Part shown: positions 1 through 64,000 of the stretch, piece after piece
How the letters are laid out: each line of letters starts with the position of its first letter
How positions within the stretch are numbered: the first letter of the stretch is position 1
Made by a program: the position numbers and the translations under genes
Source: Roseovarius sp.
GTDB lineage: Bacteria; Pseudomonadota; Alphaproteobacteria; Rhodobacterales; Rhodobacteraceae
Length of the DNA stretch: 64,000 nt
NCBI RefSeq assembly: GCF_027019125.1
Contig: NZ_JALUXE010000030.1
Location: forward strand, 434,001 to 498,000
Direction: 5' to 3'
Notes under the pieces: model-generated
The model's database searches: none
Told to the model about the DNA's origin: nothing
The model's input: the letters and a program-made list of their open reading frames with translations, nothing else

Positions 1-1
1 C

Positions 2-1918
2 TTTCAGCCGGTCGTAAGCCGCGCCGCAAGCGCCGATGCCCCGGCGGGAGCGGGCAACGAGGTCTTGCCATCGCTGGATGAGGCGGGGGTTTTCTACATT
101 CTGGAACGCGCCCCGGTCGTGACCGGCGAGGAACTGGTCGATGCGCAGCCCGATTTCGATCAGAATGGCCGACCGGCGGTCTCATTCCGCTTCAATCCCA
201 CGGGCGCGCGCAAGTTCGGCGATTACACGGCTGAGAACATCGGCAATCCCTTTGCCATCGTTCTCGATGGCGAGGTCATCAGCGCGCCTGTGATCCAGAG
301 CCATATTCCCGGCGGATCGGGCATCATTACCGGCAATTTCAATGTCGAGGACAGCACGCAACTCGCGGTGCTCTTGCGCGCGGGCGCGCTGCCTGCCGGG
401 CTTGAGTTTCTCGAAGAGCGCACGGTGGGCCCGGAACTGGGTGCGGACAGTATCGAAGCGGGCAAGCTGGCCTGCCTCGTGGCCTTTGCTCTGGTGCTGT
501 TCTACATGGTCCTGAGCTATGGCATCTTTGGCATTTTTGCCAATCTGGCGCTGATCGTGAACGTCGGGTTGATCTTTGGGCTGTTGAGCCTCATCGGCTC
601 TACGTTGACGCTGCCGGGCATCGCCGGGATCGTGCTGACCATCGGTATGGCGGTGGATGCCAACGTGCTGGTGTTCGAGCGCATCCGCGAAGAGATGAGA
701 TCGGCCAAGGGGGCCGCGCGTGCGATTGACCTCGGGTATGAAAAGGCGATGAGCGCCATTGTGGACGCCAATATCACCACCTTCATGACCGCGCTCATCC
801 TCTATGTCATGGGCTCTGGCCCGGTGCGTGGCTTTGCCATCACGCTGGGGCTGGGGATTGTGACCTCGGTCTTTACCGCGCTCTTTGTGACGCGCCTGAT
901 CACGGTCATGTGGTTCGAGCGCAAGCGGCCCAAGACGGTCCTGAGCGGGCGCAGTTTCCGGATCGTGCCGGAAACCACCTCTTGGGATTTCTTCAGCCGG
1001 TGGAAGCTGTGGTTGGGCATTTCCGGGGTCATGATCCTCGTGGCGCTTGGCTCTTTTGCCATGCAGGGGCTGAATTTCGGTATTGATTTCAAGGGTGGCA
1101 CCACGATCCGCACGCTCAGCGCCGAGCAGGTTGACATTGGCACCTATCGCGGCGCGATCAACGATCTGGGCTTGGGCGATGTGAGCATCACTGAGGTATT
1201 CGACCCGACCTTTGGCCCCGAAGAGAATGTGGCGATGCTGCGGATACAGGCGCAGGATGAGGCCGAGAGCGTGACACCCGAGGTCATTACAGCGGTCGAA
1301 GCGGCGTTGCAGCAGGTGGTCCCGGATATTCAGTTCACCTCGGTCGAGAGCGTGGGGCCGAAAGTGTCGGGCGAGCTGATCCAGACGGCGGTGCTTGCCG
1401 TTGTCCTCGCGATCGGGGCGGTACTGATCTACATCTGGATGCGCTTCGAGTGGCAATTCGCGGTGGGGGCGGTCATCGCGCTTGTGCATGACGTCGCGCT
1501 GACGGTCGGGGTGTTCTCGGAATTGCAGATCCAGTTCGATCTGGCGATTATCGCGGCCCTCCTGACGCTGGTCGGCTATTCGCTGAACGACACGGTGGTG
1601 GTGTTCGACCGGGTGCGGGAGAACCTGCGCAAATACAAGCAGAAGCCGCTGCGCGAGGTTCTCAACCTCTCGATCAACGAAACGCTGAGCCGAACCATGG
1701 TGACGTCGCTGACCACGCTGCTGGCCCTGTTGGCGCTCTACTTCCTTGGCGGTGACGTGATCCGGGGGTTTGTTTTCGCGATGATCTGGGGGATTATCGT
1801 GGGCACCTATTCGTCGATCTTCGTGGCCAGCACGGTGCTGATGTGGCTGGGTGTGAAGCGCGACTGGTCCAAGCCGGATGCCAACGCGGGCACGCAATTC
1901 GCCAATATAGATGCCTGA
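2..1918 (+). CDS. secDF: Protein translocase SecDF fusion (5' partial)
   Basis: Membrane partner of SecYEG that uses the proton gradient to complete protein export. The reading frame is open from base 2, so the gene begins upstream of the window and the TTG at 65 in the ORF track is not the start. The first part is the end of the SecD periplasmic region and its transmembrane block, with the conserved GMAVDANVLVFERIREE. After a short linker (about residues 300-330 of the visible part) a complete SecF follows, with FGIDFKGG and GYSLNDTVVVFDRVREN. SecD and SecF are separate proteins in many proteobacteria; here no stop or start separates them, so this is a true fusion. The last 8 bases overlap the next gene. 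Confidence 0.95.
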   Translation, partial: FQPVVSRAASADAPAGAGNEVLPSLDEAGVFYILERAPVVTGEELVDAQPDFDQNGRPAVSFRFNPTGARKFGDYTAENIGNPFAIVLDGEVISAPVIQSHIPGGSGIITGNFNVEDSTQLAVLLRAGALPAGLEFLEERTVGPELGADSIEAGKLACLVAFALVLFYMVLSYGIFGIFANLALIVNVGLIFGLLSLIGSTLTLPGIAGIVLTIGMAVDANVLVFERIREEMRSAKGAARAIDLGYEKAMSAIVDANITTFMTALILYVMGSGPVRGFAITLGLGIVTSVFTALFVTRLITVMWFERKRPKTVLSGRSFRIVPETTSWDFFSRWKLWLGISGVMILVALGSFAMQGLNFGIDFKGGTTIRTLSAEQVDIGTYRGAINDLGLGDVSITEVFDPTFGPEENVAMLRIQAQDEAESVTPEVITAVEAALQQVVPDIQFTSVESVGPKVSGELIQTAVLAVVLAIGAVLIYIWMRFEWQFAVGAVIALVHDVALTVGVFSELQIQFDLAIIAALLTLVGYSLNDTVVVFDRVRENLRKYKQKPLREVLNLSINETLSRTMVTSLTTLLALLALYFLGGDVIRGFVFAMIWGIIVGTYSSIFVASTVLMWLGVKRDWSKPDANAGTQFANIDA

Positions 1919-2675
1919 GACGCTGAGCGCGGTCTGGGCTACGCCGGGGCTGCCATGGCTCTTGCTGGCGATTGCATTGGCGGGGATCGTGCGCGGCTTT
2001 ACCGGATTTGGCACGGCGCTGATCTTTGTGCCGGTGGCGGGAATATTCCTGCCGCCGGAGGTCGTCGTGGGGGTGATCACGCTGACGGGCATTGCCAGCA
2101 CCTCGGCGCTGTTGCCGCGGGCGTGGTCGCATGCGGATCGGCGCGAGGTGGGTATCCTGGCGTTTGCGGCGCTCGTGACCGTGCCGCTCGGCCTGTGGCT
2201 CATGGCGCGGCTGGATCCGGTGAGCATTCGTTGGGTGGTGGCCGCCGTCGGAACCGGGACCCTGGCCGCACTCATCACCGGGTGGCGGTTTTCGGGGCAG
2301 GTGGGGCGGCCCATGCTGGTGGCGATTGGCGCGTTGGCCGGGGTGATCGGTGGGCTGACGGGATTGACGGGCCCGGTGGTGATCCTGTTCTACCTCGCCG
2401 GGCAAGCGGTGGCGCAATCGGTGCGGGCCAATACGATCCTCTTTCTGGCGGCGCTCGATGTGGTCATCGTGGTGAACCTGCTCTTGCGCGGGGCGATCAA
2501 TGGCCAGATTTTCCTTTTGGCGCTGATACTTGCGGTGCCTTACTTCATCACGTCGCTGTTCGGCCAATCGCTCTTTGACCCGCGTCACGAGCGGCTTTAT
2601 CGTTGGGCGGCCTATGCGGTGATCGGTCTGGCGGTGATAAGCGGGCTGCCAATCTGGGGCAAGGAAGGGGGATAA
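1911..2675 (+). CDS. TauE/SafE-family sulfite/anion exporter-like membrane protein
   Basis: A 254-residue, almost wholly hydrophobic protein with about eight predicted membrane segments. The N-terminal GIVRGFTGFGTAL and the mid-protein GVIGGLTGLTGPVV are the paired glycine-rich signatures of the TauE/SafE (DUF81) family, whose members export sulfite, sulfoacetate or other small organic anions. The substrate cannot be told from sequence. The ATG lies inside the end of secDF (8-base overlap), so translation is probably coupled; the next gene follows after 3 bases. It is likely part of a secDF-tauE-Mth938-like transcription unit. Confidence 0.85.
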   Translation: MPETLSAVWATPGLPWLLLAIALAGIVRGFTGFGTALIFVPVAGIFLPPEVVVGVITLTGIASTSALLPRAWSHADRREVGILAFAALVTVPLGLWLMARLDPVSIRWVVAAVGTGTLAALITGWRFSGQVGRPMLVAIGALAGVIGGLTGLTGPVVILFYLAGQAVAQSVRANTILFLAALDVVIVVNLLLRGAINGQIFLLALILAVPYFITSLFGQSLFDPRHERLYRWAAYAVIGLAVISGLPIWGKEGG

Positions 2676-2678
2676 GCC

Positions 2679-3032
2679 ATGCGCATGACGGAGATCAGTT
2701 TTGACGCGGCAACGCCGATTGATGGCTATGGGCCTGGGTTTTTTCGAGTTGCCGGGCAGGTGATGGAGGGGGCTATTCTTGTCACCCCGACGGGCGCGCG
2801 CGGATGGGGCGGCTACGAGGATGTGGCGGCGCTGATGGCTCTGGCGGCGGATGTCGATGTGATCTTTATCGGAACCGGGGCGGAAATAGCGCATATTCCC
2901 AAACGGTTGCGCGATGATCTTGAGGCGGCGGGACTTGGCGTGGAAACGATGAATTCGCCCGCGGCCTGCCGGACTTATAACGTCCTTCTCTCCGAAGGGC
3001 GCCGGGTCGCGGCGGCGGTGCTGCCGGTGTGA
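2679..3032 (+). CDS. Mth938-like domain protein (DUF498 family)
   Basis: A 117-residue single-domain protein of the Mth938/DUF498 fold, related to the mitochondrial complex I assembly factor NDUFAF3. Supporting features are the internal VDVIFIGTGAE strand-turn and the ETMNSPAACRTYNVLLSEGR C-terminal block typical of the family. Bacterial members have no proven biochemical role. It is encoded 3 bases after the TauE-like gene, downstream of secDF; a link to membrane-protein assembly is suggested by context only. Confidence 0.85.
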   Translation: MRMTEISFDAATPIDGYGPGFFRVAGQVMEGAILVTPTGARGWGGYEDVAALMALAADVDVIFIGTGAEIAHIPKRLRDDLEAAGLGVETMNSPAACRTYNVLLSEGRRVAAAVLPV

Positions 3033-3088
3033 CGATCCGCGCGCCGATGGTGCTTTTCCAAGGTCTCGCATTGGGCTAAGCACGGCGC

Positions 3089-3706
3089 ATGATGTTGCAA
3101 GTCTCTGATCTGACCATTGCGCGCGGCGGGATACCCGTGCTGGAAGGGGTGCGTTTCACGCTGGCCCCCGGTCAGGCGCTTGTGGTGCGTGGTCCAAACG
3201 GGATTGGCAAGACCACGCTCTTGCGGACGATTGCGGGTTTGCAGCCGCCGGTTTCAGGCCGGATCGACGTGCCGCCGGAAAGCCTTGTCTATGCCGGGCA
3301 TGCGGATGGGATCAAGGCCACGCTGAGCGTCAACGAGAACTTGAAGTTCTGGGCGGAAGTCTTTGGTCAGAAAGACTATTCCAAGGCGATTGAGGTGTTC
3401 AACCTTGGTCCCCTGGCCACGCGCCCCGCCGGCGCGCTCTCGGCCGGGCAAAAGCGGCGTCTGGGGCTTGCGCGGTTATTGGTGACAGGGCGGGCGATCT
3501 GGGTGCTGGATGAGCCGACCGTGTCGCTCGATACGGATGCGGTGGCGATGTTCGCACATGCCGTGCGCGGGCATCTGGCGACGGGTGGCATGGCGCTGAT
3601 GGCCACACATATCGACCTCGGGCTTGGCGAGGCACAGGTGCTGGATGTTGCCGCGTTCAAGGCCAAGCCATTGGCGGATAACGACTTTGACGGGGCCTTC
3701 TTGTGA
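3089..3706 (+). CDS. ccmA: Heme exporter ATP-binding subunit CcmA
   Basis: ATPase of the CcmABCD complex, which releases the heme-loaded chaperone CcmE during cytochrome c maturation at the inner membrane. A 205-residue ABC domain with Walker [10 protein letters not shown] (about residues 35-43), signature [15 protein letters not shown] and Walker B WVLDEP. Short length without extra domains is typical of CcmA. It overlaps ccmB by 4 bases (GTGA) and starts the ccmABCD-ccmG operon. Confidence 0.97.
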
Positions 3707-4359
3707 TTGCGCTGCTTCTCAGGGATATTCGTCTGGCGATGCGAGCGGGTGGCGGCTTTGGTCTCGGGCTGTCGTTTTTCCTGATCGTCGTGGTGCTGGT
3801 GCCCTTTGGCGTGGGGCCGCAAAGCGCGCTTTTGACGGTGATCGCGCCCGGTATCCTGTGGTTGGGCGCGCTGCTGGCGTGCCTGCTGTCGCTTGACCGC
3901 ATTCTCGCGCTCGACTGGGAGGATGGGAGCCTCGATCTGCTGGCCACCTCACCCCTGCCGATGGAGGGGATCGTGAGCGTCAAGGCGCTTGCGCATTGGG
4001 TGACCACGGGCCTGCCCCTGGTGGCGGCGGCCCCGGTGCTGGGTCTTTTGCTCAACCTCTCGGAACCGGGCTACAAGTGGTTGATTATCTCTCTTTTTCT
4101 GGGAACGCCCGCACTGAGTGTGATCGGCACTTTCGGTGCGGCGCTGACGGTCGGGCTCAAGCGTGGGGGTCTGCTCCTCAGCCTGCTTGTGCTGCCGCTC
4201 TACGTGCCTACATTGATCTTTGGGGCCGAGGTGGCGCGGCGCGGCGCGGAGGGGTTGGACGCAACCACGCCGCTCTTGATGCTGGCGGGGATCACCTGCG
4301 GCACCATCGCGCTTTTGCCTTTTGCCTCGGCTGCGGTATTGAGAGTGAACCTGCGCTGA
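3703..4359 (+). CDS. ccmB: Heme exporter permease CcmB
   Basis: Membrane subunit of the CcmABCD system for cytochrome c maturation. 218 residues with about six hydrophobic segments. The N-terminal [17 protein letters not shown] and the [19 protein letters not shown] region match CcmB. Translation begins at a GTG that overlaps the ccmA stop codon (GTGA), so the two ABC subunits are probably made in a coupled way. ccmC follows after 16 bases. Confidence 0.95.
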
Positions 4360-4375
4360 TGACACGGGAAATACG

Positions 4376-5116
4376 ATGAACCTGAACGCATTCTGGGAAT
4401 ATGCCAATCCCAAGAAATTCATCCAGACCGCCGACCGGCTCTTGCCGTGGTTCGCGGGGCTTGCGGCGGTGACCTTGGTGGGCGGTCTGATCTGGGGGTT
4501 CTTCTTTACGCCTGCGGACTATCGCCAAGGGTCGACAGTAAAAATCATTTATTTACATGTGCCTAGCGCGCTGATGGCGATCAATGCCTGGTTGATGATG
4601 CTGGTCACATCGCTGATCTGGATCGTCCGGCGGCATCATGTGAGCGCGCTGGCGGCGCGGGCGGCGGCGCCGGTGGGCATGGTAATGACGCTGATTGCGC
4701 TGGTGACCGGGGCCATCTGGGGCCAGCCGATGTGGGGCACCTGGTGGGCCTGGGATCCGCGGCTGACCAGTTTTCTCATCCTTTTTCTGTTTTATCTCGG
4801 GTACATAGCCCTGTGGGAAGCGATCGAGAATGACGACACGGCGGCGGACCTGACCAGTATTCTTTGCCTTGTGGGATCGGTCTTTGCCCTGCTCAGCCGC
4901 TATGCGGTCAATTTCTGGAACCAGGGGCTGCATCAGGGGGCGTCGCTCAGCCTCGACAAGGAGGAGAATGTGGCGGATGTGTTCTGGTATCCGCTGCTGG
5001 TCTGCATTGCTGGTTTTGTCTTTCTTTTCATAGCCTTGGTGTTGATGCGGACGCGAACGGAAATTCGCGCGCGGCGGATGCGGGCGCTTTTGACGCGCGA
5101 GAGGATGGAGGCATGA
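4376..5116 (+). CDS. ccmC: Heme-handling protein CcmC
   Basis: Integral membrane protein that presents heme to CcmE in the periplasm. 246 residues, about six membrane segments, with the tryptophan-rich signature WGTWWAWDPRLTS on the predicted periplasmic side and flanking conserved histidines (for example YLHVPSA). Its stop overlaps the start of ccmD (ATGA). Order and spacing match the standard ccmABCDG operon. Confidence 0.96.
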   Translation: MNLNAFWEYANPKKFIQTADRLLPWFAGLAAVTLVGGLIWGFFFTPADYRQGSTVKIIYLHVPSALMAINAWLMMLVTSLIWIVRRHHVSALAARAAAPVGMVMTLIALVTGAIWGQPMWGTWWAWDPRLTSFLILFLFYLGYIALWEAIENDDTAADLTSILCLVGSVFALLSRYAVNFWNQGLHQGASLSLDKEENVADVFWYPLLVCIAGFVFLFIALVLMRTRTEIRARRMRALLTRERMEA

Positions 5117-5271
5117 TGCCGGATTTGGGGAAATACGCAGACGCGGTCTTGTCGTCCTATGCCGTGTCGATCCTGATGATCGTGGTGGTGGTGCTGCTGA
5201 GTGTGCGCCGGTCAAATCGCGTGAAGAGAGAGCTGCAAGAGCTTGAAAGCAAGGTGAAATCCAATGGCTAA
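5113..5271 (+). CDS. ccmD: Heme exporter small subunit CcmD
   Basis: A 52-residue membrane peptide missing as such from the ORF track, where its frame appears only as part of a longer false ORF. It starts at the ATG overlapping the ccmC stop (ATGA) and ends overlapping the ccmG start. A short N-terminal head (MMPDLGKYADAVLSSYA) precedes one membrane helix rich in Val and Leu, then a charged tail (RRSNRVKRELQELESKV). This is the classic CcmD layout; the protein helps release holo-CcmE from CcmABC. Confidence 0.93.
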   Translation: MMPDLGKYADAVLSSYAVSILMIVVVVLLSVRRSNRVKRELQELESKVKSNG

Positions 5272-5797
5272 ACTCTCTCCCATGATGGTGCTGCCGCTGG
5301 TGATCTTTGCCGGATTTGCCGGGCTCGCCTTTGTCGGGTTGCAGCGGGACAACCCCAACGAGCTGCCCTCGGCGCTGGCCGGCAAGGCGGCGCCGGCGGT
5401 GGTCGTGACACCGCTTGGCGATGGAAAGACGTTTACGGACAGTGACTTGCGCGACGGAACGGTCAAGCTGGTGAACTATTGGGCAAGCTGGTGTGCGCCC
5501 TGTCGGGTAGAGCATCCCAACCTTGAGAAACTGGCCAGGGACGGGATCACGATTTATGGTGTGAACTACAAGGACAAGGCCGATAACGCCTTGAATTTCC
5601 TGAAGGAGCTTGGGAATCCCTATGCCGCCATGGGCGCGGATGAAACTGGGCGGATGGCGCTGGATTGGGGCGTCTATGGCGTGCCCGAGACCTATGTCAT
5701 TGATGGCGAAGGCAATATCGTGCTGCGCTTTGCCGGGCCGATCACCGAGCGGGTGATGCAGAGCACGATCCTGCCTGCGATCGAGGCCGCGCGCTAG
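5264..5797 (+). CDS. ccmG: Thiol:disulfide interchange protein CcmG/DsbE
   Basis: Membrane-anchored periplasmic thioredoxin that keeps apocytochrome c cysteines reduced for heme attachment. 177 residues: an N-terminal anchor (about residues 7-25), then a thioredoxin fold with the active site WCAPC at residues 76-80 and the cis-proline region GVYGVPETYVI. The ATG overlaps the end of ccmD by 8 bases, so it is the last gene of the ccmABCDG unit. No classical terminator follows directly; a three-box palindromic element begins 23 bases downstream. Confidence 0.95.
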   Translation: MAKLSPMMVLPLVIFAGFAGLAFVGLQRDNPNELPSALAGKAAPAVVVTPLGDGKTFTDSDLRDGTVKLVNYWASWCAPCRVEHPNLEKLARDGITIYGVNYKDKADNALNFLKELGNPYAAMGADETGRMALDWGVYGVPETYVIDGEGNIVLRFAGPITERVMQSTILPAIEAAR

Positions 5798-5820
5798 GGG
5801 CGCTTGGCGCAAGGCCGCGC

Positions 5821-5863
5821 GACCTTACGATTTGTAAGGAGTGTACGCAGATTTCGTAAGGTC
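5821..5863. repeat. Three-box GACCTTAC/GTAAGG element, copy 1
   Basis: GACCTTAC, 5 bases, GTAAGG, 16 bases, GTAAGGTC. The first box can pair with either of the other two (6 or 8 base pairs). An identically spaced copy lies at 52130-52172. The spacing between the two GTAAGG boxes is 22 bases, about two helical turns. No T-run follows, so it is not a classical terminator. It lies between the 3' ends of ccmG and a small reverse-strand ORF. Confidence 0.7.
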
Positions 5864-5875
5864 CGACGGCACCCG

Positions 5876-6019
5876 TCATTGCGGTGCCGCACAGTCCTGC
5901 GCGCTGGTCGTTGCGGGCAGCGGGCAGGCGGGTTGCTTGGAATTGTCGCCATAGGCGCCATAGACGGCGAGCAGGCTGATCAGCCCGGCCTGGGCGAGGA
6001 TGAGTGCGGTGGTGCGCAT
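5876..6019 (-). CDS. Small hypothetical protein with N-terminal hydrophobic segment
   Basis: A 47-codon ORF too short for the supplied track. It starts at an ATG preceded by purine-rich stretches (AGGAG about 17 bases and AAAGGG about 5 bases upstream). The peptide begins with MRTTALILAQAGLISLLAVY, which looks like a signal or membrane segment, followed by a short polar tail with two cysteines. I do not recognise a family. It sits alone between the ccmG 3' end and the acnA terminator. It could be a real small membrane or secreted peptide, or chance. Confidence 0.4.
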   Translation of the reverse strand: MRTTALILAQAGLISLLAVYGAYGDNSKQPACPLPATTSAQDCAAPQ

Positions 6020-6170
6020 GGTTTACCCTTTCTCAATCTCCTGCCCTCAAGATTGGGGCGGAACGATCACGGAAAAAGGGGAATCATCTCACGATGGCAT
6101 CAGGAGCGCGGGACCGGCGGGGAATGGCCGGAAATTGGGCGGCGCAGGCGGAACCCTGCGCAGGACATGA

Positions 6171-6197
6171 AAAAGGCGGCCCGGATGAGGGGCCGCC
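6171..6197 (-). terminator. Rho-independent terminator of acnA
   Basis: On the minus strand, a perfect 8-base-pair stem GGCGGCCC/GGGCCGCC with a 7-base loop is followed by TTTTT. It starts 25 bases after the acnA stop codon. Confidence 0.85.
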
Positions 6198-6221
6198 CTG
6201 GTGATGAGACCGCAGGGTTTA

Positions 6222-8972
<2,751 letters not shown>

Positions 8973-9219
8973 GGGCCGTCCTTTCATGGTCGAGGCTGGA
9001 TCACTTGATCCTGCTTCTGACCGATTTGAAACGCTCGATCAAGAGGGGGGAGAGAATATTTGTATACTATTGCACACAATTGATCGATGTTTCAGGAAAT
9101 CACCGCCGACTCTCGAAACGTTGATTGGTTATTGTGGGACAGGCGGCCTAGATACGTAGGGGCGCGGATATGATATGTTGCGCATGTGATTTTGCACAGC
9201 GAGCGGGAAGACCAACGAT

Positions 9220-9924
9220 ATGCGACACGTTGCAGCGAGCGTATGCGCAGGGCTTTTGTCCCTCTGGGCGGTGCAGGCCGGTGCAGAGGATAGGCCTGTG
9301 GTGGTGGAATTGTTCACCTCGCAGGGCTGTGCCTCTTGTCCGCCGGCGGATGCGTATTTTCAGGACCTCGCGGCGCGGGAGGATGTGGTCGCGCTGTCGC
9401 TGCATGTGGATTACTGGGACTATATCGGCTGGGAGGACAGTTTCGGCAGTCCCGACAACAGCGCCCGGCAGCGTGGCTATGCCAAGGCGGGCGAGCGCAA
9501 GATGGTCTATACGCCGCAGATGATCATCAACGGGTCCGATCATGTGGTGGGCACCCGGTTCGAGGATGTCGAGGCGCTGATCGCGCGGCACAAGGCGGAA
9601 AAGCACAATGGAATCGCCCTGGAGGTGGAGCGCGACGAGACGCAGGTGCGGATCGTGGCGCGGTCCGAGCCTGCGCGCACGATGCCGCTGACGGTACAGT
9701 TGGTGCGTTATATCCCCGAGGAGACGGTTGCCATCGAACATGGCGAGAATGCCGGGAAAACCATCACCTATGCCAATATCGTGACGGAGATGACGCCGCT
9801 TGCGGTGTGGGACAGTCGCGAGCCGCTGACGCTGGATTTCACGCTGGCCCGCGAGGACAAGGCGATCGTGCTGCTGCAATATGTGGATTTCGGAACGATC
9901 GAGGCGGTTGCGCATCTGCGCTGA
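9220..9924 (+). CDS. Secreted DUF1223 thioredoxin-like protein
   Basis: A 234-residue protein with a cleavable-looking signal peptide (MRHVAASVCAGLLSLWAVQA, then GAED). The mature part begins VVVELFTSQGCASCPPAD, a thioredoxin-type strand with a CxxC motif, followed by LSLHVDYWDYIGWED, the family signature. DUF1223 proteins are periplasmic and common in Rhodobacterales; their function is not established, and a thiol-redox role is inferred from the fold. The start has GGGAAG nine bases upstream. It is transcribed divergently from acnA and converges on moaA. Confidence 0.87.
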   Translation: MRHVAASVCAGLLSLWAVQAGAEDRPVVVELFTSQGCASCPPADAYFQDLAAREDVVALSLHVDYWDYIGWEDSFGSPDNSARQRGYAKAGERKMVYTPQMIINGSDHVVGTRFEDVEALIARHKAEKHNGIALEVERDETQVRIVARSEPARTMPLTVQLVRYIPEETVAIEHGENAGKTITYANIVTEMTPLAVWDSREPLTLDFTLAREDKAIVLLQYVDFGTIEAVAHLR

Positions 9925-10005
9925 GGGCCCGCAGCGGGACAGCGCGGTGATATTGAGTATTTCGGGAACGATGAAGCCTGCGGGTTTTGGCGCGGACGGG
10001 CGGGG

Positions 10006-11013
10006 TTATCCGCCCGTGTGGCTCATGTGGCGCGAGACACGGCCGTCGACGGTCTGGCGCGAATAGTCGAAATCGTGCCCCTTGGGTTTGCGGCGGATGG
10101 CGGCGCGAATGGCCTCTTCCAGCATGGCGTCGCTGCCGGGATTGTTGCGCAGGGGCGCGCGCAGGTCGGCCATGTCCTCTTGGCCGAGGCACATGTAAAG
10201 CTCGCCGGTGCAGGTGAGGCGCACGCGGTTGCAGCTTTCGCAGAAATTATGCGTGAGCGGCGTGATGAAGCCGATCTTTTGGCCGGTTTCCTCAAGGCGC
10301 ACATAGCGGGCGGGGCCGCCGCTGCGCTCGGTCAATTCGGTGAGGGTGAAGCGTTCGCGCAAGCGCGCGCGCAGATCGGAGAGTTTCCAGTATTGGCCCA
10401 AGCGGTCCTCGTTGCCGATGTCGCCCATCGGCATCACCTCGATGAAGGTGAGGTCCATGTCGCGCGACGCGCACCACTCGGTGAGGGTGAACAGCTCGTC
10501 CTCGTTGAAGCCCTTGAGCGCCACGGTGTTGATCTTGACGCGCAGTCCCGCGTTCTGGGCGGCGTCGATCCCCTTGAGCACCTGGGCCAAGCGGCCCCAG
10601 CGGGTGATGTCGGCGAATTTCTGATCATCGAGCGTGTCGAGCGAGATATTCACCCGGCGCACGCCAGCGGCATGGAGGTCGGCCGCGAAGCGTTCCATCT
10701 GGCTGCCGTTGGTGGTGAGGGTCAATTCCTTGAGCGCGCCCGAGTCCAAATGGCGGGTCATCGCGTCGAAGAAGGTCATGATGCCCTTGCGCACCAGCGG
10801 TTCGCCGCCGGTGATGCGCAGCTTCTGCACCCCCATGCGCACGAAGGTCGAGCAAAGCCTGTCCAGTTCCTCGAGCGTGAGCAATTCGCGCTTGGGCAGG
10901 AAGGTCATGTTCTCGGACATGCAATAGACGCAGCGGAAATCGCAGCGGTCTGTCACGGAGACACGCAGGTAGGAAATGGCGCGTTGGAACGGGTCGATGA
11001 GCGGTGCTGTCAT
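10006..11013 (-). CDS. moaA: GTP 3',8-cyclase MoaA
   Basis: Radical-SAM enzyme for the first step of molybdenum cofactor synthesis. 335 residues. The N-terminal cluster motif CDFRCVYC binds the SAM [4Fe-4S]; the C-terminal auxiliary cluster is [10 protein letters not shown] plus a third cysteine in [12 protein letters not shown]; the protein ends in the conserved double glycine (SHTGG) essential in MoaA. The GTP/SAM region [11 protein letters not shown] is intact. It stands alone here, with no other moa genes in the window, and is divergent from the lipoprotein gene. Confidence 0.97.
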
Positions 11014-11098
11014 GGCGCAAATCTAGGGGGGGCGGCGCGGCGGGGCAAGGGACAAGTTGGCCGTTGAAGGGCTGAAGCATGGGGGGTAGGGTGGACAA

Positions 11099-11539
11099 AT
11101 GAGGCTTTTGATCGTGATCTTGGGCGTTCTGACGGTTTCGGGCTGTGCGCAGGTGGAGCGGCTGTTTGGCCCGCGCGCGGAGCCTGCGCCCGAAGTGGTG
11201 GCGCCGATGACGCCGGAAACGCTGGACGCGACGACGCCCGCCGAGCGCAAGGCGGCGCGGGTCGAGGCGGCCACGGCATCGGCGGGCGCGCTGGGCACGA
11301 CCGTGGCCTCGCTTGGATCGCCGGCCGAGCCGGGGCTCTGGCTCAAGACGCCTCTGGTCGATGTGCCGGGGCGCGGGCGGGTGGATTATGCGCCGACCGG
11401 GCAGTCGGTGGCGGTAGACCTCGTTCCGCTAGAGGCCGAGCGCGGCGCGGGCAGCCAATTGTCGCTGGCGGGGTTCCGCGCCCTGGGGGCGGCGCTGACG
11501 GCGCTGCCGGAGTTGCGGGTATACCGGCTGGCCGAATAG
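11099..11539 (+). CDS. Predicted lipoprotein of unknown function
   Basis: 146 residues starting MRLLIVILGVLTVSGC, a lipoprotein signal with lipobox VSGC. The rest is Ala/Pro-rich low complexity, then a compact C-terminal part (GLWLKTPLVDVPGRGRV ... FRALGAALTALPELRVYRLAE). I do not recognise a catalytic motif. Similar small lipoproteins occur in Rhodobacterales and are sometimes mis-named as sugar-acid dehydratases. The start is 85 bases from the moaA start, so the two genes share a divergent promoter region. Confidence 0.7.
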   Translation: MRLLIVILGVLTVSGCAQVERLFGPRAEPAPEVVAPMTPETLDATTPAERKAARVEAATASAGALGTTVASLGSPAEPGLWLKTPLVDVPGRGRVDYAPTGQSVAVDLVPLEAERGAGSQLSLAGFRALGAALTALPELRVYRLAE

Positions 11540-11612
11540 GGCCTGTGCATTTTCCTTTGTAATTCGGGCAGGGGCGCACTATCCGCTGGCGTGAGGCGGC
11601 GAGGGAGCAGGC

Positions 11613-12278
11613 ATGCGCACGGTGGTTTTCGATCTGGATGGAACGCTCGCGGATACGAGCGGCGATTTGCTGGCGGCGGCCAATACCTGTTTTCGCGACA
11701 TGGGCGCGGGCGATCTGCTGCGGGCCGAAACCGACACCGGCGTGGCCCTTCGTGGCGGGCGCGCGATGCTGCGTTTGGGGATGGAGCGGCTGGGCCGGGC
11801 CGGGGATGAGGCCACCATCGACCGCTATTACCCGGTGTTGCTGGAGGCCTATGCGCAAGCGATTGACGTGCACACGGTGCTCTATCCCGGTGCCATGGCG
11901 GCTGTGGAGCGGCTGAGCGGCGATGGCTACCGCGTGGCGATCTGCACCAACAAGCCCGAGCGTCTGGCGCGTATCCTGTTGGAGCGGTTGGGGGTATTGG
12001 GGGCGTTTCAGGCGCTCACGGGCGCGGATACGCTGGCGGTGCGCAAGCCTGATCCCGAGCATCTGCGCGAAACGGTGCGACGGGCGGGGGGCGACCCGGC
12101 CCGCGCGCTGATGGTGGGCGATACGGTGACGGATCACGATACCGCGCGGGCGGCGGGGGTGCCGTCGGTGCTGGTTGGGTTCGGCCCCGGCGGGGCGGCG
12201 GTGGCGGCGCTGAAGCCCGAGGCCGTGATCGCGCATTACGACGAATTGCCCGGCGTGGTGCGGCGTCTTATCGGCTGA
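11613..12278 (+). CDS. gph: HAD-family phosphoglycolate phosphatase
   Basis: HAD hydrolase that removes 2-phosphoglycolate made by RuBisCO oxygenation or DNA repair. 221 residues with all HAD motifs: nucleophile FDLDGTLADT at the N-terminus, ICTNKPE (motif II), the lysine in VRKPDPE (motif III) and MVGDTVTDHDTA (motif IV). The alpha-helical cap follows motif I, as in Gph. Assignment to phosphoglycolate rather than another small phosphate ester rests on overall similarity. A GAGGGAG site precedes the ATG. Confidence 0.85.
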   Translation: MRTVVFDLDGTLADTSGDLLAAANTCFRDMGAGDLLRAETDTGVALRGGRAMLRLGMERLGRAGDEATIDRYYPVLLEAYAQAIDVHTVLYPGAMAAVERLSGDGYRVAICTNKPERLARILLERLGVLGAFQALTGADTLAVRKPDPEHLRETVRRAGGDPARALMVGDTVTDHDTARAAGVPSVLVGFGPGGAAVAALKPEAVIAHYDELPGVVRRLIG

Positions 12279-12368
12279 GCCGCAGGGCGGTTTCGGGTTT
12301 TCTGAAGGAAGGTGGGGCCGGGCCGCAAAGCCATTGACGCAAGGCCGGGTGCGCCCCACAACAAGGAC

Positions 12369-13568
12369 ATGACAGAGAGATTCACAGGCAATTTCACGCA
12401 ACAGGAACCGATCCCTGAAGAGGGGATCGCGGCGGCGCTCGACGTGCTGCGGTCGGGCCGGTTGCATCGGTATAACCTTGTGGGCGAGGAGGCGGGCGAG
12501 GTGGCCGCGCTCGAGCGCGAATTCGCGGCCTACACCGGCGCGCGCTATGCCCTCGCCGTCACCTCGGGCGGTTATGCCATGGCCACGGCGCTGCGCGCGC
12601 TGGGGGTGGGGCCGGGGGACAGGGTGTTGACCAATGCCTTTACGCTTGCCCCTGTGCCGGGGTCGATTGCCAGCGTGGGGGCGGTGCCGGTCTTTGTGGG
12701 TGTCACCGAGGCGTTGACGATTGATCTGGAGGATCTGGCGGCCAAGGTTGGGGATGCCAAGGTGCTGATGCTGAGCCATATGCGCGGGCATCTGGTGGAT
12801 ATGGACGCGCTGATGGCGATTTGTGACGCGGCCGGTGTGACCGTGATCGAGGATTGCGCGCATACGATGGGGGCGGCGTGGCGCGGCATCCCGTCGGGGC
12901 GTTGGGGCAAGATCGGGTGTTATTCCACCCAGACCTACAAGCATATGAATTCCGGCGAGGGCGGGTTCCTGATCACCGACGATGACGAGGTGATGGCGCG
13001 GGCGGTGATCCTGTCGGGGTCCTACATGCTCTATGCGCGCCACGGCGTCGTGCCGCCTGCGGAGGTGTTCGAACGGGTCAAATACGACACGCCCAACGTG
13101 TCGGGGCGGATGGACCATCTGCGCGCGGCGATTCTGAGGCCGCAATTGCGCGCGCTGGACGCGAAATGCGACAAGTGGAACGCGCGGTACCGCGTGGTCG
13201 AGGAGGGCCTGCGCGGCACGCCGGGGTTGACGGTGGTGGAGCGCGCCGAGGCGGAGCGCTATGTTGGCTCGTCCATCCAGTTCCTGTTGCTGGATTGGGA
13301 CGGCGGGCGGATCGCCGAGGTCTTGAAGCGCTGCCTGTCGCGCGGCGTCGAGTTGAAATGGTTTGGCGGGGCGGAGCCTGTGGGCTTTACCAGCCGCTAT
13401 GACAGCTGGCGCTATGCGCCGTCCGCGCCGATGCCCAAGAGCGACCGCATCCTGCGCGGCATAGTCGATATGCGCCTGCCGCTGACCTTTAGCCTAGAGG
13501 ATTGCGCCCAGATCGCGCGGATCATCCGGGCCGAGGTGGGCGCGGTGTATCAGGCGCAGGGCGCTTAG
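12369..13568 (+). CDS. DegT/DnrJ/EryC1/StrS-family aminotransferase
   Basis: PLP-dependent sugar or related aminotransferase of fold type I, about 399 residues. The PLP lysine is in QTYKHMNSGEGG; the phosphate-binding region is AVTSGGYAM and the aspartate pairing with PLP nitrogen is in VIEDCAHTMG. I prefer the ATG at 12369 (MTERFTGNFTQQEPIPEEG), where the family N-terminus begins; the track GTG at 12312 adds 19 residues of poor composition. No sugar-nucleotide genes are nearby, so the substrate is unknown. It is convergent with the alpha/beta hydrolase. Confidence 0.85.
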   Translation: MTERFTGNFTQQEPIPEEGIAAALDVLRSGRLHRYNLVGEEAGEVAALEREFAAYTGARYALAVTSGGYAMATALRALGVGPGDRVLTNAFTLAPVPGSIASVGAVPVFVGVTEALTIDLEDLAAKVGDAKVLMLSHMRGHLVDMDALMAICDAAGVTVIEDCAHTMGAAWRGIPSGRWGKIGCYSTQTYKHMNSGEGGFLITDDDEVMARAVILSGSYMLYARHGVVPPAEVFERVKYDTPNVSGRMDHLRAAILRPQLRALDAKCDKWNARYRVVEEGLRGTPGLTVVERAEAERYVGSSIQFLLLDWDGGRIAEVLKRCLSRGVELKWFGGAEPVGFTSRYDSWRYAPSAPMPKSDRILRGIVDMRLPLTFSLEDCAQIARIIRAEVGAVYQAQGA

Positions 13569-13604
13569 GGCGCGCGGCCCAAGGGGTGTGTCGGCCAGAT
13601 GGTT

Positions 13605-14462
13605 TCAGCGTTTTGCGAGAAAGTCCTGCAGGGCTTGCGCGGTTTCCTGTGGGGCGGTGTCGGGAAAGAAATGGCCACCCGGTAGGGCGCGGGCGGTCAT
13701 GTCGGTGCATTTCGTGGCCCATGTTGCGGGGACATCGTAGTGTTTGGCCATGGCCCCGGAGGCCCCATAGAGGATGCGGGTGGGGCAGGTGATTTGCGCC
13801 GTGGCATCGGCGCTGTCATCGGCCATGTCCAAGGTGAGTGTGGCGCGGTAGTCGTTGCACATGCCGCGGATCGTGTCGGGATCGTGCCAGGCGGCGCGGT
13901 ATTGCGCCAGTTGGGCCGCGTCGAAATCCGTCAGCTGTGCGCCGCCCCAGCCGAGCAGGCAGGACGTGAAATAGCGCTCTGGATCGGCGGCGATCATCTG
14001 ATCGGGAAAGGGGGCGGGCTGGGCGAGAAAGAACCAGTGATAATAGGATTTTGCCACCTGCCAGCGCAGGTCCGACAGCAGGGTATGGGTCGGAATGATA
14101 TCCATCAGGCAGAGCGACGTGACGCGGGTTGGGGCATCGAGCGTCAGGCGATGGGCGACGCGCGCACCGCGGTCATGGCCAATCAGATCGAACCTGTGAT
14201 GGCCAAGGCTGTCCATCAGGGAGGTCATCTGCGCGGCCATGGCGCGAAAGCTGTAGGCAGAGAGATCGTGCGGTTTGGCCGAGTCGCCATAGCCGGGCAG
14301 GTCGGGGCAGATCACGGTGTGGCTCTGCGCGAGCGCGGGCGCGATGTGCGCCCACATGGCGCGGGTCTGCGGAAAGCCGTGCAGAAGCAGCAACGGCGGG
14401 CCCTCGCCGCCGATGCTGCAGGCGAGGGGGCCGTGGCGCTGACCGGTGAAGCCGGGGATCAT
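13605..14462 (-). CDS. Alpha/beta hydrolase, haloacetate dehalogenase/epoxide hydrolase-like
   Basis: 285 residues. LLLLHGFPQTRAMW carries the oxyanion-hole HGFP and the nucleophile elbow is GHDRGARV, with Asp rather than Ser, as in haloalkanoate dehalogenases and epoxide hydrolases. The catalytic His is in LPGGHFFPD near the C-terminus. Whether it dehalogenates fluoroacetate-like compounds or opens epoxides is not decided by sequence. Its ATG overlaps the stop of the M20 peptidase gene (ATGA), so the two are co-translated. Confidence 0.83.
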   Translation of the reverse strand: MIPGFTGQRHGPLACSIGGEGPPLLLLHGFPQTRAMWAHIAPALAQSHTVICPDLPGYGDSAKPHDLSAYSFRAMAAQMTSLMDSLGHHRFDLIGHDRGARVAHRLTLDAPTRVTSLCLMDIIPTHTLLSDLRWQVAKSYYHWFFLAQPAPFPDQMIAADPERYFTSCLLGWGGAQLTDFDAAQLAQYRAAWHDPDTIRGMCNDYRATLTLDMADDSADATAQITCPTRILYGASGAMAKHYDVPATWATKCTDMTARALPGGHFFPDTAPQETAQALQDFLAKR

Positions 14463-15847
14463 TGCGCCAGCGCGTCGAGCACCCGTGCCCAGCTTCGGAT
14501 GCCTTTGTGAAAGCTCTGGACGTTGTATTTCTCGTTGGGCGAGTGGATGGCGTCATCCTCTTGGGCAAAGCCGATGAGCATGGCGTCAAGGCCGAGGATC
14601 TCCTTGAAAAACCCGGCGATGGGGATGGAGCCGCCCATGCCGGTAAAGACCGCCTCGCGCGCCCATTCGTCCGAGAGCGCCTGACGGGCGGCCTCGAATT
14701 CGGGACGGTTGATGTTCATCACCGCCGCGGGCGAGCCGTCGAGATCCTGATTCCAGGTGATCTTGGCATCGGGCGAGAGGCGATCCTCGACGTGTTTGCG
14801 GACCTTTTGGCGGAGTTTGTCGGGGTCCATGTCGCCGACAAGGCGGCAGGTCAGTTTGCAATGTGCCTCTGACGGAATCACCGTTTTGGTGCCTGCGCCC
14901 TGATAGCCGCCCCAGAGGCCGTTGATTTCGAGCGTCGGGCGCGCCCATTGCTGGACGAGGGCGGAGTAGCCCGCCTCGCCATGGGCGCGGGTCATGCCCA
15001 CGGACGACAGGTAATCGTGTTCGTCGAAACCGCAGTTTTCCCACTGGCGCAGCAGGTCGGCGGGCACCTCGTGCACCCCTTCGTAGAAGCCTTCGACCGC
15101 GACGCGTCCGGTCTCGTCGTGGAAGGATGCGATGAGCCGCGAGATTTCGCGCAAGGGGTTGAGGGCAGGGCCGCCATAATGGCCCGAGTGCAGGTCGATG
15201 CGCGGGCCGGTTATGGTGAATTCATCCTTGAGCATGCCGCGCAGTTGCGAGGCGATGGAGGGCACGCCGGGCGCGACCATGGAGGTATCGCAGATGAGCG
15301 CGAGGTCTGCGCCGAGTTCGGCGGCGTTGTCGCGCATGAAGGGGATGAGCGAGGGCGAGCCTGATTCCTCTTCGCCCTCGAAGAAGAAGGTGATGCGGCA
15401 GGGCAGTGCGCCGGTCACGTCGCGATAGGCGCGGCAGGCCTCGACGAAGGTCATGAGTTGGCCCTTGTCATCGGAGGCCCCGCGCGCCCGGATCACTTTT
15501 CCGTGCGGGGTGTCCTGAATTTCAGGCGCGAAGGGATCCGTGTGCCAGAGCGCCAGAGGGTCGACCGGCTGCACATCGTAATGCCCATAGAACAGCAGGT
15601 GCGGCCCCGAGCCCCCCGCTGGTCCGTCGATATGACCCACGACCATGGGGCGGCCCGGGGTTGCGCGTTTTTCTGCATGCACGCCAAGGCTTTGCAGGTC
15701 TGCCACCAGCCAATCGGCGGCCGCCTCGCAATCCGCCGCATAGGCGGGATCGGTCGAAATCGAGGGGATGCGCAAGAGCCCGGTCAGACGGTCGAGGGCG
15801 GCGGGCAATTGGTCGTCGATGCGGGAAAGAACGGCGGAAAGCGACAT
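14459..15847 (-). CDS. M20-family metallopeptidase (dipeptidase)
   Basis: Di-zinc peptidase of the M20 family, 462 residues, cytoplasmic. Metal-binding and catalytic motifs are in order: FYGHYDVQPVD (first His and catalytic Asp), RGASDDKGQ (bridging Asp), FFEGEEESGS (catalytic Glu pair) and a C-terminal His in DDAIHSPNEKYN. The dimerisation (lid) domain lies between. Such proteins act on dipeptides or N-acylated amino acids. It is the first gene of a two-gene unit with the alpha/beta hydrolase and divergent from hemA. Confidence 0.9.
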   Translation of the reverse strand: MSLSAVLSRIDDQLPAALDRLTGLLRIPSISTDPAYAADCEAAADWLVADLQSLGVHAEKRATPGRPMVVGHIDGPAGGSGPHLLFYGHYDVQPVDPLALWHTDPFAPEIQDTPHGKVIRARGASDDKGQLMTFVEACRAYRDVTGALPCRITFFFEGEEESGSPSLIPFMRDNAAELGADLALICDTSMVAPGVPSIASQLRGMLKDEFTITGPRIDLHSGHYGGPALNPLREISRLIASFHDETGRVAVEGFYEGVHEVPADLLRQWENCGFDEHDYLSSVGMTRAHGEAGYSALVQQWARPTLEINGLWGGYQGAGTKTVIPSEAHCKLTCRLVGDMDPDKLRQKVRKHVEDRLSPDAKITWNQDLDGSPAAVMNINRPEFEAARQALSDEWAREAVFTGMGGSIPIAGFFKEILGLDAMLIGFAQEDDAIHSPNEKYNVQSFHKGIRSWARVLDALAQ

Positions 15848-15914
15848 GGCGGGCCTTTGGGTTTGAGTATTGTCGCGCGTGAGGGTATCAGGCCAATCGG
15901 TGCTGTCCAGTCAC

Positions 15915-15928
15915 TTGACCCAGGTCAA
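15915..15928. promoter_or_regulatory. FNR/FnrL-type box upstream of hemA
   Basis: TTGACCCAGGTCAA, a near-perfect match to the TTGAY-N4-RTCAA pattern of FNR-family regulators. It lies 150 bases before hemA in the hemA/M20 divergent region. hemA is a known FnrL target in Rhodobacter, so control by oxygen is likely here. Confidence 0.75.
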
Positions 15929-16078
15929 GGAGCGGGGCAGCGTCAATTTGTAACCTGTTGCGTGAAGGGAATGTGTTTTATATGCATTCCAAATATTGAA
16001 TAGGTGGTGCACCCCGCCGCGCAAGACCCGATAGGCGGTTGGCCCCGTCGCTCGGTGACGATCAGGAAGGAAACGCCA

Positions 16079-17308
16079 GTGGATTACGAAGCCAAGCTGG
16101 ATCAGGCGATCGACCGTTTGCACAAGGAAGGTCGCTATCGCACCTTTATCGACATCGAACGGAAGAACGGAAATTTCCCTCACGCGATATGGCGCAAGCC
16201 GGATGGCGCGGAGCAGCCGATCACGGTCTGGTGTGGCAATGATTATCTGGGGATGGGCCAGCATCCGGTTGTCCTGAGCGCGATGCACGAGGCGATTGAC
16301 GCCACGGGGGCCGGATCGGGCGGCACACGCAACATTTCCGGCACGACCGTTTACCACAAGCGGCTCGAGGCGGAATTGGCCGATCTGCATGGCAAGGAAG
16401 CGGCGCTGCTCTTTACTTCGGCCTATATCGCCAATGACGCGACGCTGAGCACGCTGCCCAAGCTCTTTCCCGGGTTGATCATCTATTCCGATGCGCTGAA
16501 CCATGCCAGCATGATCGAGGGCGTGCGCCGCAACGGGGGCGCCAAGCGGATTTTCCGGCATAACGATGTAGAGCATCTGCGCGAGTTGATGGCGGCGGAT
16601 GATCCTGCCGCGCCCAAGCTGATTGCCTTTGAAAGCGTCTATTCGATGGACGGGGATTTCGGCCCCATCGAGGCGATTTGCGATCTGGCGGACGAATTTG
16701 GCGCGCTGACCTATATCGACGAGGTCCATGCGGTGGGCATGTATGGCGCGCGCGGGGCTGGGATTTGCGAGCGGGACCGCTTGATGCATCGTCTGGATAT
16801 CATCAACGGCACGCTGGCCAAGGCCTATGGCGTGATGGGCGGCTATATCGCGGCCTCGGCCAAGATGTGCGACGCGGTCCGCTCTTATGCGCCCGGTTTC
16901 ATTTTCTCGACCTCGCTGGCCCCGGCACTGGCGGCGGGGGCCACGGCCTCGGTCGCGTTCCTCAAGACGGCCGAGGGGCAAAAGCTGCGCGATGCGCATC
17001 AGACCCAGGCGAAAATCCTCAAGACGCGCCTCAAGGGCATGGGCCTTCCGATGATCGACCATGGCAGCCATATCGTGCCGGTGATCGTGGGCGACCCGGT
17101 GCATACCAAGAAGCTGAGCGACATGCTGCTCGAGGGCTATGGCATCTATGTGCAGCCGATCAATTTCCCGACCGTGCCGCGCGGCACCGAGCGGCTGCGC
17201 TTTACCCCCTCGCCGGTGCATGGGCCCAAGGAGATGGATGCGCTGGTGCGCGCGATGGATGAGCTATGGAGCCATTGTGCGCTGAATCGCGCCGAATTGG
17301 CGGGCTGA
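16079..17308 (+). CDS. hemA: 5-aminolevulinate synthase HemA
   Basis: PLP enzyme joining glycine and succinyl-CoA to make ALA, the first step of the Shemin pathway to heme used by alphaproteobacteria. From the GTG at 16079 the protein is 409 residues, the usual length, and begins with the family sequence [25 protein letters not shown] lies about 8 bases upstream; no ATG fits. The PLP lysine is in [14 protein letters not shown]; the glycine-rich [13 protein letters not shown] loop and the aspartate in [12 protein letters not shown] are present. An FNR-type box lies upstream. hemC and hemE are elsewhere in this window. Confidence 0.97.
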
Positions 17309-17423
17309 TCTCTCTGCGCGTGCATTATACCTTGCCTTGTGTTACCGTCTGATAAAGAAAAGTTCAGAGCTCGAATCGGGACATTCGGGCAGCTGGGCAA
17401 GACACTCGAGAGGCAGGGGGCGC

Positions 17424-18656
17424 ATGATCGGGCGGCGATTTTCGCGGAAGGCCGAAGTTGAGGAAGTTGAAGCCAAAGGCTTTGACGCCTTCGAGTTACG
17501 CCTTGGCGATCTGATGCGCGGCGAGCGTGCGACGCTTGGCAAATCCCTTCTGGATGTCGAACGCGAGTTGCGGATCAAGGCCAATTACGTGGCCGCAATC
17601 GAGAATTGCGATCCGTCTGCCTTTGATACCCCCGGTTTCATTCCCGGGTATGTCCGGTCCTATGCGCGCTATCTGGGGATGGACCCGGATCAGGCGTTCA
17701 AGGCGTTTTGCGAGGAATCCGGATTCTCCATCGCGCATGGCATGTCGGCGGAGGCATCGTCGATCCGCAAGGCGGGCCCGGTCAAGCAGCGCAAAGCAGC
17801 GATGCAGGATCCGCTGATGTCGCCCAACACGCCGTTTCTGCCCGCCTCGGAGAGTTTCCTGTCGCGGATCGAGCCCGGAGCGATCGGATCGGCCTTTGTG
17901 CTGGTCGCGTTGATCGGGGCGATCGGCTATGGCGGATGGAGCGTGTTGCGACAGGTGCAGCAGGTGCAGCTTGCGCCGGTGGAAAATACCCCGGTGGTCC
18001 TTGCCGACCTGGATCCGCTGAGCGGGGCCACGGCGGCAGAAACGGACGCGGGCGAGGATGCCGCATCGGGCGTCTTTCAGCCGCCGCGCGACGAGCGGTT
18101 GAGCCGCCTCTATCGCCCCAAGGCGCTGGATGTGCCGGTGATGGTGGCGCGGGATGCGCCGATTTCCACGCTGGACCCGCGCGAAGTGGGCACGCTGAGC
18201 CCGGTCGCACCGGAAGCGGATCGCGACAGCGGTATCGCGCTGGCACTGCGCGAGGCGCAGGAGTTTGACGCACCGGGCCCGAACCGGCCACAGGTGGTGG
18301 CGGGAGCCATGGCCGAGGTGCAGGTGGTCGCGGTGCGCCCGGCATGGGTGCGGGTGCGCGCCGCCGATGGCAGCGTGATCTACGAGGGTATTCTGAACGC
18401 GGGCGACAGCTATGCCGTGCCCGCGACAGAGGAGCCGCCGACGCTGCGCGTTGGCGAATCGGGTGCCATCTATTTCGCGGTCAATGGTCAGCATTACGGG
18501 CCTGCGGGCACGCGCGGGGCTGTGACCTCGGGGCTGGCGCTGACGGCAGAGGAATTGACCGGGCGCTATGCCTTGGCCGATCTCGAGTCCGATCAGGACC
18601 TGATGCGTTATGTCGCCGAGGCCGAGATCGCGCCTGAGGCAGCACCGCAGCAATAA
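17424..18656 (+). CDS. RodZ-like helix-turn-helix membrane protein (DUF4115)
   Basis: About 410 residues: an N-terminal HTH_25 domain ([28 protein letters not shown] ... [16 protein letters not shown]), one membrane helix (about residues 155-175, [17 protein letters not shown]), a long acidic/Pro-rich linker, and a C-terminal beta-rich DUF4115 domain ([17 protein letters not shown]). This is the architecture of RodZ, which anchors the MreB cytoskeleton and helps keep rod shape. The ATG at 17424 follows an AGGCAGGGGG site; the track start lies 29 codons upstream in non-conserved sequence. It sits directly before ispG, an order I recall from relatives. Confidence 0.8.
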
Positions 18657-18736
18657 GCCACACGCGATTGCCGCGAACCCCGGCACGGTCTATCGTGCGG
18701 GGAACAGTCACCTTAAGTCGAATGGGGTCAGACGCG

Positions 18737-19864
18737 ATGTCGCTCAATCATATCCGCCCGTGGCGCAATATCTATCGCCGCAAATCCCGTCAGATCATGG
18801 TGGGCAATGTGCCGGTCGGGGGGGACGCCCCGATTTCGGTGCAGACCATGACCAACACGCTGACCACGGATGTGGCGGGCACGGTGGCACAGGTGCAGGC
18901 GGCGGCAGAGGCGGGAGCGGATATCGTCCGGGTGTCGGTGCCGGACGAGGCAAGTGCGCGGGCGCTGAAAGAGATCGTGCGCGAAAGCCCGGTGCCAATT
19001 GTGGCCGACATTCATTTCCATTACCGGCGCGGGATCGAGGCGGCAGAGGCGGGGGCCGCCTGTCTGCGGATCAATCCGGGCAATATCGGCGATGAAAAGC
19101 GGGTGCGCGAGGTGATTGCCGCGGCGCGGGATCATGGCTGTTCGATGCGGATCGGCGTCAATGCCGGGTCACTGGAAAAGCATCTCCTGGACAAATACGG
19201 CGAGCCGTGCCCGGATGCGATGGTCGAGTCCGGGTTGGCGCATATCCGTATCCTGCAAGACAATGATTTCCACGAGTTCAAGATCAGTGTGAAAGCCTCG
19301 GATGTGTTCATGGCCGCTGCTGCCTATCAGCAATTGGCCGAGGTCACCGATGCGCCGATTCACCTGGGCATCACCGAGGCGGGCGGGCTCATGTCGGGCA
19401 CGATCAAGAGCGCGATCGGTCTGGGCAATCTCTTGTGGATGGGGATTGGCGACACGATCCGGGTTTCCCTCAGCGCCGATCCGGTGGAAGAGGTCAAGGT
19501 GGGCTATGAGATCCTGAAATCTCTGGGCCTGCGGCATCGCGGGGTCAATATCATCTCTTGCCCGTCCTGCGCGCGGCAGGGCTTTGACGTGATCAAGACG
19601 GTCGAGGCGCTGGAAAAGCGGCTGGAGCATATCAAGACACCGATGAGCCTGAGCATCATCGGCTGCGTGGTGAACGGCCCCGGTGAAGCGCTGATGACCG
19701 ATGTCGGCTTTACCGGCGGGGGCGCGGGGCATGGCATGGTCTATCTCGCGGGCAAGCAGAGCCACCGGTTGGACAATGACCAGATGATCGAGCACATCGT
19801 CGAACAGGTCGAGCGGCGGGCAGCCGAGATCGACGCGGAAGAGGCGGCGCGGGCGGCGGAGTAG
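18737..19864 (+). CDS. ispG: 4-hydroxy-3-methylbut-2-enyl-diphosphate synthase IspG
   Basis: [4Fe-4S] enzyme of the MEP isoprenoid pathway that converts MEcPP to HMBPP. 375 residues from the ATG at 18737, beginning [20 protein letters not shown] as in family members. The TIM-barrel start has [10 protein letters not shown]; cluster ligands are in [14 protein letters not shown] and [11 protein letters not shown]. The longer track start adds 23 residues that do not resemble the family. It lies between the RodZ-like gene and eno in the same direction. Confidence 0.96.
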
Positions 19865-19889
19865 CGCGGGCGTTGCTGCGGCTGCGTGA

Positions 19890-21239
<1,350 letters not shown>

Positions 21240-21252
21240 GCGGGCGCGCGAC

Positions 21253-21308
21253 GGGGACGGAAAATTGAAAATTTTCCGGGGCGGAATTTTTTCAAAATTC
21301 CGGTCCCC
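21253..21308. repeat. Cloverleaf-like double palindrome after eno (possible terminator)
   Basis: An outer GGGGAC/GTCCCC stem encloses two hairpins, each with an 8-base-pair stem and 3-base loop: GGAAAATT-gaa-AATTTTCC and GGAATTTT-ttc-AAAATTCC. It could end the eno transcript or act as a dispersed intergenic repeat. It separates eno from the hydrogenase regulatory genes. Confidence 0.65.
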
Positions 21309-21393
21309 CCTGCGCGGTGCTTTTGTTTTTCGCAGATTGGTTTTAGGCTTGGCCAAGGCGCACTGAGGCGTCTTGGCCCGGAGGCGGTCTGGC

Positions 21394-22707
21394 ATGGGAA
21401 TCGACGATCTGCGCAAGGATGTGGGCGACCAGACCTGGGTCGATGTGTTGCGCGCCATGGACCGGACCTATGCTGAACTGGTCGATTACCAGGAGCAGCT
21501 TGAGAGCCGCAATGCGGAGTTGACCAATCTGCGGCATTTCCTGTCGTCGATCATGGTGTCGATCAGCGATTACCTGGTGGTGGCTGACAAGCATGGCACG
21601 ATTGCCGATGCGAGCGCGTCCTTTTGCACGCTGGTCGGAATCGAGGTGGCCGATCTGGTGGGGCGGCCCCTGCGCGATTTCGTGGCCGAGGCGGATACCG
21701 GGCGGTTGAGTGCCGCGATGGCCGAGACCGTGGCGCTGCGCCGCACCCATACGCAGAACGCCGATCTGGTGACGCCCAGCGGGCCTGAGCCTGTGGAATT
21801 CAGCATCGCGCCGCAACTGGACCGCCGCCGCAAGAGCACGGGTGTCGTGTTGACCGGGCGGCCACTCGGGGCGCTCAAGCGTGCCTATGCCGAGTTGGAG
21901 CGCAGCCATGAGGCGCTGAAACAGACCCAGGGGCAATTGGTGCGCAATGAAAAGATGGCCTCGCTAGGCCGATTGCTGGCCGGGGTGGCGCATGAGTTGA
22001 ACAACCCGATCAGCTTTGTCTACGCCAATACGCACACGCTGGAGAAATACCTCTCGCAATTCGAGACCTATTTCGAGCGGGTGCAGGCGGGGGCGAGCCG
22101 CGAGGAGCTGGTGGCGTTGCGCGAGGCGCTGAAGCTGGATCGCAACCTCAAGAACCTTGCCCAGGTGGTGCAGGGCGCGCGCGACGGCGCAGAGCGGGTG
22201 CGCGACATTGTCGAGGATCTGCGGCGGCTATCGGCGGATGGCGCGGGAGAGATGACCGATTTCGACCTGTTCGAGACCGCGCGCGTTGCCGTCAACTGGA
22301 TCGAACGGGGGGCGAAATCCGATCTGCGGACCAGCTATTCGGGGGAGGCGCCCTGTTTGGTGCGGGGGCGGCCGGGGCATATCCAGCAGGTGTTGATGAA
22401 CCTCGTGCAAAACGCGGTGGATGCGATGGAGGGCATGGCGGACCCGGCGCTGCGGCTTGACCTGCGCTACGAGGGCGCGCGCGCGGTTCTGGAGATATGC
22501 GACAGCGGGCCGGGGATACCGGCGTCGGAGGTGCCGTCGATCTTTGATCCGTTCTTCACCACCAAGGAGGTGGGCAAGGGCACGGGCCTCGGCCTGTCGA
22601 TCTCGCACAAGATTGTCGAGGAGCATGGCGGCACGCTGGAACTGGTCGAGCGGGCGGGACCGGGGGCGTGTTTCCGCCTCAGTCTGCCACGCGGGGGGAC
22701 GGCATGA
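21394..22707 (+). CDS. hupT: Hydrogenase sensor histidine kinase HupT
   Basis: Soluble histidine kinase that, with the H2 sensor HupUV, sets the phosphorylation state of HupR. 437 residues from ATG 21394 (GGAGG about 11 bases upstream). An N-terminal coiled-coil/PAS region (about 1-170; ISDYLVVADKHGTIADAS) replaces membrane segments. The phosphoacceptor box is GVAHELNNPISFVYAN; N-box QQVLMNLVQNAVDAM; G boxes CDSGPGIP and GKGTGLGLSISHKIV. The gene overlaps hupU by 4 bases (ATGA) and begins the hydrogenase island. Confidence 0.94.
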   Translation: MGIDDLRKDVGDQTWVDVLRAMDRTYAELVDYQEQLESRNAELTNLRHFLSSIMVSISDYLVVADKHGTIADASASFCTLVGIEVADLVGRPLRDFVAEADTGRLSAAMAETVALRRTHTQNADLVTPSGPEPVEFSIAPQLDRRRKSTGVVLTGRPLGALKRAYAELERSHEALKQTQGQLVRNEKMASLGRLLAGVAHELNNPISFVYANTHTLEKYLSQFETYFERVQAGASREELVALREALKLDRNLKNLAQVVQGARDGAERVRDIVEDLRRLSADGAGEMTDFDLFETARVAVNWIERGAKSDLRTSYSGEAPCLVRGRPGHIQQVLMNLVQNAVDAMEGMADPALRLDLRYEGARAVLEICDSGPGIPASEVPSIFDPFFTTKEVGKGTGLGLSISHKIVEEHGGTLELVERAGPGACFRLSLPRGGTA

Positions 22708-23696
22708 ACATTCTCTGGCTGCAATCGGGGGGCTGCGGGGGCTGCACCATGTCGCTCTTGTGTGCCGAGGATCCCAATGTGCTGGCGCTGCTGGCGGGGG
22801 CGGGGTTGGACTTTCTCTGGCATCCGACGCTGAGCGAGGCCACGGGCGCGCCGGTGCGGACGCTGCTTGAGGAGATACGCGAAGGGCGACAGGCGCTCGA
22901 CATTCTCTGTGTCGAGGGGTCGATTCTGCGCGGGCCCAATGGCACCGGGCGGTTTCACATGCTGGCGGGCACCGGGCGGTCGATGCTTGATTGGGTGCGT
23001 GATCTGGCACCGCGCGCGGGCCATGTGGTGGCGGTGGGCACCTGCGCCACCTATGGCGGTGTGACCTCTGCGGGCGAAAATCCCGCCGATGCGGTGGGGG
23101 TGCAATATGACGGGGCGCATCCGGGCGGCGCGCTGGCGGCTGATTTCCGGTCGCGTTCGGGCCTGCCGGTGATCAATGTGGCGGGCTGCCCGACTCATCC
23201 CGATTGGGTGACGGAGACGCTCTTGATGCTGGCGGCGGATGAGATGCACGAAGAGATGCTGGATGGCTACGGGCGGCCGAGGTTCTATGCCGATCATCTG
23301 GTGCATCACGCCTGTCCCAAGAACGAGTTCTACGAGTACAAGGCGAGTGCCACGCATCTGTCGGAGATGGGCTGCATGATGGAGCATCTGGGCTGCGTGG
23401 GCACGCAGGCGGTGGGCGATTGCAATATTCGCAGCTGGAACGGCGAGGGCAGTTGCACGCGGGCGGGATACCCTTGCATCAACTGCACCGCCCCGGAATT
23501 CGAGGAGCCGGGCCACGGCTTTGCCGAGACGCCGAAATTCGCGGGCATCCCGGTGGGTCTGCCCTCGGATATGCCGAAGGCGTGGTTCATGGCGCTGGCG
23601 AGCCTGTCCAAGGCCGCCACCCCGCCGCGCATCGCGCGCAATGCGGTGGCCGACCGGATCACCGTGCCCCCCAGCCTCAAGAAGCCCAAGCCATGA
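22704..23696 (+). CDS. hupU: Regulatory hydrogenase small subunit HupU
   Basis: Small Fe-S subunit of the cytoplasmic H2 sensor HupUV (HoxBC type). 330 residues. Begins MNILWLQSGGCGGCTMSLL without a Tat signal, unlike HupS, as expected for the sensor. Cluster cysteines are seen in GCGGCT, VGTCATYGG, VAGCPTHP and a C-terminal block with HHACPKNEFYEY, GCMMEHLGC and YPCINCTAPEFE. The ATG at 22704 overlaps the hupT stop; the ORF-track start is 12 codons too early. It overlaps hupV by 4 bases. Confidence 0.95.
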   Translation: MNILWLQSGGCGGCTMSLLCAEDPNVLALLAGAGLDFLWHPTLSEATGAPVRTLLEEIREGRQALDILCVEGSILRGPNGTGRFHMLAGTGRSMLDWVRDLAPRAGHVVAVGTCATYGGVTSAGENPADAVGVQYDGAHPGGALAADFRSRSGLPVINVAGCPTHPDWVTETLLMLAADEMHEEMLDGYGRPRFYADHLVHHACPKNEFYEYKASATHLSEMGCMMEHLGCVGTQAVGDCNIRSWNGEGSCTRAGYPCINCTAPEFEEPGHGFAETPKFAGIPVGLPSDMPKAWFMALASLSKAATPPRIARNAVADRITVPPSLKKPKP

Positions 23697-25123
23697 GTGA
23701 TACACAGCTTTTGGTGGGGCCGTTCAACCGGGTTGAGGGGGATCTCGAAATCCGGCTGGATGTGGCGGAGGGCCGGGTGCGGGCGGCCTATGTCAATTCG
23801 CCGCTCTTTCGCGGGTTCGAGCGGATGCTCTTGGGCAAGGGGGCGATGGACGCGCTGACCATCACGCCGCGCATTTGCGGGATCTGTTCCATCAGCCAAT
23901 CGGCGGCGGCGGCGCAGGCCCTGGCGCAGGCGGGCGGGATCGTGCCTGCCCCCGAGGGCGAGATGGTGGCGGCGCTCTTGCATGCGGTCGAGAACCAGGC
24001 CGATCACATGACGCATTTCAACCTCTTTTTCATGCCGGATTTCGCACGGGCCACCTATGGCGGGCGGCGCTGGCATGAGCGCGCGGTGGCGCGGTTCACG
24101 GCGATGCAGGGCTCGGCGTTGCATGGCGCCTTGGAGGCGCGGGCGCGGCTTTTGCATATTGTGGGGATGCTGGGCGGCAAGTGGCCGCACACATTGGCCA
24201 TTCAGCCCGGCGGGGTGACGCGCGCGCCGTCGCTGCGCGACAAGCTCAGGATGCAGGCCAGTTTGCGGGCGTTTCGCACCTATCTGGAAGCGGAGATGTT
24301 CGGCGCGCCGCTGGAGGCGTTTGTCGCGCTGGAGAGTGTCGCGGCGCTGGAGGCGTGGGACACGGGCGATGTGGCGCTCTTTCTGGAGATTGCCGCCGAT
24401 CTCGATCTGGCGGCGATGGGGCGGGGGGCCGGGCGGTATCTGTCCTATGGGGCCTATCCGACCGCTGGGGGGCCGGTTTTTGCGCGCGGCATCTGGGCAG
24501 AAGGGGCGCCGGGTGCCTTTGATCCTGCGTTGATCGCCGAGGACCTGAGCCACGCCTGGATGCTGGGAGAGGCGGTGCATCCGCAGGCGGGGGAGACCGT
24601 GCCCGATGAGGCGATGCGCGATCCCGGCTATAGCTGGTGCAAGGCCCCGCGGCTTGGGGGCCTGGGCTATGAGACCGGTGCCCTGGCGCGGCAGGTGGTG
24701 GATGGGCATCCCCTGGCGCGCGCGCTTGCCGGTGAAGGCGGGGTGCGGGCGCGGATCGTGGGGCGCCTTCTGGAGATTGCGCGCACGCAACGGGTGATGG
24801 AGGCGATGCTGGCGGGGATTGACCCCGCGGCGCGTTTCATGGCCGATTGGACCCCGCCGCGCGACGGGGTGGGCGCGGGGCTGGTCGAGGCGGCACGCGG
24901 GGCCTTGGGCCATTGGTGCCGGATCGAGAAGGGGCGCATTGCGTCCTGGCAGATCATCGCGCCGACCACGTGGAATTTCAGCCCGCGCGATGCGGGCGGC
25001 GTGCCGGGGCCGCTCGAGGCGGCGCTGGTCGGGGCCGAGGTGCAGCCGGGGGAGGACACACCGATTGCGGTGCAGCATATCGTGCGCAGTTTCGATCCCT
25101 GCATGGTCTGCACGGTGCATTGA
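23693..25123 (+). CDS. hupV: Regulatory hydrogenase large subunit HupV
   Basis: NiFe-bearing subunit of the H2 sensor. 476 residues from ATG 23693. N-terminal NiFe ligands are in RICGICSISQ (C62, C65), where the usual final His of the uptake enzyme motif is Gln, as in other regulatory hydrogenases. The C-terminal ligands are in DPCMVCTVH, and the protein stops right at that His. It therefore has no C-terminal extension and needs no maturation protease, a hallmark of sensor hydrogenases. Overlaps hupU (ATGA). A hairpin repeat separates it from hypF. Confidence 0.95.
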   Translation: MSDTQLLVGPFNRVEGDLEIRLDVAEGRVRAAYVNSPLFRGFERMLLGKGAMDALTITPRICGICSISQSAAAAQALAQAGGIVPAPEGEMVAALLHAVENQADHMTHFNLFFMPDFARATYGGRRWHERAVARFTAMQGSALHGALEARARLLHIVGMLGGKWPHTLAIQPGGVTRAPSLRDKLRMQASLRAFRTYLEAEMFGAPLEAFVALESVAALEAWDTGDVALFLEIAADLDLAAMGRGAGRYLSYGAYPTAGGPVFARGIWAEGAPGAFDPALIAEDLSHAWMLGEAVHPQAGETVPDEAMRDPGYSWCKAPRLGGLGYETGALARQVVDGHPLARALAGEGGVRARIVGRLLEIARTQRVMEAMLAGIDPAARFMADWTPPRDGVGAGLVEAARGALGHWCRIEKGRIASWQIIAPTTWNFSPRDAGGVPGPLEAALVGAEVQPGEDTPIAVQHIVRSFDPCMVCTVH

Positions 25124-25147
25124 CCGGTGCATTGAGCGGGGAAGGTT

Positions 25148-25213
25148 GGGGGCGCTGCCCCCGTCCCGGACGCGGTCCGGGACTCCCCCGAGGTATTTGA
25201 GGCCAGATGAAAG
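25148..25213. repeat. Modular hairpin repeat, copy 1 (hupV-hypF junction)
   Basis: Three modules: GGGGGC-gct-GCCCCC; a 9-base-pair hairpin GTCCCGGAC-gcg-GTCCGGGAC; and a tail TCCCCCGAGGTATTTGA ... AGATGAAAGG. The tail's AAAGG lies in Shine-Dalgarno position for hypF. Copy 2 is at 39633-39688 with the same first module and tail but a different central hairpin. Confidence 0.8.
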
Positions 25214-25221
25214 GCCGGGGT

Positions 25222-27435
25222 ATGGATGAAGGCTGGCGCATCCGGGTGCGGGGGCAGGTGCAGGGGGTGGGATTTCGCCCCTATATCTGGCAATTGGCGC
25301 GCAGCATGGGGTTGCGGGGACGGGTGCTCAACGACCCTGAGGGGGTGTTGATCGAGGCGGCGGGCGACGGTCTGGCGGCCTTCGTGGCGGCGATCCCTGC
25401 GCGTGCGCCGATTCTGGCGCGGGTTGATGCGGTGACGCATGAGGGGGCGGTGTTCGATCTGCCCGAGGAATTCGAGATTGCCGAGAGTCGCGGTGTTGGA
25501 GCCGAGACACGGGTGACACCCGATGCCGCGAGTTGCCCGGACTGCGTGGCGGAGGTGTTCGCGCCGGGGCGCAGGCAGGGCTATGCCTTCACCAATTGCA
25601 CGCATTGCGGGCCGAGATTCACCATCCTGCAGGGGTTGCCCTATGACCGGGCGCGCACCACGATGGCGGCGTTTCCGATGTGTGCCGCCTGCCGGGCCGA
25701 ATATGAGAACCCCGGCGACCGGCGCTTTCATGCGCAGCCTGTGGCCTGTCCTGACTGTGGCCCGCGTATCTGGCTGGAACCGGGGGGCGGCGAGGCCATC
25801 GCGGGGGCGGTGGCGGTGCTGCGGTCAGGGGGGATCGTTGCCGTCAAGGGGCTGGGCGGGTTTCATCTGGCCTGCGACGCGGGCAATGCCGGTGCGGTGG
25901 CGCTCTTGCGCGCGCGCAAGCGGCGGCCTGCGAAACCCTTTGCGCTGATGGGCACGCTGGCGATGATCGGTGCCACCTGTGCGGTGTCCGAGGTCGAGGC
26001 GGCGCTCTTGCGCGATCCGGCGGCGCCGATTGTTCTCTTGCAGAAGGTTGCAGAGCTGTTGCCGGAAGAGGTGGCGCCGGGGCAGGCGGTGCTGGGCTGG
26101 ATGCTGCCCTATACGCCGTTGCATCATCTCTTGATCGCGGAATTTGGTGGGCCTCTGGTGATGACCTCTGGCAATCTGTCGGGCGAGCCGCAGGTGATTG
26201 GCAACGAAGAGGCGCGCGACAAGCTGGGGGCCTTTGCCGATGCCTTCCTGATGCATGACCGCGAGATTGCGCGACGGCTGGATGACAGCGTGGAGCGCGC
26301 CGCGCCGCCGATGGTCTTGCGCCGGGCGCGGGGGCGGGTGCCGGGCACGCTGCCCTTGCCCGAGGGGTTCGAGACCGCGCCGCAGGTGGTGGCCTATGGC
26401 GGGCAGATGAAGGCGGCCATCTGTCTCTTGAAGAACGGTCAGGCGCTTTTGGGGCATCACTTGGGCGAGTTGGACGAAGCGCTGACATGGGAGGCGTTTC
26501 TGGCGGCGGATGCGGATTATGCCGCACTCTTCGATCATGCGCCGGAAGTGGTGGCCTGTGACCCGCATCCCGGCTACCGGGCGACGCAAGCCGCCCACGG
26601 GCGCGGCCTGCCGGTGGTGGAGGTGCAGCATCATCACGCGCATATGGCTGCCTGCATGGCCGAGAATGGCTGGCCGCTGGGCGGCGGGCCGGTGGTGGGG
26701 ATCGTGCTGGACGGGGCGGGGCTTGGCCCCGATGGCACGATCTGGGGCGGCGAGCTGCTCTTGGGCGATTATCTTGGGTTTGAGCGGCGCGGCTGGCTGA
26801 GCCCGGTCGCAATGCCCGGGGGCGACAGGGCAAGCCGCGAGCCCTGGCGCAATGCGCTGGCGCAGCTTGATGCGGCCGGGCTGGAGCATCTGGCCGACGA
26901 GATGTTCGGGGCGCAGCCGCTTGACCTGCTGCGGCAGGCGGTGCGTGCGGGGGTGAACGCGCCGCTGACGTCGTCGGCCGGGCGGCTTTTTGATGCCTTT
27001 GCGGCGGTTTTGGGATTTGCAGGCGCGCAGAGTTTCGAGGGCGAGGCGGCGATGGCGCTCGAGGCGCGCGCGGTCTTGGGCGATGTGGGGGCCTATCCGC
27101 TGGGGGGTGTTGAGGGCGTGATCGAGACCGCCCTGCTGTGGCAGGCCTGGGCGCAGGACCGTGCGGCGGGGGTCTCGCCGGAGGGGATGGCGGCACGGTT
27201 TCATGCCGGGCTGGCGCAGGGCTTTGCCCGCCGCGCGCGGGCGCTGGTGGAGCGGGGCGAGGCGCGTGCCGTGGCGCTGTCGGGGGGGTGTTTCCAGAAT
27301 GCGCGGCTCTTGGGTTTGACGCTGGGGTCGCTGGGGGATCTGCCGGTGCTGATCCATCGCCGAACGCCGGCCAATGATGGCGGTCTGGCACTGGGGCAGG
27401 CGGTGGTTGCGGCGGCGCGGGCGGTAAGCGGCTGA
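25222..27435 (+). CDS. hypF: Carbamoyltransferase HypF
   Basis: Makes the thiocarbamate on HypE that becomes the cyanide ligands of the NiFe centre. About 737 residues. Domains in order: acylphosphatase (VRGQVQGVGFRPYIWQLA), two Cys4 zinc fingers (CPDC...CTHCGPR and CAAC...CPDCGP, about residues 105-180), YrdC-like ATP/carbamate domain (KGLGGFHLACDA), and a C-terminal Kae1-like domain with QHHHAHMAACMAENG. The ATG at 25222 has AAAGG seven bases upstream; the earlier ATG at 25207 lies inside the repeat tail. The position between hupV and hupS matches Rhodobacter capsulatus. Confidence 0.96.
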   Translation: MDEGWRIRVRGQVQGVGFRPYIWQLARSMGLRGRVLNDPEGVLIEAAGDGLAAFVAAIPARAPILARVDAVTHEGAVFDLPEEFEIAESRGVGAETRVTPDAASCPDCVAEVFAPGRRQGYAFTNCTHCGPRFTILQGLPYDRARTTMAAFPMCAACRAEYENPGDRRFHAQPVACPDCGPRIWLEPGGGEAIAGAVAVLRSGGIVAVKGLGGFHLACDAGNAGAVALLRARKRRPAKPFALMGTLAMIGATCAVSEVEAALLRDPAAPIVLLQKVAELLPEEVAPGQAVLGWMLPYTPLHHLLIAEFGGPLVMTSGNLSGEPQVIGNEEARDKLGAFADAFLMHDREIARRLDDSVERAAPPMVLRRARGRVPGTLPLPEGFETAPQVVAYGGQMKAAICLLKNGQALLGHHLGELDEALTWEAFLAADADYAALFDHAPEVVACDPHPGYRATQAAHGRGLPVVEVQHHHAHMAACMAENGWPLGGGPVVGIVLDGAGLGPDGTIWGGELLLGDYLGFERRGWLSPVAMPGGDRASREPWRNALAQLDAAGLEHLADEMFGAQPLDLLRQAVRAGVNAPLTSSAGRLFDAFAAVLGFAGAQSFEGEAAMALEARAVLGDVGAYPLGGVEGVIETALLWQAWAQDRAAGVSPEGMAARFHAGLAQGFARRARALVERGEARAVALSGGCFQNARLLGLTLGSLGDLPVLIHRRTPANDGGLALGQAVVAAARAVSG

Positions 27436-27645
27436 CCGGTTGCGGCGTGGGGGCGGTTAGTGACTGGCCGGTTGAGCGGCGCGAGCTCTGCGTCAGGGGC
27501 AGGTAAGCCCATGATTTCGTTTCAGATTATTATCCCGGTGAGAGAGTCGCCTTTTCTTGGACAGGCGCTTGGCGGCTTGGTCTGATGGCCCGTGAGGGGA
27601 TGTATACGCATGCATCCCAAGGGGGACATCGAGGGAGGACCAGCC

Positions 27646-28740
27646 GTGAGCCAGATCGAAACCTTTTATGATGTGATGCGCAGGCAGGGGATCACCCGGC
27701 GCAGTTTCATGAAATATTGCTCTTTGACCGCCGCAGCCTTGGGGCTGAGCCCGGCCATGGTGCCGCGTATCGCACATGCGATGGAGACCAAGCCGCGCAC
27801 GCCGGTCATTTGGGTGCATGGGCTGGAATGCACCTGCTGTTCGGAAAGTTTCATCCGCTCGGCGCATCCTTTGGCCAAGGATGTCGTGCTGTCGATGATC
27901 AGCCTTGATTACGACGACACGCTCATGGCGGCGGCGGGGCATGCGGCTGAGGCGGCGTTTGAAGAGACCATCGCGAAATACCGGGGCAATTACATCCTGG
28001 CGGTCGAGGGCAATCCGCCGCTCAACGAGGATGGGATGTTCTGCATCACCGGCGGCAAGCCCTTTGTCGAAAAGCTGCGCCATGCGGCCAAGGATGCCAA
28101 GGCGATCATCTCCTGGGGCGCGTGTGCGTCCTATGGCTGTGTGCAGGCGGCCAAGCCCAACCCGACGCAGGCCACGCCCGTGCACAAGGTCATCACCGAC
28201 AAGCCGATCATCAAGGTGCCGGGATGCCCGCCGATTGCCGAGGTGATGACCGGGGTCATCACCTATATGCTCACCTTTGACCGTCTGCCGGAGCTGGACC
28301 GGCAGGGACGGCCGGCGATGTTTTACGGTCAGCGTATTCATGACAAGTGCTATCGTCGGCCGCATTTCGATGCGGGCCAGTTCGTCGAGGCGTGGGATGA
28401 TGAGAACGCGCGCAAGGGCTATTGCCTCTACAAGATGGGGTGCAAGGGGCCGACCACCTATAACGCCTGTTCCACCGTGCGCTGGAATGAGGGCGTGAGC
28501 TTTCCCATTCAGTCGGGTCATGGCTGTATCGGCTGTTCCGAAGACGGGTTCTGGGATCAGGGCAGTTTTTACAACCGGGTGACGGATCTCACGCAGTTCG
28601 GGGTTGAGGCCAATGCCGACAAGGTGGGCATGGCTGCCGCCGGTGTGGCGGGGGCCGCTGTCGCGGTTCATGCTGCCGTCTCGGCGCTGAAAGCCGCGCA
28701 GAAGAAGACCCAGACGCAAACCAGCAAAGAGGAGGCATAA
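27646..28740 (+). CDS. hupS: Uptake [NiFe]-hydrogenase small subunit HupS
   Basis: Electron-transfer subunit of the membrane-bound, periplasm-facing uptake hydrogenase. 364 residues from a GTG at 27646 with GGAGG six bases upstream. A Tat signal, [20 protein letters not shown], directs export of the folded complex. The mature part has the proximal cluster motif ECTCCSES, with further ligands in GACASYG, PGCPP, HDKC and a Cys-rich region ending [13 protein letters not shown]-terminal hydrophobic anchor follows ([20 protein letters not shown]). Upstream (27436-27645) I see no HupR half-site pair of the TTG-N5-CAA type. hupL follows after 3 bases. Confidence 0.97.
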
Positions 28741-28743
28741 GCC

Positions 28744-30534
28744 ATGACTGTAACCCCAAACGGCTTTGACCTCGACAATACGGGCCGCCGTATCGTGGTG
28801 GATCCGGTCACGCGGATCGAAGGGCATATGCGCTGCGAAGTGAACGTGGACGAGCAGGGCGTCATTCGCAACGCGGTCTCGACCGGCACCATGTGGCGCG
28901 GGCTGGAAGTGATCCTGAAGGGCCGCGATCCGCGCGACGCCTGGGCCTTTACCGAGCGGATTTGTGGGGTGTGCACCGGCACGCATGCGCTGACATCGGT
29001 GCGCGCGGTTGAGGATGCGCTGGGGATCACGATCCCGGACAATGCCAATTCCATCCGCAATATCATGCAGTTGAACCTGGAAATTCACGATCACGTGGTG
29101 CATTTCTATCATCTGCACGCCCTCGACTGGGTCAATCCGATCAACGCGCTGCGGGCCGATCCCAAGGCGACGAGCGAGTTGCAACAGGCCGTGAGCCCGT
29201 CGCATCCGCTGTCCTCGCCCGGCTATTTCCGCGATGTGCAGAACCGGCTCAAGAAATTCGTCGAGAGCGGGCAGCTTGGCCTTTTCAAGAACGGCTATTG
29301 GGACAATCCCGCCTATCTCTTGCCGCCCGAGGCGGATCTGATGGCGACGACGCATTACCTTGAGGCGCTCGACCTGCAAAAGGAGATCGTCAAGGTTCAC
29401 ACCATCTTTGGTGGCAAGAACCCGCATCCCAACTGGCTGGTGGGGGGCGTGCCGTGCCCGATCAACGTCCATTCCACGGGCGCGGTGGGCGCGATCAACA
29501 TGGAGCGGCTGAACATGGTCAGTTCCATCATCGACATGTGCAACGAGTTCAACCGCAACGTCTATCTGCCCGATGTCATCGCCATTGGCGGGTTCTACAA
29601 GGGCTGGCTGCATGGCGGCGGGCTGTCGGGCAAATCGGTGCTGGCCTATGGGGATTTCCCCGAGAACCCCAATGATTTCTCGCCGTCGAACCTGCATCTG
29701 CCGCGGGGGGCCATCATCAACGGCAACCTCAACGAGGTGCATGAGGTCGATGTGCGCGATCCTGAGCAGATTCAGGAATTCGTCGATCATAGCTGGTATC
29801 GCTATGGCGAGGCGGGCAAGGGGCTGCATCCCTGGGATGGGGAAACGCAGGCCAATTACGAGCTGGGGCCCAATGCCAAGGGCACGCGCACCAATATCCT
29901 CGAGATCGACGAGGCGGCGAAATATAGCTGGATCAAGGCACCGCGCTGGCGCGGGCACGCGATGGAGGTGGGGCCGCTGGCGCGTTATGTCGTGGGCTAT
30001 GCGCAGGGCCATGAGGACATTCGCAACCAGGTGGATGGTCTCTTGCGCGCGCTCGACGCACCGTTCGAGGCGATTTTCTCGACCCTCGGGCGGACGGCCG
30101 CGCGGGCGCTGGAAAGCGAATATTGCGGGCGGCTGCAAAAGCATTTCTTCGACAAGCTGGTGCAGAACATCAAGAACGGCGATGAAAGCACCGCCAATAT
30201 CGCGAAATGGGATCCGAGCACATGGCCCAAGGAGGCCAAGGGCGTGGGCATGACCGAGGCACCGCGCGGTGCGCTGGGCCATTGGATCAAGATCAAGGAT
30301 GGCCGCATCGAGAACTATCAATGCGTGGTGCCGACCACCTGGAACGGCAGTCCGCGCGACACGGCGGGCAATATCGGTGCCTTTGAGGCGTCGTTGATGA
30401 ATACGCCGATGGAACGCCCCGACGAGCCGGTCGAGATCCTGCGCACGCTGCACAGTTTCGATCCGTGCCTCGCCTGTTCGACGCATGTGATGTCGGAAGA
30501 GGGTGCAGAGTTGACCACCGTCAAGGTCCGTTGA
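28744..30534 (+). CDS. hupL: Uptake [NiFe]-hydrogenase large subunit HupL
   Basis: Catalytic subunit that splits H2. 596 residues. NiFe ligands are C74/C77 in [10 protein letters not shown] and C575/C578 in DPCLACSTH near the C-terminus. After H581 a 15-residue tail ([15 protein letters not shown]) remains, to be cut off by HupD once the metal centre is in place. The N-terminal [13 protein letters not shown] is the group 1 signature. It has no own signal and is exported with HupS. Encoded 3 bases after hupS with its own AGGAGG site. Confidence 0.98.
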
Positions 30535-30553
30535 GCCAAGGGAGGGCAAGGCA

Positions 30554-30745
30554 ATGAAATACGCGATCACGATCTATCTGGCTGGCACGGGGGCAGCACT
30601 TGCGCATGGGGGCCATGATCCGAGCCTGCCGCAATCGGGGCTGTCGCATTGGCTGGCGGCACCTGTGCATGCGCCGGGGCTGATCCTGTTGGTGGCGGTT
30701 CTGGGCGGGCTGGCGGTCTGGCGCGTCGCGCGCCAACGGGATTGA
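30554..30745 (+). CDS. HupE-like mini membrane protein between hupL and hupC
   Basis: A 63-residue protein with GGGAGG upstream and tight spacing (19 bases after hupL, 12 before hupC), so it is very likely translated. It begins with a signal-like segment MKYAITIYLAGTGAALA; the predicted mature N-terminus is HGGHDPSLPQSGLSHWLAAPVH, followed by one membrane helix (LILLVAVLGGLAVW) and a basic end. The His motif and the GLSHWLA stretch recall the HPGHG ... GLDHLLA start of HupE/UreJ nickel permeases, but only about one third of their length is present. Function unknown; periplasmic nickel binding near the hydrogenase is an inference. Confidence 0.7.
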   Translation: MKYAITIYLAGTGAALAHGGHDPSLPQSGLSHWLAAPVHAPGLILLVAVLGGLAVWRVARQRD

Positions 30746-30757
30746 GGAGGTCCTGCC

Positions 30758-31495
30758 ATGAGCACGAGCGAGAGCGGGCTGCATGACGTGGACGAGAGCG
30801 ATCTCGCCACGGTCAGCCGACAGACGAGCGTCTATGTCTACGAGGTGCCGGTGCGGCTCTGGCACTGGATCAATGCGCTGGCGATCATGGTCCTCTGCGT
30901 GACGGGCTATTTCATCGGCTCGCCGCCGCCCTCGATGCAGATTGCCGAACCCACGCATCAGTTTGTCTTTGGCTATATCCGGTTCGCGCATTTCGCGGCG
31001 GGGTGGATATTGGCGATCGGCTTTCTCGGGCGGGTGTATTGGGCGATCTTCGGCAATCACCATGCGCGACAATTGTTCTATGTGCCGATCTGGCGCGGCT
31101 CCTGGTGGCGCGAGGTGTTTTTCGAGGTGCGCTGGTATCTGTTTCTGGAACGTGCCCCCAAGAAATACGTGGGCCACAACCCGCTCGCACAACTGGCGAT
31201 GTTCTGTTTCATCACGCTGGGGGTGAGTTTCATGATCGTCACCGGCCTTGCGCTCTATTCCGAGGGGCTGGGCAAGGAGAGCGGGCTTTATGCGCTCTTT
31301 GGCTGGGTATTCACGCTGTTCGGCAACAACCCGCATATCGTGCATACCTATCACCATCTTGGGATGTGGTGGATCGTGATCTTCATGATCATTCATATCT
31401 ACGTCGCCATCCGCGAGGATATCATGAGCCGTCAATCCATCGTTTCGACGATGATTTCGGGCACGCGCACCTTCAAGGATGATCTGCCGGACTGA
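30758..31495 (+). CDS. hupC: Hydrogenase b-type cytochrome HupC
   Basis: Membrane cytochrome b that anchors HupSL and passes electrons to the quinone pool. 245 residues with four main membrane helices. Heme-ligand histidines are in VRLWHWINALAI, YIRFAHFAAGW and VHTYHHLGMWW ... IIHIYVAIRED, matching the HupC/HyaC/CybH family. AGGAGG lies 8 bases before the ATG. A strong terminator follows, so the structural genes hupSL-ORF63-hupC may form one transcript distinct from the accessory genes. Confidence 0.96.
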   Translation: MSTSESGLHDVDESDLATVSRQTSVYVYEVPVRLWHWINALAIMVLCVTGYFIGSPPPSMQIAEPTHQFVFGYIRFAHFAAGWILAIGFLGRVYWAIFGNHHARQLFYVPIWRGSWWREVFFEVRWYLFLERAPKKYVGHNPLAQLAMFCFITLGVSFMIVTGLALYSEGLGKESGLYALFGWVFTLFGNNPHIVHTYHHLGMWWIVIFMIIHIYVAIREDIMSRQSIVSTMISGTRTFKDDLPD

Positions 31496-31525
31496 AAAGC
31501 GGATCACCACTGGGGAGAGACTCAG

Positions 31526-31552
31526 AAAAGCGGGCTTTCGGCCCGCTTTTTT
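31526..31552 (+). terminator. Rho-independent terminator after hupC
   Basis: Ten-base-pair stem AAAAGCGGGC/GCCCGCTTTT with a TTTCG loop and a run of six Ts. It separates hupC from hupD; a 190-base AT-richer gap follows and probably holds a promoter for hupD onward (a TTGCAT-N17-TGCTAA pair is visible near 31600, low confidence). Confidence 0.9.
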
Positions 31553-31743
31553 CATTTGGATGATTGGTGTTCGATTTGGTATAAATATGGAAAGTCACTT
31601 TGCATATTGGCGTGATCCTGGATGCTAATCCTCTGTTTTTAATTCACTTTTTATAAAGCCATCGGGAGCGGATTTTGGTGTTCTTTGGCATGCGGTCGCG
31701 GCCATTCTGAGCGCAGGGAAGGCTTTGGCATGGAGGAGGGGTC

Positions 31744-32352
31744 ATGCAACCGAGCGTGCTGATACTGGGCATCGGTAATGTGCTCTGGGCTGATGAGGGG
31801 TTTGGCGTGCGCTGTGTCGAGCGGCTGGCGGCGCGCTGGTCCTTTGGGCCGGAGGTGACGGTGCTGGATGGTGGCACGCAGGGGCTTTACCTCTTGCCGT
31901 TTCTCGAGGCCGCCGACCGGCTGATCGTGTTCGATGCGGTGGACTACGGCCTGCCCCCCGGCACGATGAAGATCGTCGAGGACGAGGCCGTGCCCGCCTT
32001 TATGGGCGCGAAAAAGATGAGCCTGCATCAGACCGGGTTTCAGGACGTGATCGCGACGGCGCAATTGATGGGCTATTGCCCCGAGCACCTGTTGCTGATC
32101 GGCTGTCAGCCCGAGGAGTTGGAGGATTACGGCGGCGGGCTGCGCGATGTCGTGGCCGCGCAGATGGATCCCGCCATCGAGGTGGCGCTGGCGCGGCTGC
32201 GCGACTGGGGTATCGAGATGCGCCCCGGCATGAGCGATGCCACCTATCTTGCTGATCCCTCGATCCGGCAGGACGCCTATGAAGCGGGTCGTCCGAGTGC
32301 CGATGCCGCCTGTCGTGTGGGGGATGCGCGGTTCTTTCCCGGTGAGGGCTGA
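31744..32352 (+). CDS. hupD: Hydrogenase maturation endopeptidase HupD
   Basis: Nickel-dependent peptidase that removes the 15-residue tail of HupL after metal insertion. 202 residues of the HyaD/HybD family. Likely nickel-binding residues are E18 in WADEGFG, D64 in VFDAVDYG and H95 in SLHQTG, which match the three ligands known from HybD. The sensor subunit HupV has no tail and should not need it. First gene after the hupC terminator; hupF follows 3 bases later. Confidence 0.96.
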   Translation: MQPSVLILGIGNVLWADEGFGVRCVERLAARWSFGPEVTVLDGGTQGLYLLPFLEAADRLIVFDAVDYGLPPGTMKIVEDEAVPAFMGAKKMSLHQTGFQDVIATAQLMGYCPEHLLLIGCQPEELEDYGGGLRDVVAAQMDPAIEVALARLRDWGIEMRPGMSDATYLADPSIRQDAYEAGRPSADAACRVGDARFFPGEG

Positions 32353-32355
32353 GCC

Positions 32356-32676
32356 ATGTGTGTGGGCATTCCCATGCAGGTTCTGTCGCTGGACGGGGTC
32401 GCCGCGCGCGCCACGGATGGCGAGGGCGAGGCGCTGATTGATCTGACGCTGACAGGGCCGGTGGCGCCCGGCACATGGGTTCTGACCCATCTGGGGGCCG
32501 CGCGCGAGGTGCTGGACGAGGCCGAGGCGGTCAAGATCGCCGCCGCTGTGCGCGCGCTCAAATCCATCATGGCGGGGGGCGGTATGGGCGATGCCTTTGC
32601 CGATCTCGAGGCACGCGCGCCTGCCCTGCCGTCGCATTTGGAAGCCGCCCGCGTCGCGGGCAAGACAATCGCATGA
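32356..32676 (+). CDS. hupF: HypC-family chaperone HupF
   Basis: 106 residues starting MCVGIPMQV; the N-terminal Cys after Met removal is the conserved metal-binding residue of the HypC/HybG/HupF family. Longer than HypC in this window because of a C-terminal extension (DAFADLEARAPALPSHLE). HupF is a second HypC paralogue in aerobic hup systems, where it is thought to protect or stabilise HupL under oxygen. Sits 3 bases after hupD and 13 before hupG. Confidence 0.93.
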   Translation: MCVGIPMQVLSLDGVAARATDGEGEALIDLTLTGPVAPGTWVLTHLGAAREVLDEAEAVKIAAAVRALKSIMAGGGMGDAFADLEARAPALPSHLEAARVAGKTIA

Positions 32677-32689
32677 AAGAGGGAACGCC

Positions 32690-33070
32690 ATGACGCATCC
32701 GTTGATTGACCGGCTGAGTGCCGAATTGGGCTGGCCCTGTCTGGAGAGCCACGACGATCTGACCGCCTTTACCGCGCGCGAGGGGGTGCATGTGCTCTTT
32801 GTGCCCGGTGATCCCGCGCGCAACCTGGAAAGTGCCGATGTGGCGGTGATCCTGCCCGAATTGCGCATGGCCTTTCAGGGACGGTTCGATTGCGCCGTGG
32901 TGGGCGACACCATCGAGGCAGAGGTGCGCGAGGCGACCCGCGTGCTGAAAACGCCGAGCCTGATTTTCTATCGCGCGGGCGAGGTGATCGGCGCACTGCC
33001 CAAGGTGCGCGATTGGGATGAATACATGGCCCGGATCACGCAGATCCTGACCCGCAGCAACGCCGCCTGA
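32690..33070 (+). CDS. hupG: Hydrogenase assembly protein HupG (HyaE family)
   Basis: 126 residues from ATG 32690 (GAGGGAA upstream). Belongs to the HyaE/HupG group of thioredoxin-like proteins that lack the CxxC active site: the strand HVLFVPGDPARNLESADVAVILPEL stands where thioredoxin would have it, and TPSLIFYRAGEVIGALP keeps the cis-Pro loop. HyaE/HupG are proposed to bind the Tat-bearing small subunit before export. The ORF-track start is out of family context and overlaps hupF. Confidence 0.93.
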   Translation: MTHPLIDRLSAELGWPCLESHDDLTAFTAREGVHVLFVPGDPARNLESADVAVILPELRMAFQGRFDCAVVGDTIEAEVREATRVLKTPSLIFYRAGEVIGALPKVRDWDEYMARITQILTRSNAA

Positions 33071-33082
33071 GGAGGGCATCAC

Positions 33083-33916
33083 ATGGTCAGCAATTTTCAC
33101 CTGCCTCCCACCGGATTTGGCCCCGGATCGCAGCCCTTGGGCGAGGATGGCGCGGCGTTGGAATACATGCCGATGCCGCAGGACATGCGCGCCTATGCCC
33201 CGCATCTGCCCGAGGTCGAGGTGGGTGCGCATCTGACGCCGGCGCTCGATCTTTTGGCCGAGATTGCAGGGGCGGCCGAGCTGTGCGGCCGCATGGGCGG
33301 CCATCGGCGGTTTGACCTGTCGGGGCTGGATGCCGCCAATCGCGCGCTGATTGCCGAGACGATGGGCGCGGGCGAGGTGGCGATCAAGATCCACGACATT
33401 CCGGCGATTGCGGCGCAGGAAAGCGTTTTTGCCGGGGTCTGGGGGCTGAAGGGGGCCGGCGTCGATGCCATCGAGGTCGGGGCGGTGCCCGCGCAGGCGC
33501 TGAGCCGCGCCTTTGCGCCGCGCCGGGCCGGGCGAGAGGTGCCGCGCAGCGCACAGGTGGTGAACGCGCCGCCGCTCTTGGTCGAATTGCGGGACAAGTC
33601 GGCGCATTTCACGCCGGGGGACGAGGCGCATGTGATCAACCTGACGCTGTTGCCCCATACCGAGGCGGATCTGGAGTGGCTGGAGGCGCAGCTTGGCCAG
33701 GGATCGGTCGATATTCTGTCGCGCGGTTATGGCAACTGCCGGATCACCGCGACGGCGCTGGCGCATGTCTGGCGGGTGCGGTTCTACAATTCGATGGATG
33801 TGCTCATTCTCGACACGTTCGAGGTGACGGTCATGCCCGAGGTGGCGCTGGCCGCACCCGAGGATCTGGGAGATAGCGGCGCGCGCATTCTCGAAGTGCT
33901 GGAGGCCATTCGATGA
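33083..33916 (+). CDS. hupH: Hydrogenase assembly protein HupH (HyaF family)
   Basis: 277 residues of the HupH/HyaF family, a maturation factor for the small subunit of uptake hydrogenases made under oxygen. Recognised by position and by the C-terminal SVDILSRGYGNCRITATALAHVWRVRFYNS, split here by family-typical spacing. No catalytic motif is known. An AGGAGG site precedes the ATG. It overlaps hupJ by 4 bases (ATGA). Confidence 0.93.
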   Translation: MVSNFHLPPTGFGPGSQPLGEDGAALEYMPMPQDMRAYAPHLPEVEVGAHLTPALDLLAEIAGAAELCGRMGGHRRFDLSGLDAANRALIAETMGAGEVAIKIHDIPAIAAQESVFAGVWGLKGAGVDAIEVGAVPAQALSRAFAPRRAGREVPRSAQVVNAPPLLVELRDKSAHFTPGDEAHVINLTLLPHTEADLEWLEAQLGQGSVDILSRGYGNCRITATALAHVWRVRFYNSMDVLILDTFEVTVMPEVALAAPEDLGDSGARILEVLEAIR

Positions 33917-34689
33917 GCGGGTTCGAGGGGTCGTATCTGGGGGCCAATGACAAGATCAGCCCGCAGGCGATCATGGAATGCAAGATCTGCTGGACGCCCT
34001 ATGATCCGGCGGAGGGCGATGATACGCGCCAGATCGAGCCCGGCACGCCCTTTGTGGCGCTGCCGGAGGATTGGAAATGCCCCAATTGCGATGCGCCCAA
34101 GGAGCAATTTCTGGTGGGCGAGGACCCCGGCAGCGGTGCGCTCGCCGAGGCGGCGATGATCGGAGCCAAGACCCATGCGCTGGTCACGGATTTCACCGAA
34201 GTTTGGCATGGCAAGATGCGCGACGTGCCGATTGTCAACAAGCTCTTGCATGTGCAGGCGGTGGGATTCCAGATGCACGAGGGGCGGCCGCTTGGCGTGC
34301 TCATCAGCCCGTGGTTCATGAACCTTGTGCAATTGCCCGCCGAGGGCGAGGATTGGTCGGCGCTTGTGCCGGGGGCCAAGGAGGTGATCGGTTTTGCCTC
34401 GGGCGAATATGAGTTCATCCATAATGTCCGCGAGATGGTGGGGGGCTACAAGACCTGTTCGCTGTTCTCGCCGATGGGCGAGTTTCGCAACCAGGCGCAG
34501 GCGGTCGATGTGGCGCGGGCGGTGATGGTGGCGCTCTTTCAGGACGAACACCGCGCCGAGACCGACCGCGCCGCCGATATTCGCGCGGCACGCGAGGCCG
34601 AGATTGCGGCGCTCGAGGTGCCGGCGGCATTACCCGAGGCCCCGACGCGGCGGCAGGTGATTTCCGCCGGTCTGGCGAGCGAGGGCTGA
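33913..34689 (+). CDS. hupJ: Rubredoxin-HybE fusion HupJ (HupI+HupJ)
   Basis: 258 residues with two parts. Residues about 20-70 are a rubredoxin domain with MECKICWTPYDP and WKCPNCDAPKEQF, the four cysteines binding one iron. From about 90 onward it is a HybE/HupJ assembly chaperone (VPIVNKLLHVQAVGFQ, LGVLISPWFMNLVQLP). In Rhizobium these are the separate genes hupI and hupJ. The fusion suggests that rubredoxin electron transfer and chaperoning act at the same step. Overlaps hupH by 4 bases. Confidence 0.92.
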   Translation: MSGFEGSYLGANDKISPQAIMECKICWTPYDPAEGDDTRQIEPGTPFVALPEDWKCPNCDAPKEQFLVGEDPGSGALAEAAMIGAKTHALVTDFTEVWHGKMRDVPIVNKLLHVQAVGFQMHEGRPLGVLISPWFMNLVQLPAEGEDWSALVPGAKEVIGFASGEYEFIHNVREMVGGYKTCSLFSPMGEFRNQAQAVDVARAVMVALFQDEHRAETDRAADIRAAREAEIAALEVPAALPEAPTRRQVISAGLASEG

Positions 34690-34693
34690 GGCG

Positions 34694-35545
34694 ATGCTGG
34701 ACCTTGACCGGACCACGAGCGGTTTGCGTGCGGTGCCTGCACCGTCCTTGCCGCTGGCGCGTCTGGTCGAGGGGCGCGGGGTAGAGGAGGTGGCCGACCT
34801 GCTGCCGCGTCTTTTCAACCTGTGCCGGGTGGCGCAGACCGTGGCACTGCGGATGGCCTTGGGGTTGGAGGGGATCGAGACCGGCGCGCTGGCGGCCGAG
34901 ATTGCACGTGAACATGCGTTGAAGCTGAGCGTGGTCTGGCCTGTGCGGTTGGGCCTGCCGGTGCAGCCAGGGCAGGCGGCGCTGGGCGGGGAATTTCCGG
35001 ACGATGCGGAGGGGTTTGTGCGCTACATGCGCGGCGAGGCCGGGATTGCACCGCTCTTGCGCACGGTGGCGGCGCGGTTTGCACCGGGCGAGGGCGTGAG
35101 CAGCGTTCTGCCCGAGGTCACGCCCGCGCGTATCCTGACCCTGACCGCGCAGGAGAATTCCATCGCGGCGCGGCATCTGGCGCATCCGGTGATGCGGCAT
35201 GTCGAGGGGCGCTATGGGCGGGGGCCGCTCTGGCGGGTGGTGGCGCGGGCGCTGGATCATGCGGCGGCGGTTCGGGGCGATTTGCCCGCGCCGCAGCTGA
35301 CCCCGGAGGGCGTGGCAATCGTGCCCGCCGCGCGAGGCCTTTATGCGGTGCGGGCCGAGGTCGAGGCAGGCCGGGTGCGGCACCTCTGCCGGGTCACGCC
35401 GACGGATCACCTGATGGCTGACGGCGGGATCATGGCGCAGGCGCTTGCCAGCCTGCCACGCGCAAAGCATGCTGAGGCGAGGCTCTTGGTCGATCTGCTC
35501 GATCCTTGCGCGCCGGTCACGCTGGAGGGGGCCCACCATGCATGA
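34694..35545 (+). CDS. hupK: Hydrogenase scaffold protein HupK
   Basis: 283 residues. HupK is a distant, shortened relative of the large subunit, proposed to act as a scaffold for NiFe(CN)2CO assembly in aerobic hydrogenase systems. The remnants are visible: LFNLCRVAQ stands in the place of the N-terminal RxCGxC motif, and [12 protein letters not shown] in the place of C-terminal DPCxxC, each with one Cys left. The stop overlaps hypA by 8 bases. Confidence 0.92.
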
Positions 35546-35879
35546 GATGTCGCTGGTCGAGGGGATGCGCCGGGTGATCGAGGATCAGGCGCGGGCGCAT
35601 GACTTTGCCCGCGTCAAGGTGCTGCGGGTCGAGATCGGGCGCTTTGCCTGTATCGAGAAACCGGCGTTGGAGTTTGCCTTTGACGTGGTGATGCGCGGCA
35701 GCGTCGCGGAAGGGGCGCAATTGGAGATGATCGACCTGGCCGGTCGGGCCATGTGCTACGATTGCGTGGCCGAGGTCGAGATTGCCGAGCGGCTGTCGCC
35801 CTGTCCGCTCTGTGGTGGCGGGCGGCTGATGCCGGTGGGGGGCGATGAAATGCGGATCAAGGATATGGAGGTGATCTGA
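35538..35879 (+). CDS. hypA: Hydrogenase nickel-insertion protein HypA
   Basis: 113 residues from the ATG at 35538, giving the MHEMSLVEG start in which His2 binds nickel. The zinc site is CYDC ... CPLCGG near residues 75-95. HypA delivers nickel to the large-subunit precursor together with HypB. The start lies inside hupK (8-base overlap) and the stop shares a base with the hypB start (TGATG), so translation is coupled across the three genes. Confidence 0.96.
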
Positions 35880-36718
35880 TGTGCACGGTTTGCGGATGCG
35901 GGACAGGATCGGTCGAGGGGCATCATGGGCATGAGCACCACCACCATCATCACCACCACCCCCACGATCACGGGCACGGCCATGGCCATGGCGATCTGCA
36001 TTTCGGCCAGGGTCCCGCCGGGGTCGAGGTGGCGGGGATGTCTCAGGCGCGGCTGATCGAGATCGAGACCGACATTCTGGCCAAGAATGACCGCTATGCC
36101 GCGGCGAACCGGGCGCGGCTGGCCGAATTGGGCGCGTTTGCGGTCAACCTTGTCTCGTCGCCCGGATCGGGCAAGACCACGCTACTGTGCCGGACCATCG
36201 AGGCCCTGGGCGCGCAGCCCCTGGCGGTGATCGAGGGCGATCAGCAGACCGCCAACGATGCCGATCGCATTCGCGCCACCGGCGCGCAGGCGGTGCAGGT
36301 CAACACCGGCAAGGGCTGTCATCTGGATGGGCATATGGTGGGCCATGCGATGGAGCATCTCGACATCGCGCCCGCCTCGCTGCTTTTCATCGAGAATGTC
36401 GGCAATCTGGTCTGTCCTGCGGCCTTTGATCTGGGCGAGGATTGCAAGGTGGCGATCCTGAGCGTGACCGAAGGCGAGGACAAGCCGTTGAAATATCCCG
36501 ATATGTTCACCGCCGCTCGGCTGGCGCTGCTGAACAAGGTCGATCTGGCCCCCCATTGCGATGTCGATCTGGACCTCTACGAGGCCAATCTGACCCGCGT
36601 CAATCCGGGGCTGGAGGTGATCCGCGTCTCGGCGCGCACCGGCGAAGGGATGGACCGCTGGTTGGGGTGGTTGCAAGGCAGGCTGGCGCAGAAATCCAAC
36701 CGCGCGGCGGCGGAGTAG
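35879..36718 (+). CDS. hypB: Hydrogenase nickel-incorporation GTPase HypB
   Basis: 279 residues. An N-terminal CTVCGCG motif is followed by a very His-rich segment (about residues 15-41, with eight consecutive His), which can store nickel. Then a GTPase domain: P-loop [11 protein letters not shown] near 93-103, [13 protein letters not shown], the metal-site KGCHLDGHM, and NKVDL for guanine specificity. GTP hydrolysis drives nickel insertion. It is followed 3 bases later by hupR, as in R. capsulatus. Confidence 0.97.
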
Positions 36719-36721
36719 AAG

Positions 36722-38206
36722 ATGGCGGTGCTGCCCACCCTCTTGCTGGTCGATGACGAGGCGCATTCGCTCAATGCCATGCGGATGGCGCTGGAGGATG
36801 AATTCGACTGCCTGACGGCCAGTGACGCCGAGGAAGCCACACGGTTGATGGCCGAGCATGACGTGCAGGTGATCTTCTGCGATCAGCGCATGCCGGGGCG
36901 CTCTGGCGTGGCGTTCCTGACCGAGGTGCGCGACCGCTGGCCCGAGGCGGTACGTATCATCATCACCGGATTTACCGAGACCAATGACATGATCGCCGCG
37001 ATCAATGAGGCGGGCATCTATCAGTTCGTCACCAAGCCCTGGCATCCCGATCACCTGCTGATGACCGCCAAGAATGCCGCCGACCTTTTTCGCCTGAGCC
37101 GCGAGCATGAGCGGATGTCGCTGGAAATGCGCTATCTGGCGCGCAATGTCGAAAGCAAGCTGGAGCAGCAGCGCCGGGCGCTGCGCGAGGGGTTGGGGTT
37201 TGAAAAGGTGTTGCGTGCGCCCAATTCGCCGCTCAACGCGGTGATCGCGCAGGCGCGGCAATACGCGAGCTTCGATGTGCCGGTGTTGATCACCGGCGAG
37301 GTGGGCACCGGCAAGGCCGCACTGGCGCGGGCGATGCATTACGGCTCTTTGCGGGCGGATCGGCCGTTTCAGGAAATCGACTGCACCGGGGTCGAGGATG
37401 ATATTCTGGAGCTTGAGCTCTTCGGCGCGCGGCGCGGGGCGATTGCGGGGCTTCAGACCGGCAAGGTGGGGCTCTTGCAGAAGGCGGATCGGGGGACGCT
37501 GTTTCTCAATGGTCTGGCTGGGCTGAGCCCGCGGATGCAACTTGCGCTGTTGCGGGTGGCGCGCGAGGGGGCGTTTCGCCCGCTCGGCAGCCATGAGATG
37601 AGCCGCGTCGATCTGCGTCTTTTGGGAGGGGCGGATCGTGATTTGCGCGCCGAGGTGGCCGAGGGGCGGTTTCGCGCCGATCTCTATCATGCGCTGGCGC
37701 GCACCACGCTTGAGGTGCCGCCGCTGCGCGAGCGGCCGGGGGATTTGGGTATTCTGGCGCAAAGCCTCTTGTTCGAAGCGGCGGCGGCGCATGGCAAGCC
37801 GGTGCATGGTCTGTCGGAGGATGCGGTCCGGTTTCTGGCGGGCTATGACTGGCCCGGCAATCTGCGCGAGTTGGAAAACGAGATCACGCGCATGCTGATC
37901 TTTTCGCAAGACAGCCTGCTGGGGCCGGAGCTGATTTCGCGGCATATCCTGCAGGCGGCACCGGGAGCGCGGCCTGATCTGGCGCTGGATGCGGTGCTGG
38001 CGGGGCGCGGCACGCTCAAGGACCGGGTGGAAGAGGTCGAGGCGCGTATCCTGCGCGAGACCCTGACGCGGCTGAAATGGAACAAGAGCCGCGCGGCGCA
38101 GGAGCTGGACCTGAGCCGCGTGGGCCTGCGCGCCAAGATCGAGCGCTACGGGATCGAGGAACCGGGCAAGGTGCCCCAATCCGACCCCCAATCAGAGGAG
38201 GAGTGA
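36722..38206 (+). CDS. hupR: Hydrogenase response regulator HupR (NtrC-like, degenerate AAA+)
   Basis: 494 residues. Receiver domain 1-120 with acidic D11/D12, phosphoacceptor D54 in FCDQRMPG and K105. Central AAA+ domain has Walker A GEVGTGKA (192-199), but the sigma-54 contact loop GAFTGA reads GAIAGL (239-244) and Walker B reads FLNGL instead of FLDEI (about 261-265). The arginine-finger helix [10 protein letters not shown] and a C-terminal Fis-type HTH ([20 protein letters not shown]) remain. R. capsulatus HupR works with the housekeeping sigma factor and activates when unphosphorylated; the lost motifs fit that mode. Activates hupS in relatives. Confidence 0.93.
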
Positions 38207-38209
38207 GCC

Positions 38210-38500
38210 ATGTGTCTGGGTATACCCGGTCAGATCGTTGCGGTGACGGATGCCGCCCGGATGATGGCCATGGCCGAGGTGTCGGGCGTGCGGCGTGCGG
38301 TCAATGTGGCCTGTATCGCGCAGGGGCCGCTTGAGGATCTCGTGGGGCACTGGGCGCTCATCCATGTGGGCTTTGCCATGGCGGTGATCGACGAGGACGA
38401 GGCCGCCAAGACGCTCGAGGCGCTGCGGGGCCTGGGCGAGGCGCAGGAAACGCTGGAGGCGATGGCGGCGGGCGATGCGGCACTGGAGGGTCAGATATGA
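38210..38500 (+). CDS. hypC: Hydrogenase maturation chaperone HypC
   Basis: 96 residues starting MCLGIPGQIV; Cys2 and a later His carry the Fe(CN)2CO unit between HypD and the large subunit. Encoded 3 bases after hupR and overlapping hypD by 4 bases (ATGA), consistent with the tight HypCD complex. The second HypC-type protein in the island is HupF. Confidence 0.95.
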   Translation: MCLGIPGQIVAVTDAARMMAMAEVSGVRRAVNVACIAQGPLEDLVGHWALIHVGFAMAVIDEDEAAKTLEALRGLGEAQETLEAMAAGDAALEGQI

Positions 38501-39633
38501 AATATGCCGACGAGTTTCGCGATCCCAGGGCTGCGCGCGCGCTGTTGGACAAGATTGCCGATGTGACCGCCGCCATCGGGGCCACGGCGGAAAACCCCAA
38601 GCGGATCATGGAGATTTGCGGCGGGCATACCCATGCGATCTTTCGTTACGGTCTGGACAAGCTGGTGCCCGAGGGGCTGGATTTCATCCATGGCCCCGGC
38701 TGTCCGGTCTGCGTGCTGCCGATGGCGCGGGTCGATGAATGTGTCGAACTGGCCGAAGACCCGCGCGTGATCTTTACCACCTTTGGCGATGCGATGCGCG
38801 TGCCCGGCAGCCGCAAGAGCCTGTTGCAGGCCAAGGCCGATGGCGCGGACATCCGCATGGTCTATTCGCCGCTCGATGCACTGGAAATCGCGCGGCGTAA
38901 TCCGGAACGCGAGGTCGTGTTCTTTGGCCTGGGGTTCGAGACCACGACCCCCTCGACGGCGCTGTCGATTCAGGCGGCGGCGGCCGAGGGATTGGAGAAT
39001 TTCAGCGTCTTTTGCAATCACATCACCGTGCCGCCGCCCATCAAGGCGCTGCTTGATGATCCCTACATGCGGCTTGATGGTTTTGTCGGGCCGGGGCATG
39101 TGTCGATGGTGATCGGCATCCATCCCTATGATTTCATTGCCCGCGACTATGGCAAGCCGATCGTTGTCGCGGGGTTCGAGCCGCTCGACCTCTTGCAATC
39201 CGTGCTGATGGTGCTGGAACAGATCCGCGACGGGCGGGCGGAGGTGGAAAACCAATATGCCCGCGTGGTGCCCGAGCATGGCAATCCGGTAAGCCTTGCG
39301 GCGATGGCCGATGTCTACGAGCCGCGCCCCTCGTTCGAGTGGCGGGGGCTGGGCGAGATTGACGCAAGCGGGCTGCGCATCCGCCCCGCCTATGCCGCCT
39401 ATGACGCGGAGGTGAAATTCGGCGTGGGCTATGGTGCCGCGCGCCGCAACGTGCCCGAGCCCGAGGGATGCGCCTGCGGAGCGGTGATGACGGGACGAAT
39501 CAAGCCTGTGGCCTGTCCGCAATTCGGGCGCGGGTGCACGCCCGAGATGCCCTTGGGCGCGCTGATGGTCAGTTCGGAAGGGGCCTGTGCCGCCTATTAC
39601 CAATACGGTGGCGCGCGGGCCGAGGCGGTCTAG
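38497..39633 (+). CDS. hypD: Hydrogenase maturation scaffold HypD
   Basis: 378-residue iron-sulfur protein on which Fe(CN)2CO is built with HypC and HypE. Conserved motifs: ICGGHTHAIFRYG, HGPGCPVCVLP (redox Cys pair), GFETTTPSTA, and a C-terminal cysteine cluster (CACGAVMTG, CPQFGRGCTPEMP). Overlaps hypC. Its TAG stop marks the first base of a hairpin repeat, so translation is not coupled to hypE. Confidence 0.96.
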   Translation: MKYADEFRDPRAARALLDKIADVTAAIGATAENPKRIMEICGGHTHAIFRYGLDKLVPEGLDFIHGPGCPVCVLPMARVDECVELAEDPRVIFTTFGDAMRVPGSRKSLLQAKADGADIRMVYSPLDALEIARRNPEREVVFFGLGFETTTPSTALSIQAAAAEGLENFSVFCNHITVPPPIKALLDDPYMRLDGFVGPGHVSMVIGIHPYDFIARDYGKPIVVAGFEPLDLLQSVLMVLEQIRDGRAEVENQYARVVPEHGNPVSLAAMADVYEPRPSFEWRGLGEIDASGLRIRPAYAAYDAEVKFGVGYGAARRNVPEPEGCACGAVMTGRIKPVACPQFGRGCTPEMPLGALMVSSEGACAAYYQYGGARAEAV

Positions 39634-39688
39634 GGGGCGCTGCCCCCGCGCCCGCGGCGCTCCCCCGGAGTAGTTATGGAAAGATGAA
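39633..39688. repeat. Modular hairpin repeat, copy 2 (hypD-hypE junction)
   Basis: Same first module as copy 1 (GGGGGC-gct-GCCCCC), a shorter central hairpin GCGCC-cgc-GGCGC, and the tail TCCCCCGGAGTAGTTATGG ... AGATGAAA. It starts at the last base of the hypD stop. The purine tail GGAAAGATGAAAAC lies right before the hypE ATG. Confidence 0.8.
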
Positions 39689-39691
39689 AAC

Positions 39692-40714
39692 ATGAGCTTG
39701 AGGGATACGCGGGTCACGCTGGCCCATGGCGGTGGCGGCACGGCGATGCGCGATCTGATCGAAGAGGTGTTCACCTCGGTCTTTGCGCCCGAGATGATGG
39801 AAGATCAGGCGCGGCTGATGGCGGCAGGATTGCAGGAGCCGGGCGCGCGGCTGGCCTTCACCACCGACAGTTTCGTGGTCGATCCGGTCGAATTTCCGGG
39901 CGGAGACATTGGCACCATCGCGGTGTGCGGCACGGTCAACGATCTGGCGGTGGGGGGCGCGCGGCCCCTCTGGCTGTCGGCGGCGTTCATCATCGAAGAG
40001 GGGACCGAAGTGGCGCTCTTGCGGCGGATCGTGGCCTCGATGCAGGCCGAGGCCGAGGCGGCGGGGGTGCGTATCGTGACGGGCGACACCAAGGTGGTGG
40101 GGCGCGGCATGGCCGACAAGCTCTTTGTGACCACCGCCGGTGTGGGGGTGATCCCGCCGGGGCGCGATTTGCAGGCGGGCCACATTCGCGCGGGCGACGT
40201 GGTGCTGGTCAATGGCGTGCTGGGCGATCACGGCGCGGCAATTCTGGCGGCGCGGGGGGATATGGCGCTCTCGGTGGATCTGGTGTCGGACTGTCAGGGA
40301 TTGGGCCATCTGATGGAGGCGGTGCTGGCGGCGGCGCCGGGGACACGCGCGGCCCGCGATGCGACGCGGGGCGGGGTGGCCTCGGTGCTCAATGAAATGG
40401 CGGCGGCGGCGGGGCTGGCGATCGAAATTGATGAGGCGGCTCTGCCGCTGCGCACGGAAGTGCGGGGAATGTGCGAGATCCTCGGGCTTGATCCGCTCTA
40501 TCTGGCCAATGAGGGGCGCGTGGTGGTGGTCGTGCCCGAGGCCGAGGCCGAGGCGGCCCTGGCGGCGATGCGCGCGCGCCCCGATGGCACCGGGGCGGTG
40601 GCGATTGGCCGCGTGATGCCGGGCCGCGCCGGGCAGGTCACGATGCGCACGCTCTTTGGCGGGACGCGGATTGTGGATATGCTGGTGGGCGAGCAGTTGC
40701 CGCGTATCTGCTGA
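39692..40714 (+). CDS. hypE: Hydrogenase maturation protein HypE
   Basis: 340-residue ATP-dependent enzyme that dehydrates the thiocarbamate on its C-terminal Cys to thiocyanate, the source of cyanide ligands. Starts MSLRDTRVTLAHGGGGTAMRDL (split by family spacing), with the ATP-binding GDTKVVGRG and ends LPRIC, the essential C-terminal motif. The only gene of hypABRCDE separated by a repeat from its neighbour. It is convergent with exoD and is the last gene of the island. Confidence 0.97.
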   Translation: MSLRDTRVTLAHGGGGTAMRDLIEEVFTSVFAPEMMEDQARLMAAGLQEPGARLAFTTDSFVVDPVEFPGGDIGTIAVCGTVNDLAVGGARPLWLSAAFIIEEGTEVALLRRIVASMQAEAEAAGVRIVTGDTKVVGRGMADKLFVTTAGVGVIPPGRDLQAGHIRAGDVVLVNGVLGDHGAAILAARGDMALSVDLVSDCQGLGHLMEAVLAAAPGTRAARDATRGGVASVLNEMAAAAGLAIEIDEAALPLRTEVRGMCEILGLDPLYLANEGRVVVVVPEAEAEAALAAMRARPDGTGAVAIGRVMPGRAGQVTMRTLFGGTRIVDMLVGEQLPRIC

Positions 40715-40731
40715 GGCGCGGCGGCGGCATC

Positions 40732-41352
40732 CTAGTGCAAGAGCGCGTCCGCCCCGGCCGCAACCGACAGAATGATCGTGACGGTCAGCACGACCGACAG
40801 CACGCCCAGAAGGAGGCCGACGAAGCTGACAAGCCCGTCGCGTTCCACGATGCCCACCCCCACGGTAAAGAGCGAGACCGCCGGGAACCAGCCGCTGAGC
40901 GGCACCGGTAGAAAGAGCGCGAAGGCGATCACGAAGAGCACGAGGCCGAGCGGACGCTCGTTGCGGCGCGCAAAGAGCGTGATGTAGCGGGGCCGGAGAA
41001 TACGTTCGAGCCGCCGCGTGATGGGACGCAGCCGCAGCACGCCGCGCCGCAGGCGATCCAGATCTATGCGCAGGCCTGACAGCACCCGAGGCAGGCGGAC
41101 ATGCGGATAGCCGAGAAACATCTGGCCGGTCGTGACGAGCAGCGGCAGCGCGGTCAAGAGCGTGGTGCCGGGGGGCAGCGGCAGCAGCGTGACCAGTGAA
41201 AACACAACGATGGCCCAGCCGAACGAGGTCTCGCCCAAGGCGGTGAGCAGCGTGCCGAGGGTCAGCGTTCCGGCGCGATGCTGGGCACGCGAGGTCCGCA
41301 GGATCGGAAGCGACAGCGACGGTCGTTTCCGCTTGGCCTTTTTGCCTGTCAT
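40732..41352 (-). CDS. ExoD-family membrane protein
   Basis: 206 residues, three or four hydrophobic segments. The N-terminal LTLGTLLTALGETSFGWAIV and LPPGTTLLTALPLLVTTGQM, plus FLPVPLSGWFPAVSLFTVGVG, fit the ExoD family first described for exopolysaccharide synthesis and alkaline survival in Sinorhizobium. The biochemical role is unknown. A basic N-terminus (KKAKRKRP) is likely cytoplasmic. It is convergent with hypE and divergent from the exchanger gene across a 200-base gap. Confidence 0.82.
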   Translation of the reverse strand: MTGKKAKRKRPSLSLPILRTSRAQHRAGTLTLGTLLTALGETSFGWAIVVFSLVTLLPLPPGTTLLTALPLLVTTGQMFLGYPHVRLPRVLSGLRIDLDRLRRGVLRLRPITRRLERILRPRYITLFARRNERPLGLVLFVIAFALFLPVPLSGWFPAVSLFTVGVGIVERDGLVSFVGLLLGVLSVVLTVTIILSVAAGADALLH

Positions 41353-41553
41353 GCTGCGCCTCTCATAATCCTGCGCGACATATCGGATGCTCTGCGCCTG
41401 AATTCAATCGCTGCTTTGTGTCTAGTCGGGAATGATGACGAATAGACATCGACCTGTGTCGCGTCCTCTTATCTTTGCGGGGTCGCGCACCTAGCTCTAG
41501 CGATGGTGCGCCCGGGCATGGGCCGGGGCGGTCAGGACAAGGTCTGACTCCAG

Positions 41554-42519
41554 ATGGTGCAGGATGTAACGCTCGTGGCCGCAGGCCTCGTGTTGTTGTT
41601 CGTGGGTGGGGAGGCGCTGGTGCGGGGCGCTGTGGCCATGGCCGAGCGGATGGGCGTGTCCAAGCTCTTGATCGGGTTGGTCATCGTGGGCTTTGGCACC
41701 TCCACGCCCGAATTGTTGGTGTCAGTCAATGCCGCGCTGGACGGGGCCTCGGAGATCGCCCTTGGCAATGTCGTGGGGTCGAACATCGCCAATATCCTGC
41801 TCATCCTCGGTTTGGCGGCGGTGATTGCACCGATCATGGGCTGGGCCCGCACGGCGGTGCGCGAGGCCTTGGTGGCGACGCTGGTCAGTCTTGTGGCCTT
41901 TGCACTGGTGCAGGGCGCGGTGATCAGCCGGATGGAAGGGATCGCCATGTTGCTGGTCATGGTCGGCTATCTGGTTTCGAGCTATTGGCTGGAACGGCGT
42001 GACCGCACGGCACAAACCTTTCAGCATGAGGCGGAAGCGTTTGAGGGGCTGCCCGCCGCCCGGCCCTGGTTGCCGCCGCTCTTGGCCCTGGGGGGTATTG
42101 CGGCGCTGGTGTGTGGTGCCGACCTGCTGGTTGAGGGGGCGGTGAACATCGCGCGCGTCTTTGGCGTGCCCGATGCGGTGATCGGGCTGTCGCTGGTCGC
42201 GGTCGGCACATCCTTGCCGGAACTGGCGACCTCTATCGTCGCTGCGATTCGGCGGCAATCCGATGTGGTGCTGGGCAATGTGATCGGCTCGAATATCTTT
42301 AACATCCTGGCCATTCTGGGGGTGACGGTGGTGATCCAACCCATCGAGGTCAGCGCGCGGTTCCGCGAGATCGACACGCCGGTGATGCTGGCGGCGGCGC
42401 TCTTGCTCCTGGCGTTGCTCTTTGCCACGCGCGGGATTGGCCGGGTCTGGGGGGCCGCGATGCTGGCGATCTATGCGGCCTATATGGTGGTTCTCTTTGC
42501 CGGCGGCATGGTCGCCTGA
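41554..42519 (+). CDS. CaCA-family calcium/sodium exchanger (YrbG type)
   Basis: 321 residues, ten predicted membrane helices made of two inverted repeats. Each repeat carries the alpha motif: GFGTSTPELLVSVNA ... GNVVGSNIANI in the first and AVGTSLPELATSIVA ... GNVIGSNIFNI in the second, which bind Na+ and Ca2+. A short loop around residue 150-160 (QTFQHEAEAFEGLP) divides the halves. Ion specificity is inferred from the family. No clear neighbour partnership except the ion-transport genes that follow. Confidence 0.9.
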   Translation: MVQDVTLVAAGLVLLFVGGEALVRGAVAMAERMGVSKLLIGLVIVGFGTSTPELLVSVNAALDGASEIALGNVVGSNIANILLILGLAAVIAPIMGWARTAVREALVATLVSLVAFALVQGAVISRMEGIAMLLVMVGYLVSSYWLERRDRTAQTFQHEAEAFEGLPAARPWLPPLLALGGIAALVCGADLLVEGAVNIARVFGVPDAVIGLSLVAVGTSLPELATSIVAAIRRQSDVVLGNVIGSNIFNILAILGVTVVIQPIEVSARFREIDTPVMLAAALLLLALLFATRGIGRVWGAAMLAIYAAYMVVLFAGGMVA

Positions 42520-42604
42520 GCCGCGCGCGCATCCCGGCGAAAACCTGCCCCGTGATGGGCAAGCTTCGATTCCCAATTCCTGAAATTCCAGCTATTTCAG
42601 GGAT

Positions 42605-45121
42605 ATGGATATTGTTCTTGTCACGACGATCATTGCGTCGCTCTTTCTGGTGATTGCGGCCGCCGATCCTTTGGCGGCGCGTCTGCGGCTGCCCTACAGC
42701 GTGATCCTCGCCTGTCTGGGGATGCTGATCGGGGTGGGGGCGATCTTTTTCCTGCGCACCGAGTTGACCGATGCGCTCAATCCGGTGGCCGAGGCCATTC
42801 TGGGGCTGCCGATCCGGTCGAACGTGTTTCTTTACGTCTTTCTGCCAACGCTGCTCTTTCAGGTCACGCTTGGGGTCAACCCGCGCAGGATGATGGACGA
42901 CTGGGTGCCAATTCTGGTGTTGGCGGTGGTGGCAGTCGTGGTGGCGACGCTGGCGGTGGGCTATGCCTTGGCCTGGGCCAGTGCGCTGCCTCTGGTGGCC
43001 TGCCTGCTGATCGGCGCGATTGTCAGCACGACGGACCCATCGGCGGTGGTGGGGATTTTCCGCTCGATTTCGGCACCGCGCCGGTTGTCGCGGATCATCG
43101 AGGGCGAGAGCCTCTTGAATGACGCGGCGGCCATCGCGCTCTTTGGTCTCTTCATGGCGTTCGTGATGTTGGGGGTTCCGGATCCGAGTTTTCAGGACGC
43201 CCTCGCGCAGTTTCCGGTGCTGATCGCAGGTGGGGCGGTGGCGGGCTGGCTGATCGCGCGGATCGCCGTGTGGCTGATGGCGCTGATGGCGCGCTACGAG
43301 CTGGCGGTGATCTCGGTCTCGGTCGCGTTGCCCTATCTCGCCTATATCGGTGCGGAACAGAGCATCGGGGCCTCGGGTGTGATCGCGGTCGTCGCGGCGG
43401 GGCTCACACTGAACCTCACGGGGCCTGCGCGATTGCCGCCGCTGATCTGGACCAACCTGCGCGAGGTCTGGGATTTGCTGGCGCATTGGGCGGGGGCGCT
43501 CATCTTTATCCTTGCCGCGCTCCTGATCCCGCGCCTGCTGGAGGAGGTGCGGGCAGGGGATTTCGTGCTGATCCTTGTGGTCATCGCGGCGGCCATCGCG
43601 GCGCGGGCGGTGATCCTCTTTGGTCTCATGCCGGTGCTGAGCCTTCTGCGGCTCTCTCCGGTGGTGGAGCGGCCTTATCGTGTGGCGATCCTCTGGGGGG
43701 GATTGCGCGGGGCGGTCACGCTGGCGCTTGCCCTTGCCGTGACCGAGAGTTTCCGGGTGCCGGTCGAGGTCAAGCGGCTGGTGGGTATTCTGGCCACCGG
43801 CTTCACGCTGTTCACGCTGCTCGTGCAGGGCACGACGCTCAGGTGGGTGATCGGGCGGCTGGGGCTTGATCGGCTCTCGCCACTGGATCAGGCGTTGAGC
43901 AATCAGGTGATCGCCGTGGCGCTTCAGACCGTGCGCGCGGATGTGGCGCGCACCGCCGAGAACTATGAGTTGACGCGTGAAACGGTGCGTTCGGAGGCCA
44001 AGCGCTTTGCCGAGCGGCTGGACCGGGCGGTCGAGACCGCCGAAGAAGGGGCCGAGATACAGGACCGCGACCGTATCACGCTGGGGCTGATCGCGCTTGC
44101 GGGGGCGGAGCGCGATACGATCCTCGCACGGTTTCGCGAACAGGCGATTTCGGCGCGGTTGTCGGAACAGATCCTGACCGAGGCGGATCGTCTGATCGAG
44201 GCGACCCGCTCGGGGGGGCGCACCGGCTATCAGCGTGCGGCGCGGCGCAGTCTGCGGTTTGGGCGGGCCTTTCGCTTTGCCGTGCTGCTGAACAATCGGT
44301 TGCGGATTTCGCGGCCCCTCGCCTTGATGACGGCAGACCGGTTCGAGGTGCTGTTGTCGCAGCGCCTGATCCTGCGCGATCTGAGCGGGTTCATCGACGG
44401 GCGTATCCGGCGCATCCATGGCAAGCGGGTGGCCGACCTCCTGCACGAGTTGCTGGCGCGGCGGCAAGAGGCGGTGGAAACCGCACTTGAGGGGCTGCGC
44501 CTGCAATATCCCGGCTATGCCGAGGAACTGGAGCGCCGGTTCATCCGCCGCACCGCGCTGCGGCTGGAAGAGCGCGAATATGGCATGTTGCGTGAGGATG
44601 GGCTGATCGGCGCGGAACTGCACGTGGCCTTGATGCAGGATATTGCCACGCGCCGCCTGCGCGAGGAACAACGCCCCAAGCTGGACGTGGCCGTGCAAAA
44701 GGCCGAACTGGTGCGGCAATTCCCGCTCTTTGCCGATCTCGACGAGCGCAGTTTGCGGCAACTGACGCGCGCGCTGCGCACGCGCTATGTCAACGAGGGC
44801 GATGTGATCCTGCGCAAGGATACGCCCGCGCGGCGCGTGTTCTTTATCGCCTCTGGCGCCGTGGAACTGGCGGTTGCGGGGCAGACATGGCGTTTGGGAC
44901 GGGGCGAGATGTTTGGCCAGATGGCCATCCTGATGCAGAAACCGCGCCGCACGGCGGCAACGGCAATCTCCTCCTCGACCTTGCTGGTGCTGGACGAGGC
45001 GCGGTTTCGGCGATTGCTCAGGCGCAGCGCGGGGTTGCAAGAGGCGGTGCGTCAAAGCGCCAAGGCGCGCGGGGTCAAGACCGACGCCTTCACCATTCCG
45101 GAGTTGATCGAACAGGACTGA
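42605..45121 (+). CDS. CPA1 Na+/H+ antiporter fused to a cyclic-nucleotide-binding domain
   Basis: 838 residues. About 1-410: NhaP/CPA1 transport domain with twelve or so helices and the ion-site region STTDPSAVVGIF ... EGESLLNDAAAIALF. About 420-690: a long, charged, helical cytoplasmic segment. About 700-825: a cNMP-binding domain (FPLFADLDERSLRQL, IASGAVELAV, phosphate cassette GEMFGQMAILMQKPRRTAA). The cassette keeps Arg, so it may bind cAMP or cGMP, but this is inferred. The layout recalls SOS1/sperm NHE exchangers gated by nucleotides. Followed by the structured leader of sulP. Confidence 0.88.
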   Translation: MDIVLVTTIIASLFLVIAAADPLAARLRLPYSVILACLGMLIGVGAIFFLRTELTDALNPVAEAILGLPIRSNVFLYVFLPTLLFQVTLGVNPRRMMDDWVPILVLAVVAVVVATLAVGYALAWASALPLVACLLIGAIVSTTDPSAVVGIFRSISAPRRLSRIIEGESLLNDAAAIALFGLFMAFVMLGVPDPSFQDALAQFPVLIAGGAVAGWLIARIAVWLMALMARYELAVISVSVALPYLAYIGAEQSIGASGVIAVVAAGLTLNLTGPARLPPLIWTNLREVWDLLAHWAGALIFILAALLIPRLLEEVRAGDFVLILVVIAAAIAARAVILFGLMPVLSLLRLSPVVERPYRVAILWGGLRGAVTLALALAVTESFRVPVEVKRLVGILATGFTLFTLLVQGTTLRWVIGRLGLDRLSPLDQALSNQVIAVALQTVRADVARTAENYELTRETVRSEAKRFAERLDRAVETAEEGAEIQDRDRITLGLIALAGAERDTILARFREQAISARLSEQILTEADRLIEATRSGGRTGYQRAARRSLRFGRAFRFAVLLNNRLRISRPLALMTADRFEVLLSQRLILRDLSGFIDGRIRRIHGKRVADLLHELLARRQEAVETALEGLRLQYPGYAEELERRFIRRTALRLEEREYGMLREDGLIGAELHVALMQDIATRRLREEQRPKLDVAVQKAELVRQFPLFADLDERSLRQLTRALRTRYVNEGDVILRKDTPARRVFFIASGAVELAVAGQTWRLGRGEMFGQMAILMQKPRRTAATAISSSTLLVLDEARFRRLLRRSAGLQEAVRQSAKARGVKTDAFTIPELIEQD

Positions 45122-45143
45122 GACGCCCGCCCCGCACCGGCAT

Positions 45144-45313
45144 GCTGCGTTGCAGCGATAAGGGCTTGGCATCCGGAGACGGGTCCGGTAAAGGCCACGG
45201 GTAATCGCATGGACCCCGGGTGCAAGCCCCGGGTGGCTCTTCCGGCCGCTTATCCGCCGGATCATTGAACCCTATCAAGATGCACAATCGGGCCGCGCGT
45301 CGGCTGGCCTGAT
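45144..45313 (+). ncRNA. Structured 5' leader of sulP (candidate riboswitch-like RNA)
   Basis: Nested helices with perfect Watson-Crick arms: GATAAG (45157)/CTTATC (45249), GGCTTG (45163)/CAAGCC (45223), GGGTCC (45181)/GGACCC (45211). A hairpin TCCGGC/GCCGGA (45241-45261) holds CTTATC in its loop, so the outer pair can form a pseudoknot. A GCTGC/GCAGC hairpin precedes it (45144). An 8-pair stem ATCGGGCC/GGCCTGAT (45287-45313), with a G-U valid only on this strand, lies just before the sulP start. Candidate alphaproteobacterial sulfate-transporter leader (such as the sul1 motif), but I cannot confirm the consensus. Confidence 0.6.
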
Positions 45314-45328
45314 CGGGACGGATTTCAC

Positions 45329-46819
45329 ATGATTTCAATAGCTGCCTATCGGGCGCAATGGTTTGGCAATATTCGGGGTGACCTGCTCTCGGGGCTGGTG
45401 GTGGCGCTTGCGTTGATCCCCGAGGCGATTGCCTTTTCGATCATCGCGGGCGTGGATCCCAAGGTGGGGCTTTATGCCTCGTTCTCGATTGCCGTGCTCA
45501 CGGCGATCACCGGCGGGCGGCCCGGCATGATCTCGGCGGCGACGGCGGCGACAGCGGTGCTGATGGTGACGCTGGTCCGGGATTACGGGCTGGAATATCT
45601 CTTGGCGGCGACGGTGCTGGCGGGGCTGATCCAGATCGGGATGGGGCTGTTGCGGCTGGGGTTCGTGATGCGCTATGTGTCGAAATCGGTGATGACCGGG
45701 TTCGTCAACGCGCTGGCCATTCTGATATTCATGGCGCAATTGCCGGAACTTGATCCAAGGTCGGTGCCGTGGATCACCTATCCGCTGGTCGCGGCGGGAC
45801 TGGGGATCATTTATCTCTTTCCGCTTGTGACCAAGGCGGTGCCGTCGCCCTTGGTGACAATCATCGTTCTCACGGCGCTCACGCTGGCGCTTGGCCTGGA
45901 TGTGCGCACGGTGGGCGACATGGGCGCGCTGCCCGACACATTGCCGGTGTTCCTGATCCCCGATATTCCGCTGACGTTTCAAACGCTGATGATCATTCTG
46001 CCCTATTCGGTGGCGGTGGCGGTCGTGGGGCTGCTCGAGAGCCTGATGACCCAGAATATCGTCGATGATCTGACCGACACGAAATCCAGCCGGAGCCAAG
46101 AGATGATCGGGCAGGGGATCGCCAATAGCGCCACCGGATTCATCGGTGGCATGGCGGGCTGTGCGATGATCGGGCAATCGATCATCAACGTCAAATCGGG
46201 TGGGCGCGGGCGGCTGTCGTCCTTTGTGGCCGGTCTGTTCCTGCTGATCCTCGTTGTGGGTCTGGGGGATGTGGTCAGCCTCATTCCGATGGCGGCGCTG
46301 GTAGCGATCATGATCATGGTCTCGATCGGCACGTTTTCCTGGTCCTCGATCAAGAACCTGCGCGAGCATCCGCGCTCGTCCTCGATCGTGATGATCGCGA
46401 CGGTGGTGACGGTGGTCTATACCCACAACCTCGCCATCGGGGTGCTGGTGGGGGTGCTTTTGTCGGGCATCTTCTTTGCCGGCAAGATCGCGCAGTTGTT
46501 CCGCATTACGAGCGTGATCTCCAAGGATGGGCGCGAGCGTATTTACCGGGTCGAAGGACAACTGTTCTATGGGTCGGTCGAAGATTTCATGAATGCCTTT
46601 GATTTCAGGGAGGCGCTTGAGAAAGTGGTGATCGACGTGAGTGCCGCGCATATCTGGGATATTTCATCTGTGCAGGCGCTCGACATGGCGGTTCTGAAAT
46701 TCCGCCGCGACGGGGCCGAGGTGGAAATCCGGGGCATGAACGCCGCGTCGGAGACGCTCGTGGACAAGCTGGCGGAACATCACAAGCCAGGGGCCATCGA
46801 CAAGTTGATGGCGCATTGA
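45329..46819 (+). CDS. SulP-family inorganic anion transporter
   Basis: 496 residues: a membrane domain of about 14 helices with the N-terminal signature [30 protein letters not shown], then a C-terminal STAS domain (about 390-496; [25 protein letters not shown]). SulP proteins move sulfate, bicarbonate or other anions, often with Na+ or H+. The nearby Na+/H+ antiporter and universal stress protein make a Na+-coupled process plausible but not proven. The gene is preceded by a structured leader, and its start is only weakly marked (GGGACGGA), so control of translation is likely. uspA-like gene follows after 14 bases. Confidence 0.9.
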
Positions 46820-46833
46820 GGGAGGAAAGAGAC

Positions 46834-47688
46834 ATGGCGGACAAGATCATCGCGCTGGTCGACGGCTCGATCTATTCGGCCTCGGTTTGCGAACATGCGG
46901 CGTGGATTGCCGCGCGCACCGGCGCGCCGGTGGAGCTATTGCATGTGTTGGGGAGGCGCGAGGGGGCAGAGACCTCTGATCTCTCGGGGTCGATCCGGCT
47001 GGGCGCACGCACGGCGCTGTTGGAAGAGTTGGCAGCGCTCGACGCACAGCGTGCCAAGCTGGTGGCCAACCGGGGGCGGGCCATTCTGGAGGACGCTCTG
47101 GCGCTGGTGGAGGCGGCGGGCGTGACGGAAATCAGCGTGCGGCTGCGTCATGGCGATCTCGTGGAGACGGTGGGCGAGGTCGAGAAGGACGCCCGCGTGA
47201 TCCTGATCGGCAAACGCGGCGAGGCCGCGGATTTTGCCAAGGGGCATCTGGGGTCGAATCTCGAGCGGATCGTGCGTGCCTGTCACAAGCCGGTCGTGGT
47301 CGCGGCCCGCGCCTTTCGGCCCATCGAGAAGGTGTTGCTGGCCTATGACGGGGGCATCTCGGCGATGAAGGCGGTGGATCATATCGCGCGCAGCCCGGTC
47401 CTTGCCGGGCTCAAGGTGCATGTCGTGACCGTGGGCACGGCCACGGCAGAGGTCAGGAAAGGGCTGGAAGATGCCCGCGCCTTGCTCGCTGCGGCGGGAC
47501 TCGCGGTCGAGACCGAGGTCATCGCCGGACAGCCGGAAACCGCGCTTGGCAAGCTGGTGGATGAGGCGGGGTTCGACATGGTGGTGATGGGGGCCTATGG
47601 CCACAGCCGCATCCGTAGCCTCATCATCGGGTCGACCACGACCGAGATGATACGGTCCTGCAAGGTGCCGGTGGTTCTGCTGCGCTGA
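46834..47688 (+). CDS. Tandem-domain universal stress protein
   Basis: 284 residues with two Usp domains (about 1-150 and 151-284). The second keeps the ATP-binding signature GAYGHSRIRSLIIGSTT; the first ends GKRGEAADFAKGHLGSNLERI, a related but weaker version. GGGAGGAAAGAG lies before the ATG at 46834; the track start six codons earlier lacks it. Probably co-transcribed with sulP, as in other bacteria where Usp proteins regulate SulP transporters. Confidence 0.92.
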   Translation: MADKIIALVDGSIYSASVCEHAAWIAARTGAPVELLHVLGRREGAETSDLSGSIRLGARTALLEELAALDAQRAKLVANRGRAILEDALALVEAAGVTEISVRLRHGDLVETVGEVEKDARVILIGKRGEAADFAKGHLGSNLERIVRACHKPVVVAARAFRPIEKVLLAYDGGISAMKAVDHIARSPVLAGLKVHVVTVGTATAEVRKGLEDARALLAAAGLAVETEVIAGQPETALGKLVDEAGFDMVVMGAYGHSRIRSLIIGSTTTEMIRSCKVPVVLLR

Positions 47689-47731
47689 ATGGGTCTGGCA
47701 GGCTGACCCCTGGTCGAGGGGCAACCGGTCG

Positions 47732-48337
47732 TTAGCGCCCCAAGATCTCGAAATGTGCCTCGGTCGGCACGCAGGCCGCCCCGTTGATCGGCAGGATGTC
47801 CTGTGGGCAGGCAGACATGGCCACCACGCAATCCATCACCGCGCGCAGCACGACGTGATCCCCCGGCTTGCTGAGCGGAGTGCCCCAAGAGGTGCGCCCC
47901 TCGGCATCGACAGGAATATTCATCCACAGGTTCAGCGGGCTGGGGGTTTCGGGGCTGCGCAGGCCCAATTGGCGCAGGGCGGCGTGCAGGTTGTCGGTGC
48001 AGTTGTCATGATATTCGGTGCAGCCCAGAAGCCCGAAGCGATAATCGTCGCAGGCGGCGATCAGCGTGTCGTGGCGGCCCATGGAGCTGTCTTCTTCGAA
48101 CATGAGGATCGGACGACGCCGGTTGGTGACAAGCGCGTCGCCCGCCGTGGGAAAAATGCGGCCCAAGGTGGGGCGGATATGCTCCATCGACATGAACTCG
48201 CTCATGTCATCGGCGCTGAAGGCCCAGGTATCCACCACCTGCGCGCCATGGGTATTGATGATGCGAATAGCCTCTCCGGCGTTCAATCGCGTGGCCTTGC
48301 CGCGCCGGGCGGGGATGGTTTGAAGGGTGGGAGACAT
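47732..48337 (-). CDS. DUF1989 / urea carboxylase-associated family protein
   Basis: 201 residues from ATG 48337 (GGAAAGG upstream); the ORF-track start runs back into the tRNA gene. The family signature is clear: TWAFSADDMSEFMSMEHIRP, GCTEYHDNCTDN and SPLNLWMNIPV. DUF1989 proteins accompany urea carboxylase or aminomethyltransferase-like genes in many bacteria; none are adjacent here. Cys and His in the GCTEYHDNC motif may bind metal. Convergent with the usp gene. Confidence 0.85.
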   Translation of the reverse strand: MSPTLQTIPARRGKATRLNAGEAIRIINTHGAQVVDTWAFSADDMSEFMSMEHIRPTLGRIFPTAGDALVTNRRRPILMFEEDSSMGRHDTLIAACDDYRFGLLGCTEYHDNCTDNLHAALRQLGLRSPETPSPLNLWMNIPVDAEGRTSWGTPLSKPGDHVVLRAVMDCVVAMSACPQDILPINGAACVPTEAHFEILGR

Positions 48338-48445
48338 GCCTGCGCCTTTCCTGAAAGCCTGAGGCAAGCTAGCAGCTTGCGGCCCAATGCCAAGGCCAAA
48401 TCGCGAGACATCGTCGCGATAGTTGGAACCGTCTCTGAGGAGGAT

Positions 48446-48522
48446 TGGTAGCGGAGGAGGGACTCGAACCCCCGACACGCGGATTATGATTCCGCTGCTC
48501 TAACCAACTGAGCTACTCCGCC
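48446..48522 (-). tRNA. tRNA-Met (anticodon CAT, elongator type)
   Basis: Reverse strand, 77 bases with the CCA encoded. Acceptor GGCGGAG/CTCCGCT, D-arm AGCTCAGTTGGTTAGAGC, anticodon stem GCGGA/TCCGC with loop ATCATAA (anticodon CAT), T-arm GGGTTCGAGTCCC. The acceptor lacks the unpaired C1 of initiator tRNA. A CAT tRNA could also be the lysidine-modified Ile tRNA, but the body matches elongator Met of alphaproteobacteria. Confidence 0.95.
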
Positions 48523-48613
48523 AAACCGTGCGGCTAGGTAAGACAGCCCGCGCCAAGCGTCAAGGGCGAAAATGCCGGGATTGGCGCTCTTGTGGCGGGC
48601 CAAGGTTTGTTTC

Positions 48614-50053
48614 ATGATCCAGGCCATGACCGGTCATAACCCCGCAATTCTCAACGAAATCGCCGCAATCGTCGGTGCCGCGCATGTGGCGTCCGGGGCA
48701 GAGGCTGCGCAGTGGTCGCAGGACTGGCCGGGGTTGACCCGGTGGCGGCCATTGGCGGTGGCGCGGCCCAAGACCACGGGTGAGGTGGCGGCGCTGGTGC
48801 GGCTGGCCAATGCGCGGCGGCTGCCCATCGTGCCGGTGTCGGGCAATACCAACCTCGTTAAGGGAACGGTGGCGGAGGGGGCGCTGATGCTCTCGCTCGA
48901 CCGGATGTCGGCCATTCGCGAGATTCGGGCCGATGCGCGGGTGGCTGTGGTTGAGGCCGGGGTGATCCTGGCCACGCTGCATGCGGCGGCGGCGGAACAT
49001 GACCTGATCTTTCCGCTCAGTTTTGGGGCGCGCGGGTCGGCGATGGTGGGCGGCGTACTCTCGACCAATGCGGGGGGCTCGAACGTGCTGCGCTATGGCA
49101 ATACGCGCGATCTTTGTCTGGGGCTCGAGGTGGTGACGCCGACAGGCGAGGTGATGAACCTGATGAGTGCGCTGCACAAGAATAATTCGGGCTATGACCT
49201 GCGTCACCTGATGATCGGGGCGGAAGGCACGCTCGGGATCATCACGGCGGCGGTGCTCAAGCTCTTTCCGCGCCCGAGAGCCTATGCCACGGCGATGGTG
49301 GCGGTGCCGTCGGTCGGGGCCGCTCTGCGGCTGCTCCACCGCCTGCAGGATGAGACCGGGGGCGCGGTGGAGGCATTTGAATATATGCCGCGTTCGTTCC
49401 TGACGGCACTGTTGCAGCGATTTCCACAGATGCGACCGCCGTTTGAAAAGTCTTATGATGTCAACGTCTTGGTCGAGCTTGGGGCGCGGGCACCGCGGGA
49501 TGTGACACCGGATGCCTCAGGTGTGGTGCCAATCTCTGCGCATCTCGAGGCGGTTCTGGCGGGGTTGTACGAGGAGGGGCTGGTTCTCGATGCCATCGTC
49601 GCACAGAGCGAGGCGCAGCGGGCGGAAATCTGGGCGCGGCGCGAGGCCTCGGCGCATATCCTGCGCGTGCGCAAGCCGGTGGTCGAGAATGACATCGCGG
49701 TGGCGACAGATCGGATGGAAGAGCTGATCGCGCGCATTCAAAGTGTCAGCCAAGCAATTGATCCAGATATAGAAAATACTGGCGTTGCACATCTGGGGGA
49801 CGGCAATCTGCACTATGTCGGCTGGCCCTCGCGGGAGGATCCGGCGCTGTGCCGGGCGGTGCAAGAGGCGGTGGAACGCGAAGTGATCGCCCTTGGCGGC
49901 AGTTTTTCGGCGGAACACGGCATCGGCCTGTCGAAACTGCCCGCGATGGCGGCGCACAAGGACCCCGCCGCCCTTGCGATGATGCGCGCGATCAAGGCGG
50001 CGGTGGATCCGAACGGGATATTGAATCCTGGAAAGCTAATTCCCGATCAATGA
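48614..50053 (+). CDS. FAD-linked oxidoreductase (D-2-hydroxyacid dehydrogenase type)
   Basis: About 479 residues. N-terminal PCMH-type FAD domain with VSGNTNLVKGT, LSFGARGSAMVGGVLSTNAGG and NNSGYDLRHLMIGAEGTLGI; C-terminal FAD-oxidase_C domain ending SAEHGIGLSKLPAM. Relatives oxidise D-lactate, glycolate or D-2-hydroxyglutarate. The best single match by pattern is a D2HGDH/GlcD-like enzyme, but the substrate is undecided. I chose ATG 48614 because AAGG lies 8 bases upstream. Convergent with hemC. Confidence 0.88.
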   Translation: MIQAMTGHNPAILNEIAAIVGAAHVASGAEAAQWSQDWPGLTRWRPLAVARPKTTGEVAALVRLANARRLPIVPVSGNTNLVKGTVAEGALMLSLDRMSAIREIRADARVAVVEAGVILATLHAAAAEHDLIFPLSFGARGSAMVGGVLSTNAGGSNVLRYGNTRDLCLGLEVVTPTGEVMNLMSALHKNNSGYDLRHLMIGAEGTLGIITAAVLKLFPRPRAYATAMVAVPSVGAALRLLHRLQDETGGAVEAFEYMPRSFLTALLQRFPQMRPPFEKSYDVNVLVELGARAPRDVTPDASGVVPISAHLEAVLAGLYEEGLVLDAIVAQSEAQRAEIWARREASAHILRVRKPVVENDIAVATDRMEELIARIQSVSQAIDPDIENTGVAHLGDGNLHYVGWPSREDPALCRAVQEAVEREVIALGGSFSAEHGIGLSKLPAMAAHKDPAALAMMRAIKAAVDPNGILNPGKLIPDQ

Positions 50054-50054
50054 C

Positions 50055-51002
50055 TTAGCTGCGCCAGTCAAAGAACCCTTCGCCCGCCTGTGCCAGCAGT
50101 TTCGCCGCCATGGCGCGACCGAGTTCTGCCCCATCCTCGATCGGGGCGGATTGATCGTCTGTCAGGCTCTCGCTGCCATCAGGGCGCAGGATTTCGCCGC
50201 GCAGACGCAAGGTGTTGCCGTTGAGTTCGGCCAGACCGGCAATCGGCGTCTCGCAGGAGCCATCAAGGGCTGCAAGGAAAGCGCGTTCAGAAACAAGGCG
50301 TTGGCCGGTTTCCTTGTGGTGAATGGCGGCCAGCATATCGGCGGCGCGATGGTCGTCGGCGCGGCGTTCGATGCCAATCGCCCCTTGGGCCACGGCGGGC
50401 AGCATCACGTCGGCCTCGATGGCGCAGGTGGCCACCTCGGATCGGCCAAGGCGGTTGAGACCGGCCATCGCGAGAAAGGTGCACGCGGCCACGCCGTCGG
50501 CCAATTTTTTCAATCTTGTCTGGACGTTACCGCGAAACTCGACAACCTCGAGATGCGGATAGGCGACCAGAACCTGGGCCTTGCGCCGCAAGGAGGAGGT
50601 GCCGACGAGAGCACCCGCGGGCAAATCCGCCAGAGAGGGCGCGGACGGCGAGACAAATGCGTCGCGGACGTCTTCGCGCGGCAGGTAGGTGTCGAGCAGG
50701 AGACCCTCGGGTTGCAGGACAGGCATGTCCTTCATCGAGTGGACGGCGATGTCGATGTCGCCGCTCAAAAGCGCCTGTTCAATCTCGCGGGTAAAGAGCC
50801 CCTTGCCGCCGATCTCTTTGAGAGGGCGATCAATGATCTGATCGCCGGTCGTCTTTATGACAACGATTTCAAAGGCTTCTTCGGGCAGATCAAAGGCCGC
50901 ACCAAGGCGCGCGCGTGTCTCATGGGCCTGGGCAAGCGCCAGAGGCGATCCGCGGGTGCCGATCTTGAGCGGGTGGGACGGGGTGGGTAAATCGCGTGTC
51001 AT
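50055..51002 (-). CDS. hemC: Hydroxymethylbilane synthase HemC
   Basis: Porphobilinogen deaminase, joining four porphobilinogens into hydroxymethylbilane. 315 residues from ATG 51002 (MTRDLPTPSHPLKIGTRGSP). Motifs: IGTRGSPLALAQA, GGKGLFTREIE, VHSMKDMP, GTSSLRRKAQ and FRGNVQTRL, and the dipyrromethane-binding Cys in LDGSCETPIAG. The track start 38 codons upstream crosses the divergent promoter region. Divergent from hemE, with a TTGACA-N8-TGTCAA palindrome between them. Confidence 0.97.
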   Translation of the reverse strand: MTRDLPTPSHPLKIGTRGSPLALAQAHETRARLGAAFDLPEEAFEIVVIKTTGDQIIDRPLKEIGGKGLFTREIEQALLSGDIDIAVHSMKDMPVLQPEGLLLDTYLPREDVRDAFVSPSAPSLADLPAGALVGTSSLRRKAQVLVAYPHLEVVEFRGNVQTRLKKLADGVAACTFLAMAGLNRLGRSEVATCAIEADVMLPAVAQGAIGIERRADDHRAADMLAAIHHKETGQRLVSERAFLAALDGSCETPIAGLAELNGNTLRLRGEILRPDGSESLTDDQSAPIEDGAELGRAMAAKLLAQAGEGFFDWRS

Positions 51003-51048
51003 GGCGCAGGTGTAGACGTGACAAAGCGACGTGGCAAGCGCCTGACGC

Positions 51049-51068
51049 TTGACATCTGGAAGTGTCAA
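51049..51068. promoter_or_regulatory. hemC-hemE divergent promoter/operator palindrome
   Basis: TTGACA, 8 bases, TGTCAA between the two start codons. Each arm reads TTGACA in one direction, so it offers a consensus -35 box on both strands, or is an operator. The -10 boxes are weak. Confidence 0.45.
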
Positions 51069-51096
51069 GGCGACCACAGGCAAAACGGAGGAACCG

Positions 51097-52131
51097 ATGC
51101 CCGCGCAAAAGACCATTCTGAGAGCCCTCGCCGGGGAAACCCTGCCTACACCACCAATCTGGATGATGCGGCAGGCGGGGCGTTATCTGCCGGAATACCG
51201 GGCCACGCGGGAAGAGGCGGGTGATTTCCTTTCCTTGTGTTATAACAGTGACTTGGCGACCGAAGTTACATTGCAGCCGATCCGCAGATACGGGTTTGAC
51301 GCGGCGATTCTCTTTGCTGATATTCTGCTTTTGCCGCAGGCGCTTGGGGCGGATTTGTGGTTTGTGACGGGGGAAGGGCCGCGGCTCTCGACGATCACCG
51401 ATCGGGCGGGGCTGGAGAAGCTCAAACCCGTGGAGGAGATTCACGAGACATTGAATCCTGTCTACCAGACCGTGCGCAACCTCGCCGGGGCGCTGCCCAA
51501 GGAGACCACGCTGATCGGATTCGCGGGCGCGCCGTGGACGGTGGCGACCTATATGATCGCGGGTCGCGGCACCCCGGATCAGGGGCCGGCACATGCGTTG
51601 AAGGCTGAAAACAAAGAGGTTTTCGAGGGGATCATAAAGATCCTGACGGAGGGCACGATCGAGTATCTCTCGGCCCAGATCGCGGCGGGCGCAGAGGTGG
51701 TCAAGCTCTTTGACAGTTGGGCCGGATCGCTGAAAGGTGACGATTTCGAAAACTACGCGGTCGCACCGGCCAAGCGGATCATTTCCGAGCTGAAAGCGCG
51801 GCATCCGGGGATTCCGGTGATCGCGTTTCCCCGGGAAGCGGGCGACAAGTATATGGGATTCCACGCGAAAACCGGTGCCGATTGTGTGGCGGTCGATGAT
51901 TCGGTGAGCGCGGAATGGGCGGCGGAGAACGTCCAGAAGGATGGCTGCGTTCAGGGAAATCTCAAGTCTTCCCATATGGTTACGGGGGGAGAGGACCTTG
52001 TGCGCGAGACCCGCAAGATCGTCGAGGCCTTCCGCGGCGGCCCGCATATTTTCAACCTTGGCCATGGCATCACGCCCGATGCGGACCCGGACAATGTGCA
52101 GCTGATGATCGACACGGTGCGGGGCGGCTGA
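51097..52131 (+). CDS. hemE: Uroporphyrinogen decarboxylase HemE
   Basis: Decarboxylates the four acetate arms of uroporphyrinogen III to give coproporphyrinogen III. 344 residues from ATG 51097 (GGAGG upstream). Signatures [20 protein letters not shown] and [14 protein letters not shown]; catalytic Asp in [11 protein letters not shown]-terminal [16 protein letters not shown]. The TGA stop shares two bases with the start of a three-box palindromic element. Divergent partner of hemC. Confidence 0.98.
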
Positions 52132-52172
52132 CCTTACAGAACGTAAGGTTTGCACGGGGATTTTGTAAGGTC
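52130..52172. repeat. Three-box GACCTTAC/GTAAGG element, copy 2
   Basis: GACCTTAC, 5 bases, GTAAGG, 16 bases, GTAAGGTC: identical boxes and spacing to copy 1 at 5821. The 16-base spacer also keeps ACG--GATTT. It overlaps the hemE stop and lies about 210 bases before dddP. Confidence 0.7.
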
Positions 52173-52263
52173 GCGGGCGGCGCGCCGGTCATTTCCGGCG
52201 CGTCAACGGTTTCTTAAGGTGTCTTGGGCAGGATTGGGGCAGGTTTCAGCACAGGAGCAGACC

Positions 52264-52329
52264 ATGCCCATGACCCATCCGCCGCCCGGCGCCCGCGCCA
52301 AATGCGACCATAGGCGATGTCGCCACTGA
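52264..52329 (+). CDS. Possible 21-codon leader peptide before dddP
   Basis: ATG with AGGAG 7 bases upstream, encoding MPMTHPPPGARAKCDHRRCRH, then a stop 51 bases before the dddP start. The end is rich in Cys, His and Arg. It could be a leader peptide acting on dddP, or chance; too short for composition to decide. Confidence 0.3.
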   Translation: MPMTHPPPGARAKCDHRRCRH

Positions 52330-52380
52330 GCGCGCCAAGCCGGGGGGCCGGTCACAGTCTGGATGTCGGAGGACCTGCCG

Positions 52381-53724
52381 ATGAACAGACATTACCGCGA
52401 CACCCGCAAGATCGATCCAAGCCGGGGCAGCATGCTGGGCGATGGCACGCCCAATGATGCCGACCGGGTGGAGATCGGACCGACGCAACTGGCATATGCC
52501 GAATGGGCGGCGGCGGGGCTTGAGCTGCCGGACCTGCCCGCGATGCGGCAATTCCGCTGGGAGAGGCTGACGGCGGCGATTGGGGCGCGGGATTACGCGG
52601 GGCTGTTGCTGTTTGATCCGCTCAATATCCGCTATGCGACCGACAGCACGAATATGCAGCTCTGGAACACGCATAACCCGTTCCGTGCCGTGCTGCTGTG
52701 CGCCGATGGCTATATGGTGATCTGGGACTACAAGAATTCGCCGTTTCTGTCGCGGTTCAATCCGCTGGTGCGCGAGGCGCGCTCGGGGGCGGACCTGTTC
52801 TATTTCGACCGGGGCGACAAGGTGGATGTGGCCGCCGATGTCTTTGCCCGCGATGTGGCCGCGCTCTTGGCGGAGCATTGCCCCGGCAACCGGCGGCTGG
52901 CGGTGGACAAGGTCATGCTGCACGGGCTGCGCGCGCTGGAGGCGCAGGGGCTGACGATCATGGAGGGGGAGGAGCTCACGGAGAAGACCCGCGCCATCAA
53001 GGGACCGGACGAGATCAAGGCCATGCGTTGCGCGAGTCACGCCTGCGAGGCGGCGGTGGCGGAGATGGAGCGGTTTGCGCGGCAGGCGGTGCCGGGCGGC
53101 GGGGTCAGCGAGGATGATATCTGGGCGGTGCTGCATGCCGAGAATATCCGGCGCGGCGGTGAATGGATCGAGACGCGCCTGTTGGCGAGCGGCCCGCGCA
53201 CGAATCCGTGGTTTCAGGAATGTGGGCCAAGGATCGTGCAGAATAACGAGATCGTGGCCTTTGATACCGATCTGATCGGGAGCTACGGTATTTGCGTCGA
53301 TATCAGCCGGACCTGGTGGATTGGCGGCGCAGCCCCGCGCCCGGATATGGTGGCGGCGATGCGCCACGCGCGCGAGCATATCGACGCCAATATGGCGATG
53401 CTGCGCCCCGGTGTCACGATCCCGGAGTTGATCGCGGGTTGTCATCGGCTGGAGGAAAAGTATCAGGCGCAAAAATACGGCTGCATGATGCATGGCGTGG
53501 GGCTGTGTGATGAGTGGCCGCTCGTTGCCTATCCCGATACAGCGGTGGCGGGCGCGTTCGATTATGCGCTGGAGCCGGGAATGGTGCTCTGTGTCGAGGC
53601 TCTGGTGAGCGAGGCGGGCAGCGATTTCTCGATCAAGCTGGAGGATCAGGTTCTCATCACCGAAGATGGCTATGAGAACCTGACGCGCTATCCGTTCGAT
53701 GCGGCGTTGATGGGGGCCGCTTAG
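52381..53724 (+). CDS. dddP: DMSP lyase DddP (M24-fold)
   Basis: Cleaves dimethylsulfoniopropionate to dimethylsulfide and acrylate in the cytoplasm; typical of marine roseobacters. The ATG at 52381 (GGAGG nine bases upstream) gives 447 residues. Numbered from there, the residues known from DddP structures fall exactly in place: metal ligands D295, D297, D307, H371, E406 and E421, catalytic D377, and Y366 in the active site. The region SRTWW, MHGVGLCDEWPLV and KLEDQVLITEDG also match. The track start at 52363 is six codons early. A possible leader peptide and a three-box element lie upstream. No dmd or acu genes are in the window. Confidence 0.95.
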   Translation: MNRHYRDTRKIDPSRGSMLGDGTPNDADRVEIGPTQLAYAEWAAAGLELPDLPAMRQFRWERLTAAIGARDYAGLLLFDPLNIRYATDSTNMQLWNTHNPFRAVLLCADGYMVIWDYKNSPFLSRFNPLVREARSGADLFYFDRGDKVDVAADVFARDVAALLAEHCPGNRRLAVDKVMLHGLRALEAQGLTIMEGEELTEKTRAIKGPDEIKAMRCASHACEAAVAEMERFARQAVPGGGVSEDDIWAVLHAENIRRGGEWIETRLLASGPRTNPWFQECGPRIVQNNEIVAFDTDLIGSYGICVDISRTWWIGGAAPRPDMVAAMRHAREHIDANMAMLRPGVTIPELIAGCHRLEEKYQAQKYGCMMHGVGLCDEWPLVAYPDTAVAGAFDYALEPGMVLCVEALVSEAGSDFSIKLEDQVLITEDGYENLTRYPFDAALMGAA

Positions 53725-53755
53725 GGCGCGTGGCGCTCGATCGAAGCACAGCCGT

Positions 53756-53772
53756 CCCGGGCCAAGCCCGGG
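53756..53772. terminator. GC-rich hairpin after dddP
   Basis: CCCGGGC-caa-GCCCGGG, a 7-base-pair stem with a 3-base loop, 31 bases after the dddP stop and between convergent genes. No T-run follows, so it may be a Rho-dependent 3' barrier or a palindrome repeat rather than a classical terminator. Confidence 0.5.
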
Positions 53773-53803
53773 GCGACGTGGTCCTGATCGGATACCACGT
53801 GCT

Positions 53804-54022
53804 CTAACGAGGCTGACCCGCGCCTGTCCAGTGCGAGCGCATGACATTGCCGTGCCAGTCCTCGAGGATCGGGGGCTGGGCGGCCGTTTTTTCGGCGGGT
53901 TGGGCGGGGGCCAGAGCCGCGACGGCCAAGGCCGCGACCAGGATGGCGGCGATGGGGGCAAGCGCGGGGGCCTGCGGCGCACGGGCCGGAGCGCTGGCGT
54001 TGTGGCAGAGGTCTTGGGGCAT
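53804..54022 (-). CDS. Small single-pass membrane protein, unknown function
   Basis: 72 residues with AAAGGA about 7 bases before the ATG. A polar N-terminus (MPQDLCHNASAPARAPQAP) precedes one Ala/Val-rich membrane helix (about 22-40), then a Pro-rich link and the end PILEDWHGNVMRSHWTGAGQPR. The coding sense is supported by the ribosome site and a helix that does not depend on a longer antisense gene. I do not recognise a family. Convergent with dddP. Confidence 0.55.
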   Translation of the reverse strand: MPQDLCHNASAPARAPQAPALAPIAAILVAALAVAALAPAQPAEKTAAQPPILEDWHGNVMRSHWTGAGQPR

Positions 54023-54341
54023 GGTCCGATCCTTTCGTTTCCGGAATGACCCAGAGATAGGTGCCGCATATGAATTCGGAAAACAAATTTATGAAGGGGT
54101 TTTGATCACGTATCGTGATGGATTCCGGACGTGCCTTGCGGTCTGGCCGGAGGCGCGTCGAGCACCGGGTCGTGCAGGCCGGTGCGGGTCGGTCAAGGAC
54201 GGGTTGGGGGCGGGTGGCGGAATGGGCCGGGTTCGAGGCAAATGCCACAGAGCCTCACCTTCGCGTGACATCGGGCGGGGCGGGGTGGCGATCCGTGCTG
54301 CGACTGCATAGTCTGTGGCCATGCAATACTGAGGATCCGAC
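54023..54341. other. 319-base intergenic region
   Basis: No gene I can support. It should hold the promoter of the small membrane protein (left) and of the hydrolase-OsmC gene (right). The left third is AT-richer. A palindrome ATCACG-tat-CGTGAT lies at 54105-54119 and could be an operator. A GAGGC/GCCTC hairpin is near 54240. The 81-residue ORF in the track at 54115 has no ribosome site and poor composition. Confidence 0.5.
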
Positions 54342-55562
54342 ATGCCCACTGAACGCCTGACATTTTCCGGCCATGGCGGCCATGATCTCGTGGCGCGACT
54401 GGACCTGCCTGAGGGGCCGCATCTGGCGACGGCGCTTTTTGCGCATTGTTTCACCTGTTCCAAGGATATTCCGGCCGCGCGGCGGATCGCGGCGCGTCTG
54501 GCAGGGGCGGGGATCGCGGTGTTGCGCTTTGATTTCACGGGCTTGGGGCATTCGGGGGGCGAGTTCGAGAACACGTCGTTTTCATCGAATGTCGCGGATC
54601 TGGAGCGGGCGGCGGCGGCGCTGGAGGCGCGTGGCATGGCGCCGGGGCTGCTGATCGGGCATAGCCTGGGCGGAGCGGCGGTCCTGGCGACCGCGGGGCA
54701 GATCAAATCGGTGCGGGCGGTCGTGACGATCGGTGCGCCCTTCGATCCCGGCCATGTGACGCAGAATTTCGGGGATGCCCTGGCGCGAATCGAGGCGGAG
54801 GGCGTGGCCGAGGTCCGGCTCGGGGGGCGGGATATTCGCATCGGGCGCGGCTTTGTCGAGGATGTGCGCGCCGAGGTGCTGGGCCCCAAGATCGCGGGGT
54901 TGCACCGGGCGCTCTTGGTGTTGCATGCGCCGCGCGATGCCGTGGTCGGGATCGAGAACGCGTCCGAGATTTTCCGCGCGGCGAAGCATCCCAAGAGCTT
55001 TGTCACGCTCGATGGGGCGGATCATCTGATCACCGGCCCGGAGGATGCCGAATATGCCGCGCAGGTGATTGCCGCCTGGGCGCCGCGCTATCTGGACATG
55101 CGCGTGCCTGCGCCGCCGCCCGGTGCGCCCGAAGGCGTGGTGCGGGTCAGCGAGGCGGATGCGGACGGGTTCCTGCAGGATGTGAACGCGGGGCCCGCGC
55201 ATCACGTGCTGGCGGATGAGCCGGTGGCCTATGGCGGCACCGATCGCGGCATGTCGCCTTATGGGTTTCTGGCGGCGGGGCTGGGGGCCTGCACCTCGAT
55301 GACGATCCGGATGTATGCCCGGCGCAAGGGTTGGGCGCTCGCGCATGTGAGCGTCGATGTGTGCCATGACAAGGTGCATGCGCAGGATGCCGACGCGCGG
55401 GGCGAGGCCAAGGTGGATGTCTTTACCCGGGTGATCCGGCTGGAGGGGGATCTTACCGCCATTCAGCGCGAAAAGCTGCGCGAGATTGCGGACAAATGCC
55501 CGGTCCATCGCACGCTGGAGAAGTCATCGCGCGTGGAAACGCGGGTCGTTGATATGGAGTGA
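54342..55562 (+). CDS. Alpha/beta hydrolase-OsmC fusion protein
   Basis: 406 residues. Residues 1-250: serine hydrolase with HCFTCSKD, LRFDFTGLGHSGG, nucleophile elbow GHSLGG and a terminal His in LDGADHLITG. Residues 270-406: an OsmC/Ohr domain with GGTDRGMSPYGFLAAGLGACTSMTIRMYARRKGW and the second conserved Cys in DKCPVHRTL. OsmC domains reduce organic peroxides with their two cysteines. The pairing is a recurrent bacterial fusion; the hydrolase might release the peroxide or acyl group, but this is inference. Confidence 0.9.
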   Translation: MPTERLTFSGHGGHDLVARLDLPEGPHLATALFAHCFTCSKDIPAARRIAARLAGAGIAVLRFDFTGLGHSGGEFENTSFSSNVADLERAAAALEARGMAPGLLIGHSLGGAAVLATAGQIKSVRAVVTIGAPFDPGHVTQNFGDALARIEAEGVAEVRLGGRDIRIGRGFVEDVRAEVLGPKIAGLHRALLVLHAPRDAVVGIENASEIFRAAKHPKSFVTLDGADHLITGPEDAEYAAQVIAAWAPRYLDMRVPAPPPGAPEGVVRVSEADADGFLQDVNAGPAHHVLADEPVAYGGTDRGMSPYGFLAAGLGACTSMTIRMYARRKGWALAHVSVDVCHDKVHAQDADARGEAKVDVFTRVIRLEGDLTAIQREKLREIADKCPVHRTLEKSSRVETRVVDME

Positions 55563-55639
55563 ATCCTGTTTGCCGCCCCCGCGCGCGCCCTGGCTGGAGA
55601 ACAGGGCGCACACGGGGGCAAGCGCTGAGCGGGGAGCGC

Positions 55640-56290
55640 TCAGATCCGCAGGAAGGGTTGCGCGAGGCGCGGCATGAGAGAGCGGAAGCGCAGAGGCGCG
55701 TCGGTTGCCGCCAGACAGATGCAATCGGCCCCGATCTCGGCCACGGGGGTGTGGTTCAACTCTTCGTTGGCCACCTCGATGTCGCCGGGGCCAAAGCGCG
55801 CCACCTCATCGCAAAAGGCCCCTTGCAGCACGAGGGTCAATTCCGTGCCGCGATGGCCGTGGTCGGGCACCGCGGCCCCTGCCGGGATAAAGAGCAGCCG
55901 CGCTGTCGCCGCGCGAGAGGTGGGCAGGATCGCCTGTTTCACGCCCATGCCGACGGGCCGCCAGCGCACGGACTCCAGATCGCCGCCCACGTAGTCGCGC
56001 AGCGGCGCGGGAAAGAGGCCGGCGCGGCGGACAGGTGTTTCGCGCTGTGGTTTGCCGGCGCGGATGCGCGCCATGGTGGCGGCAAGGCTGTCCTGGGCCA
56101 GTTCGACCGTGTCTGCACCGTCGATCATCGCGCCGCCCACGCTGTCAAAGGCCGCTGCCCGCGCGCGGCACTCGTCGCACATCGACAGATGGGTGGCGAC
56201 CGTGAGGTTGAATGCCTCGGGCAGGCTGCCTGCCGAATAAGCCATCAGGAGGGCGTCGGTCAGGTGGTGGGTGATCTGGTTTCTGGTCAT
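55640..56290 (-). CDS. chrR: Zinc-binding anti-sigma factor ChrR
   Basis: Holds RpoE inactive until singlet oxygen causes its loss. About 216 residues. N-terminal ZAS domain binds zinc through an early His and THLSMCDECRA (H-x3-C-x2-C). The C-terminal cupin has HGHRGTELTLVLQG and NEELNHTP, the metal-binding pattern known in Rhodobacter sphaeroides ChrR. I use the ATG at 56290; a GTG three codons earlier is possible. It lies 10 bases after rpoE in the same direction. Confidence 0.93.
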   Translation of the reverse strand: MTRNQITHHLTDALLMAYSAGSLPEAFNLTVATHLSMCDECRARAAAFDSVGGAMIDGADTVELAQDSLAATMARIRAGKPQRETPVRRAGLFPAPLRDYVGGDLESVRWRPVGMGVKQAILPTSRAATARLLFIPAGAAVPDHGHRGTELTLVLQGAFCDEVARFGPGDIEVANEELNHTPVAEIGADCICLAATDAPLRFRSLMPRLAQPFLRI

Positions 56291-56300
56291 GGTTCGCACT

Positions 56301-56894
56301 TTACTTCATTGCGTGGCGCAGTCGGTCGAGCGCCAGTCTGATACGGGATTTGATCGTGCCGAGCGGCAGGCCCGTGTCGGCGGCAATCTCGGAATGGCTG
56401 AGATCGCCAAAATAGGCCTTTTCGATCAGTTCCCTCTGTTTCGCGGGCAGGGCGGCGATGGCGCGCCCCAGTTGGTCGCTTTCCTGTTGCAGGGCGAGCA
56501 CGTCGGCCTGGTCGGGTTCCGGGTCCTGGCCCCAGGGTAATTCCTCGGGTTCGGGACGTTTCTGTTTGCGCAGCGCGTCGATCTTGCGATTGCGTGCGAT
56601 GGTGAAAATCCAGGTGGCGGCAGAGGCGCGGGTGGGATCGAAGAGATGCGACTTTTGCCAGAGGGTCGCCATCACCTCCTGAGTGCATTCCTCGGCCAGT
56701 GTCGCATCCGCACCCGAGCGCATCAGAAATGCCTTAACCCGCGGGGCGAAATGGGCGAAGAGCCGGGCAAAGGCAGCCTCATCCCCGTGATCGCGGATCG
56801 CCGTGATGCAGGCCACCCAATCGGTATTCTCAGTCTCTCGTCGTGTCGTCACCTGTGCCGGTCCCGCCCTTTTGCCCGTTGTCCCGCGCCTCAT
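56301..56894 (-). CDS. rpoE: ECF sigma factor RpoE (ChrR-regulated)
   Basis: Group IV sigma factor for the singlet-oxygen response. About 197 residues from ATG 56894. Region 2 is AAFARLFAHFAPRVKAFLMRSGAD ... CTQEVMATLWQKSHLFDP with ATWIFTIARNRKIDALRK; region 4 is ALPAKQRELIEKAYFGDLSHSEIAADTGLPLGTIKSRI. The long ORF-track start (57272) cannot be right because a matching promoter lies at 56962-56991, which puts the transcript start near 56955. A GTG at 56852 is an alternative. Co-transcribed with chrR and divergent from the FAD oxidoreductase operon. Confidence 0.92.
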   Translation of the reverse strand: MRRGTTGKRAGPAQVTTRRETENTDWVACITAIRDHGDEAAFARLFAHFAPRVKAFLMRSGADATLAEECTQEVMATLWQKSHLFDPTRASAATWIFTIARNRKIDALRKQKRPEPEELPWGQDPEPDQADVLALQQESDQLGRAIAALPAKQRELIEKAYFGDLSHSEIAADTGLPLGTIKSRIRLALDRLRHAMK

Positions 56895-56961
56895 AGCACG
56901 GGCCACAGGCACCGGCGAGGGGGGTGGGTCAACAAGAAGGGTGGCATCGTTTAACATGGAC

Positions 56962-56991
56962 GAGTTACGCGACGCGGTGCATGGTGGATCA
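56962..56991 (-). promoter_or_regulatory. RpoE-type promoter of rpoE-chrR
   Basis: On the minus strand TGATCC, 18 bases, TAACTC. TGATCC with an 18-base gap and a TA-rich -10 is the R. sphaeroides RpoE pattern, so rpoE is likely autoregulated. Confidence 0.7.
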
Positions 56992-57032
56992 CCGGCGGAT
57001 GAAAAAAACCTGAGGAGCCTACGAAAACAATC

Positions 57033-57062
57033 TAATCCGTTTGCGGTTTCGGCCCGTAATGA
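57033..57062 (+). promoter_or_regulatory. RpoE-type promoter of the divergent five-gene operon
   Basis: TAATCC, 18 bases, TAATGA: one mismatch to the TGATCC -35 box and the same gap as the rpoE promoter on the other strand. Transcription would start about 40 bases before the FAD oxidoreductase ATG. Confidence 0.6.
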
Positions 57063-57108
57063 TTGGTATGAACGCAGACAAACTGCACATAGACAGGTGA
57101 AACGCCCC

Positions 57109-58407
57109 ATGCCCTTTGAGACGAGCGCCGCCGCGCGCAAGAAAATCGCCGTGATCGGCGCCGGTATTACGGGAATGGGGGCGGCGGAGCGATTGGCGGA
57201 CAAGCACCATGTCGTGCTGTTCGAAGCCGAGGCGCGGCTGGGGGGCCATGCGCGTACGATCATGGCGGGCAAGCGCGGGGATCAACCGGTCGATACCGGC
57301 TTTATCGTGTTCAACTATGCCACCTATCCGCATCTGAGCGCGCTGTTCGAGCGGCTGGATGTGGCCGTGACCCCGAGCACCATGAGTTTCGGGGCCTCTT
57401 TCCGGGGCGGTGCGCTGGAATACGGGCTTCAGGGTGCGGGCGCGTATTTTGCGCAGCGGCGCAATCTGGCCAACCCGGCGCATTGGGCGATGCTGCGCGA
57501 TATATTCCGGTTCAACGCCGGGGCGCTGGAGGCCAGCCGCGAGCCGGGTTTGACCATGGGCGGGCTGATTGCCAAGATGAAGCTGGGCCGCGCGTTCCGC
57601 GACTATTATCTCACGCCCTTTTCCGGCGCGATCTGGTCGATGCCGGTGGAGCAGGTGTTGGATTTTCCGGCGCAGGCGCTGGTGACATTCTTCAAGCAGC
57701 ATGGCCTGCTTGGCTATAGCGAACAGCATCAGTGGTATACGGTGGTCGGCGGGTCGGTGGCCTATGTCAGCCGGTTGCGCCAATCCTTGTATTCAAAGGG
57801 CGTCGAGATCCGGCTGGGCGCGCCGGTGGCGGGTATCCGGCGTCTGGCCGAGGGGGTCGAGGTGCGGGCCGAGGCGGGCGACTGGGAGCCGTTCGACGAG
57901 GTGGTGATCGCCGCCCATAGCGATGACGCGCTGCGGCTGCTGGCGGATGCCGATGAGACCGAGCGCCGCGACGTGGGCGCGATTGCCTATCAGCCCAATG
58001 ACATCATCCTGCATGCCGACACGAGCGTGATGCCGCGTCGCCGGGCGGTCTGGTCGTCGTGGAATTACACCGAGGCCCAGGTCAAACGGGCGGGGCAGAT
58101 TGATCTGACCTATTGGATGAACAGCCTGCAACCCATTCCGCAGGACGATCCGCATTTCGTCACCCTCAACACCACGCGGCCCATTCGCGAGGCGTTGATC
58201 TATGATCAGGTGACGCTGCGCCATCCGGTCTACGATCTGGAGGCGGTGGCGGCACAAAGCCGCGTGCGGGCCGGAAACGGGCGGCGGAACACGTGGTTTT
58301 GCGGCGCCTGGATGCGGCACGGGTTTCACGAGGACGGGCTGTCGAGCGGGCTGGAAGTGGCAGAGGCGCTCTGCGCCAAGGCCGCGCAGACCGTGGCGGT
58401 GGCGTGA
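57109..58407 (+). CDS. FAD-dependent amine-oxidase-like oxidoreductase (RpoE regulon)
   Basis: 432 residues from ATG 57109 (AGGTGA eight bases upstream); the track start runs through the promoters. N-terminal dinucleotide fold KIAVIGAGITGMGAAERLA with EAEARLGGHARTI; C-terminal CGAWMRHGFHEDGLSSGLEVAEAL closes the FAD site. It matches the first gene of the R. sphaeroides RpoE operon, whose flavoprotein has been tied to furan or methylated unsaturated fatty acid synthesis. The exact reaction here is inferred. Overlaps the next gene by 4 bases (GTGA). Confidence 0.88.
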   Translation: MPFETSAAARKKIAVIGAGITGMGAAERLADKHHVVLFEAEARLGGHARTIMAGKRGDQPVDTGFIVFNYATYPHLSALFERLDVAVTPSTMSFGASFRGGALEYGLQGAGAYFAQRRNLANPAHWAMLRDIFRFNAGALEASREPGLTMGGLIAKMKLGRAFRDYYLTPFSGAIWSMPVEQVLDFPAQALVTFFKQHGLLGYSEQHQWYTVVGGSVAYVSRLRQSLYSKGVEIRLGAPVAGIRRLAEGVEVRAEAGDWEPFDEVVIAAHSDDALRLLADADETERRDVGAIAYQPNDIILHADTSVMPRRRAVWSSWNYTEAQVKRAGQIDLTYWMNSLQPIPQDDPHFVTLNTTRPIREALIYDQVTLRHPVYDLEAVAAQSRVRAGNGRRNTWFCGAWMRHGFHEDGLSSGLEVAEALCAKAAQTVAVA

Positions 58408-59159
58408 GCCGGGTCGATCATATCGCAGGCCATACCTGGCATGGGCGCAAGGGCGGGATCGAGAATGCCTTTCGCTACGGCATTGATTACGTGCTGCTGG
58501 ATGCTGAGGCGGAGGTTGCCGCGCCACGCCTCTTTGGGCGCAACCGGCGGGGGCTGGTCTCGGTCTGGGACCGCGATCACGGTGGCGCGCCGGGGCAGGG
58601 GCACGGGGCCGCCTGGGTGCGTGCGGTGCTGGCGGAACGGCAGATCCCCGCGCCCGCGCGCATCGAGCTGTTGGCACAGCCGCGCATGTTGGGCCATGTG
58701 TTCAACCCGGTCAGTTTCTGGATATGCCGCGATGCCGCCGGTCAGGTTCCGGTGATCATCGCCGAGGTCACGAATACCTATGGGGATCGTCATTCCTATC
58801 TCTGCCACCGCGACGACATGGGGCCGATCACGGCTGAGGACAGACTCCACGCGCGCAAGATGTTCCATGTCTCGCCCTTTCTGAAGATCGAGGGCGGGTA
58901 TGAATTCCGCTTTGATCTGCGCGCGGACCGGATTGGCATCTGGATTGATTTCAGCGGCGGGTATGGCGGGGTGATCGCCACGCTGGTGGGCACGCGCAAG
59001 CCCTTGACCACGGGCGGGCTGATCCGGGCCATGCTGCGGCGGCCCTTTGGGTCGCGGCGGGTGCTGGGCCTGATCCATTGGCAGGCGCTGAAGCTGTGGT
59101 GGAAGGGGGCGCGGTTTCACAGCCGCCCGGCACCGCCTGCCGACGAGGTCAGCCGGTGA
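58404..59159 (+). CDS. DUF1365 protein (RpoE operon)
   Basis: 251 residues from a GTG that overlaps the previous stop (GTGA): VSRVDHIAGHTWHGR. Family motifs: RIELLAQPRMLGHVFNPVSFWICRD and EVTNTYGDRHSYL, HARKMFHVSPFL. DUF1365 is of unknown biochemical function and nearly always follows this type of flavoprotein, usually near a cyclopropane-fatty-acid-synthase-like methyltransferase, which is not in this window. It overlaps the transporter gene by 4 bases. Confidence 0.9.
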   Translation: MSRVDHIAGHTWHGRKGGIENAFRYGIDYVLLDAEAEVAAPRLFGRNRRGLVSVWDRDHGGAPGQGHGAAWVRAVLAERQIPAPARIELLAQPRMLGHVFNPVSFWICRDAAGQVPVIIAEVTNTYGDRHSYLCHRDDMGPITAEDRLHARKMFHVSPFLKIEGGYEFRFDLRADRIGIWIDFSGGYGGVIATLVGTRKPLTTGGLIRAMLRRPFGSRRVLGLIHWQALKLWWKGARFHSRPAPPADEVSR

Positions 59160-60397
59160 GTGCGGTTCTGACCGGGACAGTGGCGCAGAGCGCGCCGCGC
59201 CTTCCGGGCTATGCGCTCTTTGGGGCCATGCTCGCGGCGGCGGGGCTGCCGCTCTATATCCATGCGCCGAAATTCTATGTGGATGAATATGGCGTGTCCT
59301 TGGGTGCGCTGGGCGCGGTGCTCTTTGCATTGCGGCTGGTGGATGTGGTGCAGGACCCGGCGCTGGGGCGTTTGGCAGAGCGGCTGCGGACCCATCGCGC
59401 GGTGAGCATCTGGGTCGCGGTGGCGGTGATGGCGGCGGCGATGCTGGGCCTGTTTGCGGTTGTGCCGCCGATTGCGCCGCTCTGGTGGTTCGCGGCGATG
59501 CTGGTGCTGGTGTTTTCGGCCTTCAGCTATCTCACCATCTGCTTTTACGCGCAGGGCGTGGCCACGGCGGCGGCGCTGCCGGGGCAGGGGCATTTGCGGC
59601 TGGCGCGGTGGCGGGAAACCGGCGCGCTGTTGGGGATATGCGCGGCGGCGGTGGCCCCGGTGGTCCTGGGCGGCTTTGGCGGCTTTGCCGTCAGCTTTGC
59701 GATTTTGTCGGGGCTGGCGGTGCTGGCCATGCTTGGGCAATGGCAGGATTGCGGCGGGGTGCCCGGCACAGGCTTTGGCCCGGTGTTGCGCGATGGGGTC
59801 GCCCGACGGCTCTTGCTGGTGGCGATGGTCAATGCGGCCCCTGTCGCGGTGAGTTCGACGCTCTTTCTATTTTTCGTCGAAAGCCGGTTGCAGGCCCCCG
59901 GATGGGAAGGCCCGTTTCTCTTGCTGTTTTTCCTGTCCGCGGCTGCGGCAGCCCCGGCCTGGGGGGGATTGGCGGAGCGGTTTGGCGCGAAGCGGATGCT
60001 CTTGGCGGGCATGGTTCTGTCGATTGCGGCTTTTGCCGGGGCGGTCACGCTGGGGGCGGGCGATCTCTGGGCCTTTGCGGTGATCTGCCTCGCCTCTGGG
60101 GCGGCGATGGGCGCGGATATGACACTCTTGCCCGCCCTCTTTGCGCGCCGGATGGCGCAGGTATCGCCGGGGGCGGCAGAGGCCTTTGGCCTCTGGTCCT
60201 TTGTGTCGAAATTCACGCTGGCGCTGGCGGCGGTGGCGCTCTTGCCGCTGCTGGAGGCGGGCGGATTCGTGGCGGGGCAAAGCAATGCGGCGGGTGCGCT
60301 GACCTTGCTCAGCCTGCTTTATGGCGGCTTGCCCTGCGTGCTGAAGGTTCTGGCCATACTTCTCTTGGCCAGAACACCGATTGAGGAAAGGAGCTGA
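59156..60397 (+). CDS. MFS/GPH-type transporter (RpoE operon)
   Basis: About 413 residues with twelve predicted helices, from a GTG overlapping the DUF1365 stop (GTGA). YALFGAMLAAAGLPLYIHAPKFY, RLVDVVQDPALGRLAERLRTHR (cytoplasmic MFS-A motif equivalent) and the repeat in the second half place it in the GPH/MFS superfamily. Substrate unknown; a lipid-related compound is plausible from operon context. Followed by the DUF3833 gene after 4 bases. Confidence 0.85.
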   Translation: MSAVLTGTVAQSAPRLPGYALFGAMLAAAGLPLYIHAPKFYVDEYGVSLGALGAVLFALRLVDVVQDPALGRLAERLRTHRAVSIWVAVAVMAAAMLGLFAVVPPIAPLWWFAAMLVLVFSAFSYLTICFYAQGVATAAALPGQGHLRLARWRETGALLGICAAAVAPVVLGGFGGFAVSFAILSGLAVLAMLGQWQDCGGVPGTGFGPVLRDGVARRLLLVAMVNAAPVAVSSTLFLFFVESRLQAPGWEGPFLLLFFLSAAAAAPAWGGLAERFGAKRMLLAGMVLSIAAFAGAVTLGAGDLWAFAVICLASGAAMGADMTLLPALFARRMAQVSPGAAEAFGLWSFVSKFTLALAAVALLPLLEAGGFVAGQSNAAGALTLLSLLYGGLPCVLKVLAILLLARTPIEERS

Positions 60398-60401
60398 TCT
60401 G

Positions 60402-60962
60402 ATGGAGGCTTTGGGGTGGGCCTTGCTGGGGGCCGTTGCGATGTTGGCGCTGGGGATGCTGAAGGAGCGATATGCCGGGTTTCGCGCACAGGCCCCCGAG
60501 GATTATGCGAAACAGGTGCCGCAATTCGATCTGCGCGAGCATCTGAGTGGCGCGATCAAATGCGAAGGGGTGATTTACGGCCCTCTGGGGCGGGTCGCGT
60601 CGCGATTCACCGGCGATTTCGAGGCCAGTTGGCAGGGCAATCGTGGCGTGATGCGCGAGCATTTCGAATATGACAGCGGCAATGCGCAGGATCGCGAGTG
60701 GCAGCTTGAACTGGGCAATGATGGCAGCATCCGGGCCGAGGCCGAGGATCTGGTGGGCACAGGCACGGGACGGCAGATGGGGGCCGCCGCGCGGCTTTGT
60801 TATCGAATCCGGCTGCCGAAAGAGGCGGGGGGCCATGTTCTGAGTGTCACCGACTGGATGTATCTGGCCCCCAACGGGGTGGTGGTCAATCGCAGCCAGT
60901 TCCGCAAGTTCGGGATCAAGGTGGCGGAGCTGGTCGCGGTAATGCGGCGGGTCGAGGCATGA
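60402..60962 (+). CDS. DUF3833 protein (RpoE operon)
   Basis: 186 residues from ATG 60402 (AGGAG eight bases upstream). One N-terminal membrane helix (MEALGWALLGAVAMLALGML), then a beta-barrel-like domain: FDLREHLSGAIKCEGVIYGPLGRVASRF and YLAPNGVVVNRSQFRKFGIKV. DUF3833 members are lipoprotein-like or anchored proteins of unknown role found in this operon type. Overlaps the SDR gene (ATGA). Confidence 0.87.
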   Translation: MEALGWALLGAVAMLALGMLKERYAGFRAQAPEDYAKQVPQFDLREHLSGAIKCEGVIYGPLGRVASRFTGDFEASWQGNRGVMREHFEYDSGNAQDREWQLELGNDGSIRAEAEDLVGTGTGRQMGAAARLCYRIRLPKEAGGHVLSVTDWMYLAPNGVVVNRSQFRKFGIKVAELVAVMRRVEA

Positions 60963-61693
60963 TGGACTGGAGCGGCAAACGCTATTGGCTGGTGGGGGCA
61001 AGCGAGGGTCTGGGCGCGGCACTGGCGCACAAGATCAGCGCCGCCGGGGCCGAGGTGATCGTGTCGGCGCGCAGTGCCGAGCGGCTGGACGAGGTCGTGG
61101 CCGGGTTGCCGGGGCGGGCGCGGGCCGTGCCCATGGATGTGCAGGACGCCGAGAGCGTGGCCGGGGCCGCGCGCGCGGTGGGGCAAATCGACGGGCTGGT
61201 GTGGCTGGCCGGGGTTTACTGGCCGATGCCCGCGACCGCGTGGGCCCCCGAAGAGGCGGTGGCCATGGCGGATGTGAATTTCACCGGTGCCATCCGGGTG
61301 ATTGGCGCCGTGCTGCCCGATATGGTGGCGCGGGACGCGGGCCATGTGGTGCTCACCGGGTCGCTCTCGGGGTTTCGCGGGCTGCCGGGGGCGATCGGCT
61401 ATGCCGCGTCCAAGGCCGGGGTCATGTCGTTGGCGGAATCGCTGCGCGCGGACCTGTGGCGCACCGGCGTGCGGGTGCAACTGGCCAACCCGGGTTTCAT
61501 CAAGACACGGCTGACGGACAAGAACCAGTTTCGCATGCCCTTTCTCATGACCCCCGAGGCCGCGGCCCAAGAGATGTTCGAATTGATGTGCGACGAGGCG
61601 GCGTTTCAGCGGCATTTCCCGCGCCTTTTCAGCTATGTCTTTCGTTTGTCACGGTTTTTGCCGGATTGGGCCTATTACCGTCTGTTTGCGTGA
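60959..61693 (+). CDS. Short-chain dehydrogenase/reductase (RpoE operon)
   Basis: 244 residues from ATG 60959, overlapping the DUF3833 stop (ATGA). NAD(P) fold WLVGASEGLGAALA; catalytic Ser in LTGSLSGFRG and the YAASK pair (Tyr, Lys) in GYAASKAGVM; the usual Asn is in VNFTGAIRV. Substrate unknown; last of the five genes, matching the SDR of the R. sphaeroides operon. A hydrophobic C-terminus (YVFRLSRFLPDWAYYRLFA) hints at membrane contact. Confidence 0.88.
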   Translation: MMDWSGKRYWLVGASEGLGAALAHKISAAGAEVIVSARSAERLDEVVAGLPGRARAVPMDVQDAESVAGAARAVGQIDGLVWLAGVYWPMPATAWAPEEAVAMADVNFTGAIRVIGAVLPDMVARDAGHVVLTGSLSGFRGLPGAIGYAASKAGVMSLAESLRADLWRTGVRVQLANPGFIKTRLTDKNQFRMPFLMTPEAAAQEMFELMCDEAAFQRHFPRLFSYVFRLSRFLPDWAYYRLFA

Positions 61694-61761
61694 GATCAAG
61701 GACGGGTGGCTGTGCGCCCGGCAATCCTGTGCTAGGATAAGCGCGACAGGAGGACGGGGCC

Positions 61762-62088
61762 ATGCTGGACATCACGGTACATAAAATCGCACAGGTGGTG
61801 CTGATGGCGCGGGAACTGGAACGCGCCGAGGGCGAATTGCGCGCCTTTATCGACCGGCTCAGCGAAGAGGAGCAGGCAAGCCTTGTTGCCGTGATGTGGA
61901 TCGGGCGCGGCAGTTTCGAGGCCGAGGAACTCGAAGACGCCAAGCGCACCGCCTATGAAGAGGCGACGACGCCCTGCGCCGATTACCTCTTGGGCACACC
62001 GCATCTGTCGGATCATCTGGAAAATGGCCTGGATGCGCTGGGATTGTCGGCCTCGGATGACGAGGATGAACTGATCCGGGGCGGCTGA
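61762..62088 (+). CDS. DUF3775 domain protein
   Basis: 108 residues, acidic, mainly helical. Family signature: FIDRLSEEEQASLVAVMWIGRG and FEAEELEDAKRTA; THLSDHLE-like ending (PHLSDHLENGLDALGLS). Function unknown; small DUF3775 proteins are common in alphaproteobacteria. GGAGGA lies about 8 bases before the ATG. Stands alone between the RpoE-type operon and dapD. Confidence 0.82.
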   Translation: MLDITVHKIAQVVLMARELERAEGELRAFIDRLSEEEQASLVAVMWIGRGSFEAEELEDAKRTAYEEATTPCADYLLGTPHLSDHLENGLDALGLSASDDEDELIRGG

Positions 62089-62178
62089 GCGGATTCGGGT
62101 GCCGCGGTCGCATTGATCCTGCCTGCGCTTGGCCCTATAGGCGAGGGGGACACGCGATGGAAACCCGAGGAGACGCCC

Positions 62179-63006
62179 ATGTCGAACGCCGCATTGGAAA
62201 CCGCAATCGAAGCCGCCTGGGAGGCGCGCGACACGATCACCTCCGCCACGGGAGGCGAGACCCGCGAGGCCATCGAGGAAACGCTGGCGGCGCTTGACAG
62301 CGGCAGCCTGCGGGTGGCGGAGCGGCAGGCGGATGGCCAGTGGCATGTGAACCAGTGGGCCAAGAAGGCGGTGCTTCTGGGGTTCCGGATCAAGGATATG
62401 GAAGTGCACGCTGGCGGGCCGCAGGGCGCGGGCTGGTGGGACAAGGTCGACAGCAAGTTCAAGGGCTGGGGCGACAACGAGTGGAAGGCGGCGGGATTCC
62501 GCGCCGTGCCCAACTGCGTCGTGCGCAAGTCGGCCTATATCGCGCCGGGCGTGGTGCTGATGCCGTCCTTTGTCAATCTCGGCGCCTATGTGGACAGCGG
62601 CACCATGGTGGATACCTGGGCCACGGTGGGGTCTTGCGCGCAGATCGGCAAGAATGTGCATCTCTCGGGCGGTGTGGGCATCGGCGGCGTGCTGGAGCCG
62701 ATGCAGGCGGGACCGACGATCATCGAGGACAATTGCTTTATCGGCGCGCGCTCCGAGGTGGTCGAGGGCTGTATCGTGCGCGAAGGATCGGTTCTGGGCA
62801 TGGGGGTTTTCATCGGGAAATCCACCAAGATCGTGGACCGCGAGACCGGCGAGGTCATGTATGGCGAAGTGCCGCCCTATTCGGTCGTCGTCGCGGGCTC
62901 GATGCCGTCGAAGAATGGCATCAACCTTTATTGCGCGGTGATCGTCAAGCGGGTGGACGCGCAGACGCGTTCCAAGACCGGGATCAACGAGTTGCTGAGG
63001 GATTGA
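62179..63006 (+). CDS. dapD: 2,3,4,5-tetrahydropyridine-2,6-dicarboxylate N-succinyltransferase DapD
   Basis: Succinylates tetrahydrodipicolinate in the lysine/diaminopimelate pathway. 275 residues from ATG 62179 (GAGGAG upstream). An N-terminal helical domain is followed by a left-handed beta-helix of hexapeptide repeats ([28 protein letters not shown], split by turns), with [30 protein letters not shown] as the family core. Ends [13 protein letters not shown] pseudoknot-capable GC-rich pair of hairpins starts at the first base after the stop. Confidence 0.97.
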
Positions 63007-63038
63007 GAGGGCAGGCGCAGGGGCGTGCCCTCTGCGCC
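63007..63038. terminator. Interleaved hairpins after dapD
   Basis: GAGGGCA pairs with TGCCCTC (63007/63026) and GGCGCAG pairs with CTGCGCC (63014/63032): two 7-base stems that interleave, so they form either a pseudoknot or alternative hairpins. No T-run. Likely a 3' end structure. Confidence 0.5.
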
Positions 63039-63061
63039 AAATAGTCTTTGCGCGGAATCAA

Positions 63062-63150
63062 GGTGCCGCAGGCACCGCCGCGCAGCGGTCATGCCGACGG
63101 CATGCCTCTGGCATGACCCGCCCCCTTTCTCTCGGCACGCCTCTGGCGTG
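63062..63150. repeat. Array of short palindromes with 3-base centres
   Basis: In order: GGTGCC-gca-GGCACC, CCGC-gca-GCGG, CATGCC-gac-GGCATG, CATGCC-tct-GGCATG (overlapping the last by 4) and CACGCC-tct-GGCGTG. Five palindromes in 90 bases of the gene-free stretch 63007-63364. The rest of that stretch holds the rpmJ terminator and nothing else I can name. Confidence 0.65.
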
Positions 63151-63302
63151 ACGGGCGGGCGCTTTTGCAACGGCCCATCTCATTGAAAACGCGAAAGACG
63201 TCTCAGGCATAACGTGCCAATCACATCTGTTGCTGCGCCCACTCGGCGGACGGGCACCGCGCGGCTTGTTTCGCGAGGCAAGCCACGCAAAGAGCCATCC
63301 CC

Positions 63303-63335
63303 CAAAGAAAAACCCCGCCGGTTGGGCGGGGTTTT
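63303..63335 (-). terminator. Rho-independent terminator of rpmJ
   Basis: An 11-base-pair stem AAAACCCCGCC/GGCGGGGTTTT, with a T-run on the minus strand, 30 bases after the rpmJ stop. Confidence 0.9.
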
Positions 63336-63364
63336 GATCCTTCAGCCTTGGGGCTGATCGCGGC

Positions 63365-63490
63365 TCAGCCCTGACGGGCTTTGAAACGCGGCTGGGTCTT
63401 GTTGATCACGTAGACGCGGCCTTTGCGGCGCACGACACGGCAATCCCGGTGCCGGTTCTTGAGCGAGCGGAGCGAATTACGAACCTTCAT
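63365..63490 (-). CDS. rpmJ: 50S ribosomal protein L36
   Basis: 41 residues, [20 protein letters not shown] ... [11 protein letters not shown], from the ATG at 63490 with GAGGAGA about 6 bases upstream (minus strand). This is the zinc-free L36 form: only one Cys is left of the CxxC-C-H zinc ribbon. The longer ORF in the track runs into tRNA-Val. Lies between a strong terminator and the tRNA. Confidence 0.97.
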
Positions 63491-63567
63491 GGTCGTCTCC
63501 TCGGTTGTCGCGGCGCGGGCCAGCGCCTGGGGTTGCGGGCGTCCCGATGTGCGGGACAGTGAATTCA

Positions 63568-63642
63568 TGGTGGGCGATACAAGGTTCGAACTTGTGACCC
63601 CTTCGATGTCAACGAAGTGCTCTACCACTGAGCTAATCGCCC
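63568..63642 (-). tRNA. tRNA-Val (anticodon GAC)
   Basis: Reverse strand, 75 bases with CCA encoded. Acceptor GGGCGAT/ATCGCCC, D-arm AGCTCAGTGGTAGAGC, anticodon stem CTTCG/CGAAG with loop TTGACAT (anticodon GAC), T-arm CAAGTTCGAACCTTG. A GTCCCG/CGGGAC hairpin lies 11 bases beyond its 3' end. Confidence 0.96.
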
Positions 63643-63786
63643 ATGAATGCCAGCCGATCGCCTGCCCCAAAAAGAGGGGCGCGGAAATCCGCGCCGGTTC
63701 GGTGGTCTATAAAAGGAGTCGGAGAGGGGATCAAGGGCTTTTAGAACACCAATTTCAGTCTATTATCACCGGTGAAAGGAACATGC

Positions 63787-64000
63787 ATGCCAAAGGTTGC
63801 CTATCACCTCACGCATCCCGAACGGCGGACCACCGCGGTGGTGTTCGCCTCGCCTCATAGCGGGCGGGATTACCCCTGGACCTTTCTGCGCCGCACCAAG
63901 CTGAACGAGCATTCGGTGCGCTCGTCCGAGGATGCGTTTGTCGATCAACTGTTCGATGTGGCACCGCGTTTTGGCGCGCCGTTCATCAAGGCTGGCGCCC
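63787..64000 (+). CDS. N-formylglutamate amidohydrolase family protein (3' partial)
   Basis: The first 71 codons of a gene running off the window. MPKVAYHLTHPERRTTAVV is followed by FASPHSGRDYPW and LNEHSVRSSEDAFVDQLFD, the N-terminal block of the FGase family (hydrolysis of N-formyl-L-glutamate in histidine degradation, or related N-acyl amides). AAAGGA lies about 7 bases before the ATG. No hut genes are visible, so the substrate may differ. Missing from the ORF track because no stop is in the window. Confidence 0.85.
   Translation, partial: MPKVAYHLTHPERRTTAVVFASPHSGRDYPWTFLRRTKLNEHSVRSSEDAFVDQLFDVAPRFGAPFIKAGA

What the first reader, a model, noticed from the sequence alone, without database searches (positions are those of the whole stretch)
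45144..45313. Pseudoknot-capable structured leader before sulP
Three nested perfect helices, a hairpin whose loop can reach back to close the outer helix, and a second stem just before a weak ribosome site give an aptamer-plus-switch layout in the 207 bases between the antiporter and sulP. One G-U pair is valid only on the + strand. The likely ligand class would be an anion or sulfur signal. It may belong to a known sulfate-transporter leader class or be new.
Basis: partly seen in the sequence, partly recalled or inferred. Interest (0 to 1): 0.7.

Follow-up and report, generated by a model that had tools for sequence, protein, structure and literature searches.

The report
sul1 RNA leader before sulP

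Summary
The leader is real and belongs to a known class. Rfam places sul1 RNA (RF03058, 65.3 bits, cut-off 36.2) at 45208-45266 (+), just before sulP. Its 5' arms (45157-45186) lie in promoter DNA: 118 of 120 related leaders carry a sigma-70-like promoter at a fixed distance before sul1, in the window TTGGCA-17-TAAAGG, so the RNA should start near 45203. Those helices do not exceed shuffles and show no matching change in relatives. The true core is two short hairpins, supported by compensatory changes. Beyond Rfam's 56 positions I found a third helix, P3: the bases just after hairpin 2 pair with the sequence ending at the GGA of the sulP ribosome site (70 of 172 exact complements, 15 expected). 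It suggests control of translation; in the window P3 is weak and G-U-rich. Of 235 sul1 copies, 212 precede sulP. Of 15 readable others above the cut-off, 12 precede genes typical of surface-polysaccharide synthesis or modification. Ligand and direction of control are unknown; I found no paper that gives either.

The parts
45166..45194 (+). promoter of sulP: -35 TTGGCA (45166-45171), 17-base spacer, -10 TAAAGG (45189-45194)
   Evidence: 118 of 120 distinct sul1 leaders have a -35/-10 pair ending 10-20 bases before the GGA of sul1, 20% in shuffles; window distance 16. A strict consensus scan finds no promoter here, so the call rests on position across the family.
45203..45203 (+). predicted transcription start (A), uncertain by about 2 bases
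   Evidence: inference from the -10 position and from conserved bases just before sul1; not measured
45208..45266 (+). sul1 RNA (RF03058), full model 1-56
   Evidence: 65.3 bits, E 1.3e-9, gathering score 36.2; only copy in this genome
45213..45234 (+). hairpin H1 (AC.CCGG ... CCGGGU)
   Evidence: Rfam alignment; each pair formed in 93-100% of 148 distinct sequences, with changes on both sides at four of six pairs
45241..45261 (+). hairpin H2 (UCCGGC/GCCGGA), loop CGCUUAUCC 45247-45255
   Evidence: 97% of cells paired, 4 of 6 pairs with changes on both sides, covariation 0.230 against 0.060 in shuffles, lost when slid by one column
45265..45268 (+). 5' strand of P3 (UUGA)
   Evidence: linker bases 4-7 after H2; family-wide complement at the ribosome site; in the window only U-G, U-G, G-C, A-U
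45313..45316 (+). 3' strand of P3 (UCGG), ending on the first G of GGA
   Evidence: same calls; in the family the helix most often ends on GGA bases 1-3
   Evidence: AUCGGGCC/GGCCUGAU, 8 pairs; linkers of the family fold better than shuffles, -21.2 against -17.5 kcal/mol on average
45316..45322 (+). weak ribosome site GGACGGA
   Evidence: sequence; strong sites (AGGAG, GGAGG or GAGGA) in 1% of sul1-sulP leaders against 16% of other genes
45329..46819 (+). sulP, SLC26/SulP anion transporter with STAS domain, 496 aa
   Evidence: PF00916 and PF01740; nearest solved structure 5da0
46834..47688 (+). universal stress protein gene, downstream of sulP
   Evidence: PF00582; Usp follows sulP in 33 of 91 testable loci

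Best explanation
The region is promoter, sul1 RNA, then sulP. Transcription starts near 45203, so sul1 is the 5' end of the mRNA. Shown by comparison: hairpins H1 and H2 and, across the family, helix P3, in which the bases just after H2 (joined by a near-constant CAA) pair with the sequence ending at the GGA of the ribosome site. Inferred: P3 limits ribosome access, and a signal bound by H1, H2 and the adjoining single strands makes or breaks P3, switching translation of sulP. I lean to an OFF switch, with bound sul1 stabilising P3, because sulP probably encodes an uptake transporter. The direction and the ligand are guesses. In the window P3 is reduced to four pairs, two of them G-U, so control here may be weak.
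For: Rfam match. Compensatory changes in H1 and H2. Fixed promoter distance. P3: tail and ribosome-site segments of one locus pair better than segments from different loci (z -8.6); at least 3 expected pairs in 66% of leaders against 22% of shuffles; exact 4-base complement in 70 of 172 against 15.3 expected, following the tail class (CGCA/TGCG 38 of 46, CCTG/CAGG 8 of 14, CACA/TGTG 5 of 6), with the helix ending on GGA. Weak ribosome sites and no terminator. 212 of 235 copies precede sulP.
Against: No binding or expression data. P3 is not predicted in about a third of leaders and is weak in the window (1.8 expected pairs). Copies before non-sulP genes often stand 200-380 bases from the start codon, where P3 need not apply. 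The cross-locus controls do not fully remove shared ancestry. The strong sequence conservation would also fit a protein-binding site.
Confidence: 0.62

Rival explanations
1. sul1 is a binding site for a protein (or small RNA) that controls sulP translation, not a ligand-sensing riboswitch.
For: Small (56 positions) and very conserved in sequence in stems as well as loops (mean column identity 82%). Nothing here separates protein from ligand binding.
Against: No linked regulator gene was noticed. Spread over several orders with transporter targets is typical of metabolite or ion switches (general knowledge).
Confidence: 0.22
2. One reading: a pseudoknotted leader from 45144 in which upstream arms enclose the hairpins.
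For: The complementary stretches exist.
Against: The 5' arms overlap the promoter; pair counts are within shuffles; no matching in relatives; it excludes H1, which covaries.
Confidence: 0.04
3. The conserved H2 loop AUCC pairs with the GGA(U) of the ribosome site, a pseudoknot that hides it directly.
For: UCC/GGA complementarity in most leaders; in the window the lowest-energy fold pairs AUCCG with CGGAU.
Against: Loop and ribosome site pair hardly better than for other genes (-2.24 against -2.05 kcal/mol), and the variable loop base does not covary with the base after GGAU; own against cross z 0.1, though the near-constant loop gives that test little power.
Confidence: 0.1
4. sul1 is a 5'-end element that affects mRNA stability or transcription elongation rather than translation.
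For: It sits at the predicted 5' end and also precedes surface-polysaccharide-type genes with long leaders, where elongation control is known in other bacteria (general knowledge).
Against: P3 covaries specifically with the ribosome site.
Confidence: 0.12

Closest known systems
sul1 RNA (Rfam RF03058; typed as a riboswitch in Rfam)
   Same: Full-length model match; both hairpins, conserved GGUGGCU after H1, H2 loop CGCYNAUCC, position before sulP, Alphaproteobacteria.
   Different: One inserted C in H1, loop CGCUUAUCC, tail UCAUUG instead of the usual CAAC. The Rfam model stops at 45266, before the P3 partner and the ribosome site.
Twister-sister ribozyme (RF02681)
   Same: Weak overlap at 45181-45262 (19.2 bits).
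   Different: Below its cut-off of 34 bits, E 0.22, with broken pairs and long insertions: a chance match.
Li+-I and Na+-I riboswitches (nhaA-I and DUF1646 motifs; PMC9646797, PMC9337991)
   Same: Small RNAs of similar model length (56 and 53; table in PMC7371854) before ion-transport genes; most Li+ ones are thought to act on the ribosome site (PMC9646797).
   Different: No Rfam match to either in the window; different targets. A likeness of layout only.

Membership tests
sul1 RNA RF03058 | covariance-model score above the gathering score over the full model | tested here: met
   65.3 against 36.2 bits, positions 1-56
sul1 RNA RF03058 | two hairpins kept by compensatory change | tested here: met
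sul1 RNA RF03058 | lies upstream of a SulP transporter gene, same strand | tested here: met
   212 of 235 copies
sul1 RNA RF03058 | occurs in Alphaproteobacteria | tested here: met
   39 of 298 genomes of the same family, 50 of 298 of another order of the class, 0 of 14 control genomes; named loci. One locus (L124) is titled Solirubrobacterales, a metagenome assembly.
riboswitch (functional class) | RNA alone binds a small ligand and changes shape | not testable with these tools
   no binding data; no paper on sul1 function found in the held library
riboswitch (functional class) | expression platform linked to the aptamer | tested here: inconclusive
   P3 joins the sul1 tail to the ribosome site in most leaders; weak in the window
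Twister-sister ribozyme RF02681 | score above gathering | tested here: not met
   19.2 against 34 bits

The most novel reading that the evidence does not exclude
sul1 is a true riboswitch for an unidentified ligand, acting through a sul1-tail/ribosome-site helix that its database model leaves out, and its regulon joins SLC26-type anion transport with surface-polysaccharide O-acylation and sulfation.
Probability: 0.35. Interest if true: 0.72.

Novelty: new member of a known kind. Interest (0 to 1): 0.4.

Why it matters
I could find no known ligand or mechanism for sul1. A predicted 5' end, a helix that can be broken and restored, and a second group of target genes make its function directly testable and argue against assuming that it senses sulfate.

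Tried and rejected
H2 loop/ribosome-site pseudoknot: no covariation, no clear excess over other genes. Pairing of H1 or of the H1-H2 junction with the ribosome site: no locus-specific signal (z -0.4, -1.9). Twister-sister match: below cut-off. Transcription terminator in the leader: none found. Antiporter or sodium link by synteny: 3 of 197 loci. The paper thought to have described sul1 (from memory: Weinberg and colleagues 2017, 10.1093/nar/gkx699) is not held, so whether P3 or polysaccharide targets were reported there is unchecked. One paper mentions sul1 but under RF01070 with a citric-acid-cycle description, apparently a mix-up with another family.

Full report
What is there. A scan of the whole window against Rfam 15 gives three matches above cut-off: two tRNAs and sul1 RNA (RF03058) at 45208-45266 on the + strand, 65.3 bits against a gathering score of 36.2, complete from position 1 to 56. 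It is the only copy in this genome. It lies between an NhaP-like antiporter with a cyclic-nucleotide-binding domain and sulP, an SLC26/SulP transporter with a STAS domain whose nearest solved relative is 5da0, followed by a universal stress protein gene.

The complementary stretches are in the DNA, but their 5' arms run from 45157 to 45186. In 118 of 120 distinct sul1 leaders a -35/-10 pair sits at a nearly constant distance before sul1 (10-20 bases before GGA; 20% in shuffles). TTG and TA were rewarded by that search, so the constancy of position is the evidence, and the same alignment without any motif search shows information at the same positions (same call). In the window the pair is TTGGCA (45166-45171) and TAAAGG (45189-45194), so transcription should start near A45203. 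The strict consensus scan finds no promoter in the window, so this rests on the family. They are also within chance: 476 of 2000 shuffles give as many nested pairs and 157 of 2000 as many helices; in relatives the same segments pair no better within a locus than between loci. The outer helix would also destroy H1.

The proven core. In 148 distinct sequences each pair of hairpin H1 is formed in 93-100% and of H2 in 91-100%, with changes on both sides at several pairs. On a 50-sequence alignment H2 scores 0.230 for covariation against 0.060 in shuffles, and the signal vanishes when the helix is slid by one column.

A helix beyond the Rfam model. The bases following H2 pair with the sequence just before, and running into, the GGA of the ribosome site. 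Three tests agree. Segments of one locus pair better than segments taken from different loci (-6.67 against -5.01 kcal/mol, z -8.6). Leaders hold at least three expected pairs in 66% of cases against 22% of shuffles. The exact complement of linker bases 4-7 is in the ribosome-site window of 70 of 172 distinct leaders, against 15.3 expected from leaders with other tails, and this follows the tail class (CGCA with TGCG, CCTG with CAGG, CACA with TGTG, TCCA with TGGA); the helix most often ends on the GGA itself. Strong ribosome sites are nearly absent before these genes (1% against 16%). I call this helix P3. I could not check whether P3 was reported with the original description, because that paper is not held.

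Targets. Of 235 sul1 loci gathered, 212 have SulP downstream. Of the other 23, five are cut off by contig ends and three are below the cut-off. Of the remaining 15, twelve precede genes of a kind found in surface-polysaccharide synthesis or modification: acyltransferase-3 proteins (L058, L162, L237), a sulfotransferase (L236), SGNH-like proteins without a Pfam match, one of them directly before an MBOAT acyltransferase (L233, L235), methyltransferases (L103, L185), EpsC/CysE-like acetyltransferases (L012, L018, L086) and a glycosyltransferase (L059). One precedes a sodium/proton exchanger (L056) and two are unassigned (L069, L153). All but L059, L069 and L153 were confirmed as sul1 with Rfam's own model. 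The assignment to polysaccharide pathways is by family resemblance; the EpsC/CysE-like scores are below NCBI's cut-offs, L185 was assigned by its likeness to L103, the SGNH label is by eye, and several copies come from the same genomes, so the independent cases are fewer. Distances to the start codon are often 200-380 bases, so regulation there may differ.

How it most likely works. sul1 at the 5' end of the mRNA senses something, and the state of the RNA decides whether P3 holds the ribosome site. Shown by comparison: H1, H2, promoter position, P3 in the family. Inferred: control of translation. Guessed: ligand and direction.

Verdict. A new member of a known orphan class. The interest lies in P3 and in the second target group, which make an open question testable.

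Noticed in passing
L012, L018, L058, L059, L086, L103, L162, L185, L233, L235, L236, L237: sul1 copies not before sulP mostly precede surface-polysaccharide-type genes (acyltransferase-3, sulfotransferase, SGNH-like/MBOAT, methyltransferase, EpsC-like acetyltransferase, glycosyltransferase), in several orders.
   Followed up: partly
L056:1501-1555 (-): A diverged sul1 (43.4 bits) stands before a sodium/proton exchanger gene (PF00999) instead of sulP.
   Followed up: partly
L058: Two sul1 copies 2.35 kb apart in one contig: one before an acyltransferase-3/SGNH gene, the next before sulP-usp; this genome (G092) holds five copies.
   Followed up: partly
L124: sul1-sulP in an assembly titled Solirubrobacterales (Actinomycetota); SulP 62% identical to the window's. 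Misbinned contig or transfer.
   Followed up: no
window 46834-47688: Universal stress protein gene directly after sulP; the pair recurs in 33 of 91 testable sul1-sulP loci.
   Followed up: partly
window 41554-45121: Calcium/sodium exchanger gene followed by an NhaP-like antiporter with a C-terminal cyclic-nucleotide-binding domain.
   Followed up: no
literature, PMC10636060: That paper names sul1 RNA with accession RF01070 and a citric-acid-cycle description, apparently a mix-up of two Rfam families.
   Followed up: no
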